Notes under the pieces: model-generated | Database searches by the model: none | Seen by the model: the letters and a program-made list of their open reading frames with translations, nothing else | Told to the model about the DNA's origin: nothing | Shown: positions 1-61,271 of the stretch, piece after piece | Layout of the letters: each line of letters opens with the position of its first letter | Numbering within the stretch: position 1 is the stretch's first letter | Position numbers and translations under genes: made by a program | IMG/VR virus record: IMGVR_UViG_3300032083_000576 | Coordinates: 1 to 61,271 of that record | Reading direction: 5' to 3' (one strand) | DNA: 61,271 nt | Source: a virus

Positions 1-4
1 AAAT

Positions 5-313
5 ATGGCTCAAACAGTAGCAGAAGTGCTAACAGCAGCAACAGATAGCGTAACGCTTATCAACGACATCAATACGAATGGTAAAAAATCAACGTATGTT
101 GGTGGTTCAGCAGAAGCTGATACAACTTGGACACAAGCCGAGATAAATGAAGTAGTACAGCGTAATGTTGATCATTTAGAAACTATCTTGCTTTACGAAC
201 CTGTTGATTCAGATGATGATACACCTAACGTAGTAGGTTCATCTTCAAGTAAAAAAACTACTTGTAGTGGCGGAGTTACAACTGGTAAAGCTTATATAGC
301 AGCTAATTCATAA
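5..313 (+). CDS. Small phage protein, likely virion-associated
   Basis: A 102-residue acidic soluble protein rich in Thr, Ser and Asp, with no signal peptide, membrane segment or motif that I recognise. Its stop codon overlaps the next ATG, so it belongs to the same late operon. The tail fibre occupies the opposite end of the window and small virion genes follow here, so a structural or accessory late role is plausible by context only. The window begins four bases before its ATG, so its ribosome binding site is not visible. Confidence 0.7.
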   Translation: MAQTVAEVLTAATDSVTLINDINTNGKKSTYVGGSAEADTTWTQAEINEVVQRNVDHLETILLYEPVDSDDDTPNVVGSSSSKKTTCSGGVTTGKAYIAANS

Positions 314-552
314 TGACTGAAGAAGTAACAACTGAAACTACAGAACAACCTGTAGACCCACAATTACAACAAAGAATCGCTTATACCGAAACTTTGCAAC
401 AAGAGATACAAAATCTTAGAGAGCAAATGGCTCAACTACAATATCAATTAGATATTAGAGTTACAGCTTTAGTTGGTTATCAAAGTACCTTAGAAGTGAT
501 AGAAGAACCTGTTTTAAATGGAAAAGGAGATAACGTTGATGATGTGGATTAA
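313..552 (+). CDS. Small coiled-coil protein
   Basis: 79 residues. The N-terminus is Thr/Glu-rich and residues about 18-50 are rich in Gln, Leu and Glu with heptad-like spacing, as in a coiled coil. It overlaps its neighbours by a few bases at both ends. I do not recognise a family; a late accessory or virion protein is an inference from position. Confidence 0.7.
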   Translation: MTEEVTTETTEQPVDPQLQQRIAYTETLQQEIQNLREQMAQLQYQLDIRVTALVGYQSTLEVIEEPVLNGKGDNVDDVD

Positions 553-700
553 TATATTTATGTGGATTACAGCTATTGTAGCCATAGCTTCACTTGTAGC
601 TGCGGTTACACCAACTCCTCAAGGAGATAAATGGTTAACAAAACTCTATAAACTAATAGATTTTTTAGCTTTAAATATAGGCAAAGCTAAAGATAAATAA
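539..700 (+). CDS. Small one-TM membrane protein, holin-like
   Basis: About 53 residues with one strong hydrophobic helix near the N-terminus (MWITAIVAIASLVAAVTPTP), followed by a short cytoplasmic tail ending in LNIGKAKDK. An in-frame ATG exists at 518, but the AAGGAG box at about 522-527 sits just upstream of the ATG pair at 539/542, so 539 is preferred. Small proteins with a TPTP turn and a tail like this are common in marine phages and are often described as holin-like. That function is inferred from topology and from the nearby lysozyme. Confidence 0.7.
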   Translation: MMWINIFMWITAIVAIASLVAAVTPTPQGDKWLTKLYKLIDFLALNIGKAKDK

Positions 701-876
701 TGCCTAAAAGAACCGTAATGGAAGTAGCCGCACATATAGAAAGACACGAAGCAGTTTGTACAGAACGTTGGCTCGAAACTATTCATCGAATAAAACGTCT
801 TGAGTTATTTGTAATAGCTACCTTAGTTACACTTTTATTAAGTACGGGAGCTATCTTAGCTGATCAATTATTTTAA
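700..876 (+). CDS. 58-residue membrane protein
   Basis: The ATG overlaps the TAA of the upstream gene. The first ~33 residues are polar and charged (many His, Glu, Arg), and a C-terminal hydrophobic helix (LELFVIATLVTLLLSTGAIL) runs almost to the end. This is a tail-anchored or spanin/holin-accessory type topology. It pairs with the small membrane protein just upstream and may belong to the lysis set. No family is recognised. Confidence 0.65.
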   Translation: MPKRTVMEVAAHIERHEAVCTERWLETIHRIKRLELFVIATLVTLLLSTGAILADQLF

Positions 877-884
877 AATGACTA

Positions 885-2774
885 ATGCCCTTACAAAAAT
901 ACATTTTTCGACCAGGAGTTAACAAAGAAGGAACTGACTATTCTAACGAGGGTGGTTGGTTTAATTCAAACCTTGTTCGATTTCGCAAAGGTCTTCCTGA
1001 AAAAATAGGTGGATGGGCAAAAGCTACTTTAAGTACATATCAATCCACAGTTAGAGCTCTTCATGCTTGGGTAGATTTATCTTTAACAAGATATTTAGGT
1101 TTAGGTGCTACATGGAAGTATTACATAAAAGAAGGAGATAACTTTTATGATATTACTCCTCTTCGAGAAACCACGTCTGCAGGCGATGTTACATTTGCAG
1201 CAACTAACGGCAGTTCAACTATTACAATTACAGACACAAACCACGGCGCAGTAACTGATGATTTTGTTACGTTTAGTGGCGCTGCTAGTTTAGGTGGGAC
1301 TGTAACCGCGACAGTTTTAAATCAAGAATATCAAATACTTTTAGTTACAGGTGTTAGTACTTATACGATTACAGCTAAAGATACTTCTGGCGCAACAGTA
1401 ACAGCTAACGGTAGCGATAGTGGTAACGGCGGAAGTTCTGTCGTAGGGGCATACCAAATTAACGTAGGACTAGATACTTATGTGGAGTCTACAGGGTGGG
1501 GAGCAGGAACTTGGGGAGCAGGAACTTGGGGCTCAGCAACAGCGATTACAGCTTCTAATCAATTACGTCTATGGTCTCATGATAATTTTGGAGAAGACCT
1601 AGTTATGAATGTACGAGCAGGTGGGGTTTTTTATTACGACATAAGTACAGCTACATTAGGAACCACTAGAGCAATACCTTTAACAAGTTTATCAGGAGCA
1701 AATCTAACACCTACGGTAGCATTACAAGTTTTAGTCAGTGACGTGGATAGACACGTTGTTTGTTTTGGCGCTGATCCAATATCAGGAAGCTCGCGATCAG
1801 GGGCAGTAGATCCTTTATTTATAGCTTGGAGCGACCAAGAAAACGTTTCTGAATGGGAGCCTTTACCAACCAATACCGCAGGTTCTTTTAGATTGTCCGC
1901 AGGATCTCAAATTATTGGAGCACTTCGAGCTAGACAAGAAACTTTAATTTGGACAGATACTGCATTGTATTCAATGACTTTTGTGGGTCAACCTTTTACA
2001 TTTGGTGTAAATTTAGTAAATGAAGGGGTTGGGTTAATATCCCCTAATGGAGCAGTTAATACTCCTAAAGGTGTTTATTGGATGGATAAAAAAGGATTTT
2101 ATACGTATTCAGGTTCTGTTCAAGATATTCCCTGTACTGTTCAGGATTATGTTTTTAGTGATTTTAATGAAGGACAAGCTTTTCAATCATTTGCCTTTGT
2201 AAATAAAGAATTCGACGAAGTAGGATGGTTTTATTGTTCCTCAAGTTCTTCGGTTATAGATAAATATGTAGTTTTTAATTATGAAGACGGAGTTTGGACT
2301 ATAGGAGATTTAACCAGAAGCTCTTGGTTAGATGAGGGAATATTTAACACCCCAATGGCTACGTATAGCACGAATGATGTGGGGTATTTATATAACCATG
2401 AAACAGGTAATGACGATGATGGTTCTCCTATGGACAATGTGTTTATAGAATCTAGTGATTTTGATTTAGGGGAAGGAGAAGAGTTTCAATCGATAAAAAG
2501 AATTATTCCTGATATAAAATTCACAGGAAGTGGAGGCACAGGTCAAACCATTAACATGGTAGTTAAAACTAGAAATTTTCCTGCAGAAAGTTTATCAACA
2601 TCTACAACAAGCGCCTGCACCAGTAGTACTTCTAAAATTGATACTAGAATTAGAGCTCGCCAAGCAGTGCTAAGAATCGAATCAGATGACGATAATAGCG
2701 AAGGAGCAAGGTTAGGAGTAGGTTTTAGAATAGGTGCTACAAGAATGGATGTACAACCTAACGGCAGACGTTAA
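885..2774 (+). CDS. Large tail / DNA-stabilisation type structural protein
   Basis: 629 residues. The N-terminal signature around residues 8-35 (RPGVNKEGTDYSNEGGW, then NLVRFRKGLPEKIGGW) is typical of a widespread marine-phage structural protein that I relate to P22 gp10-like packaged-DNA stabilisation and tail proteins. Residues about 98-185 form a Thr/Ser/Gly-rich insertion that looks like a beta-sandwich domain, and a WGAGTWGAGTWG repeat follows. The C-terminal part ends in basic residues. The gene overlaps the next gene by one base. The structural role is secure by context; the exact position in the tail is inferred. Confidence 0.75.
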   Translation: MPLQKYIFRPGVNKEGTDYSNEGGWFNSNLVRFRKGLPEKIGGWAKATLSTYQSTVRALHAWVDLSLTRYLGLGATWKYYIKEGDNFYDITPLRETTSAGDVTFAATNGSSTITITDTNHGAVTDDFVTFSGAASLGGTVTATVLNQEYQILLVTGVSTYTITAKDTSGATVTANGSDSGNGGSSVVGAYQINVGLDTYVESTGWGAGTWGAGTWGSATAITASNQLRLWSHDNFGEDLVMNVRAGGVFYYDISTATLGTTRAIPLTSLSGANLTPTVALQVLVSDVDRHVVCFGADPISGSSRSGAVDPLFIAWSDQENVSEWEPLPTNTAGSFRLSAGSQIIGALRARQETLIWTDTALYSMTFVGQPFTFGVNLVNEGVGLISPNGAVNTPKGVYWMDKKGFYTYSGSVQDIPCTVQDYVFSDFNEGQAFQSFAFVNKEFDEVGWFYCSSSSSVIDKYVVFNYEDGVWTIGDLTRSSWLDEGIFNTPMATYSTNDVGYLYNHETGNDDDGSPMDNVFIESSDFDLGEGEEFQSIKRIIPDIKFTGSGGTGQTINMVVKTRNFPAESLSTSTTSACTSSTSKIDTRIRARQAVLRIESDDDNSEGARLGVGFRIGATRMDVQPNGRR

Positions 2775-3097
2775 TGGCTAAAATATTAGAAACAAAACTT
2801 CCTATAGCTATAGGGGAAATATCCCCAGAAACATTTAATAGACTCGTTAGAGTTTTAGAACTTAGTTTAAACAAAGTCGATATAGGTGCAACACCTACGT
2901 TTAATGAAACACAACGTAATGAAAATAAATTCGAAGACGGGGATTTAATTTGGAATATAGAAACAGAACAATTACAATTATGGAACGGTCTTAAATGGGT
3001 AGATATCTATACAGGAACCGAACAAGGGGTAGAAGGCGTTGCTTTTCTTGGAGAAATTACGGTTTCAACAAACGGAGCGACAACAATATCATTGTGA
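2774..3097 (+). CDS. Small virion protein
   Basis: 107 residues, translationally coupled to genes on both sides (TAATG and TGATG overlaps). The middle has the pattern FEDGDLIWNIETEQLQLWNG, seen in small phage fibre or structural proteins that carry a WNG turn; the end is Thr/Ser-rich beta-type sequence. It lies between the large tail protein and the lysozyme. No enzymatic motif is visible. Confidence 0.65.
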   Translation: MAKILETKLPIAIGEISPETFNRLVRVLELSLNKVDIGATPTFNETQRNENKFEDGDLIWNIETEQLQLWNGLKWVDIYTGTEQGVEGVAFLGEITVSTNGATTISL

Positions 3098-3540
3098 TGA
3101 ATAAAGATAAATTAATAGAAGAATTAATCAAAGACGAAGGATATAAATACGAAATATATCTAGACCACCTTGGCTACCCCACATTCGGAGTAGGTCATTT
3201 AATTTTAGAAAAAGATGAAGAATATGGAAAGCCTGTTGGTACTCCTGTTTCAGAAGAAAGAATTAAAGAATGTCTTAGTAATGATATTGAAATAATTTGT
3301 AATGAATTAAATAGAAATATGGAATGGTGGCAGGATCTAAACGATACCAGACAACGTGTGTTGGCTAATATGGCATTTAATTTAGGATTACCTAGATTAA
3401 GTAAGTTTGTTAAATTCTTAAAAGCTGTTCAAGATTCAGATTGGGAAAAAGCTTCAGAAGAAATGATGGACTCTAAATGGGCGACCCAAGTAGGGGATAG
3501 AGCAAAAAGATTAAAAATAAAAATGTTAAAAGGAGTGTAA
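3097..3540 (+). CDS. T4-type lysozyme (GH24 endolysin)
   Basis: A 147-residue muramidase that would cleave the MurNAc-GlcNAc bond of peptidoglycan during lysis. The E-D-T catalytic triad pattern of T4 lysozyme is visible as Glu14, Asp23 and Thr29 within DEGYKYEIYLDHLGYPTFGV, followed by a conserved Gly-His. The C-terminal half has the MAFNLGLPRLSKF helix typical of the family. Length matches T4 lysozyme. The start at 3097 overlaps the upstream stop; an upstream in-frame extension to 2995 would add a basic tail with no homology and is rejected. There is no signal peptide, so export needs a holin. Confidence 0.93.
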   Translation: MNKDKLIEELIKDEGYKYEIYLDHLGYPTFGVGHLILEKDEEYGKPVGTPVSEERIKECLSNDIEIICNELNRNMEWWQDLNDTRQRVLANMAFNLGLPRLSKFVKFLKAVQDSDWEKASEEMMDSKWATQVGDRAKRLKIKMLKGV

Positions 3541-3714
3541 ATGAAGGGTGTAACGCATTACAAAAGAGACGGGAGACCCTATAAAGGGGGTACTCATAAA
3601 ATGCCTAACGGAACTTTACATTCAGGGAAATCTCATGGCAAAACAAGTGAGAGATTATATCATTTTAAAGATTTAAGTAAAAAAGCTAAATTAAAAGTAA
3701 AAGGAAAAAAATAA
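3541..3714 (+). CDS. Basic 57-residue protein
   Basis: A Lys/His/Gly-rich, strongly basic protein starting at the ATG directly after the lysozyme stop and ending in an overlap with the next ATG. The N-terminal part carries THYKRDGRPYKGGTHKMPNG. Together with the two following basic proteins it forms a trio of small nucleic-acid-binding-type proteins. Possible roles are DNA condensation or minor virion components; this is inferred from charge only. Confidence 0.65.
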   Translation: MKGVTHYKRDGRPYKGGTHKMPNGTLHSGKSHGKTSERLYHFKDLSKKAKLKVKGKK

Positions 3715-3896
3715 TGCCAAGTAAAAAAACACATAAAACTAAAGACGGCAGAACAGCTAAAAAAGGTCTTTATTACTATATAAATAAAAAGAAAGCAGAA
3801 GGCAGGAAGCCACGTAAAAAAGGAGCTAAAGGTGCTCCGACTGCTGCTGCTTTTAAACGTTCAGCTAAAACAGCTAAAAAACCTAAAAAGAAATAA
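3714..3896 (+). CDS. Lys-rich 60-residue protein
   Basis: Very basic, with a Lys/Ala/Gly-rich C-terminus (AKTAKKPKKK) and a short Tyr cluster (GLYYYINKKK). Histone-tail-like composition suggests nucleic-acid binding. It is overlapped by one base with both neighbours in the operon. No named family is assigned. Confidence 0.7.
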   Translation: MPSKKTHKTKDGRTAKKGLYYYINKKKAEGRKPRKKGAKGAPTAAAFKRSAKTAKKPKKK

Positions 3897-4195
3897 TGGC
3901 TACTAAGCGCAAAGAAAAGTCTATACGACGCACTACGAAAGGAAAAGGTGCTAATTACCGTAAGACTAAATCTGGCGCGGGAATGACGGCTAAGGGTGTA
4001 AAAGCCTATAGGAAGAAAAATCCTGGATCTAAACTTAAAACAGCTGTTACAGGTAAAGTTAAAAAAGGTAGTAAAGCCGCAAAAAGAAGAAAATCTTATT
4101 GTGCAAGGTCAGCGGGACAAATGAAGAAGTTCCCTAAAGCCGCCAAAAATCCTAATTCTAGGTTGAGACAAGCAAGAAAGAGATGGAAATGTTAA
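3896..4195 (+). CDS. Basic Cys-containing phage protein, DUF6321-like
   Basis: 99 residues, extremely basic. The pattern SGAGMTAKGVKAYRKKNPGS, then KLKTAVTGKV, then a Lys-rich stretch, a Cys-Ala-Arg segment and a terminal RKRWKC resembles a small conserved family of marine-phage proteins (DUF6321-like, from memory). Two conserved-looking Cys residues near the end could bind metal or form a disulfide. A DNA- or RNA-binding role is inferred from charge. Confidence 0.75.
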   Translation: MATKRKEKSIRRTTKGKGANYRKTKSGAGMTAKGVKAYRKKNPGSKLKTAVTGKVKKGSKAAKRRKSYCARSAGQMKKFPKAAKNPNSRLRQARKRWKC

Positions 4196-4196
4196 T

Positions 4197-4625
4197 ATGT
4201 ATGAATATAGTTGCACAGTTGAAAGAGTGGTTGATGGAGATACTATCGACGTTGTGTTGGATCTTGGGTTTGATATTATGTATAAGTCTCGTGTTAGGTT
4301 ATATGGGATTGATACTCCCGAGTCACGTACTCGTGACCTGGATGAAAAGGCTAGAGGAAAAATGGCTGGGGCTTTCTTAAAAGCTGCTATTGAAAAAGGT
4401 ACTAAAGTTGTTATACAAACTGAAGTAAAAGATTCAAAAGGTAAGTATGGAAGAGTTTTAGGAAACGTTGTGGTTGACGGAGTTAATATAAATAAAAAGA
4501 TGATAGAAAGTCATTTAGCTGTTGCTTATTTTGGACAATCTAAAAACGACGTAGAAGAAGAACATTTAGTTAATAGAAATAAATTAATTGAATTAGGTAA
4601 ATTTAATCCTCAGGAGTTGTTATGA
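4197..4625 (+). CDS. Staphylococcal nuclease-like (SNase/TNase) protein
   Basis: 142 residues spanning one SNase OB-fold domain. Visible active-site elements are VVDGDTIDV (metal Asp), RVRLYGIDTPES (catalytic Arg, Asp-Thr and Glu) and KYGRVLG (second Arg). These match the Asp21/Arg35/Asp40/Glu43/Arg87 set of the family, so it is probably active on DNA or RNA with Ca2+. It has no signal peptide and is therefore likely cytoplasmic. The start at 4197 follows the upstream stop. An overlapping reading frame at 4183-4380 is a shadow. Roles could include host-nucleic-acid degradation. Confidence 0.88.
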   Translation: MYEYSCTVERVVDGDTIDVVLDLGFDIMYKSRVRLYGIDTPESRTRDLDEKARGKMAGAFLKAAIEKGTKVVIQTEVKDSKGKYGRVLGNVVVDGVNINKKMIESHLAVAYFGQSKNDVEEEHLVNRNKLIELGKFNPQELL

Positions 4626-5098
4626 AAATAGGTGGAATATTAAAAAGTGTGGTCGGAGCGGTAGCTCCTACCCTAGGTACTGCACTAGGTGGTCCAATGG
4701 GCGGTATGGCGGCTAAAATGATTTCAGAAGTATTGGGTGTTCCTAATACTCCTAAAGCGATAGATAAAGCAATACAAGAAGCCACTCCCGAACAACTTCT
4801 CGAACTTAAAAAAGCAGAACAAGCATTTGAAATTCAAATGAAAGAGCTTAAAGTAGATGTTTTTAAGTTAGAAACAGCAGATATACAAGATGCAAGAGGT
4901 AAATTTTCTAAAGATTGGACAGCCAGAATCATGGGTATAGTTGTTGTGGGCGGTTTTATGGGCTACATATTTTTAGTCACCATCCAGCCTCCTGAGCAAA
5001 ACTCAGAGGCATTGATAAACCTTGTTCTAGGCTACCTTGGTGGTTTAGCTTCTGCGATTATAAGTTTTTATTTTGGAGCGTCTCAGAAACAAGACTAA
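4622..5098 (+). CDS. Holin of the 3-TM superfamily type
   Basis: 158 residues with a Gly/Ala-rich amphipathic N-terminus, a charged helical middle (residues ~55-95) and two clear membrane helices, around IMGIVVVGGFMGYIFLV and the region ending ASAIISFYFGASQK. The FYFGAS ending is characteristic of the Holin_3TM group. It overlaps the nuclease stop and the next ATG. It would form inner-membrane lesions that release the lysozyme encoded 1.1 kb upstream. Confidence 0.75.
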   Translation: MKIGGILKSVVGAVAPTLGTALGGPMGGMAAKMISEVLGVPNTPKAIDKAIQEATPEQLLELKKAEQAFEIQMKELKVDVFKLETADIQDARGKFSKDWTARIMGIVVVGGFMGYIFLVTIQPPEQNSEALINLVLGYLGGLASAIISFYFGASQKQD

Positions 5099-5448
5099 TG
5101 GATCAAGCAGTAACATTTATAAACGAAGTTGGTTTTCCTATTGCAGCAGCACTAGGTTTAGGTTTCTTTATATGGAAACTTATCAATAGAATTATTGATG
5201 GTATGGAAACAAAGTTAGATGTACTAGACGAAAAAGTTGCAGTACAAATAGCAGCAATGGAAGAAAGGCTAGGGGGCAAACTAGATTCACAACATGGTAT
5301 TTTAGTAGCTTTGATAGATAGAATAAGATCTCTTGATAATGAAATTATTAGGCAAGATACTATGATCAAAACAATCCTAGGAGTTCCTAATCTTATAGAT
5401 ATAGATAAAATCGCTAAAGCGGATAGAGACGACCAACGTAAAGATTGA
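5098..5448 (+). CDS. Membrane-anchored coiled-coil protein, holin/BhlA-like
   Basis: 116 residues: a hydrophobic helix at about residues 10-31 (FPIAAALGLGFFIWKLI), then a long heptad-rich region, then a charged C-terminus. The topology resembles BhlA/UviB-type holin-like proteins. It sits directly between the 3-TM holin and csgF, sharing overlapping stops and starts with both. A role as second holin or lysis accessory is likely but unproven. Confidence 0.7.
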   Translation: MDQAVTFINEVGFPIAAALGLGFFIWKLINRIIDGMETKLDVLDEKVAVQIAAMEERLGGKLDSQHGILVALIDRIRSLDNEIIRQDTMIKTILGVPNLIDIDKIAKADRDDQRKD

Positions 5449-5915
5449 TGAACAAACATGATAATCTTTTTGCAATAATAGGTTTATCTATAGTATTACT
5501 TGTAGTAGTTCTACAACAAGTACAGGCTGATGAAATGGTACATCAGTTTAAAAGTCCTTCTTTTAACGGAGAAGGAACTTCTAGTCATTATTTAACTATA
5601 GAAAACCAAGAAGCTAATCGCAAACAAGCTATAGAAGAAGAAATACAGGCTCTTAAAGACGAAATAGAAAGAGAAGAAAATAACACAGTGGAAGCTAGGT
5701 TTATGCGCAACCTTACTTCACGAATTTATGCAAACATTGCTAGGCAAGTAGAGGCTGCATTGTTTGGAGAAGATACAAACAAAAGTGGATCTATGGAACT
5801 TGATGGAAACACGATAGATTATGAGATTACGGAAGAGGAGGTTAGAGTTACAATCACTGATGAAGACGGCAATACAACAGAAGTTATCGTACCTATTGGT
5901 GGTTTTACTTTCTAG
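5448..5915 (+). CDS. csgF: CsgF-like curli assembly factor
   Basis: 155 residues. Residues ~1-28 are a signal peptide (hydrophobic IIGLSIVLLVVVL, then a VQA cleavage site). The mature N-terminus HQFKSPSFNG followed by Ser-His-Tyr-Leu matches the CsgF segment that plugs into the CsgG channel (compare FRNPNFGGNP in E. coli). The rest keeps the CsgF order: a helical RFMRNLTSRIYANIARQVEAA region, then NTIDYEI and VRVTITDEDGN beta strands ending in a VPIGGF segment. It should be secreted and cap the CsgG pore. The ATG overlaps the upstream stop; a TTG one codon earlier is less likely. The csgG start lies inside its 3' end. Confidence 0.87.
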   Translation: MNKHDNLFAIIGLSIVLLVVVLQQVQADEMVHQFKSPSFNGEGTSSHYLTIENQEANRKQAIEEEIQALKDEIEREENNTVEARFMRNLTSRIYANIARQVEAALFGEDTNKSGSMELDGNTIDYEITEEEVRVTITDEDGNTTEVIVPIGGFTF

Positions 5916-6660
5916 TTGTGCTTTGATGATTGATCCGCTAGAAAATAATTTACCACCAATCAAGCATATACAACCTGCTTCGATTGAGAAACTATACACT
6001 GCTTTAGCGGATGTCGAAGAGCCTTCTAGGAAACCAGTTATTTCCGTATATGCTAATGATTTTAAAGATCAAACAGGACAACGTAGATCGAATGCTAAAT
6101 ATGCAACTTTTGCTACAGCAATTACACAAGCACCGCATGCATACCTTATACGAGCACTTAAACACTCTGGGTTTTTTGAAGTAGTCGAACGAGTCGCTCT
6201 TGAATCAGTTAGTAAAGAAAGACAACTAATTCGTTCAACTCGAGAAACGTTTGACGAAAAACAAAAACTCTTACCCCTCAAATTTGGCGATATGATTATG
6301 ACAGGTGGAGTGTTATCGTATCAAGCAAATATAAGTTCTGGAGGAGCAGGGGCTAGAAATTTAGGAATAGGTTTTTCTAAACAATATAGAGAAGATATAA
6401 TTACTATTAGTTTACGAACGGTCTCAGTAAGTACGGGCAGAGTCCTTACTGAAGTGTTGGTTACTAAAACTGTTTTATCAGCTTCTTTAGATAGTGATGT
6501 TTTTAGATTTATAAGTCAGGGAACAGAGCTTATAGAGATAGAAGGAGGAAATGTTAGGAACGAGCCGATGAGCGTAGCTTTACAAATAGCTATCGAAACA
6601 GCTGTGTTAGAAACAATTAAAGAGGGTTTAGATAAAAATTATTGGAGGTTAATACAATGA
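5860..6660 (+). CDS. csgG: CsgG-like outer-membrane curli secretion channel
   Basis: About 266 residues. Starting at 5860 gives a lipoprotein signal whose lipobox LSSC places the lipidated Cys at residue 20. Family signatures follow: ISVYANDFKDQTGQRR, a LIRALKHSGFFEVVER stretch, RQLIRSTRE, SSGGAGARNLGIG, a TISLRTVSVSTGRVL segment, a FRFI box and a NEP followed by an IETAV helix. These align along the whole length of E. coli CsgG, which forms a nine-fold outer-membrane pore. The first 56 bases overlap csgF in another frame. An upstream in-frame start at 5821 would put charged residues before the signal and is rejected. Confidence 0.93.
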   Translation: MKTAIQQKLSYLLVVLLSSCALMIDPLENNLPPIKHIQPASIEKLYTALADVEEPSRKPVISVYANDFKDQTGQRRSNAKYATFATAITQAPHAYLIRALKHSGFFEVVERVALESVSKERQLIRSTRETFDEKQKLLPLKFGDMIMTGGVLSYQANISSGGAGARNLGIGFSKQYREDIITISLRTVSVSTGRVLTEVLVTKTVLSASLDSDVFRFISQGTELIEIEGGNVRNEPMSVALQIAIETAVLETIKEGLDKNYWRLIQ

Positions 6661-7370
6661 AAAAATATCTATTTATACTTATATTTTGTGCACCTATTTA
6701 CGGAGCAGATAACGAAATATTCATTGATCAAAGTTCAGGAGCATCTAATTCTAATATAGATTTAGAACAGTTAGGTTCTGGTAATATTATCGGAGGAGCC
6801 ACTGCAGCAGCAGGTTCTATGACTGATTTAAATTTAGTAGGGACAGCACTTAATTTAGATATAAATCAGATTGGCGATACAAACAAGTTTTTGGGTGATA
6901 TTGTTTCAGATTCATATACAGGGTTTTTTGAGTTTGATGGCAACAGTAATACTTTTAATATGAACACCGATAAAACAGCAACTTACGGAGCAGATTCATC
7001 AAATGTTAATGTAGACGTGACTGGAAACAGTAATACATTTACTTTAAATCAAGCCACTTCTGCCTTAGCCAGTACATTAGACTTGGATTGGATTATCAAT
7101 GGTTCTAGTAACACAATCACATCTTCGATCAATGTGGATGCTGCTACAAACTATGTCAACATAGACGGATCAGATAATGCTTTAACACATACAGCCACTG
7201 GTTATGCGGGTAATTACTTTTACCTAGACCACGACGGGGCTAATAGAACATTTAACATCACACAATCATCAACATTAGATAATGACTGGCTCAAAATACT
7301 TAGTTCTGGTACTAGCACTTCTACTGTCTGCGTCATTCAAAACGACCAAGGCACAGGCACAAGCTGTTGA
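6657..7370 (+). CDS. Curlin-like secreted repeat protein (candidate CsgG substrate)
   Basis: 237 residues. GGAGG at 6644-6648 sets the ATG at 6657, giving a signal peptide ending near IYG-ADN. The mature protein is Asn/Ser/Thr/Gly-rich with degenerate curlin-like repeats: LEQLGSGNIIGG, INQIGDTNKFLGD, FDGNSNTFNMN, VTGNSNTFTLNQ, INGSSNTITSS and IDGSDNALTHT. The Gln-x-Gly-x-x-Asn and Gly-x-Ser-Asn-Thr core resembles CsgA/CsgB repeats. Two Cys bracket the C-terminal VIQNDQGTGTS. It overlaps the csgG end by four bases. An amyloid-forming or nucleating substrate is inferred; the repeats are looser than in true CsgA. Confidence 0.72.
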   Translation: MKKYLFILIFCAPIYGADNEIFIDQSSGASNSNIDLEQLGSGNIIGGATAAAGSMTDLNLVGTALNLDINQIGDTNKFLGDIVSDSYTGFFEFDGNSNTFNMNTDKTATYGADSSNVNVDVTGNSNTFTLNQATSALASTLDLDWIINGSSNTITSSINVDAATNYVNIDGSDNALTHTATGYAGNYFYLDHDGANRTFNITQSSTLDNDWLKILSSGTSTSTVCVIQNDQGTGTSC

Positions 7371-8400
7371 TATAGGAAGTATCAGTGAGCTAAAAGGTAA
7401 TGCTCAGGTTGTACGAGACAAGCCGTATGGCGCAGAACTATCGTTTCCTATCCAGCAAATGGATAATGTCAAAACAGAAACTGGTCGAGTCGCGATTACG
7501 TTTGCTGACGATACGATTGTTCGCGTTATGGATCATAGTAGGTTAGTTATAGATACATATATTTATGATCCTAATCCTAAAAAATCTGAGATGGCTCTTA
7601 GGTTTGCTAGTGGAACAGCAAGATTCGTAACAGGTAAATTTAATAATAAAAAGAATATAAAAATCAGTACTCCTAGTGCTGATGTGTTTGTTAGAGGCAC
7701 AGATTTTACAATTACAACAACTCCAGAAACAGGCGCTTCTTTAGTTATTTTATTGCCCGACGAGTACGGAGAATCTAGTGGGGAGATAGTTGTCGCCACA
7801 GCTATGGGGCAAGTTGTATTAAACCAACCGTATCAAGCTACAACAGCTATGACCTATAATCAAGCCCCTTCTAAACCTGTGACGTTAGATATAAGTTTAG
7901 AGTTTATAGATAACATGTTAATAGTAAACTCTCCTAATGAAAAAGATAATATAGAAGAAGAATCACAAACAGGTACTACAGCAGATTATTTAGATTTTAA
8001 TGATTTAGATGTAGATTTTTTAGCAGAAGATTTTTTAGATAACGAAGCTGATTTAACATTTACAGAACTAGATATAAATTATCTTGACGTAAACTTTCTT
8101 GAAGACTTACTTAATATACTTGATGCTTTAGCCGTAGGAGCTGAAGAAGATCAATTAAATCAAATTGCGACTGGAATAAAAATAACAGGTACACAAATAG
8201 GTCAGGACAAAGTAAGCCAAATAACAACAATTATTACAGGACAACTTATTAGTTTTAGACGAAGCGTAGGAGAAACAGTACGAATAGACCTTGACGGATC
8301 AAGTTCTTATACCTTAGTTTTGTTACAAAATGGTGTAGAAAATATAATAAAAGTTAACGGTGGTTCTTCAAATACTATAAACATAAAACAAGGAAACTGA
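7282..8400 (+). CDS. Exported FecR-domain protein
   Basis: 372 residues with a signal peptide (YLVLVLALLLSAS, cleavage near AQA). A FecR-type beta domain spans about residues 30-150, with TETGRVAITFADDTIVRVMD, LRFASGTARFVTG and STPSADVFVRGTDF. After it come an Asp/Leu-rich low-complexity segment at ~230-285 (repeated DFNDLDVDFL-type units) and a C-terminus ending NGGSSNTINIKQGN that again resembles a curlin repeat. It is likely periplasmic. Its first 89 bases overlap the upstream gene out of frame and its last base overlaps the cyclase start. In bacteria FecR-domain proteins are often encoded next to CHASE2 cyclases, so it may feed a signal to that sensor. Confidence 0.85.
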   Translation: MTGSKYLVLVLALLLSASFKTTKAQAQAVDIGSISELKGNAQVVRDKPYGAELSFPIQQMDNVKTETGRVAITFADDTIVRVMDHSRLVIDTYIYDPNPKKSEMALRFASGTARFVTGKFNNKKNIKISTPSADVFVRGTDFTITTTPETGASLVILLPDEYGESSGEIVVATAMGQVVLNQPYQATTAMTYNQAPSKPVTLDISLEFIDNMLIVNSPNEKDNIEEESQTGTTADYLDFNDLDVDFLAEDFLDNEADLTFTELDINYLDVNFLEDLLNILDALAVGAEEDQLNQIATGIKITGTQIGQDKVSQITTIITGQLISFRRSVGETVRIDLDGSSSYTLVLLQNGVENIIKVNGGSSNTINIKQGN

Positions 8401-10154
8401 TGAAGAAAATAGTTTTTACAATTTTATTTATAGTTTTACTTTTTCCGTTAGCGTTTCAAACAACTCCGTTAGAAGTATTAAAACTAAAAACATTTGATGC
8501 TTTTCTTCCTAAACAACAACCTTCTGGTTATTTTACAATTTTAAATATTACAGAAGAAGACATAACAAACGAGGGGGGATATCCTTTATCCAGACAGACC
8601 TTAGCACAAATACAAATTAACTTATTACGGAAAGGTGCGATAGGTGTCGGGTGGGTTGTTGCTTTTCCACAACCCGATAGATTCGGAGGAGATTTCGAAT
8701 TTATGGAAGCGCTAGGTTTTGCTCCTAGTGTGTTAGCTATGTATGAAAACGATACAGATAATTACCCACCGACCACAGGGACAGTAATTTTAGGAGAAAA
8801 TATCGGGGGGATAGAAGCTCAAGGAGTGGTACAAAACATAGACGTCTTAAAACAAAATGCGTCTCAAGGAATTGCAGTAGCTAGACCTGAAGTTGATTCT
8901 TTAGTTCGTAGATTACCTTTGTTATTAAGAACTCCTGATGGATTCGTGCCAGCTTTTGGAACAGAAGTTTTAAAAATATTAGCTGGAGCAGATACCTATG
9001 TTATTAAAACAAACGAAAATGGTTTAGAAGAAATAAGAGTAAAAGGTTTACCTTCTGTTCCTGTAGATTCTTACGGTAGAAAATGGGTAAGTTGGGTAGA
9101 TACCCCACAGACCACGTTACAAGAAATGAACGTAGAAAATAAGTTTGTTTTTGTGGGGTTTACTGCTAAAGGAATTATGCCCCAGTTAAGTACCCCTGTT
9201 GGCTATCTTGAGCCTCATAAAATACAAACCGCATTAGCCGAAAGTATTCTTATAGAAAATAGTCCATACGTACCTGATTATGCTTTAGCTGTAGAGCTTC
9301 TTATCTTTTCTGTAGTTATAAGCTTAATCTGGTTAGTTTTAAACGTATTCGGAATAACCTCTGGAATAGTATTAGCTACCCTTATTTCTTTCTTAACTGC
9401 GTTTTCTGGGCTTTATTTAATAAAAAACGGGTTATTAATAGACGTAACATGGACATTAATAGCTGGAATCTTAACAGGGACAACAGCTTTTTATATAAAC
9501 TATCGGACACAATTTAAATTACGTCAACAGATTAAAAAACAATTTGAACATTATTTAGATCCTCGCCAAGTAAAACAACTACAAAACAATCCTGAGTTAT
9601 TAAAATTAGGAGGTGAAAAAAGGTACTGTACCTTTCTGTTCACAGATGTAAGGGGATTTACAGCTATGAGCGAAAGTATGCCTCCAGAAGAAGTTACTAT
9701 AATTATGAATAAAGCATTGACTATTCAACAAAAAGTTGTACAAAAACATGGGGGCATGGTGGATAAATATATAGGCGATGCAATGATGGCTATCTTTAAC
9801 GCACCGTTAGATTTAGAAAACCATGCACATAAAGCAGTTCTTGCTGCTATAGAGATACAACAACTTATAAAAGAAGAAAATATTGGAATAGAAATCGGAG
9901 TTGGATTAAATACAGGTGACGCTGTTATTGGCAACATGGGCAGTGACACTCGTTTCGATTACACCGCTATTGGCGACGCTGTAAACACTGCGGCTAGAAT
10001 GGAGAGTAGTTGTAAGGAAGTAGGAGAAGATATAGTGATTACGGAAAACACAGCATCACAAACTCAAATAGAACTTAGACCATTAAAACCTATAAAAGTT
10101 AAGGGGAAAGAAAAAACAATTAATATATACACAGTCAATGATCTTGAAGTATAA
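8400..10154 (+). CDS. CHASE2-domain class III adenylate cyclase
   Basis: 584 residues: an N-terminal membrane anchor (1-20), an extracytoplasmic CHASE2 sensor (~25-290), three membrane helices (~295-315, 320-342, 347-367) and a cytoplasmic class III cyclase domain (~405-580). Catalytic features are complete: metal Asp416 (FTDVRGF) and Asp460 (DKYIGDAMMA), purine-selecting Lys456 and Thr522 (FDYTAIGD), and transition-state Asn529 and Arg533 (NTAAR). The Lys/Thr pair favours ATP, so cAMP is the expected product. It is the last gene of the csg cassette. Its full length and intact residues argue that it is active. Base specificity is not proven from sequence. Confidence 0.9.
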   Translation: MKKIVFTILFIVLLFPLAFQTTPLEVLKLKTFDAFLPKQQPSGYFTILNITEEDITNEGGYPLSRQTLAQIQINLLRKGAIGVGWVVAFPQPDRFGGDFEFMEALGFAPSVLAMYENDTDNYPPTTGTVILGENIGGIEAQGVVQNIDVLKQNASQGIAVARPEVDSLVRRLPLLLRTPDGFVPAFGTEVLKILAGADTYVIKTNENGLEEIRVKGLPSVPVDSYGRKWVSWVDTPQTTLQEMNVENKFVFVGFTAKGIMPQLSTPVGYLEPHKIQTALAESILIENSPYVPDYALAVELLIFSVVISLIWLVLNVFGITSGIVLATLISFLTAFSGLYLIKNGLLIDVTWTLIAGILTGTTAFYINYRTQFKLRQQIKKQFEHYLDPRQVKQLQNNPELLKLGGEKRYCTFLFTDVRGFTAMSESMPPEEVTIIMNKALTIQQKVVQKHGGMVDKYIGDAMMAIFNAPLDLENHAHKAVLAAIEIQQLIKEENIGIEIGVGLNTGDAVIGNMGSDTRFDYTAIGDAVNTAARMESSCKEVGEDIVITENTASQTQIELRPLKPIKVKGKEKTINIYTVNDLEV

Positions 10155-10229
10155 TCATTTTATCAGTTCTTTACTGCAGCCTTCGGGAACGGCTTTATCC
10201 GCTAATAATGAATAAAATAAGGAAGGGGA

Positions 10230-10724
10230 ATGAGTAATTTTTTTGTAGTGGGATTACCTAGAAGCCGTACAGCTTGGTTGGCTAATTTCTTAACATACGA
10301 AAATAAATTCTGCTTTCACGAAGGCATCAACGGTTGTTCTACCCTAAAAGAATACAAAAACAAACTTGGGGACAATAAAGGAGACAGTTGTACTGCGTTA
10401 ATGTTATTAAATTTAAACAAAGAATTCCCTGAAGCTCCTGTAGTTGTTATTGAAACAGATACAAAAAGAGCTATAGAATTTTCTAAAGAAATTTACGGTA
10501 AAGACTTAACTCAAGAGATGAATGTATTAAATGAACAAATGAAGTTTATAAAAGGATTAAGGATAAGGTTAGAAAATTTAGATAATTCTCTTGAAGAAAT
10601 ATGGACATATTTAATCGGAACCTCGTACAATAAAGAAAGAGGGGATTTATTAAAAAATATGAACATCCAAACAAATAATTTTAATTACGACATAAAAGCT
10701 GCAGGAGAATTGTTATGCCGATAA
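10230..10724 (+). CDS. Sulfotransferase-like P-loop protein
   Basis: 164 residues. The N-terminus FVVGLPRSRTAWLANFL has the 5'-phosphosulfate-binding loop signature of sulfotransferases (PRSRT followed by hydrophobics). The rest is short compared with typical sulfotransferases (>250 residues) and the 3'-phosphate-binding motif is not obvious, so it may be a reduced or diverged member. It has its own GGAAGGGG ribosome binding site and overlaps the next gene. Modification of a surface glycan or virion component is a guess. Confidence 0.6.
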   Translation: MSNFFVVGLPRSRTAWLANFLTYENKFCFHEGINGCSTLKEYKNKLGDNKGDSCTALMLLNLNKEFPEAPVVVIETDTKRAIEFSKEIYGKDLTQEMNVLNEQMKFIKGLRIRLENLDNSLEEIWTYLIGTSYNKERGDLLKNMNIQTNNFNYDIKAAGELLCR

Positions 10725-11797
10725 CTGCTGCATTAATAGCGGGAGGAAGTGCTATTCTTGGGAACCTAGTAGCTCCTGAACCCAAAGGCTCTAGTGGTGG
10801 GGTTTCTTCGTCAACTCAATCAGGAAACTCAGGATTAAATTATACACCTGTGGGATTAGAATCTTTAGAAATTACTCCTTTCGAATACAAACTTTTAAAC
10901 GAGATGTTTAAAGAACAACAAGAACCCCAAGAAATGATGTACGGTGGTCCTTTATATGCAAAAGGTGGGGGCGATTTAAATAAAGCACTTTTAGGGGCGG
11001 CAGGTTTAAGTATGATTCCAGGAACATTAGGAGATTTTGGAAGAACACTTTCAGGAGGATTAACTTCTATGGAGGAACAAGAGCCTAAAGGATTAATTTC
11101 TTTATTATTTGAACATTTTACTAAAGATGATGAAGAAGACGATAAAGAAGAATCTATCGTTCCTGGTCTACAAAACGGTGGTCCGCTATATTTAGCAGAA
11201 GGTGATGATATTTATAGACAAGAAGTAATAGCGCAAAGACCTGAAGGAATTATGTCTGTTGATAATGACATAGAACCAGACTTAAATATACCTGATCCTA
11301 AACCCACCGTTACAGATTTTAAAAAAGAATTAGACGACATGCTTAGACGTCAATTAATGCAAGATATAGTAATGAACGAAATACCTGATCTTGTTTCTGT
11401 ACTTATGTCGAATAGAAATCAAAAAGCTAATGTTAGTGGCAGAGGAAACATAGTTCCAGGAAGTGGACGTGGAAGTGGGAGATCTATATCTAATCAAGAT
11501 TTTAGAGTCGCAGGAACTACTGTGAATCCTTTCTCCTATAGAAGATTAAAAAACGGTGGTACAATGGTAGATGGAGTATTAGATAGACCTATGTTTGCGG
11601 CAAATTATATGCCTAACGGAGGGGAGATGGAAGGTCCAGGTGGTCCAAAAGACGATTTAATACCTGTGATGGCTAGTAATGGAGAGTTTATGTTATCTAA
11701 AGCAGCAGTTGATCAAGCAGGTGGCGGCAATCATTCTGAAGGAATTGCGATGTTAGAAGCTTTTAACGAATTAGGGAATCAAAGATATGGCAGATAG
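10715..11797 (+). CDS. Virion protein with NGG motifs and tape-measure-like C-terminus
   Basis: 360 residues with a hydrophobic N-terminal ITAALIAGGSAILGNLVA. Repeated short motifs appear (MYGGPLYAKGGG, QNGGPLYLAEG, KNGGTMV, MPNGGEMEGPGGP). The C-terminal KDDLIPVMASNGEFMLSKAA is a motif also seen at the ends of phage tape-measure or internal virion proteins. It is the first of six consecutive virion genes and overlaps the next start. An internal/ejection protein is the likely role. Confidence 0.65.
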   Translation: MPITAALIAGGSAILGNLVAPEPKGSSGGVSSSTQSGNSGLNYTPVGLESLEITPFEYKLLNEMFKEQQEPQEMMYGGPLYAKGGGDLNKALLGAAGLSMIPGTLGDFGRTLSGGLTSMEEQEPKGLISLLFEHFTKDDEEDDKEESIVPGLQNGGPLYLAEGDDIYRQEVIAQRPEGIMSVDNDIEPDLNIPDPKPTVTDFKKELDDMLRRQLMQDIVMNEIPDLVSVLMSNRNQKANVSGRGNIVPGSGRGSGRSISNQDFRVAGTTVNPFSYRRLKNGGTMVDGVLDRPMFAANYMPNGGEMEGPGGPKDDLIPVMASNGEFMLSKAAVDQAGGGNHSEGIAMLEAFNELGNQRYGR

Positions 11798-12968
11798 ATC
11801 AGAACGAGAATTTTCATCACAAGCACCTGCAGGTTATATAGGTGATTTTTTATCGCAAGGTATATTCCCTTATTTACAGGGTTTTATGCAAAACCAATTC
11901 GATAATATAGGAACACCTGACGCAACTCCATTTACATATACAGGCGATAGAATAGCTGAATTTGATCCTCGCGAACAATACGCGATGGATATGTCTGATG
12001 CGGCTATAGGTAGTTATCGACCATTTATTTCTGAAACCTCAGATATCTATAGAACAGGTATGGATGATTTTAGAAACATACAAGGAGCAGGTTTAGCCGC
12101 TTTTGGAGACGCAGGAGCAGCAACAGCCGCAAGTCGTGGAGATTTTGATCCATCGTCTATGTCTAGTTATTACAACCCTTTCGAAGAACAAGTAGTTCAA
12201 CAAACATTATCAGATATAAGTAGAGGATTATCTCAGGGTGATATGGCACTTAGAGACCAAGCAGTAAGTTCTGGAGCCTTCGGCGGTTCAAGAGGTAGAT
12301 TAACACAAGAAGAATTAGCTAGAAAAACTGGTAGAGGAGCCGCGGAAGCTGTAGCAGGTATACGGAGTGGGGGGTTTAGTGACGCTTTAAAAAATGCTAT
12401 GACTGGATTCGAAAGCGGAAGACAAAGAGATGCGAATGCAGCAGGTTTATTTACAGGTATTGGAAGTGACGTCGGTAGAGCAGGAATGCAGGGGGCAGGT
12501 ATTGCTCAGAGTTTCGGACAAGGCACAGCTAATTTAGGTTCGCAATTTGCAGGTCTTCAAGAAGGAGATATAAACCGTACTATGGGTATAGGTTCGTTAG
12601 GTAGAGGAAGATCGCAAGCGGGACTTGATAGAAATTATTCTGATTTTGTAGGTACTTATAATTTACCGATGACTACGTTAAGTAATACTGGTTCTATTTT
12701 AGGGGCTCTTGGACCAATGGCAGGTGGTTTTGGTTACGCAGGCAGTAGTGCACCAATGGATTACGGAACGAGTGGTCGACCTTTTTATCCAACCCAAACA
12801 ATGGGAGCTGTTGGCGGCGGTGGTATGGGTGGTGGTATGGGCGGCGGAGGATTTTTCGGTGGTGGTATCGGCAGTCTTCCTGGTGGTTTTTACGGCATGG
12901 GAGGCATGCCTAATTATGGTTCTACAGCTACTACAGGAACTTATGGCATTAATATGCCTGTAGCATAG
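11787..12968 (+). CDS. Glycine-rich virion protein
   Basis: 393 residues. The N-terminal two thirds are Gly/Ala/Ser-rich with repeated short helices (DISRGLSQGDMALRDQAVSS, GRGAAEAVAGIRSGG), and the C-terminus is a glycine/methionine low-complexity tail (GGGGMGGGMGGGGFFGGG). It follows the previous gene with overlapping codons. It probably belongs to the internal core or DNA-ejection apparatus. No enzymatic motif is seen. Confidence 0.65.
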   Translation: MADRSEREFSSQAPAGYIGDFLSQGIFPYLQGFMQNQFDNIGTPDATPFTYTGDRIAEFDPREQYAMDMSDAAIGSYRPFISETSDIYRTGMDDFRNIQGAGLAAFGDAGAATAASRGDFDPSSMSSYYNPFEEQVVQQTLSDISRGLSQGDMALRDQAVSSGAFGGSRGRLTQEELARKTGRGAAEAVAGIRSGGFSDALKNAMTGFESGRQRDANAAGLFTGIGSDVGRAGMQGAGIAQSFGQGTANLGSQFAGLQEGDINRTMGIGSLGRGRSQAGLDRNYSDFVGTYNLPMTTLSNTGSILGALGPMAGGFGYAGSSAPMDYGTSGRPFYPTQTMGAVGGGGMGGGMGGGGFFGGGIGSLPGGFYGMGGMPNYGSTATTGTYGINMPVA

Positions 12969-12976
12969 GGGTAAAT

Positions 12977-14590
12977 ATGGCAAACGGAAGACAAAGAAGC
13001 GGAGGATTAGGCGGATTACCATTTCCAACGTTTAATGCGGGCGGAGAAAAAGGTGTTATACCCCAACTACAACTTAGACCCGCACCAATAAACTTTCCAC
13101 GAGCAGGTGGCGGAGGGGGTTCGAGAAGCAAAGGTGTTAACCCTGCAGCATATTTTGCTCCTGGACTTCTTAGTTTATTAGGTGATAGAATTTTACCTAA
13201 ACCTGACGTAAAACAAAGACAACCCACAGGAGATGCTAGAATAGACAGAGCCACAGCACAAGCCGATAGGATATACGGAGCAGAAAGAGAAGCTCCTACA
13301 TTGTTCCAAGAACTCTTGCCTATGGGGATTGATGCATTAGCAGCCGCAGGATTTGGTGACGAAGGCGGAACACAGTATGCACAAACAGCTATTAATAGAA
13401 AGATAGCCAACAGGACTGCGGAAAGAAAATTAGCCGACGACAAAAGACAATTTATAAAAGAACAATTAGCTCCTGAATCAGCGCAATCAAGAACGATGAT
13501 AGACGCAGAAAAAATAAAAGTTGGGGTAGCAGATACTCGAAGAGGTTTCTTTTTACCGAAAGAACAAAGATTTAAAGTTTTTGATCCTAAAAACCCTAAA
13601 GCTAACGAAGACGGATTCGCTTATGCTAGTGATGTGGGTAAAGGCAGTTGGTTAGATGTAGATCAAACGGGGGGAGACAGTAGGGATTTAAGTTTCTTAA
13701 AAGACCCGCAATACGAAGCGTTATTTGAATTTAGTAAAACACAAAAAGAACAAGACAGTGCTTTATTAAGTACATTTGATGCAGTTAATAATGTTATAAA
13801 AGAATTAGATAAAGCAATAGATAATCCAGCATTAAATCCTGCTACAACCATAGCTACGGGGCTTAGATTCGTTGACGATCTTTATGCTAATATAGATCAA
13901 GTATTTGTTGATAAAGGCTACGAAAATGCGTTTAATCAAACCACAGGAGACGATAGTGGATTAGCTGCTCAAGATTTATGGCTTTCGTTAAAAGGTGGAA
14001 CTGATGATGAAATTAATAGAGCAACTAAAGCATTAGAAAACAAACTAGGTATTGATCTTTCCTCTAGGGAATATTTAGGAAGTCTAGCGTATAGTAATGT
14101 TCGATTAAGATCGCAAATGTTATCCCTTGCTTATGCTGCGGCTGCTTCGGCAGGTCAAACTGGCAGAACTTTATCTGATAAAGATTTAGCTTTTTTCCTA
14201 CAACAAGTAGGTTTTGGAGCATCACAAAATCCTTTAGTTTTGAAAGAAAATTTATTGCAATTTACTGACGGTGTTCAACGAAAAAATGATGATAGAATAC
14301 CTGTGTTTTTACCTAAACGAACACTAGCTCAATACAACCTAGATAATACTATTGTTCAATCAACTTTAGGTGAATACTATATTCCTACCAAAAATGAAGA
14401 AGGGAATGATAATTGGAAAGATTACCTAAATTATTCTACAAGAAATTTTGACATGCGGTATAAAGATGTTGAAACATATAAAAAATTCAAAACCCATAAA
14501 AGAGGTGTGTTTGATGGAACACCTGATTCTACACAAACAGAAGAAGAAAGTATTTTAGAACGTATTGAGTTGTTTCCAAACAGACCATAA
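12977..14590 (+). CDS. Virion/ejection protein, 537 aa
   Basis: A soluble, charged protein starting after a short gap with GGGG-type spacing (taggggtaaatatgg). The N-terminal 60 residues are Gly/Pro-rich (RSGGLGGLPFPTFNAGG). The remainder is predicted mostly helical and includes a segment with SLAYAAAASAGQTGRTLSDKD, a pattern that recurs in internal virion proteins. Its stop overlaps the start of the 1100-residue protein. Function is assigned from context only. Confidence 0.65.
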   Translation: MANGRQRSGGLGGLPFPTFNAGGEKGVIPQLQLRPAPINFPRAGGGGGSRSKGVNPAAYFAPGLLSLLGDRILPKPDVKQRQPTGDARIDRATAQADRIYGAEREAPTLFQELLPMGIDALAAAGFGDEGGTQYAQTAINRKIANRTAERKLADDKRQFIKEQLAPESAQSRTMIDAEKIKVGVADTRRGFFLPKEQRFKVFDPKNPKANEDGFAYASDVGKGSWLDVDQTGGDSRDLSFLKDPQYEALFEFSKTQKEQDSALLSTFDAVNNVIKELDKAIDNPALNPATTIATGLRFVDDLYANIDQVFVDKGYENAFNQTTGDDSGLAAQDLWLSLKGGTDDEINRATKALENKLGIDLSSREYLGSLAYSNVRLRSQMLSLAYAAAASAGQTGRTLSDKDLAFFLQQVGFGASQNPLVLKENLLQFTDGVQRKNDDRIPVFLPKRTLAQYNLDNTIVQSTLGEYYIPTKNEEGNDNWKDYLNYSTRNFDMRYKDVETYKKFKTHKRGVFDGTPDSTQTEEESILERIELFPNRP

Positions 14591-17500
14591 TGGTAGACAC
14601 AGCTAACCTTACAAAAGAATTCGTATTAAAAGAACTTGACAGAGGTGCTAAGGAGTTTAGTGAATACCCTATTTCCGACCTTAATCCGAATGTAACTTAC
14701 GGCGATATTTATAATACTGATCAATTAAAAGCAGGAGCTATCGCTGAAAGCCCCGTTCTACAGACCTATCTTTCTGTTTTAGAAGGTCCCGATAAAGTAA
14801 AACAAAAAATAGATGAATATAATCAAGCAGCACCTTCCTTAATCAGTTTTTATGACAGACCTCCCTCAACTTTAACAGAAGCAGATATTTTTCCTGAGTA
14901 TACTGCTAGAGCTCAACGATACGACAGAGAGGCAGACAGACGTAGTAGAGAAACTGCTTATTTAAGGGGTAATCTTCCTGAAAGTTTTTTAGAACCTGAA
15001 GCTCCTATGAAACCGATGGGCTATGACACAGCAATGCAGATCGCTGCCCGTGGATTTGATCCTCGTAAAGAAATAGATATAGAAGGAATTAATGAGTTTA
15101 GAAGAATAATGGCGGCACGTGGTCCCTATGTGCCAACTCCTGACGATTTAAATTACGCTAAACAATATTTAGGAACTGATTTAATGCAGCGTACAGATAA
15201 TCCAGATATTAGAGGAAAATTTGCTGAACTTCTTCCTGGAAAGTTTGCATATTTAAATCCTAAAAATCCTGATCTTGGCACTGTTTACGTTGAAGAGGGG
15301 AAAGAACCTGCTTTATACGATTCCCCATTATTTACAGGAACAGATGCTGTGGAGTTGTTTGTACAAGAAGCTCCTTTAATAGGAGCGGAAATATTAATAG
15401 GTGGAAAAGGTTTAAAATATTTTGATGAATTTTTAAAAGACGTTCCTACAGGGAAAAACTTTGCAAGAAAAGCATTAGAAGGCACAGCAGGCAATATTTT
15501 ATTATCAGGTGGTGTGGCTACTACTAGATTTTTACAATTAGCTTCGGGATCTTTTACAGGGGTTCATAACAGAGATGTGGTAGAGATGTTAGAAGAATCA
15601 GGGTATACAGCTATGCTCGCTTTTGCAGGCAATACGGCAATCTCTGCGTTTACAAGTGGCTTTCCTAAAGTATATAGAGGATTGTTTGGAAAAGATTTAT
15701 CTGCTACAGATTTAAAAAGAATAGAAGAAGCAATAAGTGCCAAACAAACAAGTGCTCAAGGTGGAAAAGTTAGGGCAATAGGGGGAGAAGAACCTGTCAG
15801 TCTTCTTGAAATAGACGAAGCATTAGAAAAACTTTCTGTAGACATGGTTGAAGGATTAAAATTTAAACCAACTTTAGCTCAAGCGTCAAAAGATTCATAT
15901 ATCGCTGATTTAGAAGAAATATTAATGAGTAATATAAACAACCCAGAATACGGTAAATTATATAAAGATATGCTCGATGGGAACGAAGAATTAATTCAAG
16001 ATTTATTTGGAAAAGTTTTTGAAAATTTAAATAACGACACCACAGGAAACACTGTAGCTAAATCTCTTACGAATTTATTCGGAAGAAAATCTGAAAACTT
16101 ACAAGACCAAGGTCTTGTTATTATGGCGGGCATCAAACAAAACATAGATAATATGAAATCAGCGTCTCAGGGCAAAAATTTATTAGACCAAGTAGTTGAC
16201 ATAGACGCTTCTTCTAAACTGATCCCTAGATATACAACTCGTTTAAATGAAATATCCCGTAATTATAAAAATCAATTATCAAAAGATGTAAACGATGCAT
16301 TCGATCTTCCTGAATTAGCAGATCTTAAATTTACGGGGAGAGGTTTTAGAGGGCAAATAAAAGCTTTTGAAAACGCAGGTAAACAAACACAAGGGTTAAA
16401 TGTTGGTCGTAAAGAAATAGAAAAAACATTTAAAGAGTTATTTGAACCACAGGTTTTAGAAAGACTTACTAGGTATACAGATGGTGATTTAACATTAAGA
16501 GAACTGAACGATGTTCGAATTCAGTTAAATTCTTTTGCCAGCACACTAGAGCCAGGAAAAAAAGTAGCTGATCAAAAAGTTTTTCAACTCAGTCGAGACT
16601 TACAAGAATCTATTGAAAATACCATGTTTAGTACGATAAGAAAAAATCTCCCTAAAGACCAAGCTAATTATGTTATTGAAACATTAAACGTACAAAAATA
16701 TGGAACAGAATTAGCTAACAATCAAGCTATAAAAGATTTATTACGAACCTCTCCTGAAGAAGTTGTTGGGTATTTATTTGCAGGAGGAAAAGGAAAAACA
16801 GTAAACACTAAAGCTAACAGTGTTATTGATTTTTTAAAAACAACAAACAGCGAACAAGAAATTAGTAGAATTAGAAACGACACAGTTGAGTTTATGAAAC
16901 GAAACTTTTTTGATGACCCTGATTTGTCTCCTGTCGAGCTAAGTAAAAATTATAGAAAATTCTTAGAAGAAAACAGATCAACTTTAAGGGCTATATTTCC
17001 CGATGATGAATTTAAAGGAATACTAAGAACTCGAAAAGATTTTGCAAAAAATATTTCCGAGCCCTTAGAACGATTAGAAAGAAAAAATAGATTGTTAACT
17101 ACAAAATTTGGAGAAGACACTCCCTTTAATATTGTTACTGAAATATTAGGAACAGGTTCAACTAAAAAAGCCAGTGGTGAGTTAGTAGACGATTTAAATT
17201 TTATCGACGACTTACTTGAGTCTGCAACAGGAGCTGAAAAAGAAATATTACAAAAACAAATAAGCGACGCAACTAAAAAATACATACTTATGCGCTCCTC
17301 TGTTGATGGTAGCTTTGATGTTAATATGTTAAATCAATTCATGAATGATGGATTTGCTCCTGCACAACTAGTTGGAGATGATTTAAGTTTTAAAGGTGTG
17401 ATTGGTAGATTAATTGATAATCCAGATGACTTTTTTACAAATCTTGAAGTTATGAGAGACATAGGAATGAGGACAAGTCAAGATTTAACAAGTCCAAGCG

Positions 17501-17892
17501 CTATGCGTAGACAAATAAGAGAACAAGTTTCTGACCCAGGAACAGAATATTTAAGAAGATTTTTTATACCCCCTTTGACACAGTTTGGAAGACGAGCAAC
17601 TGCGTTAGAAAACCTTGTTAAAGATAGAAATATAAGATTTTTAAGTAAAGTATTGACCGATGATGCATTATTTAAAAGATATGTTGACGGGATCAAGGGA
17701 ACTAAAAAAGCAGGAAATATCGCAAAATTACTTGCTGATTACGGTATAGTTCATTACACGGATATCGGAAGTACTGCTAAGTTTTATGATACAGTAGAAA
17801 AAGAACAAAGACCGTCGAGGACACAAGTACTTAGCTCAGATATGCGAGATGAATTAGAAAGATTACAACGATCAATAGGGGGGATGAACTAA
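14590..17892 (+). CDS. Large internal virion / ejection protein, 1100 aa
   Basis: The largest protein of the window. It is mainly helical and charged, with a Gly/Ala-rich semi-hydrophobic stretch around residues 245-355 that could contact membrane during DNA ejection, and long Lys/Glu-rich helices after it. No lytic transglycosylase motif was found. Its size and position, after two virion proteins and before two more, resemble T7 gp15/gp16-type ejection proteins. It overlaps the preceding and following genes by one base. Confidence 0.65.
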   Translation: MVDTANLTKEFVLKELDRGAKEFSEYPISDLNPNVTYGDIYNTDQLKAGAIAESPVLQTYLSVLEGPDKVKQKIDEYNQAAPSLISFYDRPPSTLTEADIFPEYTARAQRYDREADRRSRETAYLRGNLPESFLEPEAPMKPMGYDTAMQIAARGFDPRKEIDIEGINEFRRIMAARGPYVPTPDDLNYAKQYLGTDLMQRTDNPDIRGKFAELLPGKFAYLNPKNPDLGTVYVEEGKEPALYDSPLFTGTDAVELFVQEAPLIGAEILIGGKGLKYFDEFLKDVPTGKNFARKALEGTAGNILLSGGVATTRFLQLASGSFTGVHNRDVVEMLEESGYTAMLAFAGNTAISAFTSGFPKVYRGLFGKDLSATDLKRIEEAISAKQTSAQGGKVRAIGGEEPVSLLEIDEALEKLSVDMVEGLKFKPTLAQASKDSYIADLEEILMSNINNPEYGKLYKDMLDGNEELIQDLFGKVFENLNNDTTGNTVAKSLTNLFGRKSENLQDQGLVIMAGIKQNIDNMKSASQGKNLLDQVVDIDASSKLIPRYTTRLNEISRNYKNQLSKDVNDAFDLPELADLKFTGRGFRGQIKAFENAGKQTQGLNVGRKEIEKTFKELFEPQVLERLTRYTDGDLTLRELNDVRIQLNSFASTLEPGKKVADQKVFQLSRDLQESIENTMFSTIRKNLPKDQANYVIETLNVQKYGTELANNQAIKDLLRTSPEEVVGYLFAGGKGKTVNTKANSVIDFLKTTNSEQEISRIRNDTVEFMKRNFFDDPDLSPVELSKNYRKFLEENRSTLRAIFPDDEFKGILRTRKDFAKNISEPLERLERKNRLLTTKFGEDTPFNIVTEILGTGSTKKASGELVDDLNFIDDLLESATGAEKEILQKQISDATKKYILMRSSVDGSFDVNMLNQFMNDGFAPAQLVGDDLSFKGVIGRLIDNPDDFFTNLEVMRDIGMRTSQDLTSPSAMRRQIREQVSDPGTEYLRRFFIPPLTQFGRRATALENLVKDRNIRFLSKVLTDDALFKRYVDGIKGTKKAGNIAKLLADYGIVHYTDIGSTAKFYDTVEKEQRPSRTQVLSSDMRDELERLQRSIGGMN

Positions 17893-19118
17893 TGGGTCCA
17901 GGATTTGGCGGAATAAATATAGGTGGGTTTGCATTACCTGAACTTAACATGGAAGAAATCAATGCAGGGATAGCTTCACAACTTGGTCCCGAAATAGCAG
18001 CATTTCTTGCCGAACAAGAATTAGCTAATGCGACTAACGAATACGAAAAAGACGCGGCTGAAACAAAAGTAGAACAAATTAAAGAATATGAAGCTGGTCT
18101 TGGGTCATTACCCCCTGTTGTAGAACAAGTCATGAAAGAAATACAAGCGGGAGAAGGGATAGCTTCTGGGTATGAGGGTGATGGGTTTGAAAGGTCTATC
18201 GACGTTGCCCCTAGAGATCCGATCCAAGAAATAATAGAACAAATAATCGAAACATCAACTGAACCTAGTAGACTTGTGCCTAATCCTAATAATTTTGAAC
18301 AATTAGCTCCAGTAGCCCCAATAGGGGTGTCTAATAGTGCAATAGCTAATCGCCCTGTTTCATTAGAACCTGAATCTGAAACTGTTATGGCAGAAGATGA
18401 TCCATATTATAATCCTAACTATATGGGATTCGAGGATGAAAGATTGATTGGAATAGAAAATGAAGCTCCATATATTTCAAACGAGCCTTATATTCCTCCT
18501 GAATATATACCACCAAATATAATAGACCCTATTATAGAAGAACCTATTGTTGTTCCTCCTCCTCCGCCACCGCCAGAAGATATAAGTGGTTATGATGATA
18601 TTATTACACTGCCTTCTGCACCCCCAGAAGAACCTGTTGTAGACCCAGAAAATCCATATAATAATCCGTATTATCCTTTCCCTTATGGCAATGTCTATAA
18701 TCCAACAGTTTATGGTCAAATGGATCCTTCACAAACTACGGGTAGTGAAGCAGTTTTTGATCCAGGATATACACGAACAAATCCTGCGATATCTGATTTA
18801 ATTATGCAACAAAGAGAAGCATATAATTCAGCATTACGAAATCCAGTATATAGGGCTCCCGATACAGTACAACCTGATTATGTAAGACCGATGTCTGCCG
18901 CAGAATTCGGTAGTGTTCCTGGAAGATATACACCACCTACAACAGCACGACCTCTCGTAGACCCAAAAGAACAAAATATAAATACTGATTTAGGTTTTCT
19001 AGCAATGAACCGTGGTGGATCCCTAAACAACCGTATGGGATTAGGGGGGTTGCCCCCGATGCAACAAAACGATAAACTAACACAACTATTCGCACAGTCT
19101 TTTAGACCAAGGAGATAA
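17892..19118 (+). CDS. Proline-rich virion protein
   Basis: 408 residues. A short helical N-terminal region is followed by a long Pro/Tyr/Asn-rich disordered section (NEPYIPPEYIPPNIIDPIIE, VVPPPPPPPEDIS), and the end has an NRGGSLNNRMGLGGLPP motif reminiscent of the NGG motifs in neighbouring proteins. It is likely an extended or disordered virion component. There is no catalytic motif. Confidence 0.62.
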   Translation: MGPGFGGINIGGFALPELNMEEINAGIASQLGPEIAAFLAEQELANATNEYEKDAAETKVEQIKEYEAGLGSLPPVVEQVMKEIQAGEGIASGYEGDGFERSIDVAPRDPIQEIIEQIIETSTEPSRLVPNPNNFEQLAPVAPIGVSNSAIANRPVSLEPESETVMAEDDPYYNPNYMGFEDERLIGIENEAPYISNEPYIPPEYIPPNIIDPIIEEPIVVPPPPPPPEDISGYDDIITLPSAPPEEPVVDPENPYNNPYYPFPYGNVYNPTVYGQMDPSQTTGSEAVFDPGYTRTNPAISDLIMQQREAYNSALRNPVYRAPDTVQPDYVRPMSAAEFGSVPGRYTPPTTARPLVDPKEQNINTDLGFLAMNRGGSLNNRMGLGGLPPMQQNDKLTQLFAQSFRPRR

Positions 19119-19120
19119 AT

Positions 19121-19591
19121 ATGGCTATGACACCGACAGAAGAAATAATGATGATGGGACAAAGAGCAGATGTACCTATGGGTGATCCTAACGCACCTGC
19201 GCCACAGGCACCACCAGAAGCAATGGATGCAATGGATGCAATGACAGCCCTTATGGGTAATGAAGCAAGTTTAGGTTCAGAGATGGACAGACAGATGCCC
19301 GCGGACAGTGCTCAAATGATGGACGAAGATGCAGGAGCTTTAGCAGAAGCCGTGGTCGGCAGAGCAGGTGGGGATGTTATGGGTGCTATCGCATTATTAG
19401 ATAACGCAAAAGCCATGTTAATGGCTAGTGCCGAACAACCACAAATGGCGGCACAAGGTGGTGGTTTAATGCGTAAAGGCGATAAAAAATCTGTTGGTAT
19501 GTATAAAGACGGCGGGGTTATGTATAACAAAGGTGGTGGAGCAATGACTCCAGAAGAAGCCCTAAAACAACTAAACGACTACAGGTCTTAG
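19121..19591 (+). CDS. Met/Ala-rich virion protein
   Basis: 156 residues, rich in Met, Ala and Asp, including two tandem MDA repeats (EAMDAMDAMTALM). The C-terminus carries QGGGLMRKGDKK and YKDGGVMYNKGGGAM, again the Gly-Gly motif of this gene block. It starts two bases after the previous stop, and its TAG overlaps the stop codon of the convergent helicase gene. It closes the left late operon. Confidence 0.62.
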   Translation: MAMTPTEEIMMMGQRADVPMGDPNAPAPQAPPEAMDAMDAMTALMGNEASLGSEMDRQMPADSAQMMDEDAGALAEAVVGRAGGDVMGAIALLDNAKAMLMASAEQPQMAAQGGGLMRKGDKKSVGMYKDGGVMYNKGGGAMTPEEALKQLNDYRS

Positions 19592-21030
19592 CCGATCCAA
19601 TCTTTCCATTTATCATCACCTAGTACCTCTTGTGCTAGGTTGAGCTTATTTCGTAAAGCTTTTACAATTTTTTCATCAACGGTATCTTTCGATATCAAAT
19701 CAATATAAGTTACTTTATTTACCTGACCTATACGGTGCGCTCTGTCTTCAGATTGTAAACGTTTTTCTAAATCATAATTGTTACTATAATAAACAACATT
19801 ACTTGCTTGGTGTAGCGTGATCCCATAACCACCTGTTTGTGTATTACTAATTAAATATTGTAAACTAGAGTCGGGATCTTGGAATCTATCAATAATACCT
19901 TGACGGTCTTCTTCTGGTGTTCCGCCATAGTACGTAGCTACTGCGTCAACTCCTACAATATCATGTAACGTTCTTAAAATACGTTTTATATCGTATTGAT
20001 AGTTAGCCCATATAATTGTTTTACCTTGTATTTCTTCTAATACTTTTAATAATTCTTCGAGTCGATTGTTTTTAATTTCTATTTCTTCGCCTTCGTCGTG
20101 TTTTACAAACCCACAAGTAACTTGATGTAGTCGTAATATCTGTGTAAGTACCGAACTAACACTTACTATTTCATTAGATTCAAGTTCTGCTATTGCGTAA
20201 TCTTTTATTTGTGTATAGATTTTCTTTTGTTCAGGAGTAAGTTCTACTTCTCTTTTTTGATAAACCTTATCAGGAAGATCTAAACAATCTTTTTTCAGAA
20301 CTCTGTAAGAAAACTGGTTTACTTTTCCAGATAGTTCTTCTAGGTTTTGATACCCGACCACTTGTCTAAACGTTCGCTGCCCCATACTTCTATTTATTAC
20401 TTTCGCATAATGATTTTGGAAGGTATAAAAAGAAGAATAACCAAGTAATTCAGAACATAAGAACTCTGATTGACTAAATAGGTCTAGTGGTGACTGGGTA
20501 ACAGGAAAACCCGTTAGTATGCGTCTGTATTTGCTTTGTAATGCCAACTTAACAAGGTTCTTTGTCCGTTGTGCTTTCGGGTTCTTAATAGTAGTTGATT
20601 CGTCAACTGCCATCATAGCGTTATGAGTTAATAAAAACTTTTCTACAAACGCTACTCCTTTCTTAGTACTAAAGGCTTCTACGTTAATAACTAATATTTT
20701 TAAATCATCGGTTATATCAAATAGTTTTGTAAGTTGTAGTTTATCTTTTTTATTTGGAGCAGGATTCCAAACACCTATTCTTCTTAATACATGTTCAGGC
20801 ATGTGTGTGGGTATTTCACGTTCAGACCAGTTCTTATATACCCCCTTAGGGGCTACTATAACAGCGGCATTAATAGCTCCCCTGTCGTACAGTAGGGCTA
20901 TATTATCAACAAGTACTTTAGATTTACCTGTCCCCATTTCCATAAAATAAGCGAACTCTTTCTTATTCCAGGATCTTTTTAATGCTTCGAGTTGATGCTC
21001 GTAAGGCTCCGTTTTAAACTTATATTTCAT
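19588..21030 (-). CDS. SNF2-family (SF2) helicase/ATPase
   Basis: 480 residues, the only convincing reverse-strand gene. Helicase motifs run in order: the Q/I region with MGTGKSK (residues 32-38), a DEST box (motif II), LTGFPVTQSPLDLFS (motif III), IIWANYQYDIKRI (IV), SNTQTGGYGITLHQASNVVY (V) and SEDRAHRIGQ (VI). This is the compact phage type without accessory domains. It would translocate on DNA, possibly unwinding or remodelling at the origin or removing bound proteins. It is transcribed away from the replication module, from the AT-rich region 21031-21300. Confidence 0.92.
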   Translation of the reverse strand: MKYKFKTEPYEHQLEALKRSWNKKEFAYFMEMGTGKSKVLVDNIALLYDRGAINAAVIVAPKGVYKNWSEREIPTHMPEHVLRRIGVWNPAPNKKDKLQLTKLFDITDDLKILVINVEAFSTKKGVAFVEKFLLTHNAMMAVDESTTIKNPKAQRTKNLVKLALQSKYRRILTGFPVTQSPLDLFSQSEFLCSELLGYSSFYTFQNHYAKVINRSMGQRTFRQVVGYQNLEELSGKVNQFSYRVLKKDCLDLPDKVYQKREVELTPEQKKIYTQIKDYAIAELESNEIVSVSSVLTQILRLHQVTCGFVKHDEGEEIEIKNNRLEELLKVLEEIQGKTIIWANYQYDIKRILRTLHDIVGVDAVATYYGGTPEEDRQGIIDRFQDPDSSLQYLISNTQTGGYGITLHQASNVVYYSNNYDLEKRLQSEDRAHRIGQVNKVTYIDLISKDTVDEKIVKALRNKLNLAQEVLGDDKWKDWIG

Positions 21031-21290
21031 AACAAACTTTCTAATTTCTAATGTGATATAGTATATATAAAAAGAATAAAATATAGTCCAAACAGAATAA
21101 TTCTCTTATGCCCTCTCATATTTCTAATAGATTTACCTGTTTCTAATAGAATTCACTTGAAATCTAATAGACTGTAGTCCTCTAAAATCCTATATTCTTC
21201 TCATAATCTATTAGATTATTAGACTTATTAGTAGTTTTCGTGATTTATTTTTAATAAAATTTTTATTTCTTAAAACTCCTATAAGTAATA
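21031..21290. repeat. AT-rich intergenic element, left member of an inverted pair
   Basis: A non-coding, very AT-rich region between the divergent helicase and early operons. It holds several copies of CTAATAG/CTATTAG (about 21124, 21143, 21164, 21208). Read on the reverse strand, it resembles 43019-43278 in the same order: an ATAGGAGTTTTAAGAAATAAA-like start, CGAAAACTACTAATA, GAATTCTATTAGAAACAGG, GAGAGGGCATAAGAGAA and a final TTAGAAA just before the ATG. It may be a replication origin or a shared regulatory region for the outward-facing transcripts. Confidence 0.65.
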
Positions 21291-21292
21291 TC

Positions 21293-21323
21293 CCTTTACT
21301 TTGCCGTTTTTGAAGAGTATCTT
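21293..21323 (+). promoter_or_regulatory. Early-type promoter
   Basis: The CTTTACT box, with its leading C 24 bases from a TATCTT -10, matches the spacing seen at nine other intergenic sites in the early region. It lies upstream of the first gene of the replication operon. Confidence 0.5.
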
Positions 21324-21351
21324 TATTCCTAAGAAATTAGAAAGGAGAAAA

Positions 21352-21672
21352 ATGACAGTATATGTTGTACAAGAAGTTACGGGACGGAATATTGCCTCTG
21401 CTAGACAGTATGGCGATTTTGAAGTTTTGTTACCTTCTCAAACCAATATAATGTTAAGTGCGGGTCCATCGGTTAGACGTATGAAGAAAATACTTCACGA
21501 CTATAAAGATGAGGACTACTTATTATTAATTGGAGATCCAGCGGCTATTGGAGTTGCGTGCTCAATAGCTGCATTTTATAATCGAGGTCGGTTTAGTATC
21601 CTTAAATGGGATAGACAGGAAGGGGTTTATTACCCAGTCCATATCGACCTACATCAGAAAGGAGAATTATGA
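21352..21672 (+). CDS. Conserved small protein at head of replication operon
   Basis: 106 residues. The extended ribosome binding site GAAAGGAG just upstream fixes the start at 21352 rather than the TTG at 21301. The sequence has a compact alpha/beta look (MTVYVVQEVTGRNIASARQY, DYLLLIGDPAAIGVACSIA). I do not recognise a named family. Its place as the first early gene, just before the SSB-like gene, suggests a regulatory or replication role. Its stop overlaps the next start. Confidence 0.75.
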   Translation: MTVYVVQEVTGRNIASARQYGDFEVLLPSQTNIMLSAGPSVRRMKKILHDYKDEDYLLLIGDPAAIGVACSIAAFYNRGRFSILKWDRQEGVYYPVHIDLHQKGEL

Positions 21673-22244
21673 ATATAGAAAACCCAACTTTTGAAGAACT
21701 CATTGGCGAAGAGAACGTAGAATCGTTTAATGATATCAACGAAGGTGAACTTTCATTAGTTTCTGCTTTAGCAAATAAACAGGTTCAACTAGCTCAAGAA
21801 CTAGCGAGTTTAGAAGAAGCTGTAAAAGCTAAAAAAGAAGAGTTTAGATTAACTTCAGAACAAGAGTTACCTGAGGCAATGCAGACTGCAGGGCTGACGG
21901 AAATAGTACTAAGTACTGGTGAGAAAATCACTGTTGCTGAGTTTTATAACGCTCATATATCTAAAGCTAATCAAGACATTGCGTACCTATGGCTAACCCA
22001 AAACGGACACGCGGGCTTAATTAAAAATGAAGTCTCGTTAAAGTTTGGTAGAGACGAAGATAGAATTGTTGAAGAAACAGTTATAGCTTTGAAATCTAGA
22101 GGGCTTGCTCCTGAAGTACGTCAGAGCGTTCATCCCAGTACGTTAAAAGCTTTTGTAAAAGAGCAATTAACATCAGGGAAGGACATACCAACAGAACCAT
22201 TTGGAATCTATATAGGTTCTAAAGCAATTATTAAGAAGGATTAA
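21669..22244 (+). CDS. Replication-operon protein with N-terminal coiled coil
   Basis: 191 residues. Residues ~28-65 are Leu/Glu/Lys-rich and likely coiled-coil. The C-terminal region (VRQSVHPSTLKAFVKEQL, then PFGIYIGSKAIIKK) looks globular. It is translationally coupled to the gene before it and followed four bases later by the SSB-like gene. Function is unknown; a recombination or replication accessory role is inferred from position. Confidence 0.7.
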   Translation: MNIENPTFEELIGEENVESFNDINEGELSLVSALANKQVQLAQELASLEEAVKAKKEEFRLTSEQELPEAMQTAGLTEIVLSTGEKITVAEFYNAHISKANQDIAYLWLTQNGHAGLIKNEVSLKFGRDEDRIVEETVIALKSRGLAPEVRQSVHPSTLKAFVKEQLTSGKDIPTEPFGIYIGSKAIIKKD

Positions 22245-22248
22245 TATT

Positions 22249-23049
22249 ATGGCAGAAGAAAAAACAAGCCTAGCTGAGGCGAAACAAACAGCAATCGCTA
22301 CTTTTGACGATGATTTATTATCGGGTGGCACTGGACTAGAAGAAACTACGACTGAGGATTTTGCGATCCCCTTTATTAGGATTCTTCAACAGATGTCCCC
22401 ACAACTTAATAAACAAGACGGACGTTATAACGTTGACGCAGAAGCAGGAATGCTTGTTAACACAGTGACTAATGAAGTTTATGACGGTGAGAAAGGTATT
22501 ACGGTTGTCCCGTGTGCTTATGTTAAAAAATATATCGAGTGGGTTCCACGTGAAAAAGGCGGTGGTATAGTAAACACTGACCACAGTGCTTCGATACTTA
22601 AATCTTGTAAAAAAGATCTTGAGTCTCGTAGATTATTCCTCGATAACGGTAACGAGATTGTAGAAACAGCACAGTTTTTTGTGTTGGTTTTAGAGCCTCA
22701 ACCACAACAAGCAGTTGTGGCATTTACCTCGACACAGTTAGGCGCTTCTAGGAAATGGCTTACTATGTTAAGAATGGCTAGAGTACAAACTAGCAAAGGT
22801 CAGTCAGTATCTGCCCCAATGTTCGCTTATCAATACAACTTAGGTACTTTATCTCAGTCTAATGATAAGGGTTCGTGGAACGGTTATACTGTAAACCAAG
22901 AGGGTCCAACCGACGTAGAGACAGCACGAATAGCTAAAGAGTTTATGGATGCGGCAAGATCGGGTGATGTAGAAGTAAAAGAAGAGCAGCAAAGAGACGG
23001 AGCTAGAGTAGAAGTGCCTACAGACTCCGAGGAAAATGCTCCCTTCTAA
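22249..23049 (+). CDS. Probable single-stranded DNA-binding protein
   Basis: 266 residues with an acidic C-terminal tail ending in EENAPF, which is similar in kind to the acidic Pro-Phe tip used by bacterial SSB and by T7 gp2.5-type proteins to bind partners. The body is beta-rich with aromatic positions (KKYIEWVPREKGGG, FAYQYNLGTLSQSN). It lies directly before the primase. Family assignment rests on tail, size and context, not on a catalytic motif. A recombination mediator is the alternative. Confidence 0.62.
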   Translation: MAEEKTSLAEAKQTAIATFDDDLLSGGTGLEETTTEDFAIPFIRILQQMSPQLNKQDGRYNVDAEAGMLVNTVTNEVYDGEKGITVVPCAYVKKYIEWVPREKGGGIVNTDHSASILKSCKKDLESRRLFLDNGNEIVETAQFFVLVLEPQPQQAVVAFTSTQLGASRKWLTMLRMARVQTSKGQSVSAPMFAYQYNLGTLSQSNDKGSWNGYTVNQEGPTDVETARIAKEFMDAARSGDVEVKEEQQRDGARVEVPTDSEENAPF

Positions 23050-23066
23050 AATAAAGGAGAAGACAT

Positions 23067-24590
23067 ATGTCGTTAGCAGAGGAATTTGCTACACGTTACG
23101 CTGGATTACGGCAAGCATATGGAACCTTTACCGCTACGAATGAATCACGGGAAGACGGGAAAGAGGGTGGTAGAAACGTCACTATCTCTAAGGAATTATC
23201 TGAAAAAGATGTCCTGGAGTTGTGGACAAACCATCTATCGGGTGAACAAAGCATTGGGCTCGTGCCTATTGACGAGAACAATGCTTGTGTTTGGGGTGCG
23301 ATTGATGTCGATGAATATCAATTGGATCTCAAGGGGCTATCTAAAAAATTAGCCAAACATAAGTTACCCTTAGTCCTTTGTCGAAGTAAAAGCGGTGGAG
23401 CACACATATACTTGTTTATAGAAGAACCAGTACCCGCGTCACTATTACAAAGAAAACTTAGGCAGTTAGCCGCGTCCATTGGATATGGTCAGGCAGAGAT
23501 ATTTCCTAAACAAACACAGTTGTTATTAGACAGGGGAGACAGAGGTAGCACATTAAACATGCCTTACTTTGGTGGAGAAAACTCTACTAGGTATGCGTAT
23601 GGTAAAGAAGGTCAGGCATTAAGTCCTGAAGAATTTATAGAAAGAGTTAAGGAAATAACCTTAACAAAAGATGCAATAGAAAAACTGGAGGCTAGTCCAT
23701 TAGTAGAAAAAATAGATTGGCTAGATCAATCACCACCATGTATACAACACTTAGTTGTCCAAGGGTTTCCTAAAGGAACTCGTAACTCTGGGTTGTTTAA
23801 TGTAGGTGTCTTTCTTCGTAAAAAGTATCCCGATGAATGGGAGTTACGATTAGAAAAGGTAAATTTAGAATACATGCAACCACCTTTAGGTGCGCAAGAA
23901 GTATTAACAATAACTAAACAATTAAAAAGGAAAGATTATTTTTACAGGTGTAACGACCAACCGATAGCAAGTCATTGTAATAGTCCTCTATGTAGAACTA
24001 GAAAACATGGTATAGGGGCTAACGGCGGTACTCCATTATTTAGTAATTTAACTAAACAAGACAGTGACCCACCTATTTGGTTCCTGGATGTTGAAGGAGG
24101 ACGATTAGAACTAGAAACAGACGATCTCTTAAATCAAAACAGATTCCAACGTAAATGTATGGATGCGTTAAATAAGATACCCCCGAAGGTAAAAGATAAC
24201 GTCTGGAGACAGATTATACAACAGCTATTAGATAGCCTAACCGTTGTAGAGGTTCCTAAAGAATCATCTACTGAAGGGCACTTCTTAGAGTTATTAGAAA
24301 CTTTTTGTACCGAACGACCTGCTCGTGAAAAAGATGAGTTACTTCTTCATAAACCATGGACAGATATAGGTAAAACTTATTTTAGATTAGCAGACCTTAT
24401 GGAATACTTACATCGAAATAACTTTAAAGATTACCCTAGAAATAAACTTACATCTAAATTAAAACAAATGGAAGGGAGTCCGCACTTCTTTAATATAAAA
24501 GGTCGAGGTGTTAACGTATGGTGTATTAATGAATTTGTTACTCAAACTGAGTCTCATGACTTACCTGAGTTTAACGAGAATCCGATATGA
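23067..24590 (+). CDS. Archaeo-eukaryotic-type (AEP) primase
   Basis: 507 residues. AEP motifs are visible: WGAIDVDEY (metal-binding Asp80 and Asp82), RSKSGGAHIYLF (the sxH motif, His113) and LLLDRGDRGSTLNMPYFGG (third motif region). A Cys cluster (FYRCNDQPIASHCNSPLCRT) about residues 290-312 may bind zinc. The C-terminal ~180 residues look helical and may be a PriCT or helicase-interaction domain. It would lay primers for the PolA encoded at 30510. AAGGAG precedes the ATG. Its stop overlaps the AlkB-like gene. Confidence 0.85.
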   Translation: MSLAEEFATRYAGLRQAYGTFTATNESREDGKEGGRNVTISKELSEKDVLELWTNHLSGEQSIGLVPIDENNACVWGAIDVDEYQLDLKGLSKKLAKHKLPLVLCRSKSGGAHIYLFIEEPVPASLLQRKLRQLAASIGYGQAEIFPKQTQLLLDRGDRGSTLNMPYFGGENSTRYAYGKEGQALSPEEFIERVKEITLTKDAIEKLEASPLVEKIDWLDQSPPCIQHLVVQGFPKGTRNSGLFNVGVFLRKKYPDEWELRLEKVNLEYMQPPLGAQEVLTITKQLKRKDYFYRCNDQPIASHCNSPLCRTRKHGIGANGGTPLFSNLTKQDSDPPIWFLDVEGGRLELETDDLLNQNRFQRKCMDALNKIPPKVKDNVWRQIIQQLLDSLTVVEVPKESSTEGHFLELLETFCTERPAREKDELLLHKPWTDIGKTYFRLADLMEYLHRNNFKDYPRNKLTSKLKQMEGSPHFFNIKGRGVNVWCINEFVTQTESHDLPEFNENPI

Positions 24591-25168
24591 TGCATTTTAT
24601 GAAAGAGGGTATGAAAGAATATATCCCCTATATAGAGAAGTGGGACGCGCCGTCCGAAAGAATGTTTAACGGTAGAAAAGTTATGGGAAGACCTACCAGA
24701 GCGTTCGGCACTTCGTCTTTCGAATATGCTGGAAAGTTATATGAACCTGATCCATGGACTAAAAATATAGAATGGATAAAAGAAGGTGCAGAAGAATATG
24801 TAAAACGAGTCGTTGACCGTGAGGTAGAGTTTACTTTTTGTTTATGCGGTATGTATAAAAATGGTCGTATAGGTGTCCCAGCTCATTCAGATACTGTCCC
24901 TACCCAAAAAGACCTCGTTATTTCTATATCGTTTGGCGAACCAAGAATATTTACATGGAAAGAATACGATAGAAATATAAAAACTACATGTAATACGAGT
25001 GAGGTAGATATTACAGAAGCAAATATTAAAAAATACACCACCTATTTGTTAAGACATGGTGATGTGATTATATTTGATGGAGCTTCTCAAATGAATACAA
25101 CACATGCCGTACCCAGACTACGAGGAGTGGGCGAACGTATTAACCTTACTTTTAGGACTGGAATATGA
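24587..25168 (+). CDS. AlkB-like 2OG-Fe(II) dioxygenase
   Basis: 193 residues. The iron ligands His100 and Asp102 (PAHSDTVPT) and His173 (TTHAVPRLRG) and the 2-oxoglutarate-binding Arg set in GERINLTFR (Arg184 and Arg190) are all present, with SFGEPRIF and LRHGDVIIFDG between them as in AlkB. The protein would oxidatively remove alkyl groups from phage DNA or hydroxylate bases. Given the modification-type genes at 27710-29868, a role in DNA modification is also possible. It is coupled to the primase by a four-base overlap. Confidence 0.85.
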   Translation: MMHFMKEGMKEYIPYIEKWDAPSERMFNGRKVMGRPTRAFGTSSFEYAGKLYEPDPWTKNIEWIKEGAEEYVKRVVDREVEFTFCLCGMYKNGRIGVPAHSDTVPTQKDLVISISFGEPRIFTWKEYDRNIKTTCNTSEVDITEANIKKYTTYLLRHGDVIIFDGASQMNTTHAVPRLRGVGERINLTFRTGI

Positions 25169-25314
25169 ATTGTTGGCATTGTAAAACAGAATTAATTTGG
25201 GGCGGAGACCATGAGATTGAAGAAGAAAGTGAAGATTACAGCATGGTTACTAATTTATCTTGTCCTAACTGTGCTGCTTTTGTAGAGGTTTATTATAAAA
25301 ATGACATTACCTGA
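25165..25314 (+). CDS. 49-residue zinc-ribbon protein
   Basis: The ATG overlaps the upstream TGA (ATATGA) and the stop lies inside the helicase start. Two CxxC pairs (CWHC at residues 3-6 and CPNC at 33-36) form a zinc ribbon separated by an acidic linker. Micro-proteins of this form are widespread in marine phages. A nucleic-acid or protein adaptor role is likely; nothing more specific can be said. Confidence 0.75.
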   Translation: MNCWHCKTELIWGGDHEIEEESEDYSMVTNLSCPNCAAFVEVYYKNDIT

Positions 25315-26797
25315 CCACACACAAGTAATTCTTGGACCACCTGGAACAGGAAAGACAAGTACATTACTTGGTCTTATAGAAGACGAATTAGAAAAACAAA
25401 CAGACCCAACTCGAATAGGTTTTTTTACGTTTACGAAAAAAGCTGTAAACGAGGGCAAACAACGTGCGATGGAAAGGTTTGACTTATCGCAGAGAGATTT
25501 ACCTTTCTTTCGCACACTTCATTCATTAGCGTTTAGACAACTAGGGCTTTCTAAAGAAAGCGTTATGGATTTAAAAGATATAAGAGAACTAAACGAAGTT
25601 CTTAATTTAAGATTAACGGGTGGAGTAAATACTGATTCAGGACATTTGTTTGGCATGAGCCACGACGATCGACTAGCGTTTATAGAAAACCTATCCCGTA
25701 TGCGTCAAGTATCTTTAGAAGATCAATGGCACGATGTTGATGATGCAGTAGGTTGGTTTGAATTAGAACGTTACGCGCGAGGGTTACAGTTATTTAAAGA
25801 TGATAGGTTGTTAGTTGATTATACTGATATGTTAAAACTGTTTTTAGAAAAAGGAGACGTACCAAAACTAGAGGCAGTTTTTGTAGATGAGGCACAAGAC
25901 TTATCCCCCCTACAGTGGTCAGTGGTTCGTAAGATTATAAAAAATGCAGATAGAGTTTATGTTGCTGGCGATGATGATCAAGCAATCTATAAATGGGCAG
26001 GAGCCGATGTAGATTATTTAATTAAAAACGCAACTAATGCTACGATCCTAGAACAGTCTTATCGAATACCGTCAGCTGTTCATGAATTAGCGAGCCGATG
26101 TATTGGTCAAGTTAGATCCAGGATACATAAATCATGGTTGCCTAGAAAAGAAACAGGTTTAGTTAGGTGGGAGCCATCTATCGAATTGATCGATATGGAA
26201 AAAAGTGATTGGTTAGTTCTTGCGCGGACTAATTATTTACTAGAACAGATAGATGAATACTGTAGAAATGAAGGTTGGTTTTTTGAAGTTAAGGGAAGAC
26301 CTAGTATTTCTGAATCAAAAGTCAGAGCCGTACTAAATTGGCAAAAACTACAGCTAGGGGATAGTTTACCCCTTTCAGAATGCGTCAATCTGTTAAAATT
26401 TGTTAACGTTCGTAGGGCTAACTCCCTAGATGTTTTAGAGATTGACGCGATGATGACGCTAACTAGTCTTAAAGAACGCTTTCCTGACCTACCTGAAGGT
26501 GATTGGTACGATGCGCTTACAGGATTAAGCCCAAAAGACATCAGTTACATTCGAGCGATGTTACGTAGAGGAGAAAAAATTACTAAAGAACCTAGAATTA
26601 GGTTATCGACCATACATGCTGCAAAAGGTGGGGAGGCAACCAACGTAGTTTTGTTAACTGATATAACAAACAGGGTTTATAAAACATACCAACAAAATCC
26701 TGATGATGAAAACAGAGTGTTTTATGTTGGGCTTACTAGGGCAAAAGAAAACTTGTACCTTATTGAGCCCTCAACAACGCGCTGCTTCCAAATATAA
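25301..26797 (+). CDS. SF1 (UvrD/Dda-like) DNA helicase
   Basis: 498 residues. Motifs: ILGPPGTGKTS (Walker A, Lys18), FFTFTKKAVNEGK (Ia), VDEAQDLSPLQW (II), VAGDDDQAIYKWAGA (III), LEQSYRIPS (IV), a STIHAAKGGEATNVVLL region (V) and FYVGLTRAKENLYLI (VI). It is shorter than UvrD or Rep because the accessory subdomains are reduced, as in phage Dda-type helicases. It would unwind DNA in replication or repair, alongside the SNF2 protein. No DnaB-type replicative helicase is seen in the window. Confidence 0.92.
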   Translation: MTLPDHTQVILGPPGTGKTSTLLGLIEDELEKQTDPTRIGFFTFTKKAVNEGKQRAMERFDLSQRDLPFFRTLHSLAFRQLGLSKESVMDLKDIRELNEVLNLRLTGGVNTDSGHLFGMSHDDRLAFIENLSRMRQVSLEDQWHDVDDAVGWFELERYARGLQLFKDDRLLVDYTDMLKLFLEKGDVPKLEAVFVDEAQDLSPLQWSVVRKIIKNADRVYVAGDDDQAIYKWAGADVDYLIKNATNATILEQSYRIPSAVHELASRCIGQVRSRIHKSWLPRKETGLVRWEPSIELIDMEKSDWLVLARTNYLLEQIDEYCRNEGWFFEVKGRPSISESKVRAVLNWQKLQLGDSLPLSECVNLLKFVNVRRANSLDVLEIDAMMTLTSLKERFPDLPEGDWYDALTGLSPKDISYIRAMLRRGEKITKEPRIRLSTIHAAKGGEATNVVLLTDITNRVYKTYQQNPDDENRVFYVGLTRAKENLYLIEPSTTRCFQI

Positions 26798-26802
26798 AAA
26801 CT

Positions 26803-26834
26803 TCTTTACTTTGCACATAAAAGTAAAGGATAAT
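26803..26834 (+). promoter_or_regulatory. Early-type promoter with inverted repeat
   Basis: A CTTTACTTT box is followed by AAAGTAAAG and a GATAAT -10, 25 bases from the leading C. CTTTACTTT and AAAGTAAAG can pair, so this could also act as a small hairpin or operator. It precedes the methyltransferase gene. Confidence 0.45.
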
Positions 26835-26861
26835 TAAATCTGTTAAAAGAAAGGAGAAAAT

Positions 26862-27713
26862 ATGTCATCTATAAGAAAAAAATTAAAAGTTAATGAAAAC
26901 GATAGCAAAAATACTCGTATGGATTTAGCTTCTGCAGGAGTCCTAGGAAACTGGAGACCTGATGAATTAGCTCATATGAGTCGATTCGATAAAATTGCGA
27001 GTCTTGCTATAGAAGAGGCTAAATTGTTAGGCAGACCATTAGATACCTTAGAAATAGGTTGTGGTGAGTGTTGGTCTTTACGTGTGCTTTATAAAGCGTA
27101 CGTCGTAAAAAAGTCTGATATTATTAGTTCGTATAAAGGATACGATATTGATCCTGCCTGTGAACTAGATAATAGGTTCTGGTCTAACGGCGGTGGAGAA
27201 CTAAAAGATTCTACTTGGTTTAAGAATTTCAATGGCGAAATACGTATACAAGATTTAACAACTAATCCGATATTAGATATACCTGACGAAAGTATAGATT
27301 TCTTTTGGTCTACTGAAGTTATAGAACACATGGGTAGAGAATTTGTTCCACCATGGCTTGATGAAGCTGCAAGGGTTATGAGACCTGATGCTATCGCTTA
27401 TATATCAACACCCAACCATGACGGCTCTAACGATAAGTTGCCCGAGGATCATGTCTACGAATGGGGTTTTCAAGAATTAAAAGAAGAACTAGAAAGAAAC
27501 TTCCGTATAGAAGCAGTAACAGGTACGTTTATGCAAATGCCTAAATTAAAGAAAGCTATGTCTCAAGTAACTGAAATGAATGCTAGAGGGTGGAGCATAG
27601 AACAACTTTTAATGTTACAAGAACGTTTCGGTAAACAGTTTTTAAGAATGGCGGCAGCTGTATTCTATCCAGAGATAGCAAACAACTGCGCGTGGAGGCT
27701 CGTTAAGAAGTGA
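26862..27713 (+). CDS. SAM-dependent methyltransferase
   Basis: 283 residues with a Rossmann-type class I fold: motif I TLEIGCGECWS (residues ~63-72), YKGYDIDP (motif II), IDFFWSTEVIEHMG (post-motif II) and AARVMRPDAIAYISTP. No DNA-methyltransferase NPPY/DPPY or PCQ motif was seen, so the substrate is unclear; a small molecule, a modified base or a protein are all open. It has the extended RBS GAAAGGAG and a promoter-type motif upstream. Its stop overlaps the modification-type gene that follows. Confidence 0.82.
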   Translation: MSSIRKKLKVNENDSKNTRMDLASAGVLGNWRPDELAHMSRFDKIASLAIEEAKLLGRPLDTLEIGCGECWSLRVLYKAYVVKKSDIISSYKGYDIDPACELDNRFWSNGGGELKDSTWFKNFNGEIRIQDLTTNPILDIPDESIDFFWSTEVIEHMGREFVPPWLDEAARVMRPDAIAYISTPNHDGSNDKLPEDHVYEWGFQELKEELERNFRIEAVTGTFMQMPKLKKAMSQVTEMNARGWSIEQLLMLQERFGKQFLRMAAAVFYPEIANNCAWRLVKK

Positions 27714-28594
27714 TTCACGAACTACGAGAAAGACTCGATACCTACTTTTATTGGATACACGAACGGGAAACTATTCGTTTAAATAAAGAAGTAGAACAAA
27801 AACCACCACCTTGGACGGATGATTCTATCTTACAAAAGTTTAAGTTTTGTCAAGTCTTTCGAGAAGATGATAGAACAACACGTTGGTTTAGAACTCATAT
27901 CCGAGACCCTTACCGAGACGACCCTGAGGTATTAATGGCTACGGTAATCTTCCGTTGGTTTAATTACATAGAAACAGGAAGGACTTTAGTAAAGAATAAA
28001 CTACACCTAGAGTGGGATAGAAAGAAAGCTATCGAAGAAATAACAAAACAAAATAAATGGGTAACAGGTGCTTATATTGTTAAGACACCTAACCGCATGG
28101 ATAAAGTAACAGGGGTGGCTGAATGTATATCCCATATGTGGGGAGATAGAGAAAAGCTAGTAGAAAAAATACTCGCGACTAATTCATTAGAAAAATCTTG
28201 GAACATATTAAGAGATTATCCGTACATGGGTCCATTCATGGCTTATGAGGTCATAACGGATTTAAGACATACTTATTTATTACGAGATGCTGAAGATATA
28301 CTAACTTGGGCTAATGCTGGTCCAGGAGCCATGCGGGGACTTAATAGGCTCGCGGGCAGAGAACTTGGGTTCTGTAAACGCAGTCACCCGTGGAACGAAG
28401 AAATGAGAAACTTATGGGAAATATCTCGTGAAAAACTCAACCCTAACTTAATCGATTTAGATAAGTTTGAAATGAGAGAGATAGAAGGAGGACTTTGTGA
28501 ATTTGATAAATACTCTAGAATTCTAAATGAAGAGGGAAGAACACGAAGTGTATATAAGTATAACGAAGATCTACCTTTGGTAGAAGAAATATAG
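27710..28594 (+). CDS. Thymine-modification type protein (5-hmdU kinase helical / aGPT-PPlase3-like)
   Basis: 294 residues with a GTG start that overlaps the upstream stop. The N-terminal pattern PPWTDDSILQKFKFCQVFRE, then DDRTTRWFRTHI and a FRWFNYIETG stretch, is the hallmark I associate with the family described as 5-hydroxymethyl-dUMP/DNA kinase helical domain or alpha-glutamyl/putrescinyl-thymine pyrophosphorylase clade 3. A helix-hairpin-helix-like LRDYPYMGPFMAYEVITDLR at ~165-185 suggests DNA binding of glycosylase type. A thymidylate synthase homologue follows 230 bases later, which supports a thymine-modification pathway. The exact reaction is not established. Confidence 0.72.
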   Translation: MIHELRERLDTYFYWIHERETIRLNKEVEQKPPPWTDDSILQKFKFCQVFREDDRTTRWFRTHIRDPYRDDPEVLMATVIFRWFNYIETGRTLVKNKLHLEWDRKKAIEEITKQNKWVTGAYIVKTPNRMDKVTGVAECISHMWGDREKLVEKILATNSLEKSWNILRDYPYMGPFMAYEVITDLRHTYLLRDAEDILTWANAGPGAMRGLNRLAGRELGFCKRSHPWNEEMRNLWEISREKLNPNLIDLDKFEMREIEGGLCEFDKYSRILNEEGRTRSVYKYNEDLPLVEEI

Positions 28595-28606
28595 AAAGGA
28601 GAAAAG

Positions 28607-28828
28607 ATGAGCGGATATAAAGATATAGCTATAGATTTATTAGAACAATACGGGGATGTAGTAGATATATATTACACACAGTTTTTAGAGGTGGCTTTCT
28701 TTTTAAAAGTACCTGCAAGCTACGAAATGGCTTTAGGTTTCTTAAAAAAGAAACTACCACAACTTACAGACGAACAATTACATTTCCTAATTAACGAAAT
28801 AACAAGCGCATACCAAGATACGATATGA
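28607..28828 (+). CDS. Small helical protein
   Basis: 73 residues with its own extended GAAAGGAG site. It is acidic and helical (MSGYKDIAIDLLEQYGDVVD). It sits between the modification-type gene and the thymidylate synthase homologue, overlapping the latter by four bases. No family is recognised. Confidence 0.7.
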   Translation: MSGYKDIAIDLLEQYGDVVDIYYTQFLEVAFFLKVPASYEMALGFLKKKLPQLTDEQLHFLINEITSAYQDTI

Positions 28829-29868
28829 AAGTAATTCGAGCAAGAAACGTAAACGACGCTCTACTATTGGGATTAGATTTATTCCAAGACCCTCGTAACT
28901 TTCGTGAACAAGAAAGCAGGAACGGAACAACTTACGAGGCATTAGAACCTGTAACAACAGTATATGAAAAACCATGGGAAAGAGTATTGCTTCTTAAGAT
29001 ACGAGACGCTAATCCATTTTTTCATTTTATAGAGGGCTTATGGATGTTGGCAGGTCGTAAAGATTTAGCGCCATTAACTCGATATGTTAAATCTATGGAG
29101 AACTTTTCTGACGACGGAGAAACTCTATGGGGAGCCTACGGTTGGCGATGGAGAGATTATTTTCATAAAGACCAAATTACTATGGTTATTGATATGTTAC
29201 GTAAAAACCAAGACGAAAGACGATGCGTATTACAGATGTGGGATGCTAATAAAGACCTTGCACGAGCTAGTAAAGACGTGCCATGTAATACGAATATCTA
29301 TTTTAAGATACGGGATAAAAAACTACATATGACTGTTTGTAATCGTTCTAACGATATGCTTTGGGGAGCTTACGGTGCTAACGCAGTTCATATGTCTATG
29401 TTACAAGAATATATCGCAGGACATCTTGAAGTCGAAATAGGAACATATAGACAAATTAGTGATAGTTTTCACGTATACCATAACGAAGTATGGGAAAGGG
29501 TAAAAGGTTTAGAAATAGACCCATGGACTTATTCTAATTTAAAGAACCCTTACGATACGCTAGAAGGGATCGTATATACCAACTTTATAACTAACCCTAA
29601 AACTTTTGATCGGGAGTTAGATCGATTCTTTAATATGCCTCCTGAGGATATAGATTTATATCAAGACGGGTGGGAAAATGCTGCTTTTGTAGATATAGCA
29701 TTACCCATGGTAAGGACGTTTAACGCACATAAAAACAAAGATTACATACAAGCATATCGAGAAGTTATGAAAATTCTACCAAACGACTGGATGACAGCTT
29801 GTTTTGATTGGATTAAAAAGAGAGATTTATCTTGGACACTTAATAACGAAGGAGGAAACAATGGATAA
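28825..29868 (+). CDS. Thymidylate synthase / dUMP hydroxymethylase homologue
   Basis: 347 residues of the ThyA fold. Recognisable elements: FFHFIEGLWMLAG (catalytic-side Glu70), the phosphate-binding pair in DERRCVLQMWD (Arg132/133), the nucleophile Cys154 in DVPCNTN, GAYGANAVHMSM (Asn186, the dUMP-recognition Asn rather than the Asp of dCMP hydroxymethylases) and SDSFHVYHNE. In ThyA the Cys is usually followed by His; here it is Asn. The canonical hydrophobic ThyA C-terminus is replaced by a longer, charged one. These differences and the neighbouring gene leave open dUMP hydroxymethylation instead of methylation. Confidence 0.85.
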   Translation: MKVIRARNVNDALLLGLDLFQDPRNFREQESRNGTTYEALEPVTTVYEKPWERVLLLKIRDANPFFHFIEGLWMLAGRKDLAPLTRYVKSMENFSDDGETLWGAYGWRWRDYFHKDQITMVIDMLRKNQDERRCVLQMWDANKDLARASKDVPCNTNIYFKIRDKKLHMTVCNRSNDMLWGAYGANAVHMSMLQEYIAGHLEVEIGTYRQISDSFHVYHNEVWERVKGLEIDPWTYSNLKNPYDTLEGIVYTNFITNPKTFDRELDRFFNMPPEDIDLYQDGWENAAFVDIALPMVRTFNAHKNKDYIQAYREVMKILPNDWMTACFDWIKKRDLSWTLNNEGGNNG

Positions 29869-30220
29869 TAAGTGGGAAAGTATGCGCGATATAGCGCAAT
29901 TAGACTTACAAGCGCTTAAAAAAGCTGAAGAGTCTTATGGGAATTCATGGAGACGACGCGGTGGCGTGGGTGCTTTTATGATGTTGGCACGTAAGTTCGA
30001 TAGGATCGAGCACCAAGCTGAAAAGCACGGGTGGGATATATTTGAGGCAGGCGAAGTCTATAAAGGCGAAGCTGGTCTACTCGATGATATACGAGATTTG
30101 CGTAGGTATCTGATACTTGTCGAGGAGTTTATTCTCGATAACTCAGGTGATATTAATAACGAAGACACGGAGGAAGAGTCATGGGATGGTTCAACTGGTT
30201 CAGAAGAACAAAACCAATAG
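29861..30220 (+). CDS. DUF1599-like nucleotide-modification associated protein
   Basis: 119 residues. GGAGG at 29851 fixes the ATG at 29861. The pattern KAEESYGNSWRRRGG, FMMLARKFDRIEH and LLDDIRDLRRYLILVEEF resembles the small helical DUF1599 group, which is often linked to nucleotide modification or MazG-like pyrophosphohydrolases. This fits its place just after the thymidylate synthase homologue. The match is by eye and moderate. Confidence 0.6.
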   Translation: MDNKWESMRDIAQLDLQALKKAEESYGNSWRRRGGVGAFMMLARKFDRIEHQAEKHGWDIFEAGEVYKGEAGLLDDIRDLRRYLILVEEFILDNSGDINNEDTEEESWDGSTGSEEQNQ

Positions 30221-30510
30221 TAGCTGACTCAGAGGGTAAAAGCCCTTTTGAACAAGCTAAAGAAATCTTGTCACAAGATAATAAAAAAGAGGATATTATT
30301 TCTCAAAAGATGGAAGAAGCAACGGTAGAACTCGAAAAGTTCGAAGAAGCTGATATCGTTAAAGAAGTTCCTAAAAGGGCTCGGACTAATAAAGGAACTT
30401 ATAAGTCAGACGATAAATCTACACCTGATGTTAATGAAGCTTGGGAAGGTGGTAAATCACCAAAGCCTAAGAAAAAGACTGTAAAAGTCATTAGGAAGAA
30501 AAAGAAATAA
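30181..30510 (+). CDS. Basic-tailed linker protein
   Basis: 109 residues. The Trp/Arg-rich N-terminus MGWFNWFRRTKP is followed by an acidic helical middle and a Lys-rich tail ending KVIRKKKK. GGAGGAAG upstream supports the start. It overlaps the polymerase ATG by one base. The charge pattern suggests a nucleic-acid-binding accessory of the polymerase, which is an inference. Confidence 0.65.
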   Translation: MGWFNWFRRTKPIVADSEGKSPFEQAKEILSQDNKKEDIISQKMEEATVELEKFEEADIVKEVPKRARTNKGTYKSDDKSTPDVNEAWEGGKSPKPKKKTVKVIRKKKK

Positions 30511-32369
30511 TGCAACAATCTCCAATATTCGCTCCTGAAAGTAACTGGTCTATACCAGAAATCTTTCCTAAATTTGCAGATAACGAACGTATAGCTATAG
30601 ATTTAGAAACATATGATCCACACTTATTAACTTCAGGTCCAGGATGGGCTTCGAATCGTGGTCATGTGGTAGGAGTGGGTGTTGCCACTAAAGATTGGAA
30701 AGGTTACTTTCCGATTCGTCATGAAGGCGGTGGCAACCTTGATGAGGCAGTTGTTTTGCGGTGGGTGAAAAATACTCTATCTTCTACGAAGAGAGAAGTA
30801 ATCTTCCATAACGCACTTTATGATGTTGGATGGTTGAGAAGAGAAGGAGTGGACGTAAAGGGTAAAATCCTTGATACTATGTTTGCTGCTCCAATCGTAG
30901 ATGAGAACCGATACTCTTACTCTCTTGATTCATTAGGACATCTATATTGTGGGGAAAAGAAGGACGAATCGTTGCTGCAAGATGCTGCCTTAGCATGGGG
31001 AATAAATCCTAAGTCCGAAATGTATAAACTTAATTCTAAATATGTCGGACCATATGGAGAACAAGATGCTGCTTTGACATTAAAGCTGTATGAAAAATTA
31101 AAAATAGAATTACAAGAACAAGGATTAGAAGCAATCTACGACTTAGAATGTAAATTAATCCCTTTATTGATCGAGATGCGTTGGAGAGGTGTCCGCGTAG
31201 ATGAACAAAGAGCAGAAGATATAAGTAAAGACTTATCGCTCAAAGAACAAAAACTATTAGTAGAAATTAAAAGAAAGTACGGTGAAGATGTAAACCTCTG
31301 GGCTAATGCTTCTTTACAAAAAGTATTCGATAAAAACAATCTACCTTATCCTAGAACAGAAAAAGGTATGGCTAGTTTCCAAAGGCAATGGCTTGAGGGT
31401 CACGAACACGAGCTACCTAAGATGATAGTACAAGCTAGGAAACTTAACAAAGCTAGGACTACATTTATTGAAAAGATGATATCAGAACACGCGGTTAACG
31501 GAAGAATACATGCAGAAGCACATCCGTTACGTAACGACTCAGGTGGTACGGTTAGCGGTCGTTTTAGTTACAGCAACCCTAATCTACAACAAGTGCCTGC
31601 CCGTGATCCAGAGATAGGTAATCTAATTCGTTCTTTATTTATTCCAGAAGAAGGTTGTCAGTGGGGTGTGTTCGATTACTCACAACAAGAACCTAGACTT
31701 ACCGTACATTACGCTAATAAGATGGGTTTGGTAGGGGCTAAAGATGCCGTAACCGCCTATAGGGATAAGAACGCGGACTTCCACCAGATAGTGGCGGATA
31801 TGGCTAAAATACCCCGTAAACAGGCTAAAAATATTAATCTAGGACTTAGTTATGGAATGGGTAAAGCTAAACTTGTAAAAGAACTAGGATTAAACGATTC
31901 AGAAGCAGAAGTTCTACTTGCTCAATACCATGAAAAAGTGCCGTTTATTAAAGGATTACAAGATCAATGTGCTCGGGTCGCTATGGATAGAGGATATATA
32001 AAAACACTTGCGGGAAGAAGGTGTCACTTCGACCTATGGGAACATAAGTACGATAAAAGCTTACCGTTGCCATTGGAAGAAGCTAGAGAAAAATACGGAG
32101 ACGTTTTAAAAAGGTCTTATACATATAAAGCCCTTAATAGACTGATTCAAGGTTCGGCAGCTGATATGACAAAATTAGCTATGCTCGGACTGTGGGAAGA
32201 AGGAATAGTTCCCCACGTACAAGTTCACGATGAGGTGGACATATCTATACATGATAATGAACAAGCAGCAACAGTTTCAAGAATAATGGAAAACTGTGTC
32301 GAACTTGCTGTTCCCCTTGTAGTAGATACTGAACTCGGTCCAAACTGGGGATCAACGGAGGAAATTTAA
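30510..32369 (+). CDS. Family A DNA polymerase with 3'-5' exonuclease
   Basis: 619 residues. Exonuclease motifs: IAIDLETYD (Asp31, Glu33), FHNALYDVGWL and YGEQDAALTLKLY. Polymerase motifs: A in VFDYSQQEPRL, B in RKQAKNINLGLSYGMGK and C in VQVHDEVDIS. There is no 5'-nuclease domain, as in T7 gp5. In motif B the residue equivalent to E. coli Phe762 is Leu, a natural variant linked in viral surveys to slower synthesis. It is the main replicative polymerase of the phage and the end of the core replication block. Confidence 0.95.
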   Translation: MQQSPIFAPESNWSIPEIFPKFADNERIAIDLETYDPHLLTSGPGWASNRGHVVGVGVATKDWKGYFPIRHEGGGNLDEAVVLRWVKNTLSSTKREVIFHNALYDVGWLRREGVDVKGKILDTMFAAPIVDENRYSYSLDSLGHLYCGEKKDESLLQDAALAWGINPKSEMYKLNSKYVGPYGEQDAALTLKLYEKLKIELQEQGLEAIYDLECKLIPLLIEMRWRGVRVDEQRAEDISKDLSLKEQKLLVEIKRKYGEDVNLWANASLQKVFDKNNLPYPRTEKGMASFQRQWLEGHEHELPKMIVQARKLNKARTTFIEKMISEHAVNGRIHAEAHPLRNDSGGTVSGRFSYSNPNLQQVPARDPEIGNLIRSLFIPEEGCQWGVFDYSQQEPRLTVHYANKMGLVGAKDAVTAYRDKNADFHQIVADMAKIPRKQAKNINLGLSYGMGKAKLVKELGLNDSEAEVLLAQYHEKVPFIKGLQDQCARVAMDRGYIKTLAGRRCHFDLWEHKYDKSLPLPLEEAREKYGDVLKRSYTYKALNRLIQGSAADMTKLAMLGLWEEGIVPHVQVHDEVDISIHDNEQAATVSRIMENCVELAVPLVVDTELGPNWGSTEEI

Positions 32370-32713
32370 TGAGAGGAATCTCAAAACAAAAAGCTGACGA
32401 AAACTCAATACGATACAGGTCTATTTACGATAAATGGTTATCAGAAGAAGCACTTACTCTATCTGAATTAGGAGAAGAGTACGAGGTAACTAAACAACGT
32501 ATGTGGCAGATCATCACTAGATGCAAACTCGGTAACGGAGATTATTATTACGGAGTAAAACTTGCTAGAGATAAATGGTCTGAACTCTACTCTACTTATA
32601 GAGATAAAGAACAAACTCGATTAGCTTTTAATGAATGGTTGGAAAATAATAAAATTAAAGTGATAGGCAATAATAAAAAAGTTGCACCACATACAGGATG
32701 GGATATGTTCTAA
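32369..32713 (+). CDS. Sigma-region-4-like helix-turn-helix protein
   Basis: 114 residues. EALTLSELGEEYEVTKQRMW (residues ~29-48) followed by QII has the form of sigma-70 region 4: the LTLSELG helix, a turn, then a TKQRMWQI recognition helix. No region 2 is present, so it is not a full sigma factor. It may be a transcription regulator that redirects host RNA polymerase, for example toward late genes. It overlaps the polymerase stop and the next ATG. Confidence 0.68.
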   Translation: MRGISKQKADENSIRYRSIYDKWLSEEALTLSELGEEYEVTKQRMWQIITRCKLGNGDYYYGVKLARDKWSELYSTYRDKEQTRLAFNEWLENNKIKVIGNNKKVAPHTGWDMF

Positions 32714-33354
32714 TGTTCGAAGAAGAAAGGTTATGTGAGTATTGTGGGGCAGAGTATGTGACAAAAACACAGACTCAGTTATTTTGTAGTAAAGAATGTA
32801 AGCAACAAAATCAATACGATAAAAATAAAAATCCCTACAGTATAACCAATCTTACAGAACATCGTTTCACAGAAGTCCCAAACAGCTACGGAGAATATTA
32901 CGTAGATCCTGAAATACTTCGTCAAGCAGAACTCTACTCAGATTGTGCTGTAGATGCTAATTTTGGATATACCAGTGAAATTCAAGAAGACTCAGATGAT
33001 TTACATATGATTTTGCGTAGTGAATATTCGTATCAAAAAGCTAGGTATGAAAAAAGACATAACGCTAAATACAGTGGTAGAAATTATTGGGAAGCAAAAC
33101 TTCTAAGAAACTATCATAGAAAGAAAGTAGGAGTTCCCGAACTACCGACTATTCGATACCATAGTTTCGAAAGGCAACTAAATGAACATCATGAACAAAA
33201 ACAAGGTAAAAAACTTAAAAAGTCTGCACCATCAGAAGCAGAACTACAAACTCCAGGATTTACTACGATCACTCCTATGAAAACAAAGAGCGGTAGATTA
33301 ACTTCAGAAATATTAGATAATGTCAAAAGAAAAAAATCTGTGGGCTCTACTTAG
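32713..33354 (+). CDS. Zinc-finger protein of unknown function
   Basis: 213 residues. The N-terminus LCEYCGAEYVTKTQTQLFCS, then KECK, forms a C-x2-C / C-x3-C zinc finger of the type found in HNH-associated and phage proteins. The remainder is Tyr/Arg-rich without a visible nuclease motif. The start at 32713 overlaps the upstream stop; an earlier ATG at 32698 is less likely. It overlaps the nuclease gene that follows by 35 bases. Confidence 0.68.
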   Translation: MFEEERLCEYCGAEYVTKTQTQLFCSKECKQQNQYDKNKNPYSITNLTEHRFTEVPNSYGEYYVDPEILRQAELYSDCAVDANFGYTSEIQEDSDDLHMILRSEYSYQKARYEKRHNAKYSGRNYWEAKLLRNYHRKKVGVPELPTIRYHSFERQLNEHHEQKQGKKLKKSAPSEAELQTPGFTTITPMKTKSGRLTSEILDNVKRKKSVGST

Positions 33355-33709
33355 AGACAATATAAAAAAGGTACATTGGCAACGTATCGAAACAGGGATG
33401 ACAGGAGCAGGTGTACCTGATGTTAACGGCTGTGCTAAAGGCAAAGAGTTCTGGATTGAACTAAAAGAAATACATTCAGGTAACTCACTTACTCTACGTC
33501 CTATGCAAGTCGCTTGGCTTTCTAAACGTGCGATGTATGGTGGTCAAGTGTTCGTACTCGCTCGCAAAAACAATCAAATAAAACTCTTTCACGTCGATGG
33601 TATTGAACGAGCTCAAGAACTCGTAAAAGGTGGGTATAAATCTGACAGTCTTTTAATTCTTAATATTCCTTACGACTGGGATGCTCTTTATAGTGCTTTA
33701 CTCTCGTAA
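33320..33709 (+). CDS. VRR-NUC type nuclease
   Basis: 129 residues covering a PD-(D/E)xK nuclease core: GAGVPDVNG (Asp34) and EFWIELKE (Glu47, Lys49), followed by LRPMQVAWLSKRA and FVLARKNN. VRR-NUC proteins cut branched or flap DNA, so a Holliday-junction resolvase or repair role in phage recombination fits. The start lies inside the upstream gene. Length equals a stand-alone domain. Confidence 0.85.
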   Translation: MSKEKNLWALLRDNIKKVHWQRIETGMTGAGVPDVNGCAKGKEFWIELKEIHSGNSLTLRPMQVAWLSKRAMYGGQVFVLARKNNQIKLFHVDGIERAQELVKGGYKSDSLLILNIPYDWDALYSALLS

Positions 33710-33749
33710 GCGTTTAGGCTTTAATATAAGGCGTAGCGTAACAGCTACG
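33694..33749 (+). promoter_or_regulatory. Early-type promoter and 5' leader hairpin
   Basis: GTGCTTTACT lies at the end of the nuclease gene and a TAATAT -10 sits 26 bases after the C. Just downstream CGTAGC (33732-33737) and GCTACG (33744-33749) pair around GTAACA, forming a hairpin near the predicted transcript 5' end. It precedes the DUF932 gene. Confidence 0.5.
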
Positions 33750-33784
33750 ATCATTAACGTGCAACAATTAGAAAGGAGAAATAT

Positions 33785-34819
33785 ATGGCACATGAAGTAG
33801 AAACAATGGCTTGGACAGGCGATAAGCCTTGGCACGGTTTGGGTGTCGAGGTTACAAATGACCTAACGCCATTGCAAATGCAGGAAGCGGCAAAGCTTAA
33901 CTGGACTGTTAGTAAACGTCCTAGTTATACGCTAGACGCGCCTGAATGGAGCGAAGATGTAGGGCTTATCCAATCGGAGAGTACCTTCCACATTGTTCGT
34001 GATTCTGATAACCGAATACTTAGCCATTGCGGTAGAGACTACGTCCCTATTCAAAATGAAGATGTATTTAAGTTCTTTAAACGCTTTACTGAGGCAGGTC
34101 ATATGACTATGGAAACTGCAGGTAGCTTAAAAGACGGCGGAGAAATTTGGGGTTTAGCCAAAATATCCGAAGACTTTGAGTTAGCGGGCGAAGACCTTAT
34201 TAAAGGTTATCTTCTTATAAACCAACCGCATATCGTAGGAAGGTCTATGACTATCAAGCTTACCCCCATTAGAGTAGTATGTAATAATACGCTTACAATG
34301 GCTTTACAGCATGGTGGAACAGCCTCTTTCCGTATGCCCCATGTTAAAGAGTTCGGCGACGACGTTATGAAAACTGCAGAAGAAGCCTTAGGTTTATCTG
34401 CTGAACGCATGACTGAGTTTAGAGAAGCAGCAACGCTGTTATCTAAGAAGAAAGCTAAACACTCTAACTTCCTAGATTTTGTAGGAGAGCTGTATCAACC
34501 AGATATGATTGCTGCCTACAGAAAAGAAGCCGAGTTAAAGGCTCAAGGTAAAAAGATTGGCGAACAAGCCCCTCTTATTGAGCAATTTAATAGTTACCCT
34601 AGATTAGTTGTTGATGCTCTTGAGCGTCAGCCAGGTGCAAACCTAGCCTCATCTAAAGGTACGTGGTGGGGTGCATTAAATGCAGTAACCTACGTTGAAG
34701 ACCATTTACGTGAGTCTCAGACCGAAGGTAATGCGTTACATAGTGCATGGTTCGGAGCAGGTGCTAATCGTAAAGCGAAAGCCCTAGACCTAGCTGTTAA
34801 ATACGCAAAGGTGGCTTAA
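33785..34819 (+). CDS. DUF932 phage/plasmid protein
   Basis: 344 residues. The opening TMAWTGDKPWHGLGVEVTND, then the QEAAKLNWTVSKRPSYT and FHIVRDSDNRILSHCGRDYVP stretches and LTPIRVVCNNTLTMAL are hallmarks of the DUF932 family found in plasmids and phages. The biochemical role of the family is unknown. It is preceded by the extended RBS GAAAGGAG and opens a run of small early genes. Confidence 0.88.
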   Translation: MAHEVETMAWTGDKPWHGLGVEVTNDLTPLQMQEAAKLNWTVSKRPSYTLDAPEWSEDVGLIQSESTFHIVRDSDNRILSHCGRDYVPIQNEDVFKFFKRFTEAGHMTMETAGSLKDGGEIWGLAKISEDFELAGEDLIKGYLLINQPHIVGRSMTIKLTPIRVVCNNTLTMALQHGGTASFRMPHVKEFGDDVMKTAEEALGLSAERMTEFREAATLLSKKKAKHSNFLDFVGELYQPDMIAAYRKEAELKAQGKKIGEQAPLIEQFNSYPRLVVDALERQPGANLASSKGTWWGALNAVTYVEDHLRESQTEGNALHSAWFGAGANRKAKALDLAVKYAKVA

Positions 34820-35058
34820 TGGCAGATAACCCTCAAAAGTACACGCTGGACGCGGATGTATTGGGTATGGTCTGGTCGGCATTATACGAGTCAGGACAAG
34901 ACGAACTGGCTCGTGTAATATCCGATACGATGATCGCTCAAGGTTGTCAGGAACTAGTAGGGGTGGATGATCCATCCCTAATCCTGATGTTTTGGAAAAA
35001 CTATATGGAAGAACGAAATATATTACACGTTGTTCCTACAGATAAGGAGTTAAATTAA
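34819..35058 (+). CDS. Small early protein, 79 aa
   Basis: A mostly helical acidic protein (DVLGMVWSALYESGQDELAR), coupled by one-base overlaps to the DUF932 gene and to the next gene. No family is recognised. Its place beside DUF932 suggests co-expression early in infection. Confidence 0.65.
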   Translation: MADNPQKYTLDADVLGMVWSALYESGQDELARVISDTMIAQGCQELVGVDDPSLILMFWKNYMEERNILHVVPTDKELN

Positions 35059-35366
35059 TGGAAAATATTGAAATAGGATTACCTAACGACACTATTTTTG
35101 ATAAAGAAACGGGAGTAACTATAGATATAGGAATCCCTCTACCGCAAGATAGACGATCTAATGTCAAATACCCGTTCGGTAATATGGAAATAGGTGATTC
35201 GTTTTTCGTTACTGTAGTCTCAGGAGATAATGGTGATCGATTGAAAAACAGGTTATCTCAAGCTACTAGAACCTTTGGTAAACGTCAAAATCCTGAACGT
35301 AAATTTATATTACGTACACGATTAGAAAACGAAATATCAGGTGTTCGTGTATGGAGAACCCAGTAA
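35058..35366 (+). CDS. Conserved phage protein with YPFGNMEIGDSFFV motif
   Basis: 102 residues. The sequence YPFGNMEIGDSFFVTVV and a C-terminus ending GVRVWRTQ recall a small family of marine-phage proteins of unknown role (probably a small beta fold). It overlaps both neighbours. I cannot name the biochemical function. Confidence 0.68.
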   Translation: MENIEIGLPNDTIFDKETGVTIDIGIPLPQDRRSNVKYPFGNMEIGDSFFVTVVSGDNGDRLKNRLSQATRTFGKRQNPERKFILRTRLENEISGVRVWRTQ

Positions 35367-35587
35367 TGACAAACTACCGAAAAAGTCTTGTTAGACAATT
35401 AAATAGTGAAATTATTGATTTACGAGAAGCTCTCGACTCTATGTTGATAGAATCAGTCGAATGTATTCGACTTGAAGATATGAGTATAGAACTGCGGGAT
35501 GCTATACAAGTTGGTAATTCGCTCTTACATGGTCCAAAAAGTGAATACATCACGCAGGATCCTGAGTTTGATAAGCGTTCGGTTTAG
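35366..35587 (+). CDS. Small helical early protein
   Basis: 73 residues from the ATG overlapping the upstream stop; an in-frame ATG at 35351 is the alternative. Helical, with an acidic centre (LNSEIIDLREALDSMLIESV). Its end runs into the promoter motif at 35588. No family is recognised. Confidence 0.6.
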   Translation: MTNYRKSLVRQLNSEIIDLREALDSMLIESVECIRLEDMSIELRDAIQVGNSLLHGPKSEYITQDPEFDKRSV

Positions 35588-35647
35588 TGCTTTACTCTTA
35601 CGTTATTCTGAAGTAAAGTACTTAATATGTTCTACTACAAGGTAGAA
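35588..35647 (+). promoter_or_regulatory. Early-type promoter and 5' leader hairpin
   Basis: TGCTTTACTC and a TAAAGT -10 lie 24 bases apart measured from the C. The two boxes also form an inverted repeat. TTCTAC (35630-35635) and GTAGAA (35642-35647) form a hairpin in the leader, and a GCATC-GAAA-GATGT hairpin follows before the RBS. Confidence 0.5.
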
Positions 35648-35697
35648 AAAAGTTGCATCGAAAGATGTGTGTGTAGAAAGAAGAAAGGAGAATAGAT

Positions 35698-36090
35698 ATG
35701 GCACAAGCACTATCAGCCGCCAGTGTGAAAACACCAGTGAAGAAAATCTCTGCTAAAGCTAAAAAAGCACCAGTGAAAGCTACTAAAAGCAAAATAGGAA
35801 CGTTAGTTCCTAAGCCTACAGTAACTGGAAAAGGTGCTTCTCGTAAACTATATAAGTATACGGGCAAATATCCTGAGAACGTAGATAAAACTACTCCTCA
35901 GATAGTTGGTTTAGTTGACACAGTTGAATCTGCAGAAAAAGAAGAGCTTGACTCTTCTAGTTTTACAGCTCAAGATTGTGTAGAACTAGCAGTGAAGAAA
36001 GGCTTTTTGTCAACTAGACAAGACCCTCTTAGAATTTTTAGATTCTATAGGAAACGTCTGATTGATGAAGGCTACTTCGTTGAGGTATAA
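35698..36090 (+). CDS. Basic early protein, possible DNA-binding
   Basis: 130 residues. The first ~45 are Lys/Ala/Pro-rich and histone-H1-like (TPVKKISAKAKKAPVKATKS). The C-terminal half is globular with a winged-helix-like look (FTAQDCVELAVKKGFLSTRQ, then FRFYRKRLIDEGYF). It is monocistronic: it has its own promoter and leader upstream and a strong terminator at 36099-36131. A DNA-binding regulator or host-chromatin-targeting protein is plausible. Confidence 0.72.
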   Translation: MAQALSAASVKTPVKKISAKAKKAPVKATKSKIGTLVPKPTVTGKGASRKLYKYTGKYPENVDKTTPQIVGLVDTVESAEKEELDSSSFTAQDCVELAVKKGFLSTRQDPLRIFRFYRKRLIDEGYFVEV

Positions 36091-36098
36091 CAAATAAC

Positions 36099-36131
36099 TA
36101 AGTGCGTCAGTATATGGCGCACTTATTTTTT
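36099..36131 (+). terminator. Intrinsic terminator
   Basis: TAAGTGCG (36099-36106) pairs perfectly with CGCACTTA (36118-36125) across an 11-base loop and is followed by six T. It ends the transcript of the basic early protein. Confidence 0.85.
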
Positions 36132-36144
36132 ACTAAGGGGAATT

Positions 36145-36309
36145 ATGAATATACAAGTAACAAAAGATGACGGCACAGTTATCAATCTTAGAGTCGAAAC
36201 AATCGCGCGTCATTTAACAAAACAATTAAATCTAAAAGATATACCTGACCCAGATTTATTTAATTTCATATATGATGAGATTGAGGAGTTAATAAATAAA
36301 AATGGATGA
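36145..36309 (+). CDS. 54-residue early protein
   Basis: It begins after an AAGGGG site and its stop overlaps the next ATG (ATGGATGA). Sequence MNIQVTKDDGTVINLRVETI is followed by an acidic helical end. Short and unknown, but codon use, RBS and coupling look genuine. Confidence 0.65.
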   Translation: MNIQVTKDDGTVINLRVETIARHLTKQLNLKDIPDPDLFNFIYDEIEELINKNG

Positions 36310-36583
36310 AAAGAAAGTTATTACGAGCATCGGAGAAGTACCTGATAAAACGATAGACTTACAAGTCAGTTTTGTCTCACTTATAGCTATATGTACGTCA
36401 ATGCAGATGTATATAGATTTTATCGAAGATCTTGTAGAAAACGAAGAATTAGAAAAAGACGTTGCTAAGAAAATGTTAGAACACGTCGAAGGAACATTAG
36501 CCGACTTTAAACATAAAATGTTATTAGAAGGTAATGAAGGCATACGTGCCTTATTTGAAGAAGTAGAGGGGACAATACAATGA
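36302..36583 (+). CDS. Acidic helical early protein, 93 aa
   Basis: A strongly acidic, helical protein (VENEELEKDVAKKMLEHVEG), coupled to the genes on both sides by 4-8 base overlaps. Small acidic phage proteins sometimes act as DNA mimics or inhibitors; there is no direct evidence for that here. Confidence 0.65.
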   Translation: MDEKKVITSIGEVPDKTIDLQVSFVSLIAICTSMQMYIDFIEDLVENEELEKDVAKKMLEHVEGTLADFKHKMLLEGNEGIRALFEEVEGTIQ

Positions 36584-36711
36584 ATTATAAAAAAGCAGAA
36601 AAAGTATGGCGCACGAGTTGCCCAGAAGAAGCGAACGGTTTAGTAGAGCATCCTGCTCCTCGCCGCCGTCCTAAGGCTGCTTTACTCTGGGTTAAATCTA
36701 AAGTAAAGTAG
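36580..36711 (+). CDS. 43-residue basic peptide
   Basis: Starts in the ATGA overlap with the previous gene. Arg/Lys-rich with EHPAPRRRPKAALLWVKSKVK at its end. Its 3' end contains the CTTTACT and AAAGTAAAG boxes of the next promoter, so part of its sequence may be constrained by DNA function. It is a genuine but small gene candidate. Confidence 0.5.
   Translation: MNYKKAEKVWRTSCPEEANGLVEHPAPRRRPKAALLWVKSKVK
36678..36709 (+). promoter_or_regulatory. Early-type promoter inside a gene end
   Basis: TGCTTTACTC and TAAAGT lie 24 bases apart measured from the C. The predicted start near 36716 falls right at the first stem of the structured leader that follows. Confidence 0.5.
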
Positions 36712-36900
36712 TACTACGTTATTAAACCTATAGGGAAACCTTAGTGACTACATAATAACCAGAGTGATTAGAGGATGAGCCTTTATAAAAACCAGACGTG
36801 TGAATGCGAGTTTCATTACAAGCAAGAGGACATTAAGTAGGTGAGGGAGGAATTAGGGATAGGCAGGAACCATACCCGAACTAATCACTTGCTATTATTT
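36712..36900 (+). ncRNA. Structured 5' leader or small RNA
   Basis: No reading frame fills this stretch. GTTATTA (36718-36724) pairs with TAATAAC (36753-36759), enclosing a GAAA-capped mini-hairpin. AGTGATTAG (36763-36771) pairs with CTAATCACT (36881-36889), enclosing ~110 bases. The region starts just after a predicted promoter and ends before the RBS of the 36923 gene. It could be a riboswitch-like leader or a stable RNA; it does not match a class I know. Confidence 0.55.
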
Positions 36901-36922
36901 ACTAATAAGAAAGGAGAAATAT

Positions 36923-37081
36923 ATGAAAAACTTGAAATGTGTTTTATGTAACTTGCCATTAGGAGATCCTCATGGCAACAATGCAGAGCCTGCAGCGACA
37001 GGTCGATGTTGTAATAAATGTAACGCGACAACAGTTATTCCTATGAGAATACTACAGTTACGAGGAGGTCAAAATGCCTAA
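36923..37081 (+). CDS. 52-residue zinc-binding protein
   Basis: Extended GAAAGGAG RBS. Cys6/Cys9 (CVLC) and a Cys29-Cys30-x2-Cys33 cluster (GRCCNKCNA) form a zinc site, with GDPHGNNAEPAATG between. Similar micro-proteins are common in marine phages. The stop overlaps the next gene. Confidence 0.75.
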   Translation: MKNLKCVLCNLPLGDPHGNNAEPAATGRCCNKCNATTVIPMRILQLRGGQNA

Positions 37082-37526
37082 TTGGTGTCATAACAGAGTA
37101 GAGATTTTTGGCGACGAAGAAGAACTAGCTAAAATTAAAGCACACATCGAAACTAAAGAATCTTTATTCGATTTTAATAAAATTGTCCCGATGCCTTCAG
37201 CACTTAAATATACTGAACGTTCAGATGATGGAGATTACGAATTAGTAATGGGTAAATACGTTCTGAAAGATAAAGTTGCTCGAAAGCGTTTAATTGTTGA
37301 ACACGGTGCTGATAATTGGTACGATTGGTCAATTAATTGTTGGGGCACTAAATGGAACAGTGCCGATGTTACTGTAGAAGATGAAGGCGATGTATTACGT
37401 TATTATTTTGATACAGCGTGGTCGCCACCAGAACCTATTATTCATAAATTACGGGAACTCTACCCAGACGTAGGGATTACTGCATTTTATGACGAACCTG
37501 GAATGGAATTAGCAGGCTATATTTGA
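37074..37526 (+). CDS. Api92/DUF1281-like protein
   Basis: 150 residues. MPNWCHNRVEIFGDEEELAK, then LFDFNKIVPMPSAL, YDWSINCWGTKWN and a FDTAWSPPEPII stretch are the recognisable signatures of DUF1281/Api92-like ferredoxin-fold proteins in phages. The function of the family is unknown. An AGGAGG site precedes the ATG. It is followed by the pseudoknot-like element. Confidence 0.85.
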   Translation: MPNWCHNRVEIFGDEEELAKIKAHIETKESLFDFNKIVPMPSALKYTERSDDGDYELVMGKYVLKDKVARKRLIVEHGADNWYDWSINCWGTKWNSADVTVEDEGDVLRYYFDTAWSPPEPIIHKLRELYPDVGITAFYDEPGMELAGYI

Positions 37527-37536
37527 TTTCCTATAA

Positions 37537-37639
37537 GACCTTTCAAATAACATTGTTCGTATAGCAGGAGCAATGGTTACCAAAGCTGAGAGTGCGGAAA
37601 GGTCGCCCCCTATCTTGGGTTTAGTTACGCGCTCTCAGC
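37537..37639 (+). ncRNA. Putative RNA pseudoknot
   Basis: GACCTTTC (37537-37544) pairs with GAAAGGTC (37597-37604). GCTGAGAGTGCG (37585-37596) pairs with CGCGCTCTCAGC (37628-37639) with one G-U. The interleaved order defines an H-type pseudoknot. A third hairpin, CATTGTTC/GAGCAATG (37551-37575), is nested in the first loop. A T-rich stretch follows, so it may end the upstream transcript or be a regulatory RNA. Confidence 0.6.
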
Positions 37640-37641
37640 AC

Positions 37642-37673
37642 TGCTTTTATTCGCTTTTTTGCACCTATATAAT
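37642..37673 (+). promoter_or_regulatory. Early-type promoter
   Basis: TGCTTTTATTC with a perfect TATAAT -10, 24 bases from the C. It follows the pseudoknot directly and precedes the 37705 gene. Confidence 0.6.
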
Positions 37674-37704
37674 ATATAGGTAATAACTTAGAAAGGAGAA
37701 AGAT

Positions 37705-37944
37705 ATGAGAAAGATACACGGAAAGATGGATGTTGCTAACAGAGACCGTTATAAAGAGATAGCTGACGAAGATAAAGCACACCGCGAAAAATACCCTTCA
37801 TTAATGACTAGTAAGCCTATGGTTTACGAAGATAATTCATATAAACAAGAAGTCAGTAAAAAATACACTGTCGCAGTCGCTTATAATAAAGGTGGCTATC
37901 AGGTGATCCCTAGTGACCAAGTTAAATATATAGGAAAGAAATAA
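37705..37944 (+). CDS. Small early protein, 79 aa
   Basis: Charged protein (RDRYKEIADEDKAHREKYPS) with an extended GAAAGGAG RBS. The C-terminal part looks beta-rich. First gene of a small operon under the promoter at 37642. No family is recognised. Confidence 0.68.
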   Translation: MRKIHGKMDVANRDRYKEIADEDKAHREKYPSLMTSKPMVYEDNSYKQEVSKKYTVAVAYNKGGYQVIPSDQVKYIGKK

Positions 37945-38234
37945 TGAATAAAGAATTTGAAACAACATTAGAGAGACACAACATACCTAAAGATATAGAG
38001 GTTGTTGATCAGCCGTATAGTGTATGGAATATAGATTATGAAAAATTTAAAGAGTTTTTCATATCAGAAGGATATGAAACAAAAGAAAAATGGGAACTAT
38101 ACCTAAATGATTTTTCAGGTTGCGACCAAGATTGGATTGAGGAGATAGCAACATATTATGATCTTAATTGGGCTTATTGCGACCCTGATGAAGATAGGTG
38201 TAAGGGTAACGATTATTTTGTATTATATGAATAA
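37944..38234 (+). CDS. Acidic early protein, 96 aa
   Basis: Acidic and aromatic-rich, with a Cys-containing Asp-rich end (WAYCDPDEDRCKGNDYFVLY). It overlaps the upstream stop by one base. Unknown function; the strong negative charge makes inhibitor or mimic roles conceivable. Confidence 0.68.
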   Translation: MNKEFETTLERHNIPKDIEVVDQPYSVWNIDYEKFKEFFISEGYETKEKWELYLNDFSGCDQDWIEEIATYYDLNWAYCDPDEDRCKGNDYFVLYE

Positions 38235-38245
38235 GGAGACAGATA

Positions 38246-38446
38246 ATGAATTCTAAAAAAGCAAAACAAATACGTAAGATGTTAAAAGAACAGGGAGTCG
38301 ATTGGAATGATTCGAAGCCCGTACAACAAATTAAAACAGACCACGAAGGTAACGAACAAAGGGATCAGAGAATCTTCCAAGATCCAAAAGGTGGTCGTGC
38401 TATCTATAATGCTATGAAAAACCTTATGGAATCAAAGCGTTCGTAG
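38246..38446 (+). CDS. Small basic early protein, 66 aa
   Basis: Begins with a basic helical MNSKKAKQIRKMLKEQGVDW, preceded by an AAGGAG site. Central NEQRDQRIFQDPKGGRAIYN is polar. It ends just before the promoter at 38449. No family is recognised. Confidence 0.65.
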   Translation: MNSKKAKQIRKMLKEQGVDWNDSKPVQQIKTDHEGNEQRDQRIFQDPKGGRAIYNAMKNLMESKRS

Positions 38447-38448
38447 AG

Positions 38449-38480
38449 TGCTTTACTTCGGCTATTTTGTAAAGTAAAGT
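38449..38480 (+). promoter_or_regulatory. Early-type promoter with inverted repeat
   Basis: TGCTTTACTTC and TAAAGT are 24 bases apart measured from the C. CTTTACTT and AAGTAAAG form an inverted repeat across the spacer. Confidence 0.5.
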
Positions 38481-38517
38481 AGTATTTATATTATTAATAA
38501 CTAGAAAGGAGAAAGAT

Positions 38518-38727
38518 ATGGCAGTAGATATAAGCTTACACGACGTTGCGTCGATAACAGCGTCTAAACCAGAAAAACTATTTAGGAAGGAAGGTCTCGA
38601 AAACGACCCCACCTATACCATAAAAATAAAAGTTAAACACCAAGGTTGGGATGGTGAGGAAGAAATGACACTCACGTTGTTTGGAACGGAGGAAGAACTA
38701 GCAGTAGTTATTCGAGAACATGAGTAG
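38518..38727 (+). CDS. Small early protein, 69 aa
   Basis: Extended GAAAGGAG RBS. A beta-type sequence (TYTIKIKVKHQGWDGEEEMT followed by LTLFGTEEEL) suggests a small sandwich fold. It overlaps the next gene by eight bases. Unknown function. Confidence 0.68.
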   Translation: MAVDISLHDVASITASKPEKLFRKEGLENDPTYTIKIKVKHQGWDGEEEMTLTLFGTEEELAVVIREHE

Positions 38728-38995
38728 ACCTGTCGAGACTGTTGCAGACTTAGTCGGCGAAAAAGTTTGCAAATTATTATTTAACGAAGTTGACGAAGTA
38801 CAAAATGCTTGTACAGATCATATATGTGAGTTGATCGCGGAAAGCGACCGCCCACATAACCCGCATCTAAACGAGATACACGCGCTTGTTAACGAGTTTT
38901 TACATAACCTCTATGGTACAGATATTGATCGAGCTAGGCGAGAGTCTGACTGGGTTAAATTTGCCGTAGAAGAAACACTAAAAGGGAGAAGATAA
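38720..38995 (+). CDS. Small helical early protein, 91 aa
   Basis: Acidic and helical with two Cys (VGEKVCKLLFNEVDEVQNAC). It follows by overlap and is followed immediately by the 38996 gene. No family is recognised. Confidence 0.66.
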   Translation: MSRPVETVADLVGEKVCKLLFNEVDEVQNACTDHICELIAESDRPHNPHLNEIHALVNEFLHNLYGTDIDRARRESDWVKFAVEETLKGRR

Positions 38996-39307
38996 ATGGA
39001 AGGATTTGATAAAATAAATAAATTCTATATTTCAGCAACAGGTGAGCAATTAGCGAGTAAAGTCGACCATGCGTACTACAGGCAAGACGACACAGTTTCG
39101 ATGCCTATTTCGCCTATTATTCGAGGAGGAGACGATAAATTTCACGACGGCTTTGTTGAAGCTATACAAGGTCTGACTCTTATATATTACGACTCAGAAA
39201 CTTCGGGTAGTACTTTTGAATTAAAACACGATGAAAAAAGTAATACGTTCAGTGTAAAACAAACAGGTCAAATATATACACCAACTAATAAGGAGATAAC
39301 AGCATGA
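38996..39307 (+). CDS. Small early protein, 103 aa
   Basis: A soluble protein with beta-type stretches (SGSTFELKHDEKSNTFSVKQ). It starts right after the upstream stop and overlaps the micro-membrane protein that follows. No family is recognised. Confidence 0.65.
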   Translation: MEGFDKINKFYISATGEQLASKVDHAYYRQDDTVSMPISPIIRGGDDKFHDGFVEAIQGLTLIYYDSETSGSTFELKHDEKSNTFSVKQTGQIYTPTNKEITA

Positions 39308-39408
39308 CAGAAGAAACTATGTTACTAATTGGTGTACTTGCACCATTTTTTGTGATCGCAGCACTTATTGTTGCAATGTATTATTTAGGAGATGAAGATG
39401 GGAAATAG
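39304..39408 (+). CDS. 34-residue membrane peptide
   Basis: A four-base overlap with the upstream gene sets the ATG. One membrane helix (MLLIGVLAPFFVIAALIVAM) with a short acidic tail. Small early membrane peptides in phages can act in superinfection exclusion or membrane remodelling; this is a suggestion only. Confidence 0.6.
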   Translation: MTEETMLLIGVLAPFFVIAALIVAMYYLGDEDGK

Positions 39409-39799
39409 AGCAGTAATAGCTTTCGATGAAAAACATAGATGGAAAGATCAATGTCCAGCAATATACCTTCATTGGCATGGTAGTCGACATACCGTAGAGG
39501 GCTTTTTACGAGCCGCAAAAGATTTCGGTATACGAGGTGATGACCCTAGTTATTGTATGGCTAGATTGACGCAAGTTATCGGCAATGCGATTAACGGTAC
39601 ATTATCACTCGGTGTCGGATGTTACGGCAACTTCGGCGATCCAGGTGACAACGGTGTCTATTGGATTCGAAACTGGGAAATAGTTGAACACGTAACTGAC
39701 TACCCTAATGAATGTTCAAAAGAAGATGTTGACCATACATATATCGGAGTCGTTAACGCTAACGAAGGTTTTCATGAAGTCGGAGCTAAACAACAATGA
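39398..39799 (+). CDS. Conserved phage protein, GNRAVI-type
   Basis: 133 residues. The AGGAG at 39386-39390 fits the ATG at 39398 better than the one at 39392. The opening MGNRAVIAFDEKHRWKDQCP, then IYLHWHGSRHTVEGFL, is shared by a phage family of unknown role that I recognise only by pattern. It overlaps the dUTPase start. Confidence 0.68.
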   Translation: MGNRAVIAFDEKHRWKDQCPAIYLHWHGSRHTVEGFLRAAKDFGIRGDDPSYCMARLTQVIGNAINGTLSLGVGCYGNFGDPGDNGVYWIRNWEIVEHVTDYPNECSKEDVDHTYIGVVNANEGFHEVGAKQQ

Positions 39800-40242
39800 C
39801 AAAAATAGAAATTATATTTACCGATAAACGTGCCGAGGATCTTCACCCCCCGCAATATGCGACTGTAGGATCTGCAGGAATGGATTTACGAGCCTTAGAA
39901 CATACTGTGATACATCCTGGAGAAACTATACCATTTTCTATGGGTTACCGAATATATATCGGAGACCATACGCTTTGCGGATTAATCGTTCCTAGATCAG
40001 GTTTAGGAATAAAAGGCATAATGCCCGCAAACGTATTAGGATTAATCGATTCTGACTATCAAGGAGAGTTAATAGTACACCTTAAAAACCATGGAGACGA
40101 AAACTTTCTAGTAGAAAGCGGCGACCGTATTGCTCAATTAGTTATTATGCCAGTTGAGTCTGTATATTTTTCGATAGTATCAGAGTTTAAACATTCTACG
40201 GATCGTGGCGAAGGCGGGTTCGGAAGTACAGGAGAGAGATAA
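39796..40242 (+). CDS. dut: dUTPase
   Basis: 148 residues with all five trimeric dUTPase motifs: SAGMDLRA, PRSGLGIKG, GLIDSDYQGELIV, GDRIAQLVIMP and the C-terminal DRGEGGFGSTG that closes over the active site. It hydrolyses dUTP to dUMP and pyrophosphate, which prevents uracil incorporation and supplies dUMP for the thymidylate synthase/hydroxymethylase homologue at 28825. Confidence 0.95.
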   Translation: MTKIEIIFTDKRAEDLHPPQYATVGSAGMDLRALEHTVIHPGETIPFSMGYRIYIGDHTLCGLIVPRSGLGIKGIMPANVLGLIDSDYQGELIVHLKNHGDENFLVESGDRIAQLVIMPVESVYFSIVSEFKHSTDRGEGGFGSTGER

Positions 40243-40385
40243 TGGATAAAATAATGCACGTAACGATTAAATTAGTAGTTACAGATACTGCTACAGAAGA
40301 AGATTTAGAAAGAAATCTTGATTATAAATTCATTCATGAAGATATTATCTATACAGATTGGGTGGAGTTAGAGGAGAAAAGCTAA
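40242..40385 (+). CDS. 47-residue early protein
   Basis: A TAATG overlap couples it to the dUTPase stop. Sequence MDKIMHVTIKLVVTDTATEE is followed by an acidic end. Short alpha/beta peptide; unknown. Confidence 0.6.
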   Translation: MDKIMHVTIKLVVTDTATEEDLERNLDYKFIHEDIIYTDWVELEEKS

Positions 40386-40531
40386 TGGAAGATTTTGAAA
40401 TTAAAATTAGAGTTGTGGTCTACTCACCTAAAGGCGAGTTTGTTAAACAATGCGATAACTCGAGCTTCTCTGACAAGACGATAAAAGCGATTATGGATGA
40501 GATAGATAAGGAGTTTAAGGAACGTGGCTAA
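40385..40531 (+). CDS. 48-residue early protein
   Basis: One-base overlap with the gene before. Beta-like N-terminus MEDFEIKIRVVVYSPKGEF and a charged helical C-terminus. It resembles its upstream neighbour in layout, so the two may be diverged paralogues. Confidence 0.58.
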   Translation: MEDFEIKIRVVVYSPKGEFVKQCDNSSFSDKTIKAIMDEIDKEFKERG

Positions 40532-40544
40532 CGGCTCGTGGTAC

Positions 40545-40576
40545 TGCTTTATTCGCGTTTGTTCCGCTTATATAAT
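40545..40576 (+). promoter_or_regulatory. Early-type promoter
   Basis: TGCTTTATTC with a perfect TATAAT -10, 24 bases from the C. It precedes the 40627-41855 operon. Confidence 0.6.
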
Positions 40577-40626
40577 AACTATACGCGGTAACAGTTTTGC
40601 TGCGATAACTAAGAAAGGAGAAAGAT

Positions 40627-40860
40627 ATGTCCGATAATAAAGAACCAGTAGTTTTACAAGAAAATAATTTTTTCGATACTAAAGAGTCACTCGATGAAGT
40701 TATGGACTATATGACCGCTTACGCGGGTAAAGATAACGCGTGGATATGCGCAATGACTATGGCTTTTACATTAAATGCCTTAGTAAGAATGATGCACGAG
40801 CAGGGTGACGGCACGTGTATAGGGAAACGCGCTAAAACATTGATGGAGGAGACAGCATAA
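40627..40860 (+). CDS. Small early protein, 77 aa
   Basis: Extended GAAAGGAG RBS. Helical and Met-rich (ICAMTMAFTLNALVRMMHEQ). It overlaps the next gene by one base. No family is recognised. Confidence 0.65.
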   Translation: MSDNKEPVVLQENNFFDTKESLDEVMDYMTAYAGKDNAWICAMTMAFTLNALVRMMHEQGDGTCIGKRAKTLMEETA

Positions 40861-41153
40861 TGGAGTTTTTAGAAGTATGGATACATGCCCCAGATTTATC
40901 TGGACATGAACTGATTTGTAGAGTCCCTGAGCCGTACCCCGATACAATATACGATGTAGTAAGGGGTTACGAAAAAGCCCATACTGCATTAACGGAGACA
41001 GGATTTAGCGTAGCCGATTTAACAAGTAATAATATATTGAGATGGTGGGAAACAGGCGATATAACAATTACTAACCAAAAAACCCGCGAGCGTTTTAATT
41101 ATGTTGAAGTACAAGGCGGTTACGGATTAGAACCAATCGAGGAGGCAGTATGA
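40860..41153 (+). CDS. Small early protein, 97 aa
   Basis: An acidic alpha/beta protein (MEFLEVWIHAPDLSGHELIC), coupled to both neighbours by overlaps. Unknown function. Confidence 0.65.
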   Translation: MEFLEVWIHAPDLSGHELICRVPEPYPDTIYDVVRGYEKAHTALTETGFSVADLTSNNILRWWETGDITITNQKTRERFNYVEVQGGYGLEPIEEAV

Positions 41154-41536
41154 AAAATCATTATTATACAATTAGAATGTACCCTAGTTTGAGCGAAGGT
41201 AACAGCCGATCGTTTTTATTACAATATGCCGCGACGAGGCTACAAGCGACTCGAGTTGTCGAATGGTACGAAAAACTATGGTACGAAGTTATCGATAAAC
41301 AACTCGATCATCTCGATCCTGATATAGGACGCGTGGATATAGAAGATCTGACCGATGACGTTATATTACATAACTGGGAGGGTTGCGAAATATTAGCATT
41401 TAGTCGATTCGACGATACCGTACTTTTTTATAGCGACGAGGACAGTTGGTTAGTATACGGCTCACAAAAACGATGGGTCGAGTTAGAAGATGCAGTATGG
41501 GTTCCGATGGGCTCAGTATTACGAGGTGAAGCATAA
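41150..41536 (+). CDS. Early protein, 128 aa
   Basis: Acidic, Trp/Tyr-rich protein (YGSQKRWVELEDAVWVPMGS). Four-base overlap with the gene before, one-base overlap with the next. No family is recognised. Confidence 0.65.
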   Translation: MKNHYYTIRMYPSLSEGNSRSFLLQYAATRLQATRVVEWYEKLWYEVIDKQLDHLDPDIGRVDIEDLTDDVILHNWEGCEILAFSRFDDTVLFYSDEDSWLVYGSQKRWVELEDAVWVPMGSVLRGEA

Positions 41537-41685
41537 TGTTAAAAAGTCATAGAAATGATTATACATATATACGGATAATGACAGCGCCCGCAAGAGATCA
41601 TATCTACCCAAATAAATCAATATTTCGATTTGTTCCTATTCGAGACATCCCATTCACCAAAATGAAAGACGGGAGCTACCGATGA
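41536..41685 (+). CDS. 49-residue early protein
   Basis: A basic, aromatic-rich peptide (MLKSHRNDYTYIRIMTAPAR). One-base overlap with the upstream stop and four-base overlap with the next ATG support translation. Unknown. Confidence 0.58.
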   Translation: MLKSHRNDYTYIRIMTAPARDHIYPNKSIFRFVPIRDIPFTKMKDGSYR

Positions 41686-41855
41686 AGTATTGCGTAACAA
41701 TCGAATTAGATAGTAAGGCGGAAGCCCACGAAATTATCGAACGGTTGCCACTCGAGCGACCCGTATATCTCAGTGGTACGCGACCGAAAGGTTCATATCC
41801 CGTGGACGATTGGGAACGTAAGCGGATCTCACGAGAGAAAAAATATAAACGATAG
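41682..41855 (+). CDS. 57-residue basic early protein
   Basis: Opens with a beta/helix unit (MKYCVTIELDSKAEAHEIIE) and ends very basic (WERKRISREKKYKR). It closes the operon before the ncRNA. Unknown. Confidence 0.6.
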   Translation: MKYCVTIELDSKAEAHEIIERLPLERPVYLSGTRPKGSYPVDDWERKRISREKKYKR

Positions 41856-41875
41856 TCGCGTGCGCTTTGGTACGC

Positions 41876-41907
41876 TGCTTTTTTCTACTTTGTTCCCCCT
41901 ATATAAT
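41876..41907 (+). promoter_or_regulatory. Early-type promoter of a small RNA
   Basis: TGCTTTTTTCT with a perfect TATAAT -10, 24 bases from the C. It precedes a stretch with no gene that ends in a strong terminator. Confidence 0.6.
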
Positions 41908-41913
41908 AACTAT

Positions 41914-42079
41914 AAGTTTATAAAGATTTAAAGAGGTTCGCGAAAACAAGCACCACCTAAGATAATAAGAGAGCAAAACGACTCTATCAGCTTAAAGCTA
42001 AATAAATAGGTACGGACGGGAAACAATGCAACCAAGGAGAAAGCCCCTAACTACGAAAGTGGTTAGGGGTTATTTTTAT
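41914..42079 (+). ncRNA. Putative phage small RNA
   Basis: A transcription unit of ~165 bases bounded by the 41876 promoter and the 42045 terminator, with no convincing reading frame and no ribosome binding site followed by ATG. It contains purine-rich single-stranded segments and small hairpins (AGAG/CTCT, AGCTT/AAGCT). It could be a regulatory RNA or host-RNA mimic. No known RNA class is recognised. Confidence 0.6.
42045..42079 (+). terminator. Strong intrinsic terminator
   Basis: CCCCTAACTAC (42045-42055) and GTGGTTAGGGG (42060-42070) form an 11-bp stem with a GAAA tetraloop, followed by a T-rich tail. It ends the putative small RNA. Confidence 0.92.
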
Positions 42080-42097
42080 GGGCAATAGTCGTTTTAC

Positions 42098-42158
42098 TGC
42101 TTTTAATCGCGTGGTAATTCTTAGGTATAATATACGCCTAGCTTTTAAAAGGGCTAGG
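42098..42158 (+). promoter_or_regulatory. Early-type promoter and 5' leader hairpin
   Basis: TGCTTTTAATC and a perfect TATAAT -10 (26 bases from the C). Just downstream CCTAGC (42137-42142) and GCTAGG (42153-42158) pair to form a hairpin at the transcript 5' end. Confidence 0.55.
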
Positions 42159-42186
42159 ATTTTAATAACAAAGAAAGGAGAAAGAA

Positions 42187-42537
42187 ATGAAACTATATGA
42201 AATATACGCTAACGATAAACTATGGGACGAGACCAGTTGCCCGTTCGGGACTCAGGTATTGAACCGTGAAGCATACGATATCAACATGGGAGAACTTAGT
42301 CTTGAAGGATTCAAAGATGAATTAGTGATAGATGAGATTCCCTTCAATGAAAGTAACCAGTCATTGACCGTAGAGATTTCATGGGAAGACGACCAGTGGA
42401 CCGTGGGTCATGGAGTCAGGGGATTGATATATGTTTATAACGATTATATCTATTATGTAAGGACAACATACAGTCCTGACGGATGTTCTGGATTTACTAT
42501 GACTCGAGAGCCACAGTTTAACAAAAAGTATTTATAG
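42187..42537 (+). CDS. Early protein, 116 aa
   Basis: Extended AGAAAGGAG RBS. Acidic, Tyr/Asp-rich, with beta-type strands (GLIYVYNDYIYYVRTTYSPD). It is paired with the next gene, which has the same extended RBS. No family is recognised. Confidence 0.68.
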   Translation: MKLYEIYANDKLWDETSCPFGTQVLNREAYDINMGELSLEGFKDELVIDEIPFNESNQSLTVEISWEDDQWTVGHGVRGLIYVYNDYIYYVRTTYSPDGCSGFTMTREPQFNKKYL

Positions 42538-42550
42538 AAAGGAGAAAGAA

Positions 42551-43018
42551 ATGACTAAATTAATAGATACTAGATTGATTGCGAAACTGATGAAAGAGAC
42601 AGCTAAAGAATGTGGTATGACTCGATTATATAGTTCGACCGATAATATTTGGTGGGCAAAACACTATAAATTAAAAGAACAAGGAGACATTAACCCTGTG
42701 GAAAGTTATCGACGTATAGTTAAAGCTTACGATTTTGTAGCCGATAACTTTATAGAGTTACTCGATTCTAAAGTAAAGGCTGAGGGTTTTGACTTAGCTG
42801 ATAATGAGATTACTTTTAGTACGTGTCCAACGACTGATAGAGATTGGTGTGCTGAAGAAGAAAAGTACGGGGAATCTCCTTGGAAACACCCAAGTCACCA
42901 GACTATATATAAAGACCACAAAATGAAAGGTGGGACGTATGTTAGAATGATTGCTAGTTTTGTCGGAGAGAGAAGATATAAAGGACCACGTTGGTGGGAA
43001 AATAAAAGTGACTATTAG
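42551..43018 (+). CDS. Last gene of the early module, 155 aa
   Basis: A mostly helical protein with a C-terminal aromatic/basic end (GERRYKGPRWWENKSDY) and the motif TCPTTDRDWCAEEEKYGESP. Extended AGAAAGGAG RBS. Its stop codon lies inside a CTATTAG copy of the flanking element, so it marks the border of the early region. Unknown function. Confidence 0.68.
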   Translation: MTKLIDTRLIAKLMKETAKECGMTRLYSSTDNIWWAKHYKLKEQGDINPVESYRRIVKAYDFVADNFIELLDSKVKAEGFDLADNEITFSTCPTTDRDWCAEEEKYGESPWKHPSHQTIYKDHKMKGGTYVRMIASFVGERRYKGPRWWENKSDY

Positions 43019-43278
43019 AAAAGTCCTATTAGTAGTTTTAGAAAATAAAAAAGTTTTTGAAAAAAGTTTACGAGAACTACTAATAGAAGTAATAAACTAA
43101 TAGAATCACGTTGAAAGGCTCGTGGACAGTGGATAGTGTGAAACGAAGGAAGTAATAGAATTCTATTGAACTATTAGAAACAAACAGGTAAGAGAAGGAG
43201 AGGGCACGAGAAAACTATTTTATTTATTAATTTTCTATTATTATTCTAATAACTCTATTAGAAACTCTGGAGATAAGA
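43019..43278. repeat. AT-rich intergenic element, right member of an inverted pair
   Basis: Non-coding. It contains CTATTAG/CTAATAG copies near 43012, 43026, 43080, 43097, 43171 and 43255. Compared with the reverse strand of 21031-21290 it keeps the same blocks in the same order: TAGTTTTAGAAAATAAAA, ACGAGAACTACTAATAG, GAATTCTATT, TATTAGAAAC, ACAGGTAA, GAGAGGGCACGAGAAA and CTATTAGAAA before the next ATG. It directly precedes terS, as the left copy precedes the SNF2 helicase gene. Confidence 0.65.
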
Positions 43279-43809
43279 ATGAAACAGTTGACCTACACTC
43301 CACTTGTACCGTCAGAAGATGGTAACTCACTCATCGACGAAAGCGGTAAGAATTGGCAACCCATAAACTCTAAACAAAAAAAGTTTTGTAGAGAGTACGT
43401 CAAAGGCATGACAGCTACTGAAGCAGCGATGAAAGCAGGCTACACAAAGGATCGCAAGGGTGCTAAGACACAAGGCAGTGTTCTACTCAATCATAACCCA
43501 GTTGTACGAAACTATCTCATTGAGTTGGAAATGTCACTCGCGGAGCGAGATGCAGTTTCCTTGGAGAGCCACCTGTCCACGCTCCACGATCTACGGGAAG
43601 AGGCAAAGGACCAAGGTCAGATATCCGCGGCAATCACAGCCGAGGTTCATCGAGGCAAAGCTGGCGGACTCTACATCGATAGACGAGAGATCCTGACCGC
43701 GAAGATCGATTTAATGTCCAAAGACGACATACTCACTCGACTCGAAGAGTTGATCAAGAAACGAGCGACCGAGTCAAACGTGATCGAGGGTGAGTTCTCC
43801 CAATCCTAG
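43279..43809 (+). CDS. terS: Terminase small subunit
   Basis: 176 residues. SKQKKFCREYVKGMTATEAA followed by MKAGYT is the helix-turn-helix of the terminase_2 small-subunit family; the remainder is helical oligomerisation sequence. It would recognise the packaging site and present DNA to the large terminase at 46844. The gene is more G+C-rich than its neighbours and uses codons such as CGA, GAG, CTC and GTC. It is separated from terL by ~3 kb, which is unusual. Confidence 0.88.
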   Translation: MKQLTYTPLVPSEDGNSLIDESGKNWQPINSKQKKFCREYVKGMTATEAAMKAGYTKDRKGAKTQGSVLLNHNPVVRNYLIELEMSLAERDAVSLESHLSTLHDLREEAKDQGQISAAITAEVHRGKAGGLYIDRREILTAKIDLMSKDDILTRLEELIKKRATESNVIEGEFSQS

Positions 43810-44080
43810 AATCGCTCTACTCTACTCTACTCTATCAAAACAAATCTACTCTATCACTGACTCTACTCGTCCCTGACCCTTACCCTCGCCCAGTCTCAGA
43901 CTCCTGGATTCCTGGATTCCCGCCCGACAGGACACGAGCCACGAACCACGGAAATAGGACGGAATATAGACGGAACATATATATAAATATTTAATATAAT
44001 TAATTAGGTAATATTAGTTTATATATGTATAATACACACATGGCACAGACATAAGACCATATAACTAATAAAAGATAATT
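43810..44080. other. Non-coding region after terS
   Basis: No reading frame. The first part is C/T-rich with short direct repeats (CTCTACTCTACTCTACTC and TCCTGGATTCCTGGATTCC). The second part becomes extremely AT-rich. Such a region beside terS is a reasonable candidate for the packaging (pac or cos) site. A promoter-like TATAAT at 44028-44033 leads to the next gene. Confidence 0.45.
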
Positions 44081-44455
44081 ATGAAAAATAATAACGAAGT
44101 GAAAGCAAACACTAAATCAGCTAACCCTTTCAAGCCTACCACTAGCGGCGGCGGTGCTAACCTTAATATGAAAGTTACCATAGGCGCTGATGCTGGTGCA
44201 GAGTATTCAAATACTCCGCGTCAATGTCAGGTATTACTTAACTACCTATATGAGTTAGGCGGCACAGCTACACTTAAGCAGCTTAATGAGTTTAGTGAAA
44301 CTAGCGGCGCTGAGTTTTGGGGCAGAGGTGATGAGATATATAATCAAACAGTATCTAAAATTACTGGGCATTATTTATCTAGGCTTACAGGCGCGGATGA
44401 GTGGGAACGTAAGAACCTAAAAGGCAAAGCTGAGATAATTAAAATAGTTAGATAG
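44081..44455 (+). CDS. Isolated single-gene unit, possible moron
   Basis: 124 residues. An N-terminal Asn/Lys-rich segment and SGGGANLNMKVTIGADAGAE are followed by a helical region (RQCQVLLNYLYELGGTATLK). The latter looks like a helix-turn-helix start, so a regulator is possible. It has its own TATAAT upstream and its own terminator, and its codon use (AAG, GAG, GGC, CTT) differs from the AAA/GAA/TTA style of the phage. This suggests recent acquisition. No family is recognised. Confidence 0.65.
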   Translation: MKNNNEVKANTKSANPFKPTTSGGGANLNMKVTIGADAGAEYSNTPRQCQVLLNYLYELGGTATLKQLNEFSETSGAEFWGRGDEIYNQTVSKITGHYLSRLTGADEWERKNLKGKAEIIKIVR

Positions 44456-44471
44456 CTTAACCTCTCTATAA

Positions 44472-44500
44472 AAAAGGTAGTCTACGGGCTACCTTTTTTT
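44472..44500 (+). terminator. Intrinsic terminator
   Basis: AAAAGGTAG (44472-44480) pairs with CTACCTTTT (44489-44497) across an eight-base loop and continues into T. It ends the isolated gene upstream. Confidence 0.88.
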
Positions 44501-44755
44501 ATGCGCGCTATTTAATTAACTTACCCTTACCCTTAAACATACCCTATAAAGCACATAAACGCTCTCTATTAAACAATAAAATACAAGCCTATAAGTAAAG
44601 GGGTAACCCCCCTTTTAGTACGCTACCGCGGTACCCACCCGCCCTCCTAGTTTTAGACTCGCTTTTGCATGTATTTTTCAAATTAAAAAAATTTTGCGAA
44701 AAAATTTTTCCGAGTTATATTATGACAAACTTGTTGACCACTTAACCACTTTACT
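44501..44755. other. Non-coding region before the late operon
   Basis: No gene. It holds a hairpin-forming AAAGGGGTAACCCCCCTTT near 44597-44615, a perfect palindrome TACCGCGGTA, and paired A/T runs (AAAAATTTT-type) near 44685-44710. It separates the isolated gene from the late structural operon and may contain a late promoter, which I could not identify with confidence. Confidence 0.45.
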
Positions 44756-45253
44756 ATGGCAGACCGAATCACAGACCTCGAACAAGAAATAATGGATCTT
44801 GAATACCAACAAGAACAAGCATTATATGAACGCGTCAAAGACGAACCTGGATTACAAGAAGTTTCATTGTTCGCACCTAAGGCTCCTGTCAAAATCCTAT
44901 CCCAAGCATTTAATACAGGTACATCAAAACTAGCCTCCATGGTTCCGCAACAAGTAACGGAAGCCTTTGCAGGTTTACCGTCACTCATGGCTCGTGGTTC
45001 GGGTGAAGGATTTGAACGGTTCGGTAAACGTAGAGGAGCAGGTACGTCCCGCGTAAATCAAAACTTAGATGAATTAATTAGTGACTTTTTTGCGCAAAGC
45101 AAAGGGGGCACAGACCTTAGTGACGTTAGCCAATATACATTAGAATTGCTCCGCGCAAATTTGCCCGCGATCCGCGCAGCGGCGGCAAGACAAAAACAAA
45201 ACCCTAAAGCTGGATTAAATCGAATTATCAAACTAATGGACGAACTTGAATAG
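44756..45253 (+). CDS. Late-operon protein, 165 aa
   Basis: The N-terminal ~35 residues are a clear coiled-coil (ITDLEQEIMDLEYQQEQALY). The middle is Ala/Gly-rich and the end basic and helical. It is the first gene of the right late operon, upstream of terL. Its place suggests a virion or packaging accessory. No family is recognised. Confidence 0.65.
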   Translation: MADRITDLEQEIMDLEYQQEQALYERVKDEPGLQEVSLFAPKAPVKILSQAFNTGTSKLASMVPQQVTEAFAGLPSLMARGSGEGFERFGKRRGAGTSRVNQNLDELISDFFAQSKGGTDLSDVSQYTLELLRANLPAIRAAAARQKQNPKAGLNRIIKLMDELE

Positions 45254-45326
45254 TATTTACAAGACGATGACTTTCGAACTAAGATACGCGCTAAAGGAAC
45301 CATTCATATATTAAACTACTTTACTT

Positions 45327-45887
45327 ATGGAAATCAGAGAAAACTTCCAAAACTTCTTAAATGAATTTTCAGGAAATTTACAAAGGGAAAGCGATAGGAA
45401 GTTATCCGAAAATAAAGCCCTAACAGAATACGTACAATCACCAGAAGGTCAACGTGCCTCAACGGCTGTTGGAATGGGGGTCGCTTCGTTGTTACCGATT
45501 CCAGGAATGAAAAGAATGTTTGGCACCCGTATTATGAATATGATGAAGCCAACAGCGCCTCCTAAAAGAGAACCTTTTCTTCCTGAAACAAGCCGTAAAA
45601 TAAAAGAGTATGTAGAACGTCAAAAACTTGCAGATCAAAAAATGATGTTTCAACAAAAACAAATCAGAAACAACATCAGAAACGAACCGCCTTTAGGAAC
45701 GACTACTAAAAACCCTATGGAAGAAATAGCGGCAAAACGTATATTAGAACAACAAACAAATCGTCGTAATTTTTTAAGACAAAACGTACAAAAGGATCAA
45801 TCTTTAATTAGCGCAAACGAAGCACCGTCTCCCGAGTATTTTAAAAACATGGCAGAATTAAAGAAGTTAGAAGATCTTCTAAAATAA
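45327..45887 (+). CDS. Late-operon protein, 186 aa
   Basis: Contains a short hydrophobic Gly/Ala/Pro segment (STAVGMGVASLLPIPGMKRM) flanked by charged helices. The C-terminal part is Lys/Gln/Asn-rich and likely helical. It may be a minor virion protein that touches membrane. Assignment is by context only. Confidence 0.62.
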   Translation: MEIRENFQNFLNEFSGNLQRESDRKLSENKALTEYVQSPEGQRASTAVGMGVASLLPIPGMKRMFGTRIMNMMKPTAPPKREPFLPETSRKIKEYVERQKLADQKMMFQQKQIRNNIRNEPPLGTTTKNPMEEIAAKRILEQQTNRRNFLRQNVQKDQSLISANEAPSPEYFKNMAELKKLEDLLK

Positions 45888-45893
45888 TTTGCG

Positions 45894-46844
45894 ATGGAGC
45901 AACGAAAACAAGAATTAAAACCTGCTCTTCCCGAATGGCAACAGTTTCTTTTTAATTTTAAAAACAATCCGCTTACCGCTGTTAACCCTGAAATAGTTAA
46001 CGACCCAAGTTATCAAAAAATACAGGAAATAGCCAAAACTGTATTTCCTGCAGTAGACCCGAGAGACCCGTTAAATCAAATACAAACAGCCGCATCTAAA
46101 GATCCTCGAATAGGGGGGATTATTGCCGCAGCTAAATTACTTAAAAATAAAAAACGAAAAGCACCTGCGGTAATTAAAAAAGATCCAGGAGAACAGTTAG
46201 CTAAAAAATTAAATAAAAATGAACTGTATCACGGCAGTCCTTCAACAGGCATTATGGGATCTCTTAAAATACCAAAAGCTAAAGTAGACGAAAGAGCGGG
46301 GGATATAACAAGAGGCTCAAGTGGAGGGATATATACTACAACAGGATTATTAGATCCTAGATTAATGCTATATGCTAAAAAACGTAACCAAGAGCTTCCA
46401 GGTTCAGTTTATGGCGCTAAACCTAAATTCGAAAGAACATATGACGCACAAAATGTTGATCCCGAAGTAAGAAAATATTTAGAAAACAGAATTATAAGAA
46501 AAACCCAGAACCCAGATGATATAAATCGACAAACAGCATTCGGCATCGAACAATTATTAGATATAAATAGTAAATCAAAAAGAGGATTAGGTTATCCAAC
46601 ATATATGGCAAAAGATTTTGCAGATGTGTTTAGAGAGATTAACGAGTTTCGTCCTAATTTAAAAAATTACGATTCATTGTATTTTGGACCAAGAAATAGA
46701 ATAAGCAGAAAAGCTACAGGAAATTATGATGAATCAGATACCGTAATTTCTTTAAAAGACTTGGACATCCAAAGAGAAATTCCCTATGAAGAAATGGTAG
46801 AGCTGTTTGAAAAAGCAGGAAGATACTATCCAGGAAAATATTAA
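45894..46844 (+). CDS. Late-operon protein, 316 aa
   Basis: A basic soluble protein. The centre ELYHGSPSTGIMG, then a SSGGIYTTTGLLDPRL segment, has the look of an ADP-ribosyltransferase-type start (YHGS followed by a Gly-rich STT-like turn), but I cannot locate the complete catalytic set. It overlaps terL by one base. Either a virion protein with a diverged ART-like domain or an unrelated structural protein. Confidence 0.58.
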   Translation: MEQRKQELKPALPEWQQFLFNFKNNPLTAVNPEIVNDPSYQKIQEIAKTVFPAVDPRDPLNQIQTAASKDPRIGGIIAAAKLLKNKKRKAPAVIKKDPGEQLAKKLNKNELYHGSPSTGIMGSLKIPKAKVDERAGDITRGSSGGIYTTTGLLDPRLMLYAKKRNQELPGSVYGAKPKFERTYDAQNVDPEVRKYLENRIIRKTQNPDDINRQTAFGIEQLLDINSKSKRGLGYPTYMAKDFADVFREINEFRPNLKNYDSLYFGPRNRISRKATGNYDESDTVISLKDLDIQREIPYEEMVELFEKAGRYYPGKY

Positions 46845-48373
46845 TGACCGACGATAAAAGAAAAAAGTTACAACTCTTAAAAGGGATTAACTTAGACCAC
46901 CTTCATAAATCAGAAGCAAAAGAATTTACGGTTCTTTTAGAAGAACTCGAAAAACGCGACTTCCAAGAAAAATCAACAAGTACCTTTATGGAATTCGTCC
47001 GTGCGATCTGGACAGATTTTATAGACGGAGACCACCATAAACAAATGGCAGCGGCTTTTGATGATATAGCATCAGGTAAATTAAAAAGGCTAATAATAAA
47101 TATGCCGCCTAGACATACTAAATCTGAATTTGCGTCTCATTTGTTTCCTGCGTATTTATTAGGTAAAAACCCTAAATTAAAAATTATAGAAGCAACACAT
47201 ACCGCTGACCTTGCAGTTAACTTTGGACGTAAAGTTCGTGATTTAATTGACGGTGAGGAATATAAAGAATTATTTCCTGAAACAGAATTAAAAGCAGATA
47301 GCCGTTCTGCTGGTAAATGGTTAACAAATAAAGGCGGAGAATATTACGCGGCAGGTATCGGAGGCGCATTAGCAGGTAGGGGTGCTGATTTGTTTATTAT
47401 TGACGATCCGCATTCCGAACAAGACGCTATGTCTGATAAAGCATTAGACGAAGCTTACGAATGGTTTATGTCGGGACCACGTCAAAGGCTACAACCTGGA
47501 GGCGCAATCGTAATAGTTATGACTCGTTGGTCTAAAAAAGATTTAACAGGTCGTTTAATTAAGAAAATGTCACAAGACGAAGGAGCAGACCAATGGAAAC
47601 TAATTGAGTTTCCTGCAATACTGCCGAGTGGCAAATCATTATGGTCTAATTTTTGGTCGCTAGAAGAACTTAATACAATTAAAGCTTCTGTTAGTCCGTC
47701 GAAATGGGCTTCGCAATATATGCAAAGACCAACAGGTGAGGGTATATCTATTATACCGAAAGATTGGTTTAAGATTTGGGAACAAGATAAACCACCTTCG
47801 TGCGATTATATTATCCAAAGTTACGATACTGCTTTTTTAAAATCAGAAAGAGCTGACTTTACTGCAATAACTACGTGGGGAGTTTTTTATCCTGAAGGTA
47901 AAATAGGGGAAGAACATTACAAAGGTGGAGAAGCTCATTTAATTTTAATTGATTGTATAAAAGAACGTTTCGATTTCCCTGAATTAAAAGCTGAAGCTTT
48001 ACGGTTATATGAATATTGGGAACCTGATACAGTAATTATAGAAGCTAAAGCTAGTGGTATTCCGTTAGTACAAGAATTACGTAGAGTAGGTATTCCTGTA
48101 AACACTTTTAGTCCAGGAAAAGGTCAAGATAAGATTGCAAGACTTAACGCAGTATCTCCAATTTTCCAAGACGGAAGGATTTGGGTTCCTGAAAACAGGT
48201 GGGGAGAAGAACTTATGGAAGAAGTTTCTGATTTCCCTGCAGGCGAAAACGATGACCTTGTAGATGCGACAACTTTAGCATTAGCGCGGTTTAGGGAAGG
48301 TGGATTTTTAAGTCTTTCCACTGATTATGAAGACGAGTACGATTACCCAAGAACGCAAAGGGTTTATTATTAA
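46844..48373 (+). CDS. terL: Terminase large subunit
   Basis: 509 residues. ATPase: Walker A-type NMPPRHTKSE (Lys93) and Walker B LFIIDDPHSE (Asp187/188). The C-terminal RNase-H-like nuclease shows acidic residues in QSYDTAFLKSERADFTAI, VIIEAKASG and NDDLVDATTLAL. It pumps DNA into the prohead and cuts concatemers. It lies next to the portal gene. The matching terS is 3 kb upstream, beyond the isolated gene and three late genes. Confidence 0.95.
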   Translation: MTDDKRKKLQLLKGINLDHLHKSEAKEFTVLLEELEKRDFQEKSTSTFMEFVRAIWTDFIDGDHHKQMAAAFDDIASGKLKRLIINMPPRHTKSEFASHLFPAYLLGKNPKLKIIEATHTADLAVNFGRKVRDLIDGEEYKELFPETELKADSRSAGKWLTNKGGEYYAAGIGGALAGRGADLFIIDDPHSEQDAMSDKALDEAYEWFMSGPRQRLQPGGAIVIVMTRWSKKDLTGRLIKKMSQDEGADQWKLIEFPAILPSGKSLWSNFWSLEELNTIKASVSPSKWASQYMQRPTGEGISIIPKDWFKIWEQDKPPSCDYIIQSYDTAFLKSERADFTAITTWGVFYPEGKIGEEHYKGGEAHLILIDCIKERFDFPELKAEALRLYEYWEPDTVIIEAKASGIPLVQELRRVGIPVNTFSPGKGQDKIARLNAVSPIFQDGRIWVPENRWGEELMEEVSDFPAGENDDLVDATTLALARFREGGFLSLSTDYEDEYDYPRTQRVYY

Positions 48374-48399
48374 TGAAATAAGTAGTAGAGTTTGTATAT

Positions 48400-50829
48400 A
48401 TGGCAATAGAAAGATCACCATTTTCAGTAATTCCAGGAACTGAAGAAGACCTAGCAATAGAAATTGAACAACCTGAAATGATGGATTCTCAAAATACGGA
48501 AGTGTATTTAGCAGAAGACGGATCCGCTACGATTGGATTTGATCCCGAAGAACAAATTAATTTACAGTTCGGAGAAAACATAGCAGAAGCGCTAGACGAA
48601 CGTCAATTACAACAAATTGCTAGTGAGTTAGTTGAAAATTACGAAGAAGATCTAAATTCACGAGACGATTGGTTTAATACTTTTAGTAAAGGTTTAGATT
48701 TATTAGGGATTAGAGGGGAAGATCGTTCAGAACCATTTGAAGGAGCTTCAGGAGTTCATCACCCAATACTTTCAGAAGCAGTTACACAGTTTCAATCACA
48801 AGCTTATAAAGAATTATTACCTGCAGGTGGACCAGTAGACGTAGAAATACTAGGAGTTAGTAACGACGCTAAGTTAGAAAAAGCAAATCGTGTTAAAAAC
48901 TTCATGAATTACCAAATAACGTACAAAATGGACGAATTTGACCCTGAAATGGATCAATTATTGTTTTATTTACCGTTATCAGGTTCAGCATTTAAGAAAA
49001 TTTACTATGATCCGTCATTAGGACGAGCCACCTCACGGTTTATTAAGGCAGAAGACCTAGTTGTTCCGTATTACGCAGTAGATTTACTTACTGCACCAAG
49101 AATTACGCATGTTATGTACATGACAGAAAACGAAATGCGTAAATTACAAATTTCTGGGTTCTATAGAGAGACATCTATGAGCGATCCAGCCTCAATATCA
49201 ACTACAGCGCTTGACGATAAGTTTGACGAACTTGAAGGTTTGTCCAGAACAGCGCAAAGTGAAGAATTTACATTGTTAGAAGTACATGTAGACCTTGATA
49301 TTGAAGGTTTTGAAGATAAAAATGCACAGGGAGAAGAAACAGGTTTAGCATTGCCGTATATTGTTACAATTTGTAAAGATAACAGCGAAGTTTTGGCAAT
49401 CCGTCCAAATTATGATCCGAAAGACCCCATGCGCAAGAAAATAGAGCACTTCACCCACTTTAAATTCTTGCCTGGACTAGGATTTTATGGATTTGGCTTA
49501 ATTCACATGATGGGCGGGTTGACCAGATCAGTAACAGCGATATTAAGGCAACTTATCGACGCAGGTACGTTATCAAACCTACCAGCAGGGTTTAAATCAC
49601 GTGGATTAAATATCCAAAAACATGACGACCCACTTCAACCTGGAGAATGGAGAGATGTGGACGTTCCTGGAGGTCGATTAGCTGATTCATTCCTTCCATT
49701 GCCGTATAAAGAACCAAGTGCAACATTAACTAATTTGTTAAGTGTTTTAATTGATTCAGGTAAACAATTTGCAGCAACTATTGAACAACCCACAAGTGAC
49801 GGGAACTCAGAAGCCCCAGTAGGAACAACTGTTGCTTTATTAGAAAAAGGTCAACGAGTTATGTCCGCAATACATAAACGTTTACATTACGCACAGCGTC
49901 AAGAGTTTAAAATTCTTAAAAGAGTTTTTAGCGAATCACTACCTCCCGAGTATCCGTATTCAGTACAAGGTGCTTCTGAAAACGTATTTGCAACAGATTT
50001 TGATAAATCAGTAGATGTAATACCTGTAAGCGATCCTAATATTTTTAGTATGACTCAAAGGATAGTTCTTGCACAAACACAATTACAAATGGCACAAGCT
50101 GCTCCTGATATCCATAATTTACGAGAAGCGTATAGAAAAATGTATCTTGCTTTAAATATTAAAGATATAGATTCTATTTTGCCTCAAGAAGAAGAAATAC
50201 CACCTAGAGACCCAATAAGTGAACAACAAGCCTCATTAACAGGAAATCCTATAAAAGCTTTTGAATTCCAAAACCACGAAGCATATATAGCAGCACATAG
50301 TTCTTTTTTACAAAACCCAATGACTCAACAAAATCCTGGGGTACTGCAGGCGATAGGTGCGAATATACAAGAACACCAAGCAATGTTGTATAGAATTCAA
50401 ATTGAACAAGCGTTAGGTCAATCACTACCACCTCTTGATCAGCCAATGCCTCCAGAACTAATGAATGAAATTGCAGTAGCCGCAGCAACCGCAACCCAAC
50501 AAGTTACAGGTCAGGCACAAGCGATGGCAGAAGCACAAGCGAGAGCACAACAAGATCCGCAACGTGAAATGTTCCAACAACAACTCCAACAAGAACGCGA
50601 TGAGTTAATGCAAAAAGAAGCAAGCGAACAACGTAGAGTTGAGATGGATATGCAAAAAGCAGGAATCAATGCGCAAATAGAACTTGAAAGAATAGAAGCA
50701 TCCAGAGATGCAGCAGAAATTAAAACAGCTGTCGATCTTCAAGAACTAGAAATGAAAAACGAAAGAGACGTAGAAAAGAATTTTAACGAACTAGTTAAAA
50801 CAGTGAAAACCACAACGAGAGAGGAATAG
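48400..50829 (+). CDS. Portal protein
   Basis: 809 residues, a large podovirus-type portal. The N-terminal two thirds hold the portal core (SRDDWFNTFSKGLDLLGIRG, FEGASGVHHPILSEA, FYLPLSGSAFKKIYYDPSLG, LPGLGFYGFGLIHMMGG). The C-terminal ~200 residues are Gln/Ala/Glu-rich helical barrel-like sequence (QAMAEAQARAQQDPQREMFQ). It forms the dodecameric DNA channel. It follows terL and precedes the co-chaperonin and scaffold genes. Confidence 0.88.
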   Translation: MAIERSPFSVIPGTEEDLAIEIEQPEMMDSQNTEVYLAEDGSATIGFDPEEQINLQFGENIAEALDERQLQQIASELVENYEEDLNSRDDWFNTFSKGLDLLGIRGEDRSEPFEGASGVHHPILSEAVTQFQSQAYKELLPAGGPVDVEILGVSNDAKLEKANRVKNFMNYQITYKMDEFDPEMDQLLFYLPLSGSAFKKIYYDPSLGRATSRFIKAEDLVVPYYAVDLLTAPRITHVMYMTENEMRKLQISGFYRETSMSDPASISTTALDDKFDELEGLSRTAQSEEFTLLEVHVDLDIEGFEDKNAQGEETGLALPYIVTICKDNSEVLAIRPNYDPKDPMRKKIEHFTHFKFLPGLGFYGFGLIHMMGGLTRSVTAILRQLIDAGTLSNLPAGFKSRGLNIQKHDDPLQPGEWRDVDVPGGRLADSFLPLPYKEPSATLTNLLSVLIDSGKQFAATIEQPTSDGNSEAPVGTTVALLEKGQRVMSAIHKRLHYAQRQEFKILKRVFSESLPPEYPYSVQGASENVFATDFDKSVDVIPVSDPNIFSMTQRIVLAQTQLQMAQAAPDIHNLREAYRKMYLALNIKDIDSILPQEEEIPPRDPISEQQASLTGNPIKAFEFQNHEAYIAAHSSFLQNPMTQQNPGVLQAIGANIQEHQAMLYRIQIEQALGQSLPPLDQPMPPELMNEIAVAAATATQQVTGQAQAMAEAQARAQQDPQREMFQQQLQQERDELMQKEASEQRRVEMDMQKAGINAQIELERIEASRDAAEIKTAVDLQELEMKNERDVEKNFNELVKTVKTTTREE

Positions 50830-50831
50830 TT

Positions 50832-51050
50832 ATGAGAAGATATTTTGACAATGATGATTATCCAAGCCCTTCATCTAAAAGCTATAAAGCTGAACCTAGT
50901 GAACCTTCTGTACAAGACGACACTAGAACACAAGATGTAAAAGCGGGCGAACTAATTACTAAAGATGATAAAGTAGTTGGTGAAAAAGCTAAGATGAAAG
51001 CTGGATACGGTCAAACAAAAGGACTTCTTTATTATAAGTACATTAAATAA
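50832..51050 (+). CDS. Small late protein, 72 aa
   Basis: A polar, Ser/Lys/Asp-rich protein that starts two bases after the portal stop. Sequence like DDYPSPSSKSYKAEPSEPSV suggests disorder. Likely a head-assembly or minor virion component. Confidence 0.6.
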   Translation: MRRYFDNDDYPSPSSKSYKAEPSEPSVQDDTRTQDVKAGELITKDDKVVGEKAKMKAGYGQTKGLLYYKYIK

Positions 51051-51057
51051 ATAATTA

Positions 51058-51255
51058 ATGGATTATATTAAAGCGGCGGAGCATTTGCTCCAAAAAATAC
51101 GAAAGAGAAAAGAAAATCTTTCGCAAACACTGGCTACAGGTAGTGTTCAGGATTTTGAACAATATCATAGAGTAGTTGGTGAAATCGCAGGTTTGAATAT
51201 AGCGGAGCAGGAGATTCAAACTTTAAATAAAAATATGGAGGACATAGATGACTGA
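51058..51255 (+). CDS. Small coiled-coil late protein, 65 aa
   Basis: Helical throughout (AAEHLLQKIRKRKENLSQTL, EQEIQTLNKNMEDID). It overlaps the GroES-like gene by eight bases. Small helical proteins in this slot may help scaffold or portal assembly; unproven. Confidence 0.63.
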   Translation: MDYIKAAEHLLQKIRKRKENLSQTLATGSVQDFEQYHRVVGEIAGLNIAEQEIQTLNKNMEDIDD

Positions 51256-51682
51256 TACTGTTCCAAATCGAGTAGATAATTTTGGCAGCACTGACATACA
51301 ACCTGTAGAAAAACAGGAAGTTGGATTAACTGTTGAAACATTAGATTCGCACACGGAAAAATTACCGCACCCCACTGGTTATAGAATTTTAATCCTGCCT
51401 TTTGTGGCACAAGCAGTGACTAAAGGAGGCATACATTTATCTAAACAAACGCTAGACAAAGAACGACTAGCAACTGTTGTAGGTTATGTTGTCGAACTTG
51501 GACCTGACGCCTACGGAGACTTAAACAAGTTTCCTGATGGACCTTGGTGTAAAAAAGGAGATTGGGTTATATTCGGCAGATATGCTGGAGCTCGTTTTCA
51601 AATAGAAGGTGGCGATATGCGCCTTTTAAATGATGATGAAATTTTAGCAAAAATAGACAACCCAGAGGATATATTATCATAA
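51248..51682 (+). CDS. GroES-like co-chaperonin
   Basis: 144 residues. Residues ~40-137 follow the Cpn10 pattern: GYRILILPFVAQAVTKGGIH, LATVVGYVVELGPDAYGD, WCKKGDWVIFGRYAGARF and GGDMRLLNDDEILAKI. These match GroES strands and its roof-to-base order, with a mobile loop around TKGGIHLSKQTLDKE. As with T4 gp31, it would team up with host GroEL, probably to fold the capsid protein encoded 2.4 kb downstream. The first ~40 residues are an extra polar extension. An overlap with the preceding gene fixes the start. Confidence 0.85.
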   Translation: MTDTVPNRVDNFGSTDIQPVEKQEVGLTVETLDSHTEKLPHPTGYRILILPFVAQAVTKGGIHLSKQTLDKERLATVVGYVVELGPDAYGDLNKFPDGPWCKKGDWVIFGRYAGARFQIEGGDMRLLNDDEILAKIDNPEDILS

Positions 51683-51695
51683 ACGTGGAGAAACC

Positions 51696-52583
51696 ATGCA
51701 AGAAGAAGCACAAAAAATAGAACTAGAACTTCCTGAAGGAGAAGTTGATATAAGAGAAGCAGATGTAGACGATTCAATCACAACCGTCGAAGAATCTGTA
51801 GTTGAAGAGGTTTCTACCTCTTCTGAACAAGAACTAGATGCGATTAGTGATACTGTACAAAAACGTATAGATAAACTAACATATAAAATGAGAGAGGCAG
51901 AAAGACAGCGAGATGAAGCTGTTAATTACGCTCAAAACATCCATACGGACAATACTCAGCTAAAAGAAAAGTTAAAGAATTCAGATTCTTCTCTTTTCAA
52001 AGAGTACGACAGTAGAGTACAATCGAATATTGAAAGAGCAAAACTTGATCTAAGGGACGCTCAAGAAAAAGGAGATGCCGATGAAATTGCTAGTGCAACA
52101 GAATTACTTTCAAGGAGTGCAGCAGAAGCTGAAAACCTTAGAAGACTATCTGCACAGCAAAAAGCAAGACAAACTTCTAATGAGGAAGAAGTTGTCAACC
52201 AAGTTCCTAATTTTAACCAACCTGTTCAACAAGCTCAACCAGATCCAAAAGCAGAAGCTTGGGCTAACAAAAATAATTGGTTTGGAGATGATCAAGCGAT
52301 GACCTACGCAGCATTTGGAATACATAGGCAATTAGTAGAAGAAGGAGTAGATCCCCACACTGATAATTACTACAACCAAGTTGATCAAAAAATTAGGGAA
52401 TATTTTCCTCAAAAGTTTTCGGAAGAGCAATCTGCACCCGCACAACAGGTTGCAGCTTCTAGCAGAGGTGCTACAGGCAAAAGAAACGTGCGCAAAATAA
52501 AACTCACACCAAGTCAAGTAGCAATAGCTAAAAGACTAAATGTGCCACTAGAAGAATATGCGAAGCATATCGAAGGAGTATAA
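51696..52583 (+). CDS. Capsid scaffolding protein
   Basis: 295 residues. Acidic N-terminus (ELPEGEVDIREADVDDSITT), a long coiled-coil centre (residues ~55-150), a Gln/Pro-rich linker and a basic C-terminal helix region (RNVRKIKLTPSQVAIAKRLN) that would bind the coat protein. This charge layout and the position before the capsid gene are typical of scaffolds. No protease is seen nearby. Confidence 0.8.
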   Translation: MQEEAQKIELELPEGEVDIREADVDDSITTVEESVVEEVSTSSEQELDAISDTVQKRIDKLTYKMREAERQRDEAVNYAQNIHTDNTQLKEKLKNSDSSLFKEYDSRVQSNIERAKLDLRDAQEKGDADEIASATELLSRSAAEAENLRRLSAQQKARQTSNEEEVVNQVPNFNQPVQQAQPDPKAEAWANKNNWFGDDQAMTYAAFGIHRQLVEEGVDPHTDNYYNQVDQKIREYFPQKFSEEQSAPAQQVAASSRGATGKRNVRKIKLTPSQVAIAKRLNVPLEEYAKHIEGV

Positions 52584-52584
52584 A

Positions 52585-53082
52585 ATGACAGAAGATAATA
52601 AAACAGACGTCACCACTGATCGTAACTCACGATCTGCAGAGACACGAGATACACAAACTCGCAGAAAACCTTGGCAACCCCCGTCTATGTTAGACGCACC
52701 CGCAGCTCCTCCTGGATACCAACATCGTTGGATTCGAGAATCTGTAAGAGGATCAGATGATAAATCTAATATGTCGAAACGTATTAGAGAAGGATATGAA
52801 CCTGTGAGAGCAGAAGATTATCCTGATTTTGAAGCTCCTACTATAGAGGATGGAAACAGATCAGGAGTTATTGGAGTTGGAGGTTTAATCCTCGCAAAAG
52901 TTCCAGTTGAAACCGCAAATGAAAGAAACGCTTATTTTAAAACACAAACAAGCGACCAACTTAACGGTGTAGACCATAACTATATGCGAGAAAGCGATCC
53001 TAAGATGCCTATTAAGGATAGTGATATTCAAAGGTCATCAAAGGTTCAATTTGGTAGTCGACCAGATGAGTCGTCTAAATAA
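52585..53082 (+). CDS. Head-assembly protein, 165 aa
   Basis: AAGGAG at 52573-52578 fixes the ATG at 52585, not the upstream ATG at 52558. A polar, Arg/Asp-rich protein with RKPWQPPSMLDAPAAPPGYQ and HRWIRESVRG near the start. It sits between scaffold and capsid genes. Probably a minor head protein. Confidence 0.68.
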   Translation: MTEDNKTDVTTDRNSRSAETRDTQTRRKPWQPPSMLDAPAAPPGYQHRWIRESVRGSDDKSNMSKRIREGYEPVRAEDYPDFEAPTIEDGNRSGVIGVGGLILAKVPVETANERNAYFKTQTSDQLNGVDHNYMRESDPKMPIKDSDIQRSSKVQFGSRPDESSK

Positions 53083-53112
53083 TAATAATAATTTTATATA
53101 GAGGTATATATT

Positions 53113-53652
53113 ATGGCAAATACTGATGCCCCAAACGGGTTTACGCCAGCATACCACATGTATGGAGGTGTTATTCGTCCGTCTCGTATGAGAATTGCTA
53201 GTGCAACTAATGCATCAATCTTTTCAGGTGATGTTGTTTCTTTATCTAGTGGTTACGTAATTCAAGGCACGGCGACAAGCACTCCTATAGGTGTTTTTTA
53301 TGGTGTATTTTTTACAGCAACTGATGGCACTCCAACTTTTTCTAAAGTTTGGACTGCTGACACGGCTACACAAGGCGGAGCGGATGCCGAAGCTTTAGTT
53401 TATAGCGATCCTGGTATCGTTTATGAAGCTCAATTTACTGCAGGTACACCTGCTGTAAGTTTTATCGGCAGCAAGTATACTCTTTCAACTACTGCGGGCT
53501 CAACGCTCAACGGTAGATCGAAAGAAGGTGTTACTGCAACAACTTCGTCAGGTATAGCTTTATGTGTAGGCTTTAACTTGTCCCCATCGAATTCGATAGG
53601 CGCAAGTGCAAGAGCTTACTTCACATTCCCGACGAATACGTTCGCGGTTTAA
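53113..53652 (+). CDS. Capsid decoration or head protein
   Basis: 179 residues, beta-rich and Thr/Ser/Gly/Ala-rich (FSGDVVSLSSGYVIQGTATS, IGVFYGVFFTATDGTPTF). It lies directly before the capsid protein with an RBS-like AGAGG upstream. This composition and place suit a decoration or stabilising protein that coats the capsid surface. Confidence 0.7.
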   Translation: MANTDAPNGFTPAYHMYGGVIRPSRMRIASATNASIFSGDVVSLSSGYVIQGTATSTPIGVFYGVFFTATDGTPTFSKVWTADTATQGGADAEALVYSDPGIVYEAQFTAGTPAVSFIGSKYTLSTTAGSTLNGRSKEGVTATTSSGIALCVGFNLSPSNSIGASARAYFTFPTNTFAV

Positions 53653-53668
53653 TTTAGGAGTATAAATA

Positions 53669-54577
53669 ATGGCAATTAATAGAGCACAATTAGTAAAAGA
53701 GCTAACTCCTGGACTGCACGCACTTTTTGGGTTAGAGTATGATCGTTATAACAACGAACATGAAGATATTTTCGACACCGAAAGTTCTGAAAGAGCTTTC
53801 GAGGAAGAAGTAATGTTAACTGGCTTCGGTGAAGCATCTGTTAAAGGGGAAGGCGCAGGAGTCGTTTACGACACAGCGCAAGAAGCTTGGACAGCACGTT
53901 ATTCACACGAAACTGTTGCACTAGCTTTCGCCTTAACGGAAGAAGCTATTGAAGACAATCTTTATGATACTCTTTCTTCAAGGTACACAAGAGCCTTAGC
54001 TCGTTCAATGCAAACAACCAAACAGGTTAAAGCAGCGAATGTTCTTAATAACGCTTTCAACTCCAGCTTTGTTGGTGGTGATGGTAAAGAACTTTGCGCT
54101 ACTGATCACCCGACAGTTGCAAACATTGACATGAAAAATGAGCTAAGTACGGCAGCAGACCTTAATGAAACTTCTCTTGAACAAGCTTTGATTGATATCG
54201 CAGCTTTTCAAGACGAAAGAGGTCTTAAAATAAATGCACAAGCAACGAAATTAATCATTCCGCCTGCTTTGCAATTTACAGCTGACAGACTCATGGAAAG
54301 TCCTGGACGAGTAGCAACCTCAGATAACGATATCAATGCTATAAGAAATATGGGCATGGTTTCAGGAGGATACGCGGTAAATCATTATCTAACAGATACT
54401 GATGCGTTCTTTTTAAAAACTGATGTACCTAATGGTCTTAAGCATTTCGTTAGAACACCTGTATCTACCAGTATGGAAGGCGACTTCGAAACTGGAAACG
54501 TTAGATATAAGGCTAGAGAGCGTTACAGCTTTGGATTTAGTGATTGGAGAGGAATTTTCGGATCTCCAGGAGCTTAA
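53669..54577 (+). CDS. Major capsid protein (HK97 fold, Mu gpT-like)
   Basis: 302 residues. The sequence has the Mu-gpT-type capsid layout: an N-terminal arm (LVKELTPGLHALFGLEYDRY), ERAFEEEVMLTGFGEA, YSHETVALAFALTEEAIEDN, KLIIPPALQFTADRLMESPG and a C-terminal YKARERYSFGFSDWRGIFGS. AGGAG lies upstream of the ATG. It is followed immediately by the strongest terminator of the late region, as expected for a highly expressed gene. Confidence 0.88.
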   Translation: MAINRAQLVKELTPGLHALFGLEYDRYNNEHEDIFDTESSERAFEEEVMLTGFGEASVKGEGAGVVYDTAQEAWTARYSHETVALAFALTEEAIEDNLYDTLSSRYTRALARSMQTTKQVKAANVLNNAFNSSFVGGDGKELCATDHPTVANIDMKNELSTAADLNETSLEQALIDIAAFQDERGLKINAQATKLIIPPALQFTADRLMESPGRVATSDNDINAIRNMGMVSGGYAVNHYLTDTDAFFLKTDVPNGLKHFVRTPVSTSMEGDFETGNVRYKARERYSFGFSDWRGIFGSPGA

Positions 54578-54595
54578 TCTTTACAGTTCTTATTG

Positions 54596-54627
54596 GAAAA
54601 GGGATCTTCGGATCCCTTTTCTTTTTT
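54596..54627 (+). terminator. Strong intrinsic terminator after the capsid gene
   Basis: GAAAAGGGATC (54596-54606) pairs with GATCCCTTTTC (54611-54621), capped by a TTCG tetraloop and followed by six T. It would limit read-through from the capsid gene to tail genes. Confidence 0.95.
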
Positions 54628-54732
54628 GATTCGATGATATAGAATGGATTCGAACTAGGGTAATTATAATTAATCTATCGACTGACCTAGCAGACTCGCC
54701 AAGACGATAGAATTTTATTAAGGAGACTTAAT
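54628..54732 (+). promoter_or_regulatory. Intergenic region with possible late promoter
   Basis: Follows the capsid terminator and ends with an AAGGAG site before the 54733 gene. It contains TATAAT (54665-54670) within TAATTATAATTAATC, but no clear -35 at standard spacing. A late promoter here would restart transcription of the tail genes. Confidence 0.35.
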
Positions 54733-55242
54733 ATGGCAAAATCGACATTTTCAGGTCCAGTCAAATCTTTGACAGGATTTATTTCAGCAGGTGTTGGCAA
54801 CAGCGTAAGCTTAACAGCAGACACCTCATTAACAGTAGCAGATCACGCAGGAAAAATCTTGTTGTGTAATGATGCAGACGGTAAATTTACTTTACCTTCT
54901 ATAAATATTTCAGTTCCAACTGATTCAACAGACCCAAACCAGTTAAACAATATCGGGGCTTCTTTCTATTTTGTAATAGAAACAGCAGCTACTGATCTTG
55001 ATATTTTAACTGACGGAACTGACAAGTTTGAAGGTGCGGTACTTATTGCTGTAGATGACGGAGCTAAAAAAGCTTTTGTTCCAGCAGCATCTAACGATGT
55101 TATGACTATGAATGGTTCAACAAAAGGTGGTATTGCAGGGAGTGTTGTAAAGGTTACAGCTATCGATGCAGTAACTTATTTAGTTCATGATTCATTGTTA
55201 ATTGGTTCAGGAACTATAGTTACACCATTTGCTGACGCTTAA
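54733..55242 (+). CDS. Beta-rich virion protein, 169 aa
   Basis: Ala/Thr/Asp-rich, with jelly-roll-like alternation (VSLTADTSLTVADHAGKILL, ASFYFVIETAATDLDILTDG). It is the first gene after the capsid terminator, so it is a head decoration, head fibre or tail component. AAGGAG lies upstream. Confidence 0.65.
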   Translation: MAKSTFSGPVKSLTGFISAGVGNSVSLTADTSLTVADHAGKILLCNDADGKFTLPSINISVPTDSTDPNQLNNIGASFYFVIETAATDLDILTDGTDKFEGAVLIAVDDGAKKAFVPAASNDVMTMNGSTKGGIAGSVVKVTAIDAVTYLVHDSLLIGSGTIVTPFADA

Positions 55243-55256
55243 TTTAGGAGACTAAT

Positions 55257-55583
55257 ATGAGCTCATCAGATGTAAAAGCCTCCGTACCTTTGACTGCTAC
55301 TGGTCAGTTACAGGGAACCATAGGCACTGGGGCGGGCACAGCGACTAATTTAGGACCACTAAGAGTTCAGTCAGTACAGGCTCAAGCTAGTGCTGCCGAT
55401 GCTACTATAAAAGTATACGATGGAACAGGTGCTTCTGGAACTAAACTTCTAATGGAATTTAAATTTGGTAGCGCGGCAAACGAATCGTTTGACCACTATC
55501 TGCCTAATGACGGAGTTTACTTTAAGAATGGGGCATACGTCGTGTTGGCTAATTGCGACTTCTTTGTTGCTTATCATTGTTAA
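55257..55583 (+). CDS. Virion protein, 108 aa
   Basis: Beta-rich (LRVQSVQAQASAADATIKVY) with TTAGGAG upstream of the ATG. It resembles small head or tail proteins found next to adaptor genes. No named family. Confidence 0.65.
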   Translation: MSSSDVKASVPLTATGQLQGTIGTGAGTATNLGPLRVQSVQAQASAADATIKVYDGTGASGTKLLMEFKFGSAANESFDHYLPNDGVYFKNGAYVVLANCDFFVAYHC

Positions 55584-55586
55584 AAT

Positions 55587-56258
55587 ATGGCAACCTCAGG
55601 AACTCGTACATTTAGTTTAGATGTAGCGACAGCAATAGAAGAGGCATATGAACTTGCGGGTCTAGAAGCCCGCACGTCATACGATGCCGTAACTGCTCGT
55701 CGTTCTTTAAATATCATGTTTGCCGATTGGGCAAATAGAGGTATTCAGATGTGGGAAGTTGTTAAAGTTGAACAAGCTTTAACTAAAGGAGATGAAACAT
55801 ACTCTTTAAATTCTTCTGATATCGATATTTTAGATGCGTACATACAAAAAACAGTAGGAAACACGGTTACAGATTTTTCGTTAAGTAGGATTGATCGTAA
55901 CGAATATGTAAATATTCCTGTAAAAGCAACAGAAGCTAGACCCACACAGTTTTGGTTAGAAAGATTGATAACCCCTGTTATACACCTCTATCCAGCGCCC
56001 GAGAATTCAACCGACAAACTCATTTACTATTCTTGGCAAAGAATACAAGACGCAACCACGTCACTTAATGATTTAGATATCCCAAATAGATTTATGCCTT
56101 GTTTGGTTTCTGGGTTAGCTTATTACCTTTGTTTAAAAAAGAACACTCAAAAAATTTCTATAATTCAACCGTTATATGAACAAAATCTTGAAAATGCAAT
56201 TAAATATGATGAAGATAGGTCTTCGATACATTTAGTTCCAAATAGGAGTTATATTTAA
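55587..56258 (+). CDS. Head-to-tail adaptor (P22 gp4-like) protein
   Basis: 223 residues. The N-terminal helical signature (LDVATAIEEAYELAGLEART, then TARRSLNIMFADWANRG) followed by beta strands and a C-terminal helix fits the tail accessory factor/gp4-like adaptor group of podoviruses. It would seal the portal and attach the tail. It overlaps the next gene by one base. Confidence 0.7.
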   Translation: MATSGTRTFSLDVATAIEEAYELAGLEARTSYDAVTARRSLNIMFADWANRGIQMWEVVKVEQALTKGDETYSLNSSDIDILDAYIQKTVGNTVTDFSLSRIDRNEYVNIPVKATEARPTQFWLERLITPVIHLYPAPENSTDKLIYYSWQRIQDATTSLNDLDIPNRFMPCLVSGLAYYLCLKKNTQKISIIQPLYEQNLENAIKYDEDRSSIHLVPNRSYI

Positions 56259-56626
56259 TGGCATATGCCACAGGTAAATATGCTAATGCTATTTGTGATA
56301 GATGTGGCTTTAAATACCCGTACTTGTCTATGAAAACTGAATGGGATCACACACGAGTTTGTCATGAATGTTATGAACCGAAACATCCACAACTAGACCC
56401 TTCTCATCCTCCTGTTGATGCAGAATCTTTGTGGCAACCAAGACCTGATGTTAGTTTACCTCAGGCTCAGTTAGGAAGAGTTACAACTAGAAATCCTTCG
56501 GACACGGTAATAAGTCAAAAAGGAACAAACATGATGCGATTCAGAGACGACCCTAATATAGGTAGTAAATTTGTAGGGGAACAAGGATTAGGTGAGTTAG
56601 GCGATATCACAGTGGGCACAAGCTAA
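56258..56626 (+). CDS. Zinc-ribbon structural protein, 122 aa
   Basis: CDRCGFKYP and CHECYEPKHP provide two CxxC pairs at residues ~11-14 and ~32-35, a zinc ribbon seen in small phage head-tail proteins. The remainder is Pro/Arg-rich and disordered. It lies between two adaptor-type genes with overlapping stops and starts. Confidence 0.7.
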   Translation: MAYATGKYANAICDRCGFKYPYLSMKTEWDHTRVCHECYEPKHPQLDPSHPPVDAESLWQPRPDVSLPQAQLGRVTTRNPSDTVISQKGTNMMRFRDDPNIGSKFVGEQGLGELGDITVGTS

Positions 56627-57279
56627 TGGCAGGATTTACTTATAACGGACTAACCACAGCTATCCAAAACTATATGGATAACACTGAAACAACGTTTACA
56701 AACACAATACCAACGTTTATCCAACAAGCTGAAGAAAAAATACTAAAATCTGTAGACCTTCCTGTGTTTAGAGAAAACGTCACAGGAACTGGTTCTTCTG
56801 GTAATACTTATTTATCAACCCCCACAGATTTTTTATCTCCGCGTAGTTTAGCTGTGATTGACAGCAGCGGTAATTATAGTTATTTATTATTAAAACATGT
56901 GTCTTGGATTAGAGACTATACTCCTGCAGCAGCCACGACAGGAGACCCATTGTTTTATGCTTTATTCGACGATAATACTTTTATTTTAGCTCCAACACCA
57001 AACAGCAACTTTACATTTGAACTGCATTATTTCTATAGACCGTCCTCATTAGTAGATGCAGGCGGGACAGGAAGCACGTGGCTATCTACAAATGCGTCTA
57101 ATACTTTGTTATATGGTTCTTTAGTTGAGGCGGCTATTTTTATGAAACTAACCCCCGCAGAAATACAGACATATGATGTTAAATATCAAGAAGGATTAAC
57201 AAGGTTAAAATTATTAGGTGAATCAAAAGATGTAAGAGACGAAGCAAGGTACGACAGCCTAAGAGTACCTCCTCAGTAA
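56626..57279 (+). CDS. Head-tail connector / adaptor protein
   Basis: 217 residues. YNGLTTAIQNYMDNTETTFT, TIPTFIQQAEEKILKSVDLP and SPRSLAVIDSSGNYSYLL are typical of the phage adaptor proteins that sit next to gp4-like proteins. The C-terminus is a charged helix. It probably forms part of the neck. Confidence 0.72.
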   Translation: MAGFTYNGLTTAIQNYMDNTETTFTNTIPTFIQQAEEKILKSVDLPVFRENVTGTGSSGNTYLSTPTDFLSPRSLAVIDSSGNYSYLLLKHVSWIRDYTPAAATTGDPLFYALFDDNTFILAPTPNSNFTFELHYFYRPSSLVDAGGTGSTWLSTNASNTLLYGSLVEAAIFMKLTPAEIQTYDVKYQEGLTRLKLLGESKDVRDEARYDSLRVPPQ

Positions 57280-57281
57280 CT

Positions 57282-58010
57282 ATGTTAAAAGAACCTATAC
57301 CGTCGTTACAAGGAAAAAACATAGCTTTAGTAGCCATGGGGCAAAGTCAAATAGATTATCATTTATCAAGAACACATAGTTTAGCTTTTGACGAAATATG
57401 GGCTGTAAACGCGATGATTGGAGTTTTACCTGAAATAGACAGAGCTTTTATATTAGATCCTATGTTTCGATTTCTAGACACTGAAGACGCAGGAAGTATG
57501 ACCCAAATGATGAGAAAATACCTTCCTCAAGCAAAATACCCCGTATATACTTGTGAACTTGACGAAAGAGTTCCGTATGCTGAGGAGTTTCCACTTGAAC
57601 CTTTAATACAAGATTTAGGCTGTGCTTATTTTAATAATACTGTAGCCTATGCCATAGCTTTTGCATTATGGAATCAAGTCAGTCATCTAACTGTTTTTGG
57701 CGTAGATTTTACATACAAAACAAATATGCATTTTGCAGAGTCAGGGAAAGCCTGTTGTGAGTTTTGGTTAGCTAAATGTATGGAAAATGAGATAAATATC
57801 TCTGTTGCGCCAAGATCGAACTTGTTAGAAACTAGTACAAACACTAAAGAAAAACTTTATGGGTATCATAGATTAAAAGACCCTACCATTACCTATCAAA
57901 AAGAAGGTACAATAAAAACTTGTAAATGGTCGGAGGTAGAGCAGATTAACCAACCCGAACCGCAAATGATAGATAGAAATGATTTACCACCAGAACCAGA
58001 GGAGTATTAA
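57282..58010 (+). CDS. Rossmann-like enzyme candidate in tail operon
   Basis: 242 residues. GKNIALVAMGQSQIDYHLS, IWAVNAMIGVLPEIDRAFIL and VSHLTVFGVDFTY have the Rossmann-like alternation of DUF115 or sialyltransferase-like proteins. The first motif differs from the usual GxGPS by having Met and Gln. It may modify a tail or capsid glycan; this is uncertain. It overlaps the next gene by one base. Confidence 0.55.
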   Translation: MLKEPIPSLQGKNIALVAMGQSQIDYHLSRTHSLAFDEIWAVNAMIGVLPEIDRAFILDPMFRFLDTEDAGSMTQMMRKYLPQAKYPVYTCELDERVPYAEEFPLEPLIQDLGCAYFNNTVAYAIAFALWNQVSHLTVFGVDFTYKTNMHFAESGKACCEFWLAKCMENEINISVAPRSNLLETSTNTKEKLYGYHRLKDPTITYQKEGTIKTCKWSEVEQINQPEPQMIDRNDLPPEPEEY

Positions 58011-58300
58011 TGTTTTCACTTAATTCTGAAACAGAAGTTGGCAACCTTGGCGTTGTCACAACCGAGCACAGAGGGCACACTGTAGAAGAAGTTGCAGAAA
58101 TGGCAACTAAGAGATTAGTTTCTATTAGCGACGAAGCCCCTGCACCCATAAGGGCACAAGCACATGCTTTTAGAGAAGCATGCAAAAAAGTTGTTATTTA
58201 TTATATGCACGAGGCTGTAAAAAACCATGTATGTACAATATGTAATGAATTAGAAAAACAAGGTCAACACGACCTAGCAAATATTATTAGGAGACTATAA
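58010..58300 (+). CDS. Small conserved phage protein, 96 aa
   Basis: Helical, with TVEEVAEMATKRLVSISDEA and a C-terminal CTICNELEKQGQHDLANIIR. Proteins of this type occur near tail genes in marine phages. It overlaps both neighbours. Role unknown. Confidence 0.66.
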   Translation: MFSLNSETEVGNLGVVTTEHRGHTVEEVAEMATKRLVSISDEAPAPIRAQAHAFREACKKVVIYYMHEAVKNHVCTICNELEKQGQHDLANIIRRL

Positions 58301-58731
58301 TGGCGATAACACAAGCAATGTGCACTAGCTTTAAAAAAGAACTATTAGAAGCAAAACATAACTTTCTTGCCTCAGGTGGTAATAGTTTTAAACTAGCGTT
58401 ATACACAAGTTCTGCAACCATGACTGCAGCTACTACAGCGTTTACAACTACAAACCAAGCATCTGGAACAAACTATACTTCAGGGGGAGCTGCCTTAACT
58501 AATGTTAATCCATCATCTTCAGGAACAACAGCGTTTACTGATTTTGCAGATTTAACATTTGGAACAGCAACAATTACTGCAAGAGGTTGTATGATTTACA
58601 ACGATACTGCATCGGGGGATCCCGCTGTAGCTGTGTTTGATTTTGGCGGAGATAAAACATCTACTGCAGGAAGTTTTACTATTCAGTTCCCAACAGCAGA
58701 CGCTAGTAATGCAGTAATAAGAATAGCGTAA
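58300..58731 (+). CDS. Tail-type structural protein, 143 aa
   Basis: FKKELLEAKHNFLASGGNSF followed by KLALYTSSATM is a known signature of a small phage tail/fibre protein, with a Thr/Ser/Gly-rich beta region after it. It precedes the repeat protein. Probably a tail or fibre component. Confidence 0.72.
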   Translation: MAITQAMCTSFKKELLEAKHNFLASGGNSFKLALYTSSATMTAATTAFTTTNQASGTNYTSGGAALTNVNPSSSGTTAFTDFADLTFGTATITARGCMIYNDTASGDPAVAVFDFGGDKTSTAGSFTIQFPTADASNAVIRIA

Positions 58732-58738
58732 ATAGCCT

Positions 58739-59632
58739 ATGGCTAACGTAACGGGCTGGGGTCGCGGAACCTGGGGTTCTGGGGCTTGGAGTGAAGAAGA
58801 TCCTGTTGTAATAACAGGGTTAGCGGGCACTTCTGCGTTAGGCAGTTTAACGGTAACAGGACAGGCTAATGTAACCGAAACTGGTGTTGCTGGAACAGGT
58901 GGTCTAGGCTCTCTCACTATAGCCGCTGCTGCAAACGTTTCTGAAACAGGTGTTAACGGCACAGGAGGAATCGGCTCATTAATAGCTACGGGAGCTGCTA
59001 ACGTAGTCGAAACAGGTCTAGCTGGAACAGGTGGTTTAGGATCTCTAACAGCTACAGGTATTGCAAATACTTCTGTGACTGGGATCGCAGCTTCGTCTGG
59101 GTTAGGATCTCTAACAGCTACGGGAGCTGCCACCATAACCGAAACAGGTTTAGCAGCAACAAGTGGTTTAGGCACTTTAACTCCTACAGGTGACGCTAAT
59201 GTAGTCGAAACAGGTGTAGTAGGAACAACAGCTTTAGGTAATGTGATTACCGCAGGAGCTGCAATAACAGGTGTTTCAGGTGCTGCTTCTACAATAGCAT
59301 TGGGTGAAGAAACTGTAACATGTGATGCTAACGTATTCCCAACAGGTGTTGCGGCTACTACGGCTTTAGGAAGTGTAGCTACAGTTACAGATAACGTATT
59401 TAGTATCACTGGTCTTGCAGGAGCAGGTGCAGTAGGAACAATAACTACTACAGCTGCTGCTGTAGTAATACCCACAGGGGTAGCAGCTTCGGGAGCAATC
59501 AGTCAAATACTTGTTTGGGGGAAAGTAGATGATTCCCAAAATGCTGATTGGTCGGGAATAACAGATACTCAAACCCCTAATTGGACGAGCATTTCTGATT
59601 CTCAGACTCCAGGATGGGAAGAAGTTGCTTAA
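58739..59632 (+). CDS. 22-residue-repeat fibre-like protein
   Basis: 297 residues. After a Trp/Gly start (GWGRGTWGSGAW) come about eleven tandem units of 22 residues, consensus ETGLAGTGGLGSLTATGAAN, as in a beta-helical or beta-solenoid shaft. The C-terminal WGKVDDSQNADWSGI, then TPNWTSISDSQTPGW, has repeating Trp-containing motifs that may cap or anchor it. It likely forms a thin fibre or spike next to the tail fibre gene. Confidence 0.75.
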   Translation: MANVTGWGRGTWGSGAWSEEDPVVITGLAGTSALGSLTVTGQANVTETGVAGTGGLGSLTIAAAANVSETGVNGTGGIGSLIATGAANVVETGLAGTGGLGSLTATGIANTSVTGIAASSGLGSLTATGAATITETGLAATSGLGTLTPTGDANVVETGVVGTTALGNVITAGAAITGVSGAASTIALGEETVTCDANVFPTGVAATTALGSVATVTDNVFSITGLAGAGAVGTITTTAAAVVIPTGVAASGAISQILVWGKVDDSQNADWSGITDTQTPNWTSISDSQTPGWEEVA

Positions 59633-59680
59633 CTAATATGAAAAAAGAGAATATAATCAAAATGTACGGAGAATACTAAT

Positions 59681-61271
59681 ATGGCAAGCACATACGTAAA
59701 TGACCTTAGACTTAATGAAATGGCGACAGGTGATGCGTCAGGAAGCTGGGGAACAGTCACAAACACCAACTTAGAGTTGATCGGCGAAGCTTTAGGCTTT
59801 GGCACAGAAGCAATAACCACCAACGCAGATACGCATACATCTACAGTAGCAGATGGAGCTACAGACCCAGTAAGGGCGATGTATGTTAAATATACAGGCA
59901 CATTAGATTCAGCTTGTACAATTACTATTGCACCTAACACAATCAATAGGATGCAATTTATAGAGAACGGAACAAGTGGTTCTCAAAACATAGTAATTTC
60001 ACAAGGCTCTGGAGCTAACGTAACGATCGCTCCTGGTGATGCAAAAGCAGTTTACCTAGATGGTGCTGGTTCAGGAGCAGCAGTAACAGATGCTTTTGCT
60101 AGTCTTTCTGTAGTAGACCTAAAAGTACAAGACGATTTAACAGTTACAGATGATGCCTCAGTAGGTGGTGATTTAGCCACAACAGGTGCTTCTACAGCAG
60201 CCAGTTATAATGGCATAACCAGTAAGACCTTTGGTACATCCTCCATAATGATTGGAGACAATGCGACTGGTACTATAGATGCTGCTAACTATAATGTTGG
60301 ATTAGGTGTAGATGTTTTTGCAGCTTTGACTACTGGAGACTATAACACTGCTGTAGGTTTTAGTTCTTTAAAAGACCTTACAACAGGAACTCGTAATGTT
60401 GCAATGGGTGATTCTACTCTTGAAAATAATACTACAGCTAATGATAATACTGCATTTGGTTCTGCTGCTTTATATTTAAACACTACAGGAAATAACAACG
60501 TAGCAGTAGGTGCAGCAGCTTTAAATGGAAATGTAACAGCACATAGGTCAACCGCCGTAGGTTACGAAGCTTTAAAAGTTTCTAACGTATCTGGTAATTC
60601 AAATGCTTCTAACACCGCAGTAGGTTTTCAAGCAGGACTTTCTACAACTACAGGAACTGCAAATGTTTTTATAGGTTCACAAAATGGAGATGCAAATACC
60701 ACAGGAAGTAACAACACAGCCGTAGGTTTAGGTGCTTTATCTGATAACACCACAGCAGCTAACAACGTAGCCGTTGGTTTTCAGTCTTTACTAGCAAATA
60801 CGACAGCAGCAGATAATACGTCTGTGGGTTCACAAGCTTTACTAGCAAACACAACTGGTGCTTCAAATACCGCAATCGGTAGAGCAGCCTTACAAGCAAA
60901 CACTACAGGTGGTACTAACACCGCAGTTGGTGCAGTGTCCTTAGACGCTAACACAACAGGTGCGGCAAACACGGCTCTTGGTAATGCGGCATTAGGGGCT
61001 AACACGACTGCAAATGCAAATACAGGAATAGGCAATAATGCTTTAGTAGCAAATACAACGGGTGCTGCTAATTCTGCTGTAGGTAGTGGTGCTTTAGCCG
61101 CAAACACCACAGCATCTAACAATGTAGCAGTTGGCTATAACTCTTTAACAGCAAACACTACAGGTGCAAATAACGTAGCAGTTGGTTCTCTTACTTTAGA
61201 TGCTAATACTACAGGTTTAGAAAACACAGCAGTTGGTCAAGGTTCTATGTCAGGAACCACTACAGGTAGTT
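59681..61271 (+). CDS. Tail fibre with repeat shaft (partial, 3' end missing)
   Basis: Open to the end of the window, so the product is incomplete (about 530 residues visible). The N-terminus (MASTYVNDLRLNEMATGDAS then GSWGTVTNTNLELI) is a common phage tail-fibre start that attaches to the tail. From residue ~190 the protein is a run of degenerate repeats of the NTAVGFQALLANTTGA type, similar to trimeric autotransporter-like shafts. The host-binding tip lies beyond the window. GGAG lies upstream of the ATG. Confidence 0.82.
   Translation, partial: MASTYVNDLRLNEMATGDASGSWGTVTNTNLELIGEALGFGTEAITTNADTHTSTVADGATDPVRAMYVKYTGTLDSACTITIAPNTINRMQFIENGTSGSQNIVISQGSGANVTIAPGDAKAVYLDGAGSGAAVTDAFASLSVVDLKVQDDLTVTDDASVGGDLATTGASTAASYNGITSKTFGTSSIMIGDNATGTIDAANYNVGLGVDVFAALTTGDYNTAVGFSSLKDLTTGTRNVAMGDSTLENNTTANDNTAFGSAALYLNTTGNNNVAVGAAALNGNVTAHRSTAVGYEALKVSNVSGNSNASNTAVGFQAGLSTTTGTANVFIGSQNGDANTTGSNNTAVGLGALSDNTTAANNVAVGFQSLLANTTAADNTSVGSQALLANTTGASNTAIGRAALQANTTGGTNTAVGAVSLDANTTGAANTALGNAALGANTTANANTGIGNNALVANTTGAANSAVGSGALAANTTASNNVAVGYNSLTANTTGANNVAVGSLTLDANTTGLENTAVGQGSMSGTTTGS

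Follow-up and report, generated by a model that had tools for sequence, protein, structure and literature searches.

A marine phage curli-type secretion cassette of six genes, with a FecR-domain allele that tracks an adjoining CHASE2 adenylate cyclase gene

Introduction

Curli-type secretion genes have been found in marine phages before. Parts of the cassette studied here were published in 2020 (PMC7029224) and 2022 (PMC9004378), and a unit made of CsgF, CsgG, CsgA/B, FecR and adenylate cyclase was described in 2022 in HTVC023P-type pelagiphages and in pelagimyophages by Wittmers et al. (PMC9599517). According to the same authors, known Pelagibacter have no such secretion capability. Superinfection block or aggregation, import, and lysis timing have all been put forward as functions in publications, and the three hypotheses of the initial annotation of our DNA largely repeat these. 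That annotation was also aware of no phage unit combining pore, channel factor, candidate amyloid, FecR protein and cyclase, a view overtaken by the 2022 description (PMC9599517).

Here we report on such a cassette in IMGVR_UViG_3300032083_000576, a podovirus-like genome analysed over its whole 61,271 nt, hereafter the window. The cassette is one more example of the published pelagiphage module.

Results

The cassette comprises six genes

Five intact genes occupy positions 5448-10154 of the window. They encode, in order, CsgF and CsgG, a repeat protein resembling curlin, a secreted protein with a FecR domain, and a class III adenylate cyclase of the CHASE2 kind. Because the gene at 5098-5448 always precedes CsgF, the unit is made of six genes and not five. 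The features are as follows.

4622..5098, + strand: probable holin (3-TM type), flanking and outside the cassette (phrog_1544; resembles a protein of phage DSL-LC04 annotated 'Holin of 3TMs', E 2e-5)
5098..5448, + strand: cc116, a 116-aa membrane protein, first gene of the cassette (loci scan, alignment A3)
5448..5915, + strand: CsgF, T8SS extracellular channel factor (PF10614 over its full length, E 1.5e-19; phrog_35372)
5860..6660, + strand: CsgG, outer-membrane lipoprotein pore (PF03783, E 7.7e-49; PDB 3x2r, E 2.6e-40)
6657..7370, + strand: curlin-like repeat protein with signal peptide, candidate secreted substrate (alignment A1; Curlin_rpt in 10/30 members; AlphaFold model)
7282..8400, + strand: secreted FecR-domain protein, type 1 allele (PF04773, E 1.9e-11; predicted model; PupR signalling-domain match; allele analysis)
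8400..10154, + strand: CHASE2 sensor and class III adenylate cyclase in one protein, predicted to use ATP (CHASE2 PF05226, E 2.4e-23; Guanylate_cyc PF00211, E 5.9e-23; catalytic residues; structures 6fht and 2w01)

The starts of CsgF (5448), CsgG (5860) and the curlin-like gene (6657) are likely ones, corrected on the basis of signal peptides and overlaps. In other contigs, the holin was seen on the opposite side of the cassette. Within the window no RNA families were found, and promoters and terminators were near chance level.

The initial annotation had named five intact, phage-borne genes, and all were borne out by Pfam matches, intact motifs and an order conserved across marine viral contigs. 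When the five proteins were searched against Pfam, matches were significant for CsgF, CsgG, FecR, CHASE2 and Guanylate_cyc, and the third gene product gave none on its own. The same gene order was found in many independent marine viral contigs and in the isolated phages HTVC008M and Melnitz. The E-values, together with this conservation of order, exclude chance.

The gene for cc116 lay upstream of CsgF in 237/237 loci, and the repeat protein accompanied CsgG in all CsgG-anchored loci with enough flank. Among the 46 curlin-anchored loci with enough flank, every one contained cc116, CsgF, CsgG and FecR, and 35 contained the cyclase. Since the remaining 11 cassettes, about a quarter, lacked the cyclase, cAMP is optional to the module and cannot be essential.

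CsgF, CsgG and the first gene product

The mature N-terminus of CsgF is at about ADEMVHQFKSPSFNGEG. CsgG was said to have a lipobox and to align over its full length, and both were recovered: the lipobox is MKTAIQQKLSYLLVVLLSS followed by C (LLSSC), and the alignment to structures of E. coli CsgG covers the protein in full. CsgE, the gate gene of curli systems, was not identified in the cassette.

The cc116 protein has a single N-terminal transmembrane segment followed by a coiled coil, and among INPHARED phages its relatives occurred only in HTVC008M and Melnitz. It is probably the product published as the 'histidine kinase' of the pelagiphage module. However, none of 17 members matched HisKA or HATPase, and we rejected a histidine kinase identity on account of this missing kinase domain. 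The discrepancy thus appears to be a problem of naming rather than a missing part, and our result points to a correction of the label used in the literature.

The curlin-like and FecR proteins

The curlin-like protein carries a signal peptide and contains two QxGxxN units together with about five degenerate repeats; two C-terminal cysteines are also present. By itself it is too divergent to reach Curlin_rpt, and the family model was matched by 10 of 30 aligned members, rows from other phages included (best E 8.6e-6). Its AlphaFold model (pLDDT 81) showed strand-turn-strand repeats; it had no significant match in the PDB and matched three viral proteins of BFVD that bear the name 'Curlin associated', the best of them with E 4.6e-6 and TM 0.74.

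The FecR protein has a signal peptide (~1-27), a FecR domain (~30-180), a linker and a beta-rich C-terminal tail; the model is good only in the domain, and a match to the PupR signalling domain was obtained. A role as anti-sigma factor was rejected on architecture: in the predicted model, no cytoplasmic sigma-binding part and transmembrane segment precede the domain, and only a signal-peptide-like helix (residues 3-27) lies ahead of it. The tail carries a curlin-like QxGxxN motif, which recurred (N or H) in 161/201 FecR tails as against 3% in shuffles, a hint only as the rows are related. Profile comparison of curlin with the tail gave only a weak match of 12 columns.

The cyclase

All catalytic residues announced by the initial annotation were located (D416, K456, D460, N529 and R533), giving the two metal-binding Asp, the purine-selecting Lys and the transition-state Asn and Arg of a class III adenylate cyclase. 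The second base-specificity position is T522. D416, K456, D460 and R533 were invariant in 60/60 relatives. The window lacks a gene for a cNMP-binding protein, and any cAMP target must therefore be in the host. Pycsar anti-phage defence was also considered and rejected, since PycC models matched only via the shared cyclase fold and no PycTM-type effector model was found among the neighbours.

The FecR-domain allele predicts the presence of the cyclase

Two well-defined FecR-domain types were distinguished: type 1 occurred with a cyclase gene in 56/56 cases and type 2 in 0/42. All 39 fully discriminating columns (first set) fell within FecR residues 56-177. Changes in cyclase state numbered 1-2 on the FecR-domain tree, as compared with 5-12 on the trees of the FecR C-terminus, CsgG and curlin.

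A possibility was that FecR and cyclase travel as one recombination block without being functionally coupled. This would challenge the sensor-pair part of our interpretation only, and we consider it possible but rather unlikely. In most loci the two genes adjoin or overlap, and an AU test for a single clade of cyclase-bearing rows, which rejected it for curlin (p 0.0002), did not do so for the FecR C-terminus (p 0.066). Yet the C-terminus, which separates the domain from the cyclase, showed no allele split; in pairs such as L039/L040 the last 70 FecR codons were 96% identical across cyclase states, whereas the domain was 58-59% identical. FecR and CHASE2 neighbours also recur in distant bacteria, which argues against mere hitch-hiking. 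Part of the linkage could nevertheless reflect an exchange of FecR and cyclase as one block. A mirror-tree comparison of distances did not single out the FecR domain and CHASE2, all segments correlating at 0.6-0.95.

The bacterial context comes from plasmids only, the scan of genome contigs with CsgF having yielded no useful bacterial locus. On alphaproteobacterial plasmids, each of the seven annotated cyclase relatives inspected has a FecR gene next to it, and 3/3 plasmid FecR matches adjoin CHASE2-cyclase relatives. The pairing was independently reported in Campylobacterota (PMC9239204), and a Burkholderia biofilm operon pairs FecR with a CHASE2 kinase (PMC5192318); CHASE2 ligands are described there as unknown. 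Given that the allele predicts cyclase presence despite the different trees of its neighbours, and given the bacterial FecR neighbours, FecR probably serves the CHASE2 cyclase as its partner in the periplasm. The linkage thereby proposes a partner for CHASE2 and reduces part of the question of module function to a simple binding and cAMP test.

Discussion

Gene content, gene order, intact motifs, wide conservation and the link between FecR-domain allele and cyclase were observed directly. The reading we favour, with a probability of roughly 55%, is that the phage carries here a secretion cassette of type VIII (curli), combined with an alphaproteobacterial-type FecR-CHASE2 cyclase sensor pair, working as follows. 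During infection, CsgG and CsgF would form an outer-membrane pore for export of the curlin-like protein; once on the outside of the infected cell, this protein may build a layer that is amyloid-like or sticky. Secreted FecR would remain in the periplasm, where it would monitor either secretion or the envelope and thereby control the CHASE2 cyclase of the inner membrane, presumably through direct contact; the cyclase would then make cAMP in the infected host. The benefit may be aggregation or 'sibling capture', or a block to superinfection. Against this reading, CsgE is missing, the curlin-like protein diverges too far to be recognised by Curlin_rpt alone, and Melnitz-infected cultures showed no clumping (PMC9004378).

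A more specific proposal, which we advance very tentatively and hold to be unlikely as it stands, is that FecR acts as a periplasmic secretion checkpoint. Its curlin-like tail would probe either the CsgG pore or the curlin subunit, and its FecR domain would relay the outcome to CHASE2, so that cAMP is timed to export; the two co-adapted domain alleles would be one signalling to the cyclase and one working alone. If true, it would represent a new kind of envelope sensing encoded by a phage, and would offer a clue to how the bacterial FecR-CHASE2 pairs operate.

Alternatively, the CsgG/CsgF pore may itself be the purpose, as a channel that lets nutrients in or helps with the timing of lysis, the other genes having a regulatory role. 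The idea comes from work on Melnitz and pelagimyophages (PMC9004378, PMC7029224), and it fits the lack of an identified CsgE gate gene as well as the position of the cassette, which in the window and some relatives comes after a lysozyme gene and directly adjoins the probable holin. However, a secreted repeat protein accompanied CsgG in 46/46 curlin-anchored loci with upstream sequence, which is unexpected for a mere pore, and we regard this alternative as improbable. The holin adjoined only 19 of the 69 loci with both flanks, and a linkage of the cassette to lysis was rejected on that count.

Still less probable, in our opinion, is that the cyclase is an auxiliary metabolic gene acting on host metabolism via cAMP and merely lying beside the secretion genes. 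The conservation of catalytic residues in relatives and the persistence of cassettes deprived of the cyclase would be in keeping with it. Against it, the phage has no cAMP receptor, FecR lay upstream of the cyclase in 66/68 loci of the cyclase-anchored scan, and cyclase presence tracks the FecR-domain allele, pointing to a local sensor role.

Finally, bacterial contamination or misassembly, suggested by the bacterial type of the cassette genes and by the lack of an INPHARED isolate closely matching the first 25 kb in DNA, is refuted by the same or a nearly identical arrangement, with phage genes on both sides, in many independent marine viral contigs, and by its presence in HTVC008M and Melnitz, so that the initial assignment to a phage was correct.

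Comparison with known systems

Modules of this kind are widespread among marine viral contigs and are predicted to equip infected cells for secretion. Like the window, the module of Wittmers et al. (PMC9599517) has CsgF, CsgG, curlin, FecR and cyclase in this order. It is preceded by a short protein called histidine kinase, whereas the counterpart in the window has no kinase domains; a second curlin gene, frequent but not universal in that module, is absent from the window. Elsewhere, the window encodes a thymidylate synthase and a 5-hmdU kinase-type protein, which fits clades V, VIII and IX of that study. The genome is nonetheless a distinct one: the best matches of polA were 023Pt_psg01 (55% identity) and HTVC023P (50%). 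An internal virion protein matched Roseobacter phage CRP-901 and DSL-LC04 equally well or better, so that the window may or may not belong with the HTVC023P-type podoviruses. Its relatives include Roseobacter and gammaproteobacterial phages.

HTVC008M (KC465899), a Pelagibacter phage, and Melnitz (MZ577097), a Methylophilales phage, have very different myovirus genomes of 141-147 kb. They share with the window the succession of short membrane protein(s), CsgF, CsgG, curlin, FecR and cyclase, but have an extra curlin-repeat gene between FecR and cyclase; identity to the window is ~42% for CsgG and 32-33% for the cyclase.

In bacterial FecR and CHASE2 cyclase pairs (Alphaproteobacteria plasmids; Campylobacterota, PMC9239204) the two genes adjoin as in the window, but in the loci inspected no CsgF, CsgG or curlin is joined to them. 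The E. coli csgBAC/csgDEFG system likewise has a CsgG pore, a CsgF factor and a curlin-type substrate; in the window, by contrast, CsgE, CsgD and CsgC were not identified, the substrate is highly divergent, and FecR and the cyclase are added. To the published picture, the present analysis adds the sixth gene at 5098-5448, which is probably the one labelled histidine kinase, the linkage between FecR allele and cyclase, and the finding that about a quarter of cassettes are free of the cyclase.

The cassette and its products

The cassette (5098-10154, plus strand) comprises six genes.

5098-5448, plus strand: cc116, a protein of 116 aa
5448 (likely start), plus strand: CsgF
5860 (likely start), plus strand: CsgG, with a lipobox
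6657 (likely start), plus strand: curlin-like repeat protein
7282-8400, plus strand: FecR-domain protein
8400-10154, plus strand: CHASE2 sensor with class III adenylate cyclase

The last five had been placed correctly in the initial annotation, and on profile-HMM search four of their products matched Pfam families: CsgF (E 1.5e-19), CsgG (E 7.7e-49), FecR (E 1.9e-11) and the cyclase, through both CHASE2 (E 2.4e-23) and Guanylate_cyc (E 5.9e-23). E. coli CsgG structures aligned with the window CsgG. The cyclase residues D416, K456, D460, N529 and R533, that is, the metal, base-selecting and transition-state positions, were all present. Only the curlin-like protein, searched by itself, had no significant Pfam match. 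Curlin_rpt was matched by 10/30 aligned members of its family, and its AlphaFold model (pLDDT 81) shows repeated strand-turn-strand units and resembles three viral proteins that carry the name "Curlin associated" (TM up to 0.74); against the PDB, the model had no significant match. Judged by family profile and predicted fold, it is a curlin-like repeat protein.

Occurrence in phages

The initial annotation considered this combination undescribed in phage. The claim falls, since a type VIII secretion cluster of histidine kinase ("HK"), CsgF, CsgG, CsgA/B, FecR, in many cases a second curlin, and adenylate cyclase was described, and its environmental expression reported, in nine HTVC023P-type genomes and myovirus pelagiphages (Wittmers et al. 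2022, PMC9599517), and the same gene order is present in the HTVC008M and Melnitz records. These two also hold the only INPHARED relatives of cc116, a single-span membrane protein with a coiled coil, encoded upstream of CsgF in 237/237 loci. From the published description of "HK", we infer that cc116 is the same gene: "HK" is said to be short and in some cases present twice, and two such genes occur in HTVC008M and Melnitz. The cc116 family lacks an invariant histidine, and none of the 17 members searched matched a kinase.

CsgG as query gave 62 IMG/VR loci. Cyclase and curlin scans of viral contigs gave at least 600 rows each. Among the matches listed, CsgG, CsgF and cc116 were all present in 46/46 curlin-anchored loci with enough upstream sequence; with enough downstream sequence, FecR was present in 46/46 and the cyclase in 35/46. 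FecR lay upstream of the cyclase in 66 of the 68 cyclase-anchored loci listed, directly so in 49. Thirteen contigs (up to 59 kb) with FecR and no neighbouring cyclase had no cyclase anywhere on the contig; on a control contig it was detected. One csgG lies on OR851715.1, a record of 1,499 bases under the name Salmonella phage S.Kent 1-2-1, which appears to be a stray contig from the host and not phage.

Phage genome and host

Terminase, portal, DNA polymerase, helicases and virion proteins identify the window as phage. Its DNA polymerase is closest to 023Pt_psg01 (55%), then HTVC023P (50%); in neither was the cassette found downstream of the internal virion protein. Three successive genes lie at 26862-29868.

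26862-27713: methyltransferase-like gene
27710-28594: 5-hmdU DNA kinase-type gene (PF18723)
28825-29868: thymidylate synthase

The presence of the latter two agrees with clades V, VIII and IX in Wittmers et al., and suggests that thymine in the phage DNA is hypermodified. SAR11 is the likely host, graded no higher because the internal virion protein also resembles those of a Gammaproteobacteria lake phage and Roseobacter phages.

Between the lysozyme and nuclease genes, two small, very lysine-/arginine-rich proteins (3714-4195; 60 and 99 aa), kept in close relatives, are possibly DNA-binding or packaged. Directly 3' of the cyclase, a small gene (10230-10724) found in some relatives only matches a phage hydrolase (phrog_10855, E 9e-11). 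A tail-spike or virion-protein-like ORF (59681-61270) reaches the window end; no terminal repeat was found in the window, so completeness of the record is not established.

FecR domain type follows the cyclase

Distinct FecR proteins included two tight domain types that tracked the cyclase without exception: 56 with and 0 without for one, 0 with and 42 without for the other, counts that are not natural frequencies, since FecR itself was the query in two viral scans. Neither type takes in the more distant FecR proteins (86 with cyclase, 17 without). In the first sequence set, all 39 fully discriminating columns fell within FecR residues 56-177. On trees, the cyclase state changed once for the FecR domain, as compared with 8 times for the FecR C-terminus, 6 for CsgG and 12 for curlin; with 201 sequences, it changed twice for the domain and 10 times for the C-terminus. 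The mosaic is directly seen in the DNA of two loci, L039 (without cyclase) and L040 (with cyclase), whose identity is 100% and 89% 5' of the FecR domain, 59% and 58% within it, and 96% over the last 70 codons.

Co-adaptation of FecR domain and cyclase is thus likely from these sequences. Exchange of both as one block remains a rival explanation of the linkage: the AU test, which rejected a single cyclase clade on curlin (p 0.0002), did not do so on the FecR C-terminus (p 0.066), and it is for this reason that co-adaptation is held at likely only.

Proposed function and bacterial parallels

Most likely, the infected cell would export the curlin-like protein via CsgG/CsgF, and periplasmic FecR would set the activity of the CHASE2 cyclase. 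Through a curlin-like QxGxxN motif in its C-terminal tail, present in 161/201 sequences, FecR could sense the export substrate, but curlin and FecR-tail profiles matched weakly. Aggregation and superinfection block would be candidate roles of the surface material, between which sequence does not decide. "Sibling capture" was proposed by Zaragoza-Solas et al. 2020 (PMC7029224); for Melnitz, a lysis role was proposed and clumping was not seen (Buchholz et al. 2022, PMC9004378).

In three alphaproteobacterial plasmid CsgF-CsgG loci, neither FecR nor cyclase was annotated as a neighbour. A FecR-domain gene adjoins a cyclase relative in 7/7 annotated alphaproteobacterial plasmid loci inspected, and all three plasmid matches of phage FecR adjoin CHASE2-cyclase relatives. 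NHLP bacteriocin exporters, another secretion system, adjoin two of the seven (Ensifer and Shinella plasmids); monitoring of secretion may be a general role of FecR-CHASE2 pairs. In Campylobacterota, CHASE2 cyclases are reported in clusters with FecR (PMC9239204); in a Burkholderia biofilm operon, a FecR gene has a CHASE2 kinase as its neighbour (PMC5192318). Given these plasmid loci and published pairs, the phage cassette appears to combine two bacterial units, one for curli secretion and the other a FecR-CHASE2 sensor pair.

Follow-up and report, generated by a model that had tools for sequence, protein, structure and literature searches.

A FecR-domain protein and a CHASE2 adenylate cyclase as a candidate envelope sensor of phage-borne curli secretion

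Why would a phage carry a full-length membrane adenylate cyclase, and what would read its signal? The question is raised by an IMG/VR virus record of 61,271 bases without a terminal repeat. The whole stretch is called the window here. It encodes a terminase, portal, capsid, DNA polymerase and primase, which confirms its phage origin. Going by the sequences of its terminase, capsid and DNA polymerase, which are closest to the HTVC023P-type group, the phage is a member of that group. These proteins are 57, 76 and 55% identical to those of 023Pt_psg01, 53, 67 and 49% to those of HTVC027P, and 51, 70 and 50% to those of HTVC023P. The lake phage DSL-LC04 is about equally close (59, 74 and 48%). Since all three proteins group with these phages, a SAR11 host is likely, judging from the relatives.

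An earlier note missed the genomic context of the cyclase. The gene does not stand alone but closes a module of curli genes and FecR. The features of this region are:

4622..5098, + strand: probable holin of the 3-TM type, 158 aa (phrog_1544, function unknown, E 1.4e-26; weak holin match)
5098..5448, + strand: small protein of 116 aa, one membrane helix then a probable coiled coil (no kinase profile match)
5445..5915, + strand: CsgF (Pfam CsgF, E 1.5e-19)
5821..6660, + strand: CsgG, the curli outer-membrane secretion pore (Pfam CsgG, E 7.7e-49)
6642..7370, + strand: curlin-like repeat protein, CsgA/B-like (repeats visible in the translation)
7282..8400, + strand: secreted FecR-domain protein, 372 aa (Pfam FecR, E 1.9e-11; AlphaFold2 model)
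8400..10154, + strand: CHASE2 adenylate cyclase, 584 aa (Pfam, residues, AlphaFold2 model, comparison with solved structures)

The genes from the 116-aa protein to the cyclase form a co-directional run, 5' to 3', in which neighbours overlap one another. CsgF and CsgG share up to 95 bases (5821-5915), and the same overlap is seen again in relatives. CsgG has the lipobox LSSC and may truly start at the in-frame Met at codon 14. The curlin-like gene probably starts at the ATG at 6657. Its product is 27% identical to the 'curlin minor subunit CsgB' of HTVC008M and matches NCBIfam CsgA weakly (E 0.03). The final 89 bases of the curlin-like gene (7282-7370) also code, in a different frame, for the signal peptide of the FecR protein, an overlap that recurs in many relatives (e.g. 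L004, L009 and L010). A scan of 2700-11000 gave 33 promoter-like sites where 28 were expected and 4 terminators where 4.2 were expected, figures too close to chance to be informative. On the 3' side of the cyclase, the product of 10230-10724 begins with a GLPRSRTAW motif like that of sulfotransferases. Its match to Pfam Sulfotransfer_3 has an E of only 0.14, and a PHROG 'hydrolase' matches at E 9e-11.

This gene set is already known. Wittmers et al. 2022 (PMC9599517) described a curli (T8SS) module including the cyclase in HTVC023P-type pelagiphages and inferred an alphaproteobacterial origin for it. They also found it in pelagimyophages, noted that not every curli-bearing pelagiphage has the cyclase, and reported that the module genes are expressed in the sea. 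The window has CsgF, CsgG, FecR and the cyclase adjacent in the published order, with the curlin repeat protein between CsgG and FecR. It comes from the same phage group and, like the published module, has no CsgE. It differs in having one curlin-like gene and no second, and in having no detectable histidine kinase. HTVC008M and Melnitz carry the same module with the cyclase annotated. Their CHASE2 cyclases are 33% and 32% identical to that of the window over 95% of the protein, but they are myophages and have an extra gene between FecR and the cyclase (curlin-associated in Melnitz).

The cyclase is widespread beyond these genomes. At least 596 stretches of IMG/VR hold relatives of it, and the best 80 were fetched. 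FecR lies upstream of the cyclase in 73 of these best 80, and the 7 remaining contigs stop within 1.1 kb of the cyclase on that side. CsgG is present in 48 of the 80; in the other 32, no more than about 2.4 kb of sequence is available upstream. The earlier note called a phage-encoded cyclase of this kind unusual. That description is not supported, because homologues abound in IMG/VR, HTVC008M and Melnitz have them and the module has been published. The same homologues mean that the refutation named in the note, a lack of relatives in other phages, does not apply. The window is one further instance. Some contigs of MAGs titled Pelagibacter, Neomarinimicrobiota, Maricaulis, Flavobacteriaceae and Saprospirales also carry the phage-type module or cyclase (L084-L089 and L093). 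We rejected these as bacterial sources; several are cut by contig ends, and they are probably misbinned phage contigs.

It must be noted that a histidine kinase was reported as the gene preceding the pelagiphage module (PMC9599517). The gene at that place in the window, matched to the published one by position only, codes for the 116-aa protein with one helix and a coiled coil. Relatives of this protein precede CsgF in HTVC008M and Melnitz. HATPase_c is absent from the window and from 9 other module-bearing phage records, HTVC008M and Melnitz included, whereas 14 of 14 control genomes were positive. The published histidine kinase finds no support in these records. Because that label is itself doubtful, we keep the window in the published module and narrow the claim to CsgF-CsgG-curlin-FecR-cyclase. 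Small membrane/coiled-coil proteins related to the HTVC008M and Melnitz genes that precede CsgF occur in two other loci (L090:7724-8300 and L091:11857-12400). In L090 and L091 two such genes lie directly 3' of the cyclase, and no curli gene was detected nearby.

Is the cyclase a working enzyme? The frame at 8400-10154 is open and intact. CHASE2 (PF05226) spans residues 12-307 (E 2.4e-23) and Guanylate_cyc (PF00211) spans residues 409-579 (E 5.9e-23), so the full-length CHASE2 membrane cyclase of the earlier note is confirmed in a phage genome. The six catalytic residues it had named are in place as well: the metal-binding pair Asp416 and Asp460, the adenine-selecting pair Lys456 and Thr522, and the transition-state residues Asn529 and Arg533. 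Together with the PF00211 match they mark a class III adenylate cyclase. We aligned 83 phage rows, made up of the best 80 of the at least 596 IMG/VR loci plus the window, HTVC008M and Melnitz. D416, D460, K456 and R533 are invariant (83/83), N529 is kept in 82, and position 522 is T in 64 rows, S in 18 and D in 1, the three residues that can join Lys in the adenine-selecting pair. In Melnitz, T522 is replaced by D and N529 by S. Frameshift or decay is ruled out, since the frame is intact in all of the best 80 loci except 2 cut by contig ends. Comparison of the window with 5 relatives gives a dN/dS of 0.04-0.13, with the larger distances near saturation at silent sites, and the gene is under purifying selection. 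Among solved structures the catalytic domain is nearest to P. aeruginosa CyaB (3r5g) and Cya2 (2w01), and the enzymes it most resembles are bacterial cyclases, CyaB and CyaC among them. By homology the enzyme is very likely active, and cAMP made from ATP would be its product.

The protein runs from TM1 through a periplasmic CHASE2 domain, TM2-4 and a signalling helix to the class III catalytic domain. This is the known layout of CHASE2 cyclases, with one membrane helix ahead of the extracytoplasmic domain and three behind it. The AlphaFold2 model (23-row alignment, mean pLDDT 88.7) has helices at 2-18 before the CHASE2 fold and at 295-316, 318-342 and 350-382 after it. The earlier note counted three membrane helices. 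That number holds for the part after CHASE2, but the model predicts four in total.

If the cyclase is an output, the next question is what it senses. The FecR protein is a candidate. Its stop codon overlaps the cyclase start as TGATG. It has a signal peptide, a FecR domain, a disordered acidic linker and a C-terminal beta region that ends in a curlin-like tail, NGGSxxTITIxQ. A sequence search of the protein against solved structures gave no match. Its AlphaFold2 model has an overall pLDDT of 64.5 and resembles the cell-surface (periplasmic) signalling domain of PupR with a Z of 15.9 over 140 residues; a cell-surface anchoring domain matches less strongly (Z 6.9). A curlin fold for the C-terminal beta region was considered, and the model confidence there is too low for such a claim. 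In the published module this FecR is labelled an iron-dependent regulator (Wittmers et al. 2022). A FecIRA system has an N-terminal anti-sigma domain, one TM and an ECF sigma factor as neighbour. Here the N-terminus is a signal peptide, and no sigma factor was found among the 10 ORFs scanned from 3896 to 10724. The iron label is a misfit because the protein has a signal peptide, lacks an anti-sigma domain and has a PupR-like domain. It looks like the cyclase's envelope partner rather than an iron regulator.

Bacterial cyclases provide another line of reasoning. We sampled 142 genomes of the class to which a Maricaulis MAG belongs and examined their best 60 CHASE2 matches. FecR was located by a six-frame profile search, as reading the directly upstream gene is unreliable in GC-rich DNA. 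Of the 60 alphaproteobacterial CHASE2 regions fetched, 25 contain a FecR-domain frame, against about 0.4 expected (a roughly 63-fold excess). The expectation comes from the FecR density of 20 genomes partly chosen for FecR near CHASE2, which inflates it rather than deflates it. Some of these FecR genes are several kb off or on the opposite strand. CsgF and CsgG were not detected in any of the 60 regions. In Campylobacterota, the genes of CHASE2 cyclases are grouped with one for an outer-membrane protein that has a FecR domain (PMC9239204), and a Burkholderia biofilm operon has a LysM-FecR protein and a CHASE2-kinase (PMC5192318). Given this enrichment, the lack of detectable CsgF and CsgG and the two published cases, FecR looks like the older partner of the cyclase and curli like an addition on the phage side. 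The CHASE2 adenylate cyclases of S. meliloti (CyaD1/D2/K) and Campylobacterota have the same architecture and often FecR neighbours; bacterial CHASE2 cyclases are longer, mostly about 740-770 aa against 584 aa here. Those of S. meliloti respond via the outer-membrane protein NsrA, and the cAMP signal is read by the CRP-family regulator Clr (PMC13001267). FecR-domain frames near bacterial CHASE2 genes or in the same genomes reach about 900 to 4,100 aa (L194, L191, L195, L146; G255:C11, G255:C12), suggesting surface adhesins with a FecR-domain head.

In our tree the phage rows cluster together with an SH-aLRT of 99 and fall among the CHASE2 cyclases of Alphaproteobacteria, although support is weak for many inner branches and rooting was at the midpoint only. 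It agrees with the alphaproteobacterial origin inferred by Wittmers et al.

In our reading, FecR and the CHASE2 cyclase would make up an envelope sensor that is coupled to the curli secretion brought by the phage and alters cAMP; we give this a probability of roughly 55%. The cyclase would be an active class III adenylate cyclase and the cytoplasmic output of a two-protein sensor, with the secreted FecR-domain protein coded immediately upstream as its partner. The pair would be expressed together with the curli exporter CsgG/CsgF and the curlin-like protein. CHASE2 would sense the state of FecR or curlin in the periplasm or at the CsgG pore. The signal would pass through TM2-4 and the signalling helix and alter the cyclase dimer, and cAMP would rise or fall during curli secretion. 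This reading draws its support from the conserved residues, dN/dS, the FecR gene upstream in most loci, the TGATG overlap, the bacterial FecR-CHASE2 linkage and the PupR-like fold. It is weakened by loose pairing of FecR and cyclase, by the distant or opposite-strand position of some alphaproteobacterial FecR genes, and by the scarcity of cNMP-binding proteins described below, with none in the phages and few in the presumed host family. A gene is inserted between FecR and the cyclase in 17 of 73 loci, and FecR identity falls to 46% on average while that of the cyclase is 68%. Since FecR is the more diverged and a gene can separate the two, they are not strictly inherited together and the specificity of the pairing is not tight.

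The next question is what would read the cAMP. The earlier note suggested that the cyclase could raise cAMP and thereby switch on the host CRP regulon. This has something to recommend it, as E. coli csgD is driven by cAMP-CRP (noted by Wittmers et al., PMC9599517). The host of the window is also deduced from relatives, so a CRP-bearing host is possible. Against it stands a survey of 147 genomes from the family of a Pelagibacter MAG, for which genome completeness was not reported. The cNMP-binding domain (PF00027) is absent in 138 of them, and incompleteness cannot account for so many negatives. The longest frame was read at 5 of the 9 positive genomes. Two of these look like FNR and bear a Cys cluster at the N-terminus, one locus has a PAS-rich protein beside the match, one has an ABC transporter and one a multidomain enzyme. 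The scores of the other 4 resemble that of the multidomain enzyme. The family is also nearly devoid of class III cyclases of its own: they were found in 3 of the 147 genomes, where one is on a phage-type contig and one is below the family cut-off. Because the domain is missing in nearly all of these genomes and none of the exceptions that were read resembles cAMP-CRP, activation of CRP is poorly supported for a SAR11 host and we consider it unlikely. If the host is SAR11, the cAMP receptor is probably something other than a CRP-type protein. Three genomes of the family (L102, L104 and L105) have a protein of about 870 aa in which cNMP-binding domains are joined to apparent acyltransferase and hydrolase parts. 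In this minority of SAR11-family genomes it may bind cAMP.

One can also imagine that the phage supplies the full cAMP arm from periplasm to cytoplasm to a host with neither cyclase nor CRP-type receptor. The reader would then be an unrecognised host or phage protein, such as the small membrane/coiled-coil proteins of the module. No cNMP-binding domain was found in 17 phage records (the window and 16 others, with the complete HTVC008M and Melnitz included). We offer this extension of the sensor reading tentatively.

Another scenario is that the module times or assists lysis, akin to the pinholin idea for Melnitz CsgG; a lysis-timing role was proposed for Melnitz CsgG/F (Buchholz et al., PMC9004378). 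In the window the module directly follows endolysin-like and probable holin genes. The architecture of the 4622-5098 product, judged by eye, resembles the 'Holin of 3TMs' of DSL-LC04, and this gene probably belongs to the lysis set rather than to the curli module. However, the holin-like gene does not keep its place, since relatives have it either ahead of CsgF or behind the cyclase, and the annotated neighbours of the module in myophages are not lysis genes. We know of no link between a cyclase and lysis. A role in lysis is improbable.

The cyclase could instead be cargo, carried with the curli genes and with no present role in infection. Its partly independent inheritance from FecR and the Csg genes fits this, as does its absence from some curli-bearing pelagiphages (PMC9599517). 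Cargo does not explain intact frames, low dN/dS and nearly invariant catalytic residues, nor the expression of module genes in the sea (PMC9599517), and we find it very improbable. Least probable of all is counter-defence, in which the cyclic nucleotide disturbs Pycsar/CBASS-type signalling: the earlier note had raised it, but there is no positive evidence for it, since the matches to PADLOC PycC models (best E 4.4e-29) reflect a shared class III catalytic fold and are far weaker than those to solved bacterial adenylyl cyclases such as CyaB (E 7.1e-50), the window has no cNMP-binding domain and no recognised effector gene near the cyclase where Pycsar has an adjacent cNMP-sensing effector (the neighbours are curli genes), and the CHASE2 membrane sensor and the curli linkage would be left unexplained.

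The analysis sharpens three points on an abundant marine phage module: the role of FecR, the unsupported histidine kinase and the missing known reader of cAMP. A conserved and selected cyclase would be signalling while known cAMP receptors are missing from most of the presumed SAR11 host family. If the phage does supply the full arm, curli secretion would have a private cAMP signalling loop. Finding what reads this cAMP would either uncover a new cAMP receptor or help to explain the presence of curli in these phages.
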